Virus record (IMG/VR): IMGVR_UViG_3300025112_005828
Coordinates: 1-25,592 of that record
Strand: one strand, 5' to 3'
From: a virus
Length of the DNA stretch: 25,592 nucleotides
Shown: positions 1 through 25,592 of the stretch, in pieces
How the letters are laid out: each line of letters opens with the position of its first letter
Numbering within the stretch: the first letter of the stretch is position 1
Translations under genes and position numbers: made by a program
The notes under the pieces: model-generated
Told to the model about the DNA's origin: nothing
Seen by the model: the letters and a program-made list of their open reading frames with translations, nothing else
Database searches by the model: none

Positions 1-420
1 AATATTAGGATTATCTTTGTAATTCAAAATACCTCGTTCAGGTGTAATTTGCATATTTTTTTCTCCTAACTGAAATATAGTCTCTGCCTCTTTATATGCA
101 CAATTTCTTGAATCCAATAGATTATTTCTATGACTAAAAAATGCAACATTTGCACCATTCAAATACTTTTCAATCAATTCACTAATATCACCTGCGAATC
201 TTACAGACATATTACCATCTACAAAGATACTATATTCATAATCTGATAAATATCTATGAGGTAATACTTTAAATTTCTTAGCATTTCTATTATTATCTGT
301 ATATAAAGATAAGCTATTATTTTCCGAAAAACATTTCCAATCCCAATTGTTAGGCAATTTTTGTTCTAACTCATCATCATAATTACCAAAAATAGATGTA
401 TAAACTATACGGCTTGACAT
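1..420 (-). CDS. DUF616-type glycosyltransferase, partial (C-terminus beyond window)
   Basis: Reading the minus strand from the ATG at 420 gives 140 codons open to base 1, so the gene is cut by the window edge. The protein begins MSSRIVYTSIFGNYD and continues with an acidic donor-site-like segment (YSIFVDGNMSV), then AFFSHR and a Cys-Ala-Tyr-x-Glu-Ala stretch. This order (IxTxIFGxYD, RxxKxxPHRYL, xxVDGN) is what I know from the DUF616/TOD1-like hexosyltransferase family, which works on glycans using nucleotide-sugar donors. Its start overlaps the end of the upstream gene (stop at 405) by 16 bases, so it is translated as part of the same operon. The family call is from memory of its motifs; donor and acceptor are unknown. 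Confidence 0.75.
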   Translation of the reverse strand, partial: MSSRIVYTSIFGNYDDELEQKLPNNWDWKCFSENNSLSLYTDNNRNAKKFKVLPHRYLSDYEYSIFVDGNMSVRFAGDISELIEKYLNGANVAFFSHRNNLLDSRNCAYKEAETIFQLGEKNMQITPERGILNYKDNPNI

Positions 421-1844
421 ATAATACCCTCTCTATCTAACAATATCTTATTTTGTGTTTTTGGATATATCTTGCCCTTATGTTGTCCTATCTTTTTTAA
501 TACCTTAAATTTACCCATATCTATATATTCATCAATCAATCTTTTCAAATCTGGAAATAAACCATAATCATCAAAAAATATAATCGGTTTATCAAAAGTA
601 TTTAATGAATTATCGACATCACTTTTCAAATGTTCATATGTATGAACACAATCAATAAAAATGACATCTACTTTTTCATCAAAATTCCATCTATGATTAT
701 AAACATCCATCAATCTAAAATCAATGTTATCTAAATGTTTCAAATTTTCTTTTGCTTCATATATTTTTTCACTAGAATTATCAACTGTTATCACCTTCTT
801 AAATAATCCACTTAAAATTTTTGTGCCGTATCCAAGTGATGTTCCAATTTCTAAAACAGTTTTATTTTCAAAATTATCTCTAAAAAAATCAACTACGTCT
901 GCTTTAAATTTCATAGAAGTTGTTGTTTTAGATTCAGATTTTCTAATAGAATCTCTTAATAAATTTCTCTTAAAATCATCTCTTAAATAATTTTCACCCC
1001 TAACAAAATTACCAGCCATTGGAAATTGTCTCTGAACATCATATATTTTAGATTTACGAACTCCAAGTTGAAGAGTACCACTTTGATTTCCAATATTTAA
1101 CTCAGCTTTAGAATGAATATATAACTGTAATCTAATATCTATATGTCTTATATCAAGTGCCTTATCTATAAAATTAAAAGATGTCTGTTCTAATGGAACT
1201 GGAGAATAATAAAAATAAGATATATTATTTTTTCGTAAAATATCAACAATTAAATTATCATTAGAATAATCATATCTATCAGAAATAAGTAAAGTTCCAA
1301 AATCTCCATCCGTATATTGTTCTATAATTTTATTACCTATTTCTATCTCTTCATCTGAAAAATATATATCAGGTTGGGAATCTTTATATTCACCTTCTTC
1401 AAATTGCCAAAATTTTAACATTTGTTCAGCTAATGGAATATCTGTATTATCTTTATCATATATTCTATAATGATCATGAAAAACTTCACCTTCTATAGAA
1501 TCCTTATATCCATCTATATAAGGGTTGTTATCAAATATAGCATTTACATTTTCAAACGGATTACTCCACACACCCCAATTTTGTTCATATTGACCAAATA
1601 AATTTCTTAATAATTTAGAAGATGGTAAATAAACCTTACATTTGGGATACTTTTGTTTTAATAATCTAGGTATAGCGCTAATTATTCCCCAATCACCTAT
1701 ACCATGACAAGTTCTCATAACTACAAATTTTTGTTTTTCTAAATATTCATCGGGTATTCTTAATCCCTGTGATTCGTCAAATCCCAATTTTTCAACTTCA
1801 TCAACAAAGTATAATTGATTATCTAATATTCTATAAAATATCAT
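405..1844 (-). CDS. GT9-like glycosyltransferase fused to SAM-dependent methyltransferase
   Basis: A 479-residue two-domain protein. Residues ~1-300 look like a GT-B glycosyltransferase of the heptosyltransferase (GT9) type: a GIGD motif at 48-51 follows MRTCH, as in the GxGD donor loop, and IGNQSGTLQLG lies near 252-262. Residues ~305-479 are a class I methyltransferase with motif I LEIGTSLGYG at 332-341, acidic VDNSS at ~354-358 and VDVIFIDCVHTYEH (motif IV region) at ~392-405. I chose ATG at 1844, one base after the stop of the preceding remnant. The longer frame from a TTG at 1880 is rejected because its 12 extra residues come from bases that encode the remnant in another frame. No Shine-Dalgarno is evident, so coupling is likely. 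The role is presumably addition and methylation of a sugar; substrates are unknown. Confidence 0.7.
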   Translation of the reverse strand: MIFYRILDNQLYFVDEVEKLGFDESQGLRIPDEYLEKQKFVVMRTCHGIGDWGIISAIPRLLKQKYPKCKVYLPSSKLLRNLFGQYEQNWGVWSNPFENVNAIFDNNPYIDGYKDSIEGEVFHDHYRIYDKDNTDIPLAEQMLKFWQFEEGEYKDSQPDIYFSDEEIEIGNKIIEQYTDGDFGTLLISDRYDYSNDNLIVDILRKNNISYFYYSPVPLEQTSFNFIDKALDIRHIDIRLQLYIHSKAELNIGNQSGTLQLGVRKSKIYDVQRQFPMAGNFVRGENYLRDDFKRNLLRDSIRKSESKTTTSMKFKADVVDFFRDNFENKTVLEIGTSLGYGTKILSGLFKKVITVDNSSEKIYEAKENLKHLDNIDFRLMDVYNHRWNFDEKVDVIFIDCVHTYEHLKSDVDNSLNTFDKPIIFFDDYGLFPDLKRLIDEYIDMGKFKVLKKIGQHKGKIYPKTQNKILLDREGIICQAV

Positions 1845-1845
1845 T

Positions 1846-2010
1846 CTAAATTCTAGTAGAATATCCTTTACTCGTACCAATTTCTAAGCAAATTTCATCT
1901 TTATAATCATCTCCTAAATACTCTATTAAATCTTTTTTAAACTTTAAAGAAGTGGTATTCTTATCTTCTATTTTATTTGGAATATTATCTACAATCGAGG
2001 ATATCTTCAT
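1846..2010 (-). pseudogene. Methyltransferase N-terminal remnant (54 codons)
   Basis: An unlisted short frame starts at ATG 2010, inside the end of the GT2 gene, and stops with TAG at 1848-1846. Its last 36 residues (TTSLKFKKDL... to LEIGTSKGYSTRI) align without gaps to the start of the methyltransferase domain of the next gene (TTSMKFKADV... to LEIGTSLGYGTKI); I count 18 identities of 36. It ends just after SAM motif I, so it lacks the rest of the Rossmann fold and cannot be an active enzyme alone. The most likely reading is a methyltransferase gene whose 3' part was lost when the GT9-like/methyltransferase gene came to lie beside it. No Shine-Dalgarno is visible before the ATG. Confidence 0.65.
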
Positions 2011-2632
2011 ATAGCTGATTTTGATGCTCTTGTTTTTCGATTACTTTATGATGTATGATACAATAATTTTCTTCAGCTGGCAATTGAGTATATTCTCCAT
2101 ACCCTTCCATAACTTCATGCACAGGATTTTTCCATCTAATGTTTGGTCTATTTTTGTGAATACGACCTTGAAAATCGGGAAAATTAACCCATCCCTTTTT
2201 ATTTATAGTCCACCCCCATTTATCTTTGTGTGCTTGTGTTAATCCTTCTACAGTATTTATTCTTGGAACCCAATATAAATCTACTGTTGGATTCATTTCT
2301 AAAATTGATTTTATGTTTCTAATTAAATGTAATTTTATAAACTCATCTGCATCTATATTAAAAATATAATCTTTGCTACACATTTTTCTTAAATAATTCT
2401 TTTGATTACCAAAATCTTCTAATAAATGACGCTGTTCAAATTTTATTTCATGTATTGAAGTATAAACATCAAGTATTTCTTGTGTCTTTTTGTTATTTGA
2501 ATAATCATCTAAAATAACAATTTCATCTTCTTCATCTTTTCGCCTTGTGAGAAAATCCAAAAGTCTCTGCAATGAATCTGTCTCATTGTGTGTTAAAATA
2601 GAATAAGATATTGAAATGTTTTTATTATTCAT
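1985..2632 (-). CDS. Family 2 glycosyltransferase
   Basis: A 215-residue GT-A type enzyme. The N-terminus ISYSILTHNETDSLQRLL is the usual GT2 start, followed by an acidic IVILDDYSNN (nucleotide-binding) and the DxD metal/donor motif in YIFNIDADEF. The middle has Trp-rich WGWTINKKGWVNFPDFQGRIH and the C-terminus has VHEVMEGYGEY and a His-rich IIHHK, as in short LPS/O-antigen-type GT2 proteins. It is short but appears complete. ATG at 2632 lies 4 bases after the upstream stop. Its last ~25 bases overlap the ATG of the methyltransferase remnant. It probably transfers a sugar to a virion or cell-surface glycan; the acceptor is unknown. Confidence 0.8.
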   Translation of the reverse strand: MNNKNISISYSILTHNETDSLQRLLDFLTRRKDEEDEIVILDDYSNNKKTQEILDVYTSIHEIKFEQRHLLEDFGNQKNYLRKMCSKDYIFNIDADEFIKLHLIRNIKSILEMNPTVDLYWVPRINTVEGLTQAHKDKWGWTINKKGWVNFPDFQGRIHKNRPNIRWKNPVHEVMEGYGEYTQLPAEENYCIIHHKVIEKQEHQNQLYEDILDCR

Positions 2633-2636
2633 AGCT

Positions 2637-3152
2637 CTAAAATTTATAAAATATTCTTTTTACATTTGAAATTTCTTTAACATTATAAATTCTAAAACAA
2701 TCATATTTTTTTGCCAATGGCTTAATTCTAGTAGAATAAATTGTTTTCATAATTACACGAAGCTGTGCAATGCTTTCTCCTGCTTTTTCTCCACTTGCTG
2801 GTAATATTAACTGTGTATATCTATTTTCTTCAAGTATTCCCTGTCCTTTTACATCTCTATTTAAAGCATCAAATCTTATATTTCTTCCCAAAATTGGACT
2901 TCTTTCTATATGTTTTTTAAATTGTCTCACTGAACCTCTAGGAATATAATTTAAATTTACTCCATGAATTACAATATTTTTTTTTGTATTTATCTTTTTA
3001 TCATAATATCCATTAGATAATACAAGAACTATTGGTTTCCTCACAGCTGCTGCCTTTGCATATTTAAATTCAACCAGCGAACCTGCTTTTATGTCTCTAA
3101 TTTTTAATTGTTTTTTTACTCTTACAATTGGATGTATAACATCTGCTGGCAT
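2637..3152 (-). CDS. Conserved-looking phage protein of unknown function
   Basis: 171 residues, basic, with no signal peptide or membrane segment. I do not recognise it securely. It has an N-terminal stretch of beta-strand character (IKAGSLVEFKY, then KPIVLVLSNGYYD) followed by IVIHGVNLNYIP. That combination, a beta-rich domain announcing an 'H-G-x-N-x-x-Y-I-P' motif, reminds me of small conserved proteins in T4-type genomes, possibly virion-associated, but I cannot name the family. It sits between a Cys-containing small protein and a GT2 gene, 5 bases after the upstream stop, so it is co-transcribed with the glycosylation cassette. Confidence 0.75.
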   Translation of the reverse strand: MPADVIHPIVRVKKQLKIRDIKAGSLVEFKYAKAAAVRKPIVLVLSNGYYDKKINTKKNIVIHGVNLNYIPRGSVRQFKKHIERSPILGRNIRFDALNRDVKGQGILEENRYTQLILPASGEKAGESIAQLRVIMKTIYSTRIKPLAKKYDCFRIYNVKEISNVKRIFYKF

Positions 3153-3157
3153 AGTGT

Positions 3158-3379
3158 TTAATTTTCTTTAATTAATTTAACACTATAATAATCAAATGCT
3201 TTACAACATTTCTTAAAAATTGGTGTTAATCTGTGACCCATATGATTATAATGTATTTCATGATTTTCAATATATTCCTTTATAGATTTTATATCTTCCC
3301 TTCTATCTTTATATAGCCCACCAGCTGCCCTTTCTTTTGGATCATAATTACATGTTTTACATTTCTTTTTTACTATCAT
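3158..3379 (-). CDS. Small Cys-containing protein, unknown
   Basis: 73 residues, charged, with CxxC at 7-10 and adjacent CysCys at 58-59, plus several His in the middle (NHEIHYNHMGHR). The spacing would allow a metal site but does not match a zinc family I know. It starts one base after the stop of the zinc-ribbon gene and ends 5 bases before the next ATG, so it is firmly inside the operon. The function is unknown. Confidence 0.65.
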   Translation of the reverse strand: MIVKKKCKTCNYDPKERAAGGLYKDRREDIKSIKEYIENHEIHYNHMGHRLTPIFKKCCKAFDYYSVKLIKEN

Positions 3380-3380
3380 T

Positions 3381-3863
3381 TTATGTTACTTTTTTTAGTT
3401 TTGGAAGAGTTATTTTCTGTTCATCAGCTCGTCTCTCTTTAGCTTCTTCATTTAATCTATTAACACATTCGTGAAAAGTATCATAAACTTCTTGATTATC
3501 AACATCATATTTCTGTTCATAAAATCCACCGTCTGATTTTGGATAATCTTCCATTTCTGCTTTAGGAATACCAACCATTTTAGCATAAGCCCATTTCATT
3601 TTGTCTTTATCATTATACGGATATAAAAGTCCTTCTGGAAGAGTTAACATTGCGGGTATCCAAATCCTTTCATTTTTCTCTTTAGACCATTTCTTCATTT
3701 CATTAGTTAATTTATTATATTCTTTATTAACTTCTTTACCACCAATAAATTTGTTTGAAGAAGCAAAACCACAAAACAAACATTGCATTGAGCTGTCACC
3801 AGCTTCTTCAATTACGTGAAGTGCATGAGTTTCACACAATGGACAATTTGATATAATTCTCAT
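3381..3863 (-). CDS. Zinc-ribbon protein with C-terminal PKLKK tail
   Basis: 160 residues. The N-terminus is a zinc ribbon with Cys7, Cys10, Cys28 and Cys31 (CPLC ... CLFC). The middle is helical and charged, and the last residues (153-160) are LPKLKKVT. The upstream glycosyltransferase ends in nearly the same way, IPKLKKVI, and carries another copy 11 residues earlier. The start overlaps the glycosyltransferase stop (ATGA). I do not know the family as a whole. The context and the shared tail suggest that it works with the glycosyltransferase or goes to the same partner. Confidence 0.75.
   Translation of the reverse strand: MRIISNCPLCETHALHVIEEAGDSSMQCLFCGFASSNKFIGGKEVNKEYNKLTNEMKKWSKEKNERIWIPAMLTLPEGLLYPYNDKDKMKWAYAKMVGIPKAEMEDYPKSDGGFYEQKYDVDNQEVYDTFHECVNRLNEEAKERRADEQKITLPKLKKVT
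3384..3407 (-). repeat. C-terminal LPKLKKVT tail of the zinc-ribbon protein
   Basis: The last eight codons before the stop encode LPKLKKVT. The matching tails of the neighbouring glycosyltransferase are at 3863-3886 and 3917-3937. The codons differ between copies (Leu by CTT or CTG, or Ile by ATT, at the first position; CTA or TTA inside), so the shared string is kept at protein level and is not a simple DNA duplication. Confidence 0.7.
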
Positions 3864-5218
3864 ATCACTTTCTTTAATTTTGGAATCTCTATTTTTTCTT
3901 TATTTTTGCTGCTATTTATTTTTTTTAGTTTTGGCAGCTTCAAAGAAACTGGTGTTGATAAGTGCTTTGTATATTTTTCAACAACATCATTAATGAGTTC
4001 GCCCATTTTATTTAGTGTCAACGTTTTTCTGTGCTTTTCCATTAAATTTTTTGCTTTTTCTTTTATTAAATATTTATTTTCAAAAGCATATTTTAATGCT
4101 TTATAAACTTCGTGCTCATTAGTCATAAACCATTGACTTTCGGGAATTATAATATCTTCCCAAACGACCGATTTGGGAACTTTTACTAACTCTCCATTAA
4201 CAAACATTACATATTTTGATTCTAAAAAATCTATATGTCCACTCCAATTTGATGCAATTATTGGTAAACCAACTATTGAAGCCTCAAGAAATGGTCTACC
4301 AAATCCCTCGCCGTGAGTTAAAGATACCATACACTTAATTTTTGGATGATTGTAGAGCTCGTTCATTTCATCATCAGTTAAATCACCGTGCAATAAATAA
4401 ACATTGGGTAGATTCCAGTCACTGGGAAATTTATCTTTAATTTCCATAATCTTGCTAATCGTTTCACTTTTATCGAGAAGTGAAAACGTTGCTCCGCTTG
4501 TTTTAAGAATTAGTGCTGGCTTCTTTTTTAGATTTGCAAAACTTTCATAAAATATTTTTATTAATCTAGAAATATCCTTTCTATCTTCACCATATCCACC
4601 CTGAATCCATTGACCAACAAATAAAAAAGCAAAATCTTCATCAATAATATCATTTATATATTTCAAAATATTTCTGCTTATGTCTTTAACTTTAAGCGGT
4701 TTATAAACTTCTTCATCAATTCCCTCGAAAATAACTTCAATCGGTTTTTCAAGCTTATGTTCACCAACTTTTTGCTGTGAACCATCTGGCATATTCTGTA
4801 CTTTATCATAAACTGAAACCAAAAATCCAGATTTTGAATGTTCAGATGGCACAATTATTAAATCCATCTTATTGCATCCCTCAATCCACTTTGCTGATAC
4901 AGCATTTGTTTCTATTCCAGCTGTAATTCCAATATTAAATTTTCCAACTTGTTGCCACTCATTAGGTATCCGAATGTCAATATAAATATCGGGCTGTCTA
5001 TCTAACTTATACCCGTCTATTATAGAATCTAAAATTTGTTTATGCTTTAAATCATTCTTTTTAAGAAAGTTGCGAGGAGTGTTACCCCATCTTACATCTA
5101 TAACTTTTATATCATATTTATTAGAATCATATAAAGTCCAAAATATCGATCTAGCATGATCTCCATATCCTGATCGGGTATTAAGTGGTCCACACATTAA
5201 AACAAGCTTCTTATTCAT
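3860..5218 (-). CDS. GT4-family glycosyltransferase with double PKLKK tail
   Basis: 452 residues, GT-B fold. The N-terminal half begins KLVLMCGPLNTRSGYGDHAR (glycine loop) and contains IVPSEHSKSGF near 122-132, typical of GT4 enzymes. The C-terminal half has FLFVGQW near 198-204 and the E-x7-E donor motif at E304/E312 in GEGFGRPFLEAS. GT4 enzymes are retaining transferases using nucleotide sugars. After the catalytic domain comes a Lys-rich linker with LPKLKKI at 428-434 and IPKLKKVI at 445-452, which is not part of a usual GT4 domain. It overlaps both neighbours by 4 bases (ATGA). Acceptor unknown; a virion protein or host-type glycan is more likely than DNA, since it is unlike the T4 DNA glucosyltransferases. 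Confidence 0.88.
   Translation of the reverse strand: MNKKLVLMCGPLNTRSGYGDHARSIFWTLYDSNKYDIKVIDVRWGNTPRNFLKKNDLKHKQILDSIIDGYKLDRQPDIYIDIRIPNEWQQVGKFNIGITAGIETNAVSAKWIEGCNKMDLIIVPSEHSKSGFLVSVYDKVQNMPDGSQQKVGEHKLEKPIEVIFEGIDEEVYKPLKVKDISRNILKYINDIIDEDFAFLFVGQWIQGGYGEDRKDISRLIKIFYESFANLKKKPALILKTSGATFSLLDKSETISKIMEIKDKFPSDWNLPNVYLLHGDLTDDEMNELYNHPKIKCMVSLTHGEGFGRPFLEASIVGLPIIASNWSGHIDFLESKYVMFVNGELVKVPKSVVWEDIIIPESQWFMTNEHEVYKALKYAFENKYLIKEKAKNLMEKHRKTLTLNKMGELINDVVEKYTKHLSTPVSLKLPKLKKINSSKNKEKIEIPKLKKVI
3863..3937 (-). repeat. Two PKLKK copies at the end of the GT4 enzyme
   Basis: IPKLKKVI (3863-3886, last eight residues) and LPKLKKI (3917-3937), separated by a ten-residue Ser/Lys/Asn/Glu spacer. 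Together with the tail of the next gene these are three copies of (L/I)PKLKK(I/V) within 560 bases, in two different proteins, all at or next to the C-terminus. Confidence 0.7.
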
Positions 5219-6672
5219 GCTTGATCCCCAATTACTTTTATAGATATGTCTTCTTTTATATTGTCTTCAATTTTAATCAAATCGTAAAGCGATTTTGGCT
5301 TCCACTTCTCAAATGCTGAATCCATAGACTCAATAAATCTATTGCACATTTCTTTTGCAGTCATACCCACATCTTTTTCACAAACAAACTTTCTTCCAAG
5401 CTCTCCACACCGCTCTCTTTCTTCCACACCAACATCGTACCATTCTTTCATTGCATCACCTACTTCATCCCACCGACACCTATCATCAAAAATATAGGGT
5501 GTGGGAGGAGAACCCAATAATGATAAAGTTTTTGGCCAAACAGGTTTTGCCCACTTTCCATGTTTTTTATATTTCCCCTGATGATTAGATCCCAATTCTA
5601 TGTAATCATCTGGCGTTAAATACTTCAAAGTATTAATTGTTGTATCTCCATCAGAAGTTTCAACACGCTTTTTAAATCCACACTGATCCTGCAAACCACC
5701 AGTTACATTAACAATTATTGGTTTTCCAACTGTTAAAGCTTCTGCACTTCCCAATCCAAAACCCTCGTTTGATGCAATATTAACATAAACATCAATCGCA
5801 TTATATAAGTAATTCATCTTTATATCGTCAAATGGTCCACCTTTATCATATGTAAATATAACATTTTGATCTGGAATTAATGTTTTGCAAACAACTCTCA
5901 AATCAGTACCGTTATCGTCAACAGGAGCTGTATGAAATATCAAAACACATTTTTTCTGCTTATTTTTAGGTAACTGTTCTACAAAATGTTTATAAGCCAT
6001 AACAACATCACCAGGTACTTTTCTTCTAATATTTCTATTCAAATATAGAATCTTAAAATCATATTCATCTAAATCATATTCTTTTTTGAATTTAATAAAA
6101 TCTGAATTATTTGGATTAATTTTGAAAAATTTCTCAGTGTTTATCCCGTGAGGAACATACGTAATTTGCCAATCTTCAAATTCTGGTACTAGCCGCTTGT
6201 TTATTCCATAAGTCTGCTTTGATATAGCCATTAATAAGTCGCAGCTTAAATAATAATCGCGATTATATTTTGGATCTGGAAGATCATCCCAAATTTCATA
6301 ATAAAATATGGGAATTTTTGTTCTTATTTCGTGCTCCATTTGATAAAACCACAACCAAAATCTTGGATCAGTATAATGTAGAACCGCATCGGGTTTTTCA
6401 ATTTCTATAATCTGTCTTAACATATCTTGACTGCCATATCCAGAAGTTGGATAAATCTTTAAGTATGCATCTTTTACTCCAATTGATTCGCGAACGGCTT
6501 GAGACATATCAACAATTTTCCCTTCTTCAGGATGTTTTACGCTCCCTCCAATTTGCACAAAATCATAATGGTGAATTGCTCCCATTACAATTTCTTTTGA
6601 CATCACAGCAACACCACTGTGCATTCGCAGATCATCTGACATCATAAGTATTTTCTTTTTATTTTTTTTCAT
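5215..6672 (-). CDS. GT4-family glycosyltransferase
   Basis: 485 residues, GT-B fold. The N-terminus is a basic stretch followed by ILMMSDDLRMHSGVAVMSKE (donor/acceptor loop). VPHGINTEKF at 173-182 and KILYLNRNIRRK near 207-218 mark the entry to the second Rossmann domain, and E303/E311 in NEGFGLGSAEAL form the E-x7-E motif. It has no PKLKK tail, in contrast to the next gene. It starts with ATG after a 24-base gap from the small unknown gene and overlaps the next GT4 gene by 4 bases. Two consecutive GT4 enzymes suggest sequential sugar additions on one acceptor. Confidence 0.88.
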   Translation of the reverse strand: MKKNKKKILMMSDDLRMHSGVAVMSKEIVMGAIHHYDFVQIGGSVKHPEEGKIVDMSQAVRESIGVKDAYLKIYPTSGYGSQDMLRQIIEIEKPDAVLHYTDPRFWLWFYQMEHEIRTKIPIFYYEIWDDLPDPKYNRDYYLSCDLLMAISKQTYGINKRLVPEFEDWQITYVPHGINTEKFFKINPNNSDFIKFKKEYDLDEYDFKILYLNRNIRRKVPGDVVMAYKHFVEQLPKNKQKKCVLIFHTAPVDDNGTDLRVVCKTLIPDQNVIFTYDKGGPFDDIKMNYLYNAIDVYVNIASNEGFGLGSAEALTVGKPIIVNVTGGLQDQCGFKKRVETSDGDTTINTLKYLTPDDYIELGSNHQGKYKKHGKWAKPVWPKTLSLLGSPPTPYIFDDRCRWDEVGDAMKEWYDVGVEERERCGELGRKFVCEKDVGMTAKEMCNRFIESMDSAFEKWKPKSLYDLIKIEDNIKEDISIKVIGDQA

Positions 6673-6696
6673 AACGTTTTTATTTTTATAGTTTTC

Positions 6697-6894
6697 CTAA
6701 AAATTACTGCCACTAACTAAAAGTTCATCTGTATTGTTGATTCTATCTCTAAACTGTTCATCAGAAATATACAAAGACATTGATCGATTTGATAGTTTTT
6801 GCAGTGTCATTTTAGTATTGATTGTCATGCTTTTAAATCTTTCATATAAATCTTTTAATAATTTAACGGAAGTTAATTTAATATTTGCTTTCAT
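6697..6894 (-). CDS. Small unknown protein
   Basis: 65 residues, helical, with a Lys-rich N-terminus (MKANIKLTSVKLLKDLYERF). It is preceded by GGAG seven bases before the ATG, on a 59-base AT-rich spacer, so it is likely expressed, perhaps from its own start point. No motif was recognised. It could be a small phage regulator, but nothing in the sequence shows that. Confidence 0.6.
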   Translation of the reverse strand: MKANIKLTSVKLLKDLYERFKSMTINTKMTLQKLSNRSMSLYISDEQFRDRINNTDELLVSGSNF

Positions 6895-6953
6895 ATTTTT
6901 TCTCCATAATTTACATAATCAGTAACATATATACATATATATAAATTAAAAAA
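6895..6953 (-). promoter_or_regulatory. AT-rich spacer with possible promoter
   Basis: This 59-base gap is one of only three spacers longer than 50 bases. On the minus strand it holds an alternating TATATATATGTATATATG tract and a GGAG ribosome-binding site before the small gene at 6894. The alternating tract could act as a -10-like element or an unwinding region. No matching -35 or T4-type late box (TATAAATA) is seen on the coding strand, so the promoter call is weak. Confidence 0.25.
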
Positions 6954-7355
6954 TTATGAAACAATAATTGTCTTTTTATTCATTTTTTTTGCATAATTTA
7001 TTGTTGACATTGACCCATTTGATTTGACTCCCTCTGGAATAAATGCAATAACACTATCACTATTTTGTGCAATTAATTTATTCCGTGCAAAGAAATTAGA
7101 GACATGATACTTTTTTTCAAAAAGTCTTTTGGGTAAGGGACAATAAAGATTGTGCTGTTCGTGAAATGGTGGATATTCTTCATATTGCAAACCCAATTCT
7201 AAAGCATATTTCTTTGCCATTGCATCAGCACCCTTTTTACAACCACCACTAACTATTATAGCATCATCACCGTACTTCTTTTTAAGTTCAAAGATAAAAT
7301 CTTTAATTTTGACTCTATCAGCCCACCGTCTACTGCCAACAATGCCAACTTTCAT
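6954..7355 (-). CDS. SLOG-superfamily (DUF2493/YspA-like) nucleotide-binding protein
   Basis: 133 residues. It opens MKVGIVGSRRWADR, the characteristic GSR start of DUF2493 proteins, followed by IIVSGGCKKGADAMAKKYA (the SGG-x-x-G-A-D-x-x-A motif) and ends SMSTINYAKKMNKKTIIVS. This is the Rossmann-like SLOG fold, related to DprA and LOG, which binds nucleotides or NAD-derived ligands. The ATG at 7355 overlaps the upstream stop by 4 bases. Phage members of this family have no settled function; its neighbourhood of nucleases suggests nucleic acid or nucleotide handling, which is inference. Confidence 0.8.
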   Translation of the reverse strand: MKVGIVGSRRWADRVKIKDFIFELKKKYGDDAIIVSGGCKKGADAMAKKYALELGLQYEEYPPFHEQHNLYCPLPKRLFEKKYHVSNFFARNKLIAQNSDSVIAFIPEGVKSNGSMSTINYAKKMNKKTIIVS

Positions 7356-7735
7356 CTCTGCTTCCTTCCTTTTTGTTCCTGTTTTATAATATAAGCAATC
7401 AGCTTTTTATATTCTTTAAATCCCTCTAAAATATTTCCGTCATATCTAAATTTACAATTTTTGACTAAATCATTTTGATCAATTAAAAAAAACGATTTCT
7501 TTTTAAAATTCCTTGTTATATCTACATTTAATCCAAAAAATATATCTGAATATTCTTTAACAAAATCTTTAATAGTTTTACTGTCAATGTCTTTATAATA
7601 AAAAACAACATAAAATAATTTTACACCACAGACATCTTGACATTCTTTTAATTTAATCAATATTTTATTTATAAGAGATTTATCATCTATTATATTATTT
7701 AAAATAATTCCAATTGATCTTTTATATTCAACCAC
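7352..7735 (-). CDS. Unknown protein between SLOG and Cas4-like nuclease
   Basis: 127 residues with a GTG start at 7735 that shares its G with the upstream TAG stop (TAGTG). It looks alpha/beta: IGIILNNIIDD, then a helix, then KLFYVVFYYKD, then SFFLIDQNDLV, with a basic C-terminus (KQEQKGRKQR). The alternation of strands and helices resembles a small Rossmann-like or TOPRIM-like domain, but catalytic residues of a known family are not clear. Both junctions overlap, so it is tightly coupled to the SLOG gene and the nuclease and may work with them. I do not recognise the family. Confidence 0.65.
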   Translation of the reverse strand: MVEYKRSIGIILNNIIDDKSLINKILIKLKECQDVCGVKLFYVVFYYKDIDSKTIKDFVKEYSDIFFGLNVDITRNFKKKSFFLIDQNDLVKNCKFRYDGNILEGFKEYKKLIAYIIKQEQKGRKQR

Positions 7736-8595
7736 TACTTAACTCCAGCTGAACAATATTTTGTATCTCTAAATTCACAATATTTACAAGACTTAATATT
7801 TGATTTTTTTTCATACTCTCTTCGTCTATATTCGCCATCTTCGCTAATCGCCTCATTTAAAAATGCGTGAAGCTCATTTGCAACTCTATTCATGCTTATT
7901 TTACCATCAGCTGGTTTAAATGTCTGAATGCGCTTTTGCGGAAACTGTGCCTGAGTATACAGCTTTCTTTTGACAATAAAATAATCAATATTAATTTTGT
8001 CAATTGGATGATTAAATTGCTTTGAATAAAATTGTTTATATAATAATAATTGTGATGTTTTATTTTTATCTTTTTTCTGATACTTATTCCAACCCCAAGT
8101 AGAAGTTTTAATATCAATAATCTTAATAATGTCTAACATTTTGTTATATAAAACAACATCAATAAACCCTACCCATTTAACACCCTTTTGTAAATCAACA
8201 TTAAGAGGGACTTCACACCCAATTAATTCCCAATTTTTCTTTGAGAAATATTCTCCTCTATGTTTTTTAAACCAATTTAAAATAGTAACCCCATCATCAA
8301 AAAATTCATTCAGTTCTTTTTTTGTACAGGGCGCTTCTCCCTCTTTCTCTTTAATATCATTAAATTCGCATATAATATCTTCTTGTAACACCTCATAAAG
8401 ATTGAGATTGTCTGCAGCTTTAACAGAATCATTATACATTATTTCAAGATATGTCTGAAGGGTTTTATGCATAGCTCTTCCAAATAATAAGAAAATATTA
8501 CTTTTATCAACAGATATTTTATCAATATATCTAAGCTTCCAATGATAGGGACAGCTATTATACATTGACAATTGAGAATATGATATTCTTGACAC
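7735..8595 (-). CDS. Cas4/AddB-like PD-(D/E)XK nuclease with predicted Fe-S cluster
   Basis: 286 residues. The N-terminus SYSQLSMYNSCPYHWKLRY is the RecB/Cas4 nuclease start with Cys15. His43 (FGRAMHKTL), Asp146 (GFIDVVL), Asp161 and Lys163 (DIKTS) and Gln182/Tyr186 (QLLLYKQ) are the catalytic set of the RecB-nuclease family. The C-terminal Cys270, Cys273 and Cys281 with Cys15 would form the 4Fe-4S cluster of Cas4/AddB. It should degrade or resect DNA ends, probably with a 5'-3' or structure preference that cannot be read here. The start is GTG at 8595 overlapping the FmdB-like TAG stop by one base. No helicase partner or Cas genes are beside it, so a role in phage recombination or host DNA breakdown is more likely than CRISPR adaptation. 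Confidence 0.85.
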   Translation of the reverse strand: MSRISYSQLSMYNSCPYHWKLRYIDKISVDKSNIFLLFGRAMHKTLQTYLEIMYNDSVKAADNLNLYEVLQEDIICEFNDIKEKEGEAPCTKKELNEFFDDGVTILNWFKKHRGEYFSKKNWELIGCEVPLNVDLQKGVKWVGFIDVVLYNKMLDIIKIIDIKTSTWGWNKYQKKDKNKTSQLLLYKQFYSKQFNHPIDKINIDYFIVKRKLYTQAQFPQKRIQTFKPADGKISMNRVANELHAFLNEAISEDGEYRRREYEKKSNIKSCKYCEFRDTKYCSAGVK

Positions 8596-8837
8596 TACTC
8601 TGTCTCTTTCTTTTTCTTTTTCTTATAATCGGTTTCATAAAATCCCTTGCCTTTAAAATGTGCAGCGGATTTTGAAATCTTTTTCTTCATTTCAGTCATA
8701 ATGTGTTCAACTTGATAAAATGGTTTTGTTTTCATTTCTGTACATTTAGAACAAGTTGGTGCACTGTCATTTATCTGCTGAAACATTTCTTCCTCGTAAC
8801 CGCAAGATGGACAATAATATTCGTAAATTGGTGACAC
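8595..8837 (-). CDS. FmdB-family zinc-ribbon protein
   Basis: 80 residues. IYEYYCPSCGYEEEMFQ followed by CSKC is the CxxC...CxxC zinc ribbon of the FmdB/CxxC_CxxC_SSSS family, and the C-terminus has the matching AAHFKGKGFYETDY segment and a poly-Lys tail. The start is GTG at 8837, two bases after the previous gene's stop. FmdB was named as a putative regulator, but phage versions have no proven role. It lies beside another zinc ribbon and two nucleases. Confidence 0.85.
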   Translation of the reverse strand: MSPIYEYYCPSCGYEEEMFQQINDSAPTCSKCTEMKTKPFYQVEHIMTEMKKKISKSAAHFKGKGFYETDYKKKKKKETE

Positions 8838-8839
8838 AA

Positions 8840-9070
8840 TTATATTTCTAAATCACTCTCAACAAAATCTGAATTTATGTGATTACAGTTTTTACACATA
8901 AATACAGCGATTGGTATCAATACTTCTTGACCATTTGGTGACACTAATCTAGATAATTTTCTTAACATTAATCCCTGTTCAAAAACAAGACCAGAACATT
9001 TTTCGCAAACGACTTTCGTTGTCTGCGACATATCAATTTGACTTGCATCAAGTGGTGATGTGTTTTCCAT
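8840..9070 (-). CDS. Small zinc-ribbon protein
   Basis: 76 residues with VCEKCSGLVFEQG and FMCKNCNH, a four-Cys zinc ribbon with a long beta-hairpin insertion (SRLVSPNGQEVLIPIAV). Similar two-CxxC proteins are common in T4-type genomes, and none I know has a settled function. The ATG at 9070 follows the previous stop by two bases. It probably binds nucleic acid or a protein partner through the ribbon; that is inference. Confidence 0.75.
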   Translation of the reverse strand: MENTSPLDASQIDMSQTTKVVCEKCSGLVFEQGLMLRKLSRLVSPNGQEVLIPIAVFMCKNCNHINSDFVESDLEI

Positions 9071-9072
9071 AT

Positions 9073-9477
9073 TTACTTCCTCCTATATATTGCTTTTAAA
9101 TTTTTATATATATGAAAATTAGAATGAGCTATCTCTGTTAACATATCTGCCTCAACAGTAGCAAATTTCTCTTCTTCATCAATTAAACAAAAAATATATC
9201 TATCAAATTCTAAATTTTCTTTTTGTTCTAGCCAAAATCTCTTTTTTGCAAAACTATTTTTTGTAGATTTAACTTGAATTCTATTACCTTCATCATCAAT
9301 GATATCTGACACAGCCTTTTCCACTACTGTCCACTCATTTAAATCTAAATATTTAGAAACTGCTATTTCTCCTAAATTTCCAATATAAGTATTTTCAGTA
9401 TCATTCCAATTGTTTTCTTCAGCTAATTTTTGATCTGAATCTTCAATTCTATATTTATATCGATTTATTTTAATCAT
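9073..9477 (-). CDS. PD-(D/E)XK endonuclease-like protein
   Basis: 134 residues. GNLGEIAVSKYL gives Glu37, and SDIIDDEGNRIQVKST gives Asp58-x9-Gln68-x-Lys70, a PD-(D/E)XK core with Gln in the Glu position, a known variant. This points to a nuclease of the restriction/Holliday-junction/DUF type. I moved the start from the in-frame TTG at 9510 to ATG 9477, because AAGGAAGG lies just upstream of 9477 while 9510 has no Shine-Dalgarno and would overlap the deaminase gene. With the Cas4-like nuclease it makes a two-nuclease block. Substrate unknown. Confidence 0.7.
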   Translation of the reverse strand: MIKINRYKYRIEDSDQKLAEENNWNDTENTYIGNLGEIAVSKYLDLNEWTVVEKAVSDIIDDEGNRIQVKSTKNSFAKKRFWLEQKENLEFDRYIFCLIDEEEKFATVEADMLTEIAHSNFHIYKNLKAIYRRK

Positions 9478-9488
9478 TGCCTTCCTTA

Positions 9489-9929
9489 TTAAATATTGAC
9501 TATTTCGCAAATTATTCCATTCTTATTTAAAAATGCAATACCATTAGAATCTCTATCATATTCTTTTAAATAATACACCTTTTTTATTCCAGCAGCAACA
9601 ATTAATTTAGCACAATATGAACAGGGTGAAATAGAAATATATAAATCTGCTCCTTCAGTAGACACGCCATTCCGAGCAGCCCATCCTAATGCATTCTGCT
9701 CGGCGTGTATTTCATTTTCTCTGCTGAATGCAGCATGATCTTTGCTGTTATATTCCTTAACAGTAAAGATACTCTCACAATGCTTACATTTTGGAGCAAC
9801 GCCATTCCACCCTGTTGAGATTATTCGCCCATCTTTAATAATAAGAGCAGCGACTTTAATTCTAATGCAAGTTGAATTTTTCTCAAAAACTTTTAATACT
9901 CCTGTAAATATTTTATTATAATCTGGCAT
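9489..9929 (-). CDS. dCMP deaminase (zinc-dependent cytidine/deoxycytidylate deaminase family)
   Basis: 146 residues. The zinc site is complete: His75-Ala-Glu77 in HAEQNAL (catalytic Glu77) and Cys103/Cys106 in SPCSYC. The N-terminal part TCIRIKVAALIIKDGRIISTGWNG is that of phage and bacterial dCMP deaminases, and an additional Cys/His set near 48-65 (CKHCES, DHAAF) matches the second zinc region seen in T-even enzymes. It converts dCMP to dUMP, feeding dTMP synthesis by the ThyX-like protein encoded just upstream (6-base gap). dCTP activation and dTTP inhibition are known for the family but cannot be shown here. Confidence 0.9.
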   Translation of the reverse strand: MPDYNKIFTGVLKVFEKNSTCIRIKVAALIIKDGRIISTGWNGVAPKCKHCESIFTVKEYNSKDHAAFSRENEIHAEQNALGWAARNGVSTEGADLYISISPCSYCAKLIVAAGIKKVYYLKEYDRDSNGIAFLNKNGIICEIVNI

Positions 9930-9935
9930 TTGTTT

Positions 9936-10943
9936 CTAATCCATTTCAAATAATATTTTATCTTTCTTATCTAATTTATCATAATCGTTGTAAGCATAAT
10001 GAATATATTCATGAGGATATACTATTGGTATTCCCAATTCTTTGAGTCTTTCATAAGATGTACAACTTTTATTAAATTCTCTATAAGTCTGATTTTCTTC
10101 TTTTTTTACTTTCCATCTACCACATCCATCAAATAAATTACTAAAATATTTTGTAAGCCCTTCTGGACCTTCCATATAGACACAGCGCTTGGCGTTATCA
10201 CAAACAGGCTTCAAATAATTAGCTAGCAATGGAAAGTATCTGTTTACTTCATCTCTGAATAACCAATGTAATGTAACAATACCCTCTTGTTCGCAAGCCA
10301 TAAGTCTTCTATTACATTGTCCTTTTAACGCAAGATAATTTATTCCAAAAACATAAGAATGATTTATGCTTTGTGGTAAAAATGCTCTACCAGTTTGCCA
10401 AGACGATTCAGAATATAATATTGTATCTTCATATAAATCTTTTGTAATCTTAATCCACTGCTCTACCTTTTGTTTATATTCAAAATCCTTATTCATTCTC
10501 TCAATAACATCATCGTATAAAAGAATATCAGCATCCAATTTGTTATTATCCCTTGTTCCTATTGACATAAAGTGTGCACCAATTCGTGCCCTTGCATGTT
10601 GATCAAAATCATGTCTAGTTAAACCATTCACTTCAAATTGAAATTGAATACCTTCAGAAGCTTGAAACAATGTATTACCAGTAAGATGTGACAACACAAG
10701 TCTGTATCTATTTTCTGGAGTAAGTCTTTCCCATTTCTGAGTACTACCTGTTTCGTTGTCTCCCCAAGTAGCAGTAACAGCCCGAACAATAATTTTATAT
10801 GGATTCTTAGGCCAATCTGTCATTTTAGTATAAATTGATGTAATATCATTTTCATAGTTATATGTTTTTTTGGGCTTCTGTGATGGTAGAGTTCCCATCG
10901 CATTTCGCATATTCTCAATTTCGCCTTTAGTTAATTTACTCAT
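9936..10943 (-). CDS. thyX: Divergent ThyX-like flavin-dependent thymidylate synthase
   Basis: 335 residues, longer than the usual 220-260. The ThyX core is visible: EGIQFQFEVNGLTRHDFDQH leads to R118-A-R120 and then SIGTR (127-131) where ThyX has RHRxxSxNExSxR, and GRAFLPQSINHSYVFGINYL at 185-204 with CNRRLMACEQEG matches the ARxVLP...N.RSL...R...AQ.EI region. The signature His and Asn-Glu are replaced, so the motif is degenerate. If active it would methylate dUMP to dTMP with FAD, NADPH and methylene-tetrahydrofolate. An extra C-terminal part (from ~245) is unexplained. It lies between DnaE and dCMP deaminase, as expected for a dTMP pathway. Alternative: a ThyX paralogue with another pyrimidine substrate. 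Confidence 0.7.
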   Translation of the reverse strand: MSKLTKGEIENMRNAMGTLPSQKPKKTYNYENDITSIYTKMTDWPKNPYKIIVRAVTATWGDNETGSTQKWERLTPENRYRLVLSHLTGNTLFQASEGIQFQFEVNGLTRHDFDQHARARIGAHFMSIGTRDNNKLDADILLYDDVIERMNKDFEYKQKVEQWIKITKDLYEDTILYSESSWQTGRAFLPQSINHSYVFGINYLALKGQCNRRLMACEQEGIVTLHWLFRDEVNRYFPLLANYLKPVCDNAKRCVYMEGPEGLTKYFSNLFDGCGRWKVKKEENQTYREFNKSCTSYERLKELGIPIVYPHEYIHYAYNDYDKLDKKDKILFEMD

Positions 10944-10952
10944 ATTGTCTCC

Positions 10953-13900
10953 TCACATTATTTTTATTTCTGATTGTTTTGCTTTTGTAAAACCAAATTT
11001 GCTTTTTGAAACCTTCATTACAATGAAATCGCCAATCTCAAGCGGTACAATATCTCTTGAATTAAACACAGTTACGTAAAGCTGTTTTTCATCATCTTCT
11101 ATTATTAATTTATAATATTCTCTTCCTGTCTTTTTTGCTTTTTTAAGAATAATATCATTAATTACACCACAAAGAATAACGCCTCCTTTTTTCTTATCTT
11201 GTAATTGCTTTGGACTAGAAATTTGATTAATCAAATAGGGAGTTTCTTCTCTTATTTTATCATATCTTATAACAAATGGATGTTCATCAAAATAAAAATC
11301 AAAATATTTTTTTTCAAATTTAATATATTCTTGTTTTGTCCAATCTTCAATTGCTCCATTATCATTAATAATGAAATCAATTTTTTCTTTAATACTTTCA
11401 TTTTTTTTCTTACTTTTAACTTTAGCAAAAATAATTTCTAATTGTTTTGAATTATCAAATATTTCATTAAAATATCTTAATCTACACAATGGTTCTATTG
11501 TTCGCTTAGATATTTTGTTTTCAATTAAATACTCAACTAAATCATAGACATTATCTGCTTCAACTTTATTTACAATAGAAACATCTTTTCTTTGCATACC
11601 TTTTATTTTATTTAATCCAAACGTAATGCAATTATTGCTATAATCAACAGAAAACTTATCATCTGTTTTTCCACTCTTAAATTCATTTATTTTTGTACCC
11701 TGCCTTTTAACCTGTTTTATGAACCAGCTTAAATCTGAACTTGTTGAGTGATTAAATAATGATGAAAAATATTCCTTTGGATAATATATCTTTAACCACA
11801 TTGAAATATATGCATTCATAGCATAACTCAATGAGTGCGCCTTACAAAAAGAATATTCTGAATATTTTCCAAGAATGTCAAATAACCAAGCAATGTGTTC
11901 TTTACTAATTCCATTCTTTCTTGCTTGTTTTTTAAATTTATCCATCATATTATAAAAATCTTTATTTTTTTCTTGGTTACCCTTATGTAATAGTTTCAGA
12001 ATTTTTCTACTTTTATCTGCTTCAGCTAATGTAAAACCCCCTAATTCTTGTAATATAAACATAATTTGTTCTTGAAAAATTGGAACACCAAAAGATTCTT
12101 TTGTGATTTTCCATAATTTCGAATGAACATTATCAAGCCTTTCTTTGGCTTCTTCTGGATTACGTTTATTTTTCAAGTATGCCTCAATTCCTTGAGCTTG
12201 AATAACGGCAGGTCTAAATAGTGCATTTACAACAGACAGATCATTAATATTTGTAGGCTTTATCTGCTTTAGTAAGCTAATCATGCTGTCAGAACCAAAT
12301 TGAAATATATCTCTACAATTTCCGCTTTGAAATTCTTCATAAACTTTTTGATCATTCAGATCTGATTTCAATATATTTTGTTCAATACTTTTAACATCGT
12401 AATTGTCTTCAATCAATCTTATTGTGTCATTTATAACAGAAACAGCTTTTAATCCTAATATATCAAGCTTGCAATATCCTAACTCGGCAACTTCTCTTTC
12501 ATCACCACCCTCTTGAACTCCTGTAACAAGCTCGCCTTTTAGTTTTAATAATGGAATATCTGATCTATCTAACGTTTTATTACTTAGCAATATTCCTGAA
12601 GCATGTCTTCCTGTTTGTCGTACCATTCCAACAAATTTATTTCCAACATTTGTAAACAAGCTTCTATTTTCTTCAATAAATTTTAATAAATCAATTTCAT
12701 TTTTCTTACTAGCAATTGTTTCTGCTTTATGAAGCTCACCCTCAATTTGAACAACAGATTTTAAATCATTGAAATATGATGTTAATCTATTTGACAAATT
12801 AAAATCTAACTCAAAAATTCTACAAAGATCTTTAATGGCAGTTTTAGCACCAAATTTACCAAAATTTGCTATATGACAAACCTTATTTTTTCCATATTTT
12901 TCTTTTAAATAGTTTTCAGTCTCTTTCTGTGTCTTTGAATCAATATCTAAATCAATATCGGCAGGATCAATTCTTGCTGGATTCATAAATCTATCAAAAA
13001 TTAAACTGTGTTTAATTGGATCAATTTTTGTAATGTCAAGAACAAATAATACTAGCGATCCAGGAGCGCTTCCTCTTCCTGCACCAGTTGCTCCACCACA
13101 TTTATAAACAAAATTATTAAGCAGATCATCAAGAATAAGAAAATAATCAATAAATCCTTTATCATTAATTACTTTCATTTCGTACTTAAGCCGTTCTTTA
13201 TATTCTTCCAATTTATCACTTGGAATTAATTCATTTTCAACTTTTTCATCCCATTTTTTATTAAGCTTTTCAAGAAACTGATTTTTGCTATACTCTTCTA
13301 TTTCATTGAATTTTGGAAAATTATCTGGATACAATGGCAACTCAATATCAACTTTGTCTCTAATTTCAAATGTAGATTTAATTGCAATATTTAGAAAATC
13401 TTCGTCAACTTGATATTTTTGTGCCAATGCATAAACTTCATCAGCTGTTTTAATATATAAATCTCTAACATCATAAAACCAATCAGAATCAGGATATTCT
13501 CTAACAGATTTTCTTCCCTTAATTACATAAAGAAGATATTGAATAAACCAATCATTTTTATCAACATAATGATAATCAGTTGCAAAAACCGGTTTTATAC
13601 CTGTTTTCTCATAAACTTTTTTATAAAAATTATTACATTTTTTCTGTTCATCAAGCTGATTTATAATAATTTCAAGATAAAAATCTTCACCAAATTTATC
13701 ATAAAATTTCTTAATGAGAGCTAAAGCTTCATTTTCTTTTCCACTTACAATCAATCTATTAAATACAGACTGTAAACATCCAGTTGTAACTATATTGTTG
13801 TTATCTAATTTTTCAAACAAAAGCTCAGTACTGACAAGTGGCTTTCTATAAAAATTTTCAAAACCAATATTCGTCAAATGAATTAAATTTTGCACACCCT

Positions 13901-14234
13901 TATAATTTTTACAATATGCAATTTGATGATAATTATCAGCTATAGCTTTTTTAGTTTTATCTTTTTCTTTTTGTCTTATTTCCAAAAACTGCTCATTGTC
14001 ACTATAATATAAATCATTCAAATATAATTCACAGCCAATTATAGGTTTAACATCATTTTCGATGCATTCCTTATAAAATTTAAAGAATGATGACATATTT
14101 CCATGTTCAGACAATCCTACAGCATTGGCACCAATTTCCTTTGTTCTTTCAACAATATCAGAAATTCTTGCAACACCATCACCCTGACTGTATGTACTAT
14201 GTCCGTGTAGTGGGATATATGTTTTATGTTTCAT
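10953..14234 (-). CDS. dnaE: DNA polymerase III alpha subunit (DnaE, family C)
   Basis: 1093 residues. N-terminal PHP domain: His10, His12, Asp19, His44, Glu69, His103, Cys153, Asp220 and His222 are all in place, so the metal-dependent 3'-5' proofreading site appears intact. Polymerase core: GAGRGSAPGS at ~385-393 (nucleotide-binding loop), Asp428 and Asp430 in the ADIDLDID motif, and Asp591 in KLDILGL make the catalytic triad. A C-terminal OB fold (~1010-1085, GVILCGVINDIILKKAKKTG) follows the helix-hairpin-helix region. It is somewhat shorter than E. coli DnaE (1160). ATG at 14234 abuts the preceding stop and has GAGAGGAAT upstream. It copies the phage genome with the window's helicase and SSB; no clamp or loader is in view. 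Confidence 0.95.
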   Translation of the reverse strand: MKHKTYIPLHGHSTYSQGDGVARISDIVERTKEIGANAVGLSEHGNMSSFFKFYKECIENDVKPIIGCELYLNDLYYSDNEQFLEIRQKEKDKTKKAIADNYHQIAYCKNYKGVQNLIHLTNIGFENFYRKPLVSTELLFEKLDNNNIVTTGCLQSVFNRLIVSGKENEALALIKKFYDKFGEDFYLEIIINQLDEQKKCNNFYKKVYEKTGIKPVFATDYHYVDKNDWFIQYLLYVIKGRKSVREYPDSDWFYDVRDLYIKTADEVYALAQKYQVDEDFLNIAIKSTFEIRDKVDIELPLYPDNFPKFNEIEEYSKNQFLEKLNKKWDEKVENELIPSDKLEEYKERLKYEMKVINDKGFIDYFLILDDLLNNFVYKCGGATGAGRGSAPGSLVLFVLDITKIDPIKHSLIFDRFMNPARIDPADIDLDIDSKTQKETENYLKEKYGKNKVCHIANFGKFGAKTAIKDLCRIFELDFNLSNRLTSYFNDLKSVVQIEGELHKAETIASKKNEIDLLKFIEENRSLFTNVGNKFVGMVRQTGRHASGILLSNKTLDRSDIPLLKLKGELVTGVQEGGDEREVAELGYCKLDILGLKAVSVINDTIRLIEDNYDVKSIEQNILKSDLNDQKVYEEFQSGNCRDIFQFGSDSMISLLKQIKPTNINDLSVVNALFRPAVIQAQGIEAYLKNKRNPEEAKERLDNVHSKLWKITKESFGVPIFQEQIMFILQELGGFTLAEADKSRKILKLLHKGNQEKNKDFYNMMDKFKKQARKNGISKEHIAWLFDILGKYSEYSFCKAHSLSYAMNAYISMWLKIYYPKEYFSSLFNHSTSSDLSWFIKQVKRQGTKINEFKSGKTDDKFSVDYSNNCITFGLNKIKGMQRKDVSIVNKVEADNVYDLVEYLIENKISKRTIEPLCRLRYFNEIFDNSKQLEIIFAKVKSKKKNESIKEKIDFIINDNGAIEDWTKQEYIKFEKKYFDFYFDEHPFVIRYDKIREETPYLINQISSPKQLQDKKKGGVILCGVINDIILKKAKKTGREYYKLIIEDDEKQLYVTVFNSRDIVPLEIGDFIVMKVSKSKFGFTKAKQSEIKIM

Positions 14235-14738
14235 CTAATTCCTCTCTGTATGTAATGATGTTATGTGAACATTAATTTTTTCAGTCTTTATTTTGATACC
14301 TCTTTTTTTCAATTCGTCACTTAATGCATTTGTTATTAACATATATGTTTGATTGTCATATAAAAAGTTGTTTTCAAAGTGTTGGCTTCTAACAAAAACA
14401 AATAAATGTAATATATTATCTCTAATAATAAACTGAAATAACGATAAACACCCAGCTAGATCTTTTCTATCATTATACTTCATTTGAATGACAAATTGTC
14501 TAGAATTTAAATCATTTATAAAATAATCAATGCCCTGTATAGTCTCTCTTAATAAAGTTTTTCTTTCATTGTCATCAGCAGCGGTTGCTTCACGGATATT
14601 TTTCTTCAAAAAACTATTTTTAACTTTAATATTGTAATTACAATTAAATAATTCTCTGTATTCTATTCCATTTATTTTAATAAATTCATAACCTTTATTA
14701 TTAAATAATTGTTCTATCTGTTTATATAATATAAGCAT
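14235..14738 (-). CDS. Short ThyA/dCMP-hydroxymethylase-fold protein
   Basis: 167 residues, about 100 shorter than ThyA, lacking the N-terminal part. Reading from ~78, NSRQFVIQMKYNDRKDLAGC aligns with ThyA's SRRxxxxxWNPxDLxxxxLPPC, giving the nucleophile Cys97. FQFIIRDNILHLFVFVRS matches FQFYVxxxxLxxxLYQRS with Arg117-Ser118. The region to Tyr132 aligns gap-free with ThyA's RSxDxxLGxPFNxxSY and puts Asp128 where ThyA has Asn177. NVHITSLH (157-163) matches DxHIYxNH, with His158. Asp at this position is the known hallmark of dCMP hydroxymethylase (T4 gp42). A usual ThyA residue is replaced next to Cys97 (Leu for His). Likely a pyrimidine-nucleotide C5-modifying enzyme or derivative; activity is uncertain because the N-terminal phosphate-binding Arg region is missing. 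Confidence 0.65.
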   Translation of the reverse strand: MLILYKQIEQLFNNKGYEFIKINGIEYRELFNCNYNIKVKNSFLKKNIREATAADDNERKTLLRETIQGIDYFINDLNSRQFVIQMKYNDRKDLAGCLSLFQFIIRDNILHLFVFVRSQHFENNFLYDNQTYMLITNALSDELKKRGIKIKTEKINVHITSLHTERN

Positions 14739-14741
14739 TTT

Positions 14742-15779
14742 TTATGAAATCCAAAAGGCTTTTTTTTCTATATTTTTTATTACACTAGAACACGTTAAAT
14801 GAATTCCAGAATCAATAGAAATATAATCACCAATAGAATTAACATCAACATTTAAATTTCTAGACTTTATATCATTTATATTATGATAATGTAAATAATC
14901 TTCAGACGGTATAAAATTTATTGCTTCATTGTTCAATGTAATAGATTCTATAAATTTGCCATCATCAATAAGCGACTTATATTGTACTTTTATTTTATTA
15001 AACAATTCATGCCAATTTAAAGAATTACAAAACAATTCACCAACATTTATTTCTTTATTCCATATTTCCTCTTTAATTGCTTTCAATACAACATTAGCAA
15101 TATTTTCTACTCTGATATAAGATTTAGGGATGTTAACATCTAATAACACATCAATTTTTGTTGATTTCATATAATAATTATAATACAAAACATAAATAAT
15201 CTTTGTTAATGCACTGTGAAGATCATCGGGATAATTACCAAAACCAAAAACAGGTCTAATTATCATTTTCTTATTCTCACACAGCTTATTTACAATTTGC
15301 TCACCAGCATATTTTGTAATTCCATAAAGTGTATTAGGCTGAATTTTAGTATACTCAGTAATAGCTTTAGTAGAAGAATAATCATCGATATCAAAAATAG
15401 CTGTTGTTGAAAAATATACTAAATCTATATTATATTTATTACATATATCAACAATGTTTTTAGTTCCTTCAACATTAGTTCTAATCGCACCTTGAGGATC
15501 TGCTTGACAAAAATCAGTACCAACAAATGCTCCTGAATGAATAATAATATCTGTATGTTCCCAGATTTTTTCAAGATCATTAAACAGCAGATCTCTATTA
15601 AGAAAATCAATCTCGGGTTTTCTAACTTCAAAACTTTTATGTACTTTTAATCTATTAAGATTATATAAATCGCTTGAATGACTATTCATAATTGTAAATT
15701 CTGAATTTCTGTTGGCGATGTCTTGAATTGCCATTGGAATTGTTCCACTTTCACCCGTTATAAAAATTTTTCTATTCAT
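14742..15779 (-). CDS. NAD-dependent epimerase/dehydratase (extended SDR)
   Basis: 345 residues. Rossmann start FITGESGTIP (6-15, the TGxxGxx(G) loop with the last Gly changed to Pro), HSGAFVG at 81-87, STT at 124-126, and Tyr152-x3-Lys156 (YGITK) form the extended-SDR catalytic set. These enzymes change nucleotide sugars (4-epimerases, 4,6-dehydratases, reductases). It overlaps the UDG-like gene by 8 bases and is followed by the ThyA-like gene after 2 bases, so it sits within the nucleotide block rather than beside the glycosyltransferases. It may feed the glycosylation cassette, or act on a base- or nucleotide-linked group. Substrate not readable. Confidence 0.85.
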   Translation of the reverse strand: MNRKIFITGESGTIPMAIQDIANRNSEFTIMNSHSSDLYNLNRLKVHKSFEVRKPEIDFLNRDLLFNDLEKIWEHTDIIIHSGAFVGTDFCQADPQGAIRTNVEGTKNIVDICNKYNIDLVYFSTTAIFDIDDYSSTKAITEYTKIQPNTLYGITKYAGEQIVNKLCENKKMIIRPVFGFGNYPDDLHSALTKIIYVLYYNYYMKSTKIDVLLDVNIPKSYIRVENIANVVLKAIKEEIWNKEINVGELFCNSLNWHELFNKIKVQYKSLIDDGKFIESITLNNEAINFIPSEDYLHYHNINDIKSRNLNVDVNSIGDYISIDSGIHLTCSSVIKNIEKKAFWIS

Positions 15780-16335
15780 ATTTATTTCCTAATAAACCAT
15801 ATTTCATCAAAACATTTTTTATCTGTATAATATATTTTTCTAATGCTATTCCGTGATATGAAAAACAATAATTTGGATGATAAATTTTTTCAAGATTATT
15901 AATATTAAATTGTTCCAGAAAACTATATACTTGATTTCCTGCTGCAATTATTATACTTGGCTTACAAAATTCAATCTCTTTCTTTAAATGATTATAGCAG
16001 GTTTTTACTGTATTTTTATTTACATCGTTATTTGTAGTTGAACATTTTACTATATTTGTAATATAACATTTATTAAAAACGCCAAATCGCTTAAAAATTT
16101 CTAAAAACTTTGCATTTTTATCTTTTTTAAAATTTCCACCTCCACCAAACGGATGTTTTAAATTTGGAAATCTATTTCTAGAAGGATTCAATCCAACAAT
16201 CATTATATTAGTCTTAGCATTGACTTTTGGCAATAATTTACCATATCCTGCCTCTTCTTTAAATTGATTAATTTCTAATAAATGTAATTCACAAAGCTTA
16301 CAATCTTGTATATCTTGTTTTATTTCTTTAATCAT
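15772..16335 (-). CDS. Uracil-DNA glycosylase-like protein with Fe-S cluster ligands
   Basis: 187 residues. Cys12, Cys15, Cys98 and Cys113 (C-x2-C ... C-x14-C) match the 4Fe-4S ligands of family 4 UDGs. IMIVGLNPS at 44-52 is the motif A position (family 4 usually has GEAPG; the Asn-Pro form is seen in families 2/3), FGGGGNF at 63-69 follows, and HPN at 153-155 is motif B. It should remove uracil or a related base from DNA. A phage carrying such an enzyme beside dCMP deaminase and an NTP pyrophosphatase would be guarding against dU or other base damage. Alternative: a glycosylase for a modified base. The ATG at 16335 overlaps the upstream stop by 4 bases. Confidence 0.75.
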   Translation of the reverse strand: MIKEIKQDIQDCKLCELHLLEINQFKEEAGYGKLLPKVNAKTNIMIVGLNPSRNRFPNLKHPFGGGGNFKKDKNAKFLEIFKRFGVFNKCYITNIVKCSTTNNDVNKNTVKTCYNHLKKEIEFCKPSIIIAAGNQVYSFLEQFNINNLEKIYHPNYCFSYHGIALEKYIIQIKNVLMKYGLLGNKYE

Positions 16336-16772
16336 ATTTTTTTCAAAATTTCTTTTACTGATTCTTCAACAGAATAATTTGTTGAATTAATTTTTTTAAT
16401 AAACATATTATGTTCTTCTAATTGAAGAATTACATCTTCAAAAGTATCTATATGTTTCTGTATATCATTAATTAATAAATCTTTCTCATTGTGCTTAATA
16501 AATCTTTTTTCTAAAACACTCTTTTCTGCTTCCAAATAAAAAAAATAATAATCTTTATCTTCATATAATTCTTTCATTTTTTCAATAAAAAATTTTTCAT
16601 TAATTTTTCTATTATAAATTCTAGAATATACAATTTGAGATAGAAACGACCTTGATATAACTAATGCTTTACCATCCGTCTGTCTAATTATCTCATCTTT
16701 AATTGAATCTTTTCCCGTCTTATCAACACCATCTAATATGATACAGCACTCTTTAATATTTTCTTTTTTCAT
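16332..16772 (-). CDS. P-loop dNMP kinase-like protein (thymidylate-kinase fold)
   Basis: 146 residues. IILDGVDKTGKDS (11-23) is the TMK-type Walker A beginning (x-DG-x-DKTGK), but the Ser/Thr after Lys21 is Asp22, with Ser23 next. YFFYLEAEKSVLEKRF at ~85-100 resembles the TMK strand and lid region, and the C-terminus is SVEESVKEILKKI. It is shorter than TMK (~210). A role as phosphoryl transferase to a dNMP, as for T4 gp1, fits the context between a dNTP pyrophosphatase-phosphatase and UDG; the altered Walker A leaves activity open. It lies 2 bases from its upstream neighbour and overlaps the next gene by 4. Confidence 0.65.
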   Translation of the reverse strand: MKKENIKECCIILDGVDKTGKDSIKDEIIRQTDGKALVISRSFLSQIVYSRIYNRKINEKFFIEKMKELYEDKDYYFFYLEAEKSVLEKRFIKHNEKDLLINDIQKHIDTFEDVILQLEEHNMFIKKINSTNYSVEESVKEILKKI

Positions 16773-16774
16773 TT

Positions 16775-17785
16775 TTACTCTGTAATGTTTTTGGTTTTTA
16801 AAAAAGAAATTAAATCTGAAAGTGTGTTGAAAGTTTTAATATTTTTATTTAGTATTTTACTATTTGCTTCAATCATCTTATCATAACTTTCAAACATAAG
16901 TTCATTATTGATAAGAAAAACATCAAAACCTTTTTCATAAAGCTTATTGACATTATTAATATTGTCGTCAATACAAAACATAACATTGTTTGAGTTAAAA
17001 TGCTCAATAATATATTTTTCTTTTTCTTCTTTCCAGATTATTGCATCAAAATATAAATTATTTTTATTTAACCACTCTAATGTATCACTATATATTCTAA
17101 ATATTTTTTTATACAATCTTGCAGTTAATAGAACTATATAATAGCCAGAATTCTTAAGAGAATCTAAAAGCTCGGCAGCATTTTCAAGCATGCCCATGTT
17201 ACTTTTAACGCCAGAAAGTCTATAATCATTTTTTATTGAATATGCCAATTTCTTTTCCAGGCTGTTTTCAACTTCAAAAAATGTTTCATAATTTGTTCCA
17301 AGTTTATTATTTACAAACTGAATATACGTTTCTGGCCATGTTGCCAAAACCCCATCGATATCAACAAAAACAATTTTATGCCCCCTTTCAGATTTTAATT
17401 TTTCTATTAACTCTTCTTGTTCAAATTTTGCTTCAACAACTTTTGATTTATCAATAAATTTGTTATAAATTTCATCAGCAGAAAAACCATTTAATATGAG
17501 CAAACCAAGAAGATATTTTAATACATCTACACCCTCTTCTAAAAGATTGTCTTCAATATCTACAGTGTCTTTTGTTGCATGAAATTTCCAATCAACTTCA
17601 TCTAGTATTTCAGTTGCCTCTTTTATAAGTGAAAGAACATAATCCTTTGTCCAAAAAATCTTTCTTTCATAATCTTCTTTAATTGTAGAAACATCATATC
17701 CCATTTTCTTCAAAAAAAACTCTTTAGTAAACTTTTCTTGAATTTTATACATCTCTTCAAAGCTTTTATTATTTTTGTTATTCAT
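16775..17785 (-). CDS. All-alpha NTP pyrophosphatase (dUTPase/MazG type) fused to HAD phosphatase
   Basis: 336 residues, two enzymes in one chain. Residues ~1-125 form an all-alpha NTP pyrophosphatase: Glu56-x2-Glu59 (KEATEILDE) and Glu84-x2-Asp87 (EEGVDVLKYLLGL) are the ExxE...ExxD magnesium ligands of dimeric dUTPase/dCTPase. Residues ~136-330 are a HAD phosphatase: Asp142 and Asp144 (FVDIDGVLA), Thr221 (LLTAR), Lys252-255 (WKEEK) and Asp273-Asp274 (CIDDN), resembling 5'(3')-deoxyribonucleotidases. Together they could take a dNTP to dNMP and on to the nucleoside. Substrate (dUTP, dCTP or a modified form) cannot be read. Overlaps the oxidoreductase gene by 8 bases. Confidence 0.75.
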   Translation of the reverse strand: MNNKNNKSFEEMYKIQEKFTKEFFLKKMGYDVSTIKEDYERKIFWTKDYVLSLIKEATEILDEVDWKFHATKDTVDIEDNLLEEGVDVLKYLLGLLILNGFSADEIYNKFIDKSKVVEAKFEQEELIEKLKSERGHKIVFVDIDGVLATWPETYIQFVNNKLGTNYETFFEVENSLEKKLAYSIKNDYRLSGVKSNMGMLENAAELLDSLKNSGYYIVLLTARLYKKIFRIYSDTLEWLNKNNLYFDAIIWKEEKEKYIIEHFNSNNVMFCIDDNINNVNKLYEKGFDVFLINNELMFESYDKMIEANSKILNKNIKTFNTLSDLISFLKTKNITE

Positions 17786-18704
17786 TCTTGAGCTCTAAAA
17801 TTCGTTTTATTATTTCATTTATTTTCATTTTGTGTGTCCACTGTGCATAGCGTCCAATAAAAAATATATTATCATATTCCTTAAAATTAATATTTTTCAT
17901 AATTTGTATAGGAATAGTCTTTTGCTCGATAATTCTATTTCCATCTATTTCTTTTTGACTATATTTATTAATAGTCTCATATACGATATAATTATCATCT
18001 GAAAAATATGTTTTTCTTGTCCAAAGTCCATCAACTGAATACAAATATTTAAATTCTTTACTACTTTCTATATCTTGTACGTTATCAAAATTCGTTTTAT
18101 AAAAATATTTACAACCAAGTTCAAATATGTCTTTTTGAAATATGCTATAAGGCTCTGTAAGCTTATTAAAAATATTAAGTGGTATTGTATTATATAGTGT
18201 ATCATATTTATATTCTTCGCAATCTGTTACAACAGTATCTTTATTTAATAAAATTTTATCAACATCATCAATAATAATCTGCTTTCTATCATTTAATATA
18301 TCTATTATTTTCTGTAATAATATAGTATAAGAATTGTCAAAATTGTTGTTAATAATAATGACAGCTATTTGATTTTTACCACCCGATAAGAATGAGCTCT
18401 TTATCTTCTTTGTATTCCGTGTAATTTCAGAATATTTTAGTTTAAAATCTTGATTCAGTGTATCACAAATTGCACTATCAATAATGTATCCAATTTTTAT
18501 ATTTTTAATAACAACATTGTTGGGCCCAAACAATTCTATACAAATATCTAACAAATTACTATCAAACTGAAGAAGTCGTGGACCAAGTGAGAAATCGCCG
18601 TTCATTTGTCCCATTAATTCTTTCCCAATTATTGTTGAATCTTTATTAAAATAACCAGCCGTTAAACCTGCAACACCAGTTCCTAATATAATTTTTTTTC
18701 TCAT
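17778..18704 (-). CDS. Small FAD-dependent oxidoreductase (GxGxxG, amine-oxidase/UGM-like)
   Basis: 308 residues. KKIILGTGVAGLTAG gives the dinucleotide loop G8-x-G10-x2-G13, and the C-terminal FFIGRYAQWTHKMKINEII is the FAD-binding end motif of the NAD(P)-binding Rossmann/flavin amine oxidase and UDP-galactopyranose mutase group. A Cys-Glu-Glu-Tyr segment near 188-195 precedes a LYNTIPL strand, as in that group. It is shorter than usual (~370-450). It starts four bases inside the end of the RNR gene (ATGA) and is followed by the NTP pyrophosphatase fusion. The reaction is unknown; a nucleotide-sugar mutase, a desaturase-like oxidase or a flavin donor are possibilities. Confidence 0.7.
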   Translation of the reverse strand: MRKKIILGTGVAGLTAGYFNKDSTIIGKELMGQMNGDFSLGPRLLQFDSNLLDICIELFGPNNVVIKNIKIGYIIDSAICDTLNQDFKLKYSEITRNTKKIKSSFLSGGKNQIAVIIINNNFDNSYTILLQKIIDILNDRKQIIIDDVDKILLNKDTVVTDCEEYKYDTLYNTIPLNIFNKLTEPYSIFQKDIFELGCKYFYKTNFDNVQDIESSKEFKYLYSVDGLWTRKTYFSDDNYIVYETINKYSQKEIDGNRIIEQKTIPIQIMKNINFKEYDNIFFIGRYAQWTHKMKINEIIKRILELKNE

Positions 18705-20698
18705 TTTTCTATTTCTTTAAAATCTATTTCACACACATCGGTATCACAAAATCTCTCTACTACTGCTTCATTGCCCTTCACTTGTCTGAATGATAAATGA
18801 CTTAATCTTTTTACCATTTTATTATATTCTTTTTCTGTTATTTCTTCATAAGGCATTTGTCTATATACTCCAACATCTGATTTTGGTAGTAGCGAAATTC
18901 CTTTTAATTGATATTGAAAATAATTGAGTGCATAAGCTATTTGACTACCTTCTGTTTCTGGATCAAATGTTACAGTACAGCTTACTTGATTGTCTGCCCA
19001 ATACTTTTGCATAAATGCTGCCAATGATATCTGTTCCCACATAGGTACATCATTAATAGTTCTAATACCTTCACCAACATCAACTGGAATATCAACAACC
19101 ACAGTAGAATCTTCTGAACCAAATGCAGATTCTACTTTATAACCAGCCTTCTTTAATGGTTCTATCAAAGTAGATTGGATTGATAATCTTATTCTTCTAA
19201 TATAAAATCTACTTTCAGGATAATGTAATCCTGGTGTAGCTCCAGCTAATAATGAAACTGTACCACTTGGTTTAACTGATGTTGTTTTAATACTTCTTGG
19301 TACTGCTAACCAATCTGAATACATCTTATCCCACTTTTGGATTTCGTTATATCCTCTCTTTAACCAACATCGTAACTTATTAATACCACCAGGAACAGAA
19401 ACAAATTGTGCTATCCCACTAACTGAACATCCAATTCTACGATTTCTTAACATAACACGATTAGTTTCAGGCCAATGTGTTCTACCAAGTGTAACTGTTT
19501 TGGCATACAGATAAGCATATTTAAGAGTTTTTAAATAATCATCTATGTCTGTGTGATTGTTCGGAAATGTTTCAACTAAACAACACAGTTCATATGATTC
19601 TAAACTTTGTTCCAAACAAGGATTTCCACCTGCAACTCTATGGTCTTTCTCATCTCTACCATTTCTCATTCGTGAATAATCTCTCATATTATCTAACCAA
19701 GCGAAACCAGGTTCTCCATTATCAATAATTCTTTTTGCTATATCTCTGTAATCCATACCAAGTTCTGCAAAAATAGAATTGTTAGAAGTCCAACCATGTG
19801 TTTCTCTTTCTGGATTCTTTTCATAATTCTTTAAATTTATATATTCTTCTGAATTTGGATCACCAAATACTATTTCAGCAGTTCTTCTTACATTACCAGC
19901 AACAACACACTTACCAATTAAATTCATTATATCAACAATTGTAGTTATTGTTATGGGTTCATTTACGTTTCTATCTAATACTTTTCTTACAGCTCTGTGA
20001 ACTTCTTGCAATGGCTTGTGACCACTTGATACTCCACCAAAACCCTTAATTAATTTACCTTCAGATCTAATTTCTGTATAATCAAATTTAATAACCCCGG
20101 TTCCCAAAAAATAACTTTCTAACAGCAACTTTACAGAATCTACCCAACCTTCTCGTGTATCTGGTATCACGTAAATTTCTTCACCTCTATTTAAATTAGG
20201 TCCTTTTACAATAAACTGTTCTGCTCCCTTTGTATCAAATCCAACACCAACTCCTAACATTGAAGCATCCATTAGAAAACAAAATGGTTTTGACAAATCA
20301 TCTTTAAGATTGGAAGTTGATACAAATGCACAATTATTAAGTGCAGCATATAGTCCCTTCTCTTCCGTAATGATAGTTCCCATTGCCCAGAGTCCACGAC
20401 CTGGAGGTAAAAACTTCATATTAAAAATTCTATCATACATTTCTTGTGCACTTCGTTGAGCTTGCCACGCATTCCATCCAAGTTGATGTTGATCTATCCA
20501 ATTTTTCTGCATTGAATACGTTCCTTCTACAACCCTGCGAGTTGTTTCCCACCATTGCTCGTTCTTTCCATTCTCTTTTATACGAGAATAAGTTCTCATA
20601 TAAACTAATTCACCTAAACCATTAAAACCAAAAGGTGGCTTTTTTCTTTTATATTTCTCAATAAAATTTTCTGATACTACAAAGCGTTTTAAATTCAT
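18701..20698 (-). CDS. nrdJ: Class II (adenosylcobalamin-dependent) ribonucleoside-triphosphate reductase
   Basis: 665 residues, single chain. Cys123 (NNCAFVST), the thiyl Cys361 with Glu363 in NPCLEQ, and Cys372 (11 residues on) match Cys119, Cys408, Glu410 and Cys419 of Lactobacillus RTPR. The C-terminal shuttle pair Cys651-x4-Cys656 (CDTDVC) is also kept. GNVRRTAEIVFGD at 269-280, SGTVSLLAGATPGLHYPES and KYWADNQVSCTVTFDPE near the end are RTPR-type. It reduces NTPs to dNTPs, using adenosylcobalamin that the phage must get from its host. It is 70 residues shorter than RTPR (739) and no class I small subunit gene is seen. Starts 3 bases after the helicase stop and overlaps the oxidoreductase by 4. 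Confidence 0.93.
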   Translation of the reverse strand: MNLKRFVVSENFIEKYKRKKPPFGFNGLGELVYMRTYSRIKENGKNEQWWETTRRVVEGTYSMQKNWIDQHQLGWNAWQAQRSAQEMYDRIFNMKFLPPGRGLWAMGTIITEEKGLYAALNNCAFVSTSNLKDDLSKPFCFLMDASMLGVGVGFDTKGAEQFIVKGPNLNRGEEIYVIPDTREGWVDSVKLLLESYFLGTGVIKFDYTEIRSEGKLIKGFGGVSSGHKPLQEVHRAVRKVLDRNVNEPITITTIVDIMNLIGKCVVAGNVRRTAEIVFGDPNSEEYINLKNYEKNPERETHGWTSNNSIFAELGMDYRDIAKRIIDNGEPGFAWLDNMRDYSRMRNGRDEKDHRVAGGNPCLEQSLESYELCCLVETFPNNHTDIDDYLKTLKYAYLYAKTVTLGRTHWPETNRVMLRNRRIGCSVSGIAQFVSVPGGINKLRCWLKRGYNEIQKWDKMYSDWLAVPRSIKTTSVKPSGTVSLLAGATPGLHYPESRFYIRRIRLSIQSTLIEPLKKAGYKVESAFGSEDSTVVVDIPVDVGEGIRTINDVPMWEQISLAAFMQKYWADNQVSCTVTFDPETEGSQIAYALNYFQYQLKGISLLPKSDVGVYRQMPYEEITEKEYNKMVKRLSHLSFRQVKGNEAVVERFCDTDVCEIDFKEIEK

Positions 20699-20701
20699 AA
20701 T

Positions 20702-22063
20702 TTAATTTCCTTCTATTAAATCTTTATATTTATTTGCCAATAGCTTTCTAGCAATATTATCTCTATTTTCTATTTTCTTTTGCTGTTCTTGCCCACCAAC
20801 TGACATACTATCATATACTTCAATTTGTCCAATGTTTGTATTCATTTTTGCTGGATATGTTAATCCATCAGGACCAAATCTATTTTTGATTACATGAAAC
20901 CTGCCAGTATTTGCCACTTTATCTTCAATCTTTCTTGATAAAGACATTACAAAGTCTGCTGTCATAACTTTTTGATAACTTTCAGAAACCCTTTGAGCTT
21001 CAATTACATCGTCATCCAGAGATGCGCGTGAAGCTTGAGAAGCCGTCCATATTGGAACTTGCATTTCACCAGCTAACCCACGCAAATCTTCATAAACATT
21101 TCCAAGCTGATGTCTAACTTCTTTTGCATATCTTATATCTTTAATAACATCACCATAATCTACAATTATTAAATCTATCTTCTTTCCAAAAGTTTTTGTT
21201 TTTTGAAGATGTGCTAATAATGTATGAATTGAAGCTGTTTTTGTTGGAAAATACTTAATAATTAATTCTCCATCAATTGTCTCCAATTTTTTAATTATAT
21301 CTTCTTTGTAATACTTTAAATTTTGATTTGTAATACCAGAAAAAATACTATCATAACGTAACCCTACATATTCTTCATTTAATTCAAGTGTATAATGAAC
21401 AACAGTTTTGTCTCTCTTAAGTGCTTGTGCACCAATTGTAGCAAGTACCCAACTTTTTCCAATTCCAGATGCAGCAACTATAACCCCAAGCTCGCCCTTA
21501 CCAAGTCCTCCTTGCATCAATTCATTAATAATTTCCCAAGGTGTCTCACATACATCTCTTGCCATGTTCTTATATCTTTCCTCAACATCAATAAAATATT
21601 CATGACCAATATCTTTTTCAGTACCAGCTGACATTGCATCGTCAATTATTTTTTTGATTTTTTCAAAATCATTACCATTTTCTAATACCTCAACAGATTC
21701 TACTATTGCATTTTTTAGCGTCTGATTCTTAAAGAAGTCTAAAATCTTATCTTGAACAAAATCTAAATCAGGAGAATTTATATATTTAAGAGTTTCTCTC
21801 AATGTATCAACTACTGTTGATTTGAGTATATCATTTTCAATTTCACTAACTTTAATCTTAAAAATATCAAAAGTAATTATCTTTTTATATTCAAAAAAAT
21901 ATTTTTTACATTCTCCAATAATCCATTTTAAAGCATCGCTTTCATAATATTTCTCATCCAATATATCACAAATCTGCTCAAAAAAATTAGAACGAGTAAT
22001 AAAACAAGCTATTGTTTTTATTTGAAAATTATATCCAAATTTTGATAATTTACTTTCATTCAT
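20702..22063 (-). CDS. Replicative DNA helicase (gp41/DnaB type)
   Basis: 453 residues. An N-terminal helical domain (~1-140) and linker precede a RecA-fold ATPase: Walker A AASGIGKS at 197-204, Walker B IIVDYGD with Asp302 at ~299-305, and TASQASR near 340-346 (the Q-loop/motif 3 of DnaB helicases). DnaB/gp41 proteins form hexamers that unwind the lagging strand ahead of the polymerase. The ATG at 22063 overlaps the 5' nuclease stop (ATGAATGA). No primase gene is in the window. Function as the main replicative helicase is likely but a loader is not seen. Confidence 0.9.
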   Translation of the reverse strand: MNESKLSKFGYNFQIKTIACFITRSNFFEQICDILDEKYYESDALKWIIGECKKYFFEYKKIITFDIFKIKVSEIENDILKSTVVDTLRETLKYINSPDLDFVQDKILDFFKNQTLKNAIVESVEVLENGNDFEKIKKIIDDAMSAGTEKDIGHEYFIDVEERYKNMARDVCETPWEIINELMQGGLGKGELGVIVAASGIGKSWVLATIGAQALKRDKTVVHYTLELNEEYVGLRYDSIFSGITNQNLKYYKEDIIKKLETIDGELIIKYFPTKTASIHTLLAHLQKTKTFGKKIDLIIVDYGDVIKDIRYAKEVRHQLGNVYEDLRGLAGEMQVPIWTASQASRASLDDDVIEAQRVSESYQKVMTADFVMSLSRKIEDKVANTGRFHVIKNRFGPDGLTYPAKMNTNIGQIEVYDSMSVGGQEQQKKIENRDNIARKLLANKYKDLIEGN

Positions 22064-23138
22064 TTTTAATTAATTCTCTATAACGATCTAATCTTATAAA
22101 TTCTGTAATCCATGAATCCATGTCTGGAATTTGACTCCACAACTTGTCTTGAATAAATAATGTTGAAAACTTATACTTAATAAGCTGAGGAACTTTTCTT
22201 CTAATAGACTCTTGAATCAATAATTTCTGTCTATTACTTATATCAACATTATGTAATTGCATTAACAAATAATTTCTTTTAATAGTTATTTGATTGTTTT
22301 TTATATTTTCAAATAATTTAAGTTTTTTATCAGATGATTCAACAAATTTTATTAAACTTCTAACATTAAACTCATTTTCTTCTGTAATTCTAGGGATATA
22401 TTTCTTTAATGATGTTAATCCGGCTCCTCTAATACCTTTAATGTTATCTGATTTATCGCCATCTAAAACTCTATATAATAAAAAATTTTTGGGATAAATA
22501 TTATATTCCTCTTTTATTTTTTTAATATCATAAATTATTTTTTTTGTTGGACTCCATACTTTTATTCTATTATCTATAAGTTGTAAAAAATCTTTATCTG
22601 TACTCATTAAAAATATATCACTGTCCTTTAAAAGTTGCTTGCTAATATATGCCATTATATCATCTGCTTCTATTCCATCAATTGATACAAGTGTAACTGG
22701 TAGCTGTTCAAGATATTTAACAAGTCGCCCAAGCTGTGTTTTCATTGATTGTTTTTCGCCTTGCTTTGATGTTCCTAAATTTATATTTCTATTAAATCTT
22801 TCCTTAACTCTTCGTTCATTTTTATAAGAAGGATAAATTTTTTGTCTTCTTTTTGTGCTATGCTTTCCATCAAATACTATAATACATCTTGTTGGTTTTA
22901 TTTTTGCTAAAGCAAATCTAATAGACTTTAAAAACCCAATGAGTCCACCAATGTGAGCCCCATTTTCACTAAGTGCTGGATTTGCAGTAAAAGCTCGTAT
23001 AAAAGTATTAAGAAAATCTATAACAAGAACACGGTCATTAATATTTAATGAATATTTATCTTTTTTCTTGTGTTCTTTTTCAACTTGCTTAAGAAGTGTT
23101 AAATAATCTTTGTTAACAATACTTTCTTTAGATGTCAT
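22056..23138 (-). CDS. 5'-3' exonuclease/FEN (T4 RNase H-like)
   Basis: 360 residues. FEN-type active site acids: Asp41 (VLVIDFLNTFIRAF), Asp90 (IIVFDGKHS, followed by a Lys/Arg-rich arch to ~115), Glu157, Asp159 and Asp160 (IEADD), Asp181 and Asp183 (STDKDF) and Asp228/Asp231 (LDGDKSDN) leading into an H3TH DNA-binding turn (IKGIRGAGLTS). It removes RNA primers and 5' flaps on the lagging strand. It is somewhat longer than T4 RNase H (305), with a C-terminal extension. It overlaps the recombinase stop by 11 bases and the helicase start by 8. Confidence 0.92.
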   Translation of the reverse strand: MTSKESIVNKDYLTLLKQVEKEHKKKDKYSLNINDRVLVIDFLNTFIRAFTANPALSENGAHIGGLIGFLKSIRFALAKIKPTRCIIVFDGKHSTKRRQKIYPSYKNERRVKERFNRNINLGTSKQGEKQSMKTQLGRLVKYLEQLPVTLVSIDGIEADDIMAYISKQLLKDSDIFLMSTDKDFLQLIDNRIKVWSPTKKIIYDIKKIKEEYNIYPKNFLLYRVLDGDKSDNIKGIRGAGLTSLKKYIPRITEENEFNVRSLIKFVESSDKKLKLFENIKNNQITIKRNYLLMQLHNVDISNRQKLLIQESIRRKVPQLIKYKFSTLFIQDKLWSQIPDMDSWITEFIRLDRYRELIKNE

Positions 23139-24228
23139 CTATTACTTTATCCGTCTCAATAACATCATCAATACCTAATTCATGAGTTTGATATTTTAAT
23201 ATCAATTTATCACAGATCAAATTATATACATATTCTTTTAATTCTTCGTCTTCAAGCTTCTCTTCCCATTTTTTTGATTGAAATTTAAGCTCTTCTCCAT
23301 TTTGGTCAATTAATGTATACCATGCACCACCCTGTTTTATTAAATTATATTCTTTTAATACTTGTAGCCAACTACCATAATCATCGATTCCCCTATCAAA
23401 ATACATACTAAATTCTGCTGTTCTTAGCGGTGGTCCCAATCTATTTTTAGTAATCTGTGCTTTAATTTTTATCCCAATTGTTTTTCCTTTGGTATCTTTA
23501 ATTTGTCCACCATTTTTAAGACGTATTCTTGTTGAAGAATGAAAACCAATAGCTTTTCCTCCAGATGTAGTATATGGATCTCCAAACATTACTCCCAATT
23601 TCATTCTTAACTGATTCGTAAAAATTAAAGCAACTTTCTGTCTTGCAATCATTTGAGTAAGCTTTCTCATTGCTTTAGAAATAATAATTGCTTTTGCTGT
23701 TGCCCAACCATCTTTATCAAAATCTGTTTCCATTTCTACTTTAGTAGATGCAGCAGCAACTGAATCAACCAAAATAGCAACTAATCTTTCTTGATCAGAT
23801 TCTCTAATTTTTGTAACAATACTTTCAATTGCTTCAAAAATTTCTTCAGCCGTTTCTAACTGAACATATATCATTTTAGAAACATTAACACCTAAAGCTT
23901 CAAGAAACTCATGCGATACAGAAGACTCAGTATCAATATAAATTGCTATGCCACCCTGTTTTTGAGCATTCGCTAGCGCATGAGCTCCAAGAAGACTTTT
24001 TCCTGTTGATTCAAGTCCTGTAATTTCTGAAATTTTACCAACAGCTAAACCACCATTAGATCTATTTGAAATTGCTAGATCTAAAATTGAAGACCCTGTT
24101 GAAATCCAATCAGTAACATCTGTTGGAGAAATTTCAGTATCGCCAAGAAAATATGCTGTTTGATGATGTTTGAATTGCTTATTTAACTCGTTGGCAATGA
24201 CACTTGCCAATTCATCTTTTTTTGTCAT
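23128..24228 (-). CDS. RecA/UvsX-type recombinase
   Basis: 366 residues. Walker A GLESTGKS at 71-78, Walker B LVAILVDSVAA with Asp155, and the L2 region with FTNQLRMK (203-210) and GDPYTTSGGKAIGFHSS (216-231) are diagnostic of RecA. The length and the acidic C-terminus (ELGIDDVIETDKVIDDI) fit UvsX-type proteins; the Walker A and L2 pattern is closer to bacterial RecA than to T4 UvsX. It pairs recombining DNA and in T4-like phages primes recombination-dependent replication. Preceded by a GTAGGAG ribosome site 6-7 bases before the ATG. Confidence 0.95.
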   Translation of the reverse strand: MTKKDELASVIANELNKQFKHHQTAYFLGDTEISPTDVTDWISTGSSILDLAISNRSNGGLAVGKISEITGLESTGKSLLGAHALANAQKQGGIAIYIDTESSVSHEFLEALGVNVSKMIYVQLETAEEIFEAIESIVTKIRESDQERLVAILVDSVAAASTKVEMETDFDKDGWATAKAIIISKAMRKLTQMIARQKVALIFTNQLRMKLGVMFGDPYTTSGGKAIGFHSSTRIRLKNGGQIKDTKGKTIGIKIKAQITKNRLGPPLRTAEFSMYFDRGIDDYGSWLQVLKEYNLIKQGGAWYTLIDQNGEELKFQSKKWEEKLEDEELKEYVYNLICDKLILKYQTHELGIDDVIETDKVIDDI

Positions 24229-24287
24229 AATAACTCCTACAAATAAACAGTATATAAAAACTATTTATTTTGTATTTTATATTTTAT
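24229..24287 (-). promoter_or_regulatory. Spacer before the recombinase gene with strong ribosome-binding site
   Basis: 59 bases, nearly all A/T, between the SSB and the recombinase genes. The coding strand reads GTAGGAGTTATTATG at the recombinase start, a good Shine-Dalgarno. An AATAAATA-like element lies about 35-40 bases upstream of the start and differs by one base from the T4 late TATAAATA box. Such a spacing could allow a promoter for the recombinase-to-RNR operon, but the evidence is only this weak match. Confidence 0.3.
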
Positions 24288-25052
24288 TTAGTTGTCGTTA
24301 AAAAGCTTATCAAACGCATCTTCAATATCTGAAACAGAATCCTTATCGCTAGAATCGCTTTTGGTATTGGTATCTGTCTCTGAACTACTTTCATTTTCCT
24401 CTTCAGGATTGAGATATTGTTTTAGTGCCTCAGTAAGCTCATCGTATGTTGGTTCAGTATATAGCTCTGTAAGCTTTTCCTGTTCACCAACAAGCTGTTC
24501 TAAAAGATTGCTATCATCAGTAAGTGTTGTCTGATTTGGCTTGACTCTAATAGTAGTCTTTCCAAACTGATTGCCAGCTTCAGCAGGTGTCTGTCTTTCA
24601 ACAACAATATCACGTCCAGAAATGGGATCAACAATATCACCATAATCAGGATCAGCAATAAAACTTAGCAATTCCTGATATACAGTTTTTCCAAAACCCC
24701 AAAATTTAGTACCTTCACTTTCACTTCCTCTAACAACAACAGGAGCAAAAGTTCTCATTTTTGGTTCAAGTCTTTTACCCTGAAGCCATTCATCTCTACT
24801 TCCTGCAGATTTTAATTTGTCAGAAAACTCCTTGACAGGGTCTGGCTTTCCAAACGATACGGGAGACAAATATGTTCTGTTATTTCCAAGATTATAATGA
24901 AAGTACAATTCAATGAAAGGATTGTCTTTATTAAATCTATAAGGAACAATTCTTATTTGTGTTTTACCCGAAGGTGGTTTCCAAAAGTGATTCATTGTTG
25001 AAGTTGCACTTTGTAACTGATTAAGACGCTCTTTAATTTGTTCAATATCCAT
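24288..25052 (-). CDS. Single-stranded DNA-binding protein (T4 gp32-like)
   Basis: 254 residues. The middle reads FWKPPSGKTQIRIVPYRF, WLQGKRLEPKMRTFAPVVVRGSES..., then GRDIVVERQTPAEAGNQFGKTTIRVKP, the OB-fold core of the large phage SSB group. The C-terminal tail from ~215 (NPEEENESSSETDTNTKSD..., ending DAFDKLFNDN) is acidic and Ser-rich, as in gp32 and SSB tails that recruit replication proteins. The four-ligand zinc site of gp32 is not seen; only this distinguishes it from T4 gp32. ATG at 25052 has AAGGAG seven bases upstream. Upstream neighbour of the recombinase, as expected for a recombination/replication operon. Confidence 0.85.
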   Translation of the reverse strand: MDIEQIKERLNQLQSATSTMNHFWKPPSGKTQIRIVPYRFNKDNPFIELYFHYNLGNNRTYLSPVSFGKPDPVKEFSDKLKSAGSRDEWLQGKRLEPKMRTFAPVVVRGSESEGTKFWGFGKTVYQELLSFIADPDYGDIVDPISGRDIVVERQTPAEAGNQFGKTTIRVKPNQTTLTDDSNLLEQLVGEQEKLTELYTEPTYDELTEALKQYLNPEEENESSSETDTNTKSDSSDKDSVSDIEDAFDKLFNDN

Positions 25053-25174
25053 TTTACTTCTCCTTGTGTTTTATCATTAGCATTTATGTTTTATATTTTA
25101 GTATTGTATTGTTAAATACGCTATACATAACCAAAACTTAACTCATATATAAATATATATTCGCTGTTCGAAAG
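25053..25174 (-). promoter_or_regulatory. Longest intergenic spacer, candidate promoter for the replication operon
   Basis: 122 bases, the longest gap in the window, immediately upstream of the SSB gene. On the coding strand it contains alternating AT (ATATATATTTATATATG), a TAAAATATAA element about 40-50 bases before the ATG that could be a -10, and a TTAACA 9 bases before it, which is too close to be a standard -35. The AAGGAG ribosome site is clear. The plus strand carries TATAAATA, in the wrong direction. A promoter here is likely from position, not from a full consensus. Confidence 0.4.
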
Positions 25175-25183
25175 TTAAGTTTT
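25133..25183 (-). terminator. Perfect 10-bp inverted repeat at the end of the last gene
   Basis: Arms at 25133-25142 and 25174-25183 are exact reverse complements (AAAACTTAAC / GTTAAGTTTT), separated by 31 bases. Within the loop a second small stem (TTCG...CGAA, 25160-25172) is present. The right arm overlaps the stop codon of the gene at 25175. On the coding strand the stem is followed by only TTTT, so it would be a weak intrinsic terminator, or a regulatory stem. AT-only stem and long loop lower the confidence. Confidence 0.35.
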
Positions 25184-25591
25184 TTTATAACTTTTTTCAA
25201 GTTCTATTATTTTATAAATTCTTGTTGGTACTTTGTTTAATCCATCTGAATTAACAAGCATAATCATGTTGCTAAAATTTCTCCAAGGAATTCTATATTT
25301 AGTATCTAAAACTCCATTATTTAGATTTTTAATAACTTCATTAAGAGCATTAATTGTATATAGTGTATTTGAATGTTGTTTTCTATGTAATGAAATTGTA
25401 TTCAATACAAGATTATAATCTAATTCTTCATTAGTTTCTACATTATATGTACAAATTAATTCACTCACATTGTCTTCATTTTGAAGTACATAAATCTTAT
25501 TGAATACAACTTTATAAGATTCCTTTATTTTTTCAATAATATCATCAAGATATTTTTTATTAGTAAATGTGCAGAGTAATTGTGTTTTCAT
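25175..25591 (-). CDS. Conserved-type T4-like phage protein, unknown function
   Basis: 138 residues, complete from ATG at 25591 near the window edge; the reading frame could in principle continue upstream, but the ATG is the natural start. It begins MKTQLLCTFTNKKYLDDIIEKI, has a strand KIYVLQNED, then SLHRKQHSNTLYTINALNEVI and ends VPTRIYKIIELEKSYKK. The block SLHRKxxSNTLYTINALN is one I believe I have seen in conserved unknown proteins of T4-type phages, often beside replication genes. No catalytic motif is visible. Its end overlaps the arm of the inverted repeat. Confidence 0.7.
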   Translation of the reverse strand: MKTQLLCTFTNKKYLDDIIEKIKESYKVVFNKIYVLQNEDNVSELICTYNVETNEELDYNLVLNTISLHRKQHSNTLYTINALNEVIKNLNNGVLDTKYRIPWRNFSNMIMLVNSDGLNKVPTRIYKIIELEKSYKKT

Positions 25592-25592
25592 A

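Follow-up and report, generated by a model that had tools for sequence, protein, structure and literature searches.

A short thymidylate synthase-fold protein from uncultured viruses: a candidate folate-independent dCMP-modifying enzyme

Asp at the site of E. coli ThyA Asn177 is the cytosine mark of the thymidylate synthase (TS) superfamily, and the two go together in all cases found for which the biochemistry is known (PMC8670742, PMC5175136, PMC6400193). The dCMP hydroxymethylase of T4 requires Glu60, Tyr96, Cys148, Asp145, Asp171 and Asp179. Glu60 is conserved across all TS/CH/dCH members and is needed for folate activation, Tyr96 and Asp145 are associated with water activation and Asp171 with the pterin, and the Tyr96Phe and Asp145Asn enzymes are inactive (PMC6400193). 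The 5-hydroxy-dCMP of Mosigvirus comes from a TS-superfamily synthase whose activity is distinct from that of the hydroxymethylase; in RB69/Mosigvirus it is then arabinosylated, with the sugar directly on C5 via an ether link (PMC13390438). PDB entry 9iqu is described as the phage HY126 dCMP hydroxylase AfhB with dCMP, and 9iqc as a riboflavin-dependent monooxygenase with dCMP and FAD; these entry titles are the source for the FAD dependence of AfhB. RB69 ORF048c has almost the same sequence as 9iqc, and RB69 has a thymidylate kinase gene beside the TS homologue. A 2025 paper by Lee et al. is reported to concern glycosylated 5-hydroxycytosine. The TS of Xanthomonas phage Xp15 adjoins a Nol-like carbamoyltransferase, which is the carbamoyltransferase-plus-TS arrangement of PMC8670742.

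The window analyzed here is a stretch of 25,592 bases that makes up an entire IMG/VR record, and it encodes a short protein, referred to as mini-TS (Table 1). It is nearly certain that mini-TS has the TS fold, as a sequence-only reading of the window had proposed. The window mini-TS alone matches thymidylate synthase in PHROGs (E=8e-5), and phrog_160 is matched by 15 of 17 family members with a best E of 5.5e-9. When searched against the PDB, a four-member family profile matches E. coli-type ThyA (E=4e-5), AfhB (1.7e-3) and T4 dCMP hydroxymethylase (4e-3). The AF2 model (pLDDT 90.9) retrieves many TS-fold structures in Foldseek at E ~1e-8, and the top PDB match is 9iqu, AfhB (E=1.7e-8, TMq 0.70). 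These ranks fail to separate AfhB-like from folate-like proteins, as do the profile-profile scores, which do not favor AfhB (E 8e-10 vs 2e-11 for the folate-type group). PF00303 in Pfam is not matched by the window mini-TS; two relatives match it, both under the cut-off. No match better than E ~0.02 was found for the window mini-TS in INPHARED. The Yersinia, Serratia and Pseudomonas phage matches are annotated genes of ~280-290 codons, none of them short.

The mini-TS family has at least 15 distinct sequences of 158-178 aa, almost all from IMG/VR contigs, which agrees with the suggestion that the protein is unusually short and may mark a new branch. A scan of viral contigs with the single mini-TS sequence found no relatives; these were reached via neighbor genes first and a profile scan afterwards. 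The window ThyX used as a query resulted in three contigs and the MazG-HAD protein in nine loci, and the first mini-TS relatives were among the genes neighboring these matches. The mini-TS profile scan resulted in 16 viral loci plus L033, a contig binned in an archaeal MAG. Clustering the 17 aligned sequences at 90% identity leaves 15 groups, and pairwise identities are 25-97%. Among the relatives dN/dS is ~0.1-0.3, and dN well under dS indicates purifying selection. Since the family exists and dN/dS is low, the mini-TS reading frame is real and a chance ORF is ruled out. The L033 protein is 58% identical to the window mini-TS (tblastn) and its locus is syntenic with the window. This 9.5 kb contig (NZCT01000007.1) carries the same viral-type cassette in the archaeal-MAG bin, and both a host link and mis-binning are possible. 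L002 and L012 each encode a fusion protein in which a thymidylate-kinase-like domain is followed by a TS-like one, and L004 encodes a divergent, stand-alone TS-like protein. The latter has two genes for SDR proteins and one unrelated gene of 130 aa in its vicinity (L004:13736-18761).

The nucleotide site is retained. The panel alignment equates mini-TS Arg80, Cys97, Arg117-Ser118, Asp128 and His163 with ThyA Arg126, Cys146, Arg166-Ser167, Asn177 and His207, and these residues together with Gln119 are invariant (17/17). Asp128 is placed at the Asn177 site by an ungapped stretch of sequence alignment, and the spacings from Cys to Arg (+20) and from Arg to Asp (+11) are identical in mini-TS, ThyA, T4 gp42 and RB69/AfhB. 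The sequence-only reading was therefore right about the Cys97 nucleophile, Arg117-Ser118 and the Asp128 counterpart of Asn177. It had also chosen His158 as the conserved histidine, which is present in 12 of 17 sequences, whereas His163 is present in all. Its Tyr132 does align with ThyA Tyr181, but is variable (14/17). Asp128 at the base-discriminating site of every member upholds the proposed link to cytosine, and the substrate of mini-TS is probably a cytosine nucleotide. The residue at the Ser118 position is Ala in MilA, a ribonucleotide enzyme (PMC5175136); since mini-TS keeps the Ser, its alignment suggests that a deoxynucleotide is the likely substrate. The ThyA His147 position, which differs in modified phages (PMC8670742), is Leu or Ile in the mini-TS family.

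The folate side of the protein is missing. ThyA ~40-105, the helical folate segment with Glu58, Trp80 and Tyr94, has no counterpart in mini-TS, and the C-terminal tail of ThyA is also absent. The AF2 model has an N-terminal helix and strands and then runs nearly straight to the helices preceding Arg80. The protein had been described as only the second half of a TS; instead, mini-TS retains the first helix and strand, and its loss is internal, apart from the C-terminal tail. A simple N-terminal truncation is ruled out by the retained first strand. An N-terminal Arg region had likewise been reported as lacking, which is correct in that Arg21 is not conserved; however, Arg80 is kept and the lost segment follows Arg21. 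In the panel, Glu58, Tyr94, Asp169 and Gly173 are kept by ThyA, T4 gp42 and a further six relatives of full length; ThyA and T4 gp42 are the only biochemically proven folate enzymes in the panel. The exception is a Yersinia TS, which keeps Asp169 and Tyr94 and in which Glu58 is not aligned. RB69 ORF048c and its relatives carry Phe58 and Gln168-Asn169. The mini-TS family has no Glu58 or Tyr94 (ThyA numbering), and Asp169 is replaced by Asn or His and Gly173 by Asn; Gln168-Asn169 occurs in 15 of 17 members and Gln-His in the window (His120) and L033. The family has its own invariant N-terminal residues (Glu29, Tyr35, Asp55, Glu58 and Arg59, mini-TS numbering), which may line the site in place of the lost segment. 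Neither DHFR nor a full ThyA was found in 14 related contigs. It is quite likely that mini-TS is independent of folate.

Table 1. Location of mini-TS and other features in the window.
Feature	Position	Strand	Remarks
Glycosyltransferase-like protein	5215..6672	-	Assigned by eye, not family search; candidate contributor
dCMP deaminase	9489..9929	-	
Atypical ThyX	9936..10943	-	Pfam E=2e-8; RAR for RHR; four conserved Cys in C-terminal extension
DNA polymerase III alpha-type polymerase	10953..14234	-	Directly downstream of mini-TS
mini-TS	14235..14738	-	167 aa, TS-fold; Cys97, Arg80, Arg117-Ser118-Gln119-His120, Asp128, His163; folate cap absent
SDR / nucleotide-sugar epimerase-reductase family	14742..15779	-	Closest solved: dTDP-4-dehydrorhamnose reductase
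Uracil-DNA-glycosylase-superfamily protein	15772..16335	-	
Thymidylate-kinase-like deoxynucleotide kinase	16332..16772	-	Fused to TS-like domain in L002, L012
MazG/dUTPase_2-like N-terminus + HAD / NT5C-like C-terminus fusion	16775..17785	-	
Compact FAD protein, UDP-galactopyranose-mutase (UGM)-like fold	17778..18704	-	E=3e-11

The cassette fits a modified, possibly glycosylated, base, and the setting of base modification noted earlier is consistent with the kinase, MazG, dCMP deaminase, sugar enzyme and UDG-like genes. With small variations, the order in related loci is UGM-like protein, MazG-HAD, (dUTPase), a 99-136 aa protein, kinase, SDR, mini-TS, (Pol III), ThyX a and ThyX b. The SDR gene adjoins mini-TS in all loci of the family, and many relatives have the dUTPase. 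In L009:9193-10044 and L010:9284-10237 the UDG domain forms one protein with the kinase, and in L015:6056-7003 it apparently follows the kinase. The conserved 99-136 aa protein (FYENPAAKQE, KTLIFGKV) occurs at L009:8909-9208, L011:8930-9268, L017:7142-7552 and elsewhere; no relative of it was found in the window or L033. Of 13 related contigs, 8 have a counterpart of the putative glycosyltransferase, at 42-49% identity. Its homologue at L002:17341-18687 is broken by an in-frame TGA, which also occurs in the L003 contig from a different sample.

The homology, fold, residue identities and gene cassette lead us to infer that mini-TS is a folate-independent enzyme of minimal size that modifies dCMP at C5, most plausibly by 5-hydroxylation, and feeds a modified-cytosine pathway; this reading is tentative, with a probability of about 0.42, and its substrate, chemistry, product and glycosylation are all conditional. 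The protein would bind the monophosphate of a pyrimidine deoxynucleoside, dCMP being the most likely, with Asp128 recognizing the cytosine and with Arg80 of the partner subunit, Arg117, Ser118 and His163 holding the phosphate and deoxyribose. A Cys97 thioether at C6 would activate C5. One-carbon transfer in the T4 manner would have disappeared with the helical segment and the residues by which methylene-tetrahydrofolate is bound and activated. RB69-type enzymes and the mini-TS family have both lost Glu58, and the Gln168-Asn169 of the former recurs in most of the family, though as Gln-His in the window; therefore, 5-hydroxylation is the best single guess, although overall sequence similarity does not favor it. 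Oxidation at C5 would result in 5-hydroxy-dCMP, as in RB69/AfhB, by mini-TS alone or with a flavoprotein partner. The thymidylate-kinase-like neighbor may phosphorylate this product, the MazG/dUTPase-type enzymes may remove competing nucleotides, and the SDR and UGM-like pair may produce an activated sugar for subsequent glycosylation.

A possible partner is the atypical ThyX. It occurs in every mini-TS locus whose sequence extends that far, often adjacent, as a single protein in the window, L033, L002 and L004 and as two adjacent paralogues in most other related contigs (L009:11466-12994, L010:11644-13187, L011:6324-7816, L017:12928-14452). Each paralogue of the pair carries part of the motif set found in the single form, FMSIGCRDNNK in ThyX a and YDQHSRAR in ThyX b. 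C248, C254, C274 and C294 in the C-terminal part of the window ThyX are conserved in the single ThyX and ThyX b, and a metal or Fe-S site is possible. A ThyX profile had no match in the PDB at E 0.01. The ordinary RHR is seen in the L012 ThyX, and the L012 contig has one further ThyX besides that of the cassette; therefore, the cassette copy need not make dTMP and may belong to the modification pathway. Since the window ThyX is itself atypical, and since the L012 contig has this extra copy, it is no proof of thymidylate supply. The earlier argument that a second thymidylate synthase would be needless is weakened for the same reason, as this ThyX may not be an ordinary thymidylate synthase.

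These features, including the divided motifs and the conserved cysteines, could also fit a two-component C5 enzyme in which mini-TS presents activated dCMP and ThyX, single or a/b, delivers a flavin-borne oxygen or one-carbon unit, with neither being active alone. This is unlikely, given that no TS-ThyX fusion was seen, that the fused kinase-TS-like protein of L012 accompanies a more ordinary ThyX, and that ThyX may simply make dTMP. A strictly folate-free form, in which mini-TS holds and activates dCMP and the ThyX, often an a/b pair, supplies flavin chemistry, is slightly less likely again. To our knowledge, no earlier machine joins the TS and ThyX folds.

The sequence-only reading favored T4-type hydroxymethylation, which does not agree well with the residues that the T4 enzyme requires. 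Cys148 and Asp179 are the only two of the six with a counterpart in mini-TS; Glu60 and Tyr96 are deleted, Asp145 corresponds to Leu94 and Asp171 to His120 in the window. Since equivalents of Glu60, Tyr96 and Asp145 are missing, the alignment makes a T4-type reaction unlikely unless another protein provides the folate site. The Asp at the 177 site does not decide the matter, as an Asp-type TS homologue with other chemistry is known in the RB69-type 5-hydroxy-dCMP synthase. A reduced form of gp42, producing 5-hydroxymethyl-dCMP with a folate site provided by another protein, would account for this Asp, the Cys nucleophile, the T4-like hydroxymethylases among the closest sequence matches and the T4-like kinase and MazG setting; however, it is the folate cap itself that has been deleted, and this explanation is improbable. 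The lack of DHFR in the related contigs argues only weakly against it, since a hydroxymethylase does not require DHFR.

A uracil-directed or other pyrimidine modification is more doubtful still. The Asp would then make a different base contact, with dUMP or a modified dUMP as the substrate, and the dUTPase of many relatives together with the dCMP deaminase and ThyX of the window would suit a dUMP pool, but this runs against the association of this Asp with cytosine in the biochemically known cases noted above. Least probable is a role without catalysis, in which mini-TS would bind nucleotides as a subunit or sensor and regulate the kinase. The lost cofactor site and the kinase fusions in L002 and L012 fit such a role, but a simple sensor would have no need of the invariant Cys97, Arg80, Asp128 and His163.

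If the 5-hydroxylase reading is correct, uncultured viruses from many samples would have a TS fold reduced to its nucleotide-binding core and free of folate, which would extend RB69-type 5-hydroxycytosine chemistry to a new lineage and provide a very small scaffold for base modification. It would also call for caution in annotating phage genomes, where Asp at 177 would signify cytosine and not necessarily hydroxymethylation.

Compared with the known systems, mini-TS resembles AfhB in the TS fold, the Cys, the Arg-Ser-Gln-Asn motif (with His for Asn in the window), Asp at 177 and the absence of Glu58, and the AfhB gene also adjoins thymidylate kinase and sugar genes. However, AfhB has 238 aa and the full helical segment with Phe58/Tyr94, while mini-TS lacks this segment and has other conserved partners (SDR, UGM-like protein and ThyX). 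Overall sequence similarity to AfhB is no higher than to the folate-type enzymes. The Xp15 TS has Asp at 177 and is a structural match, but it is full length, has Glu58, Tyr94 and Asp169, and lies in another cassette. E. coli ThyA shares the fold and the nucleotide-site Arg126, Cys146, Arg166, Ser167 and His207; mini-TS differs in having Asp for Asn177 and Leu/Ile for His147, and is without Glu58, Trp80, Tyr94, Asp169, Gly173 and the C-terminal tail. T4 gp42 has in common the fold, Cys148, Asp179, the Arg/Ser/His nucleotide ligands and the logic of a kinase and MazG-type pathway, whereas its Glu60, Tyr96, Asp145, Asp171 and folate-site helices are absent from mini-TS. Mini-TS would thus be a pared-down member of an established enzyme family rather than simply a further T4-type enzyme.
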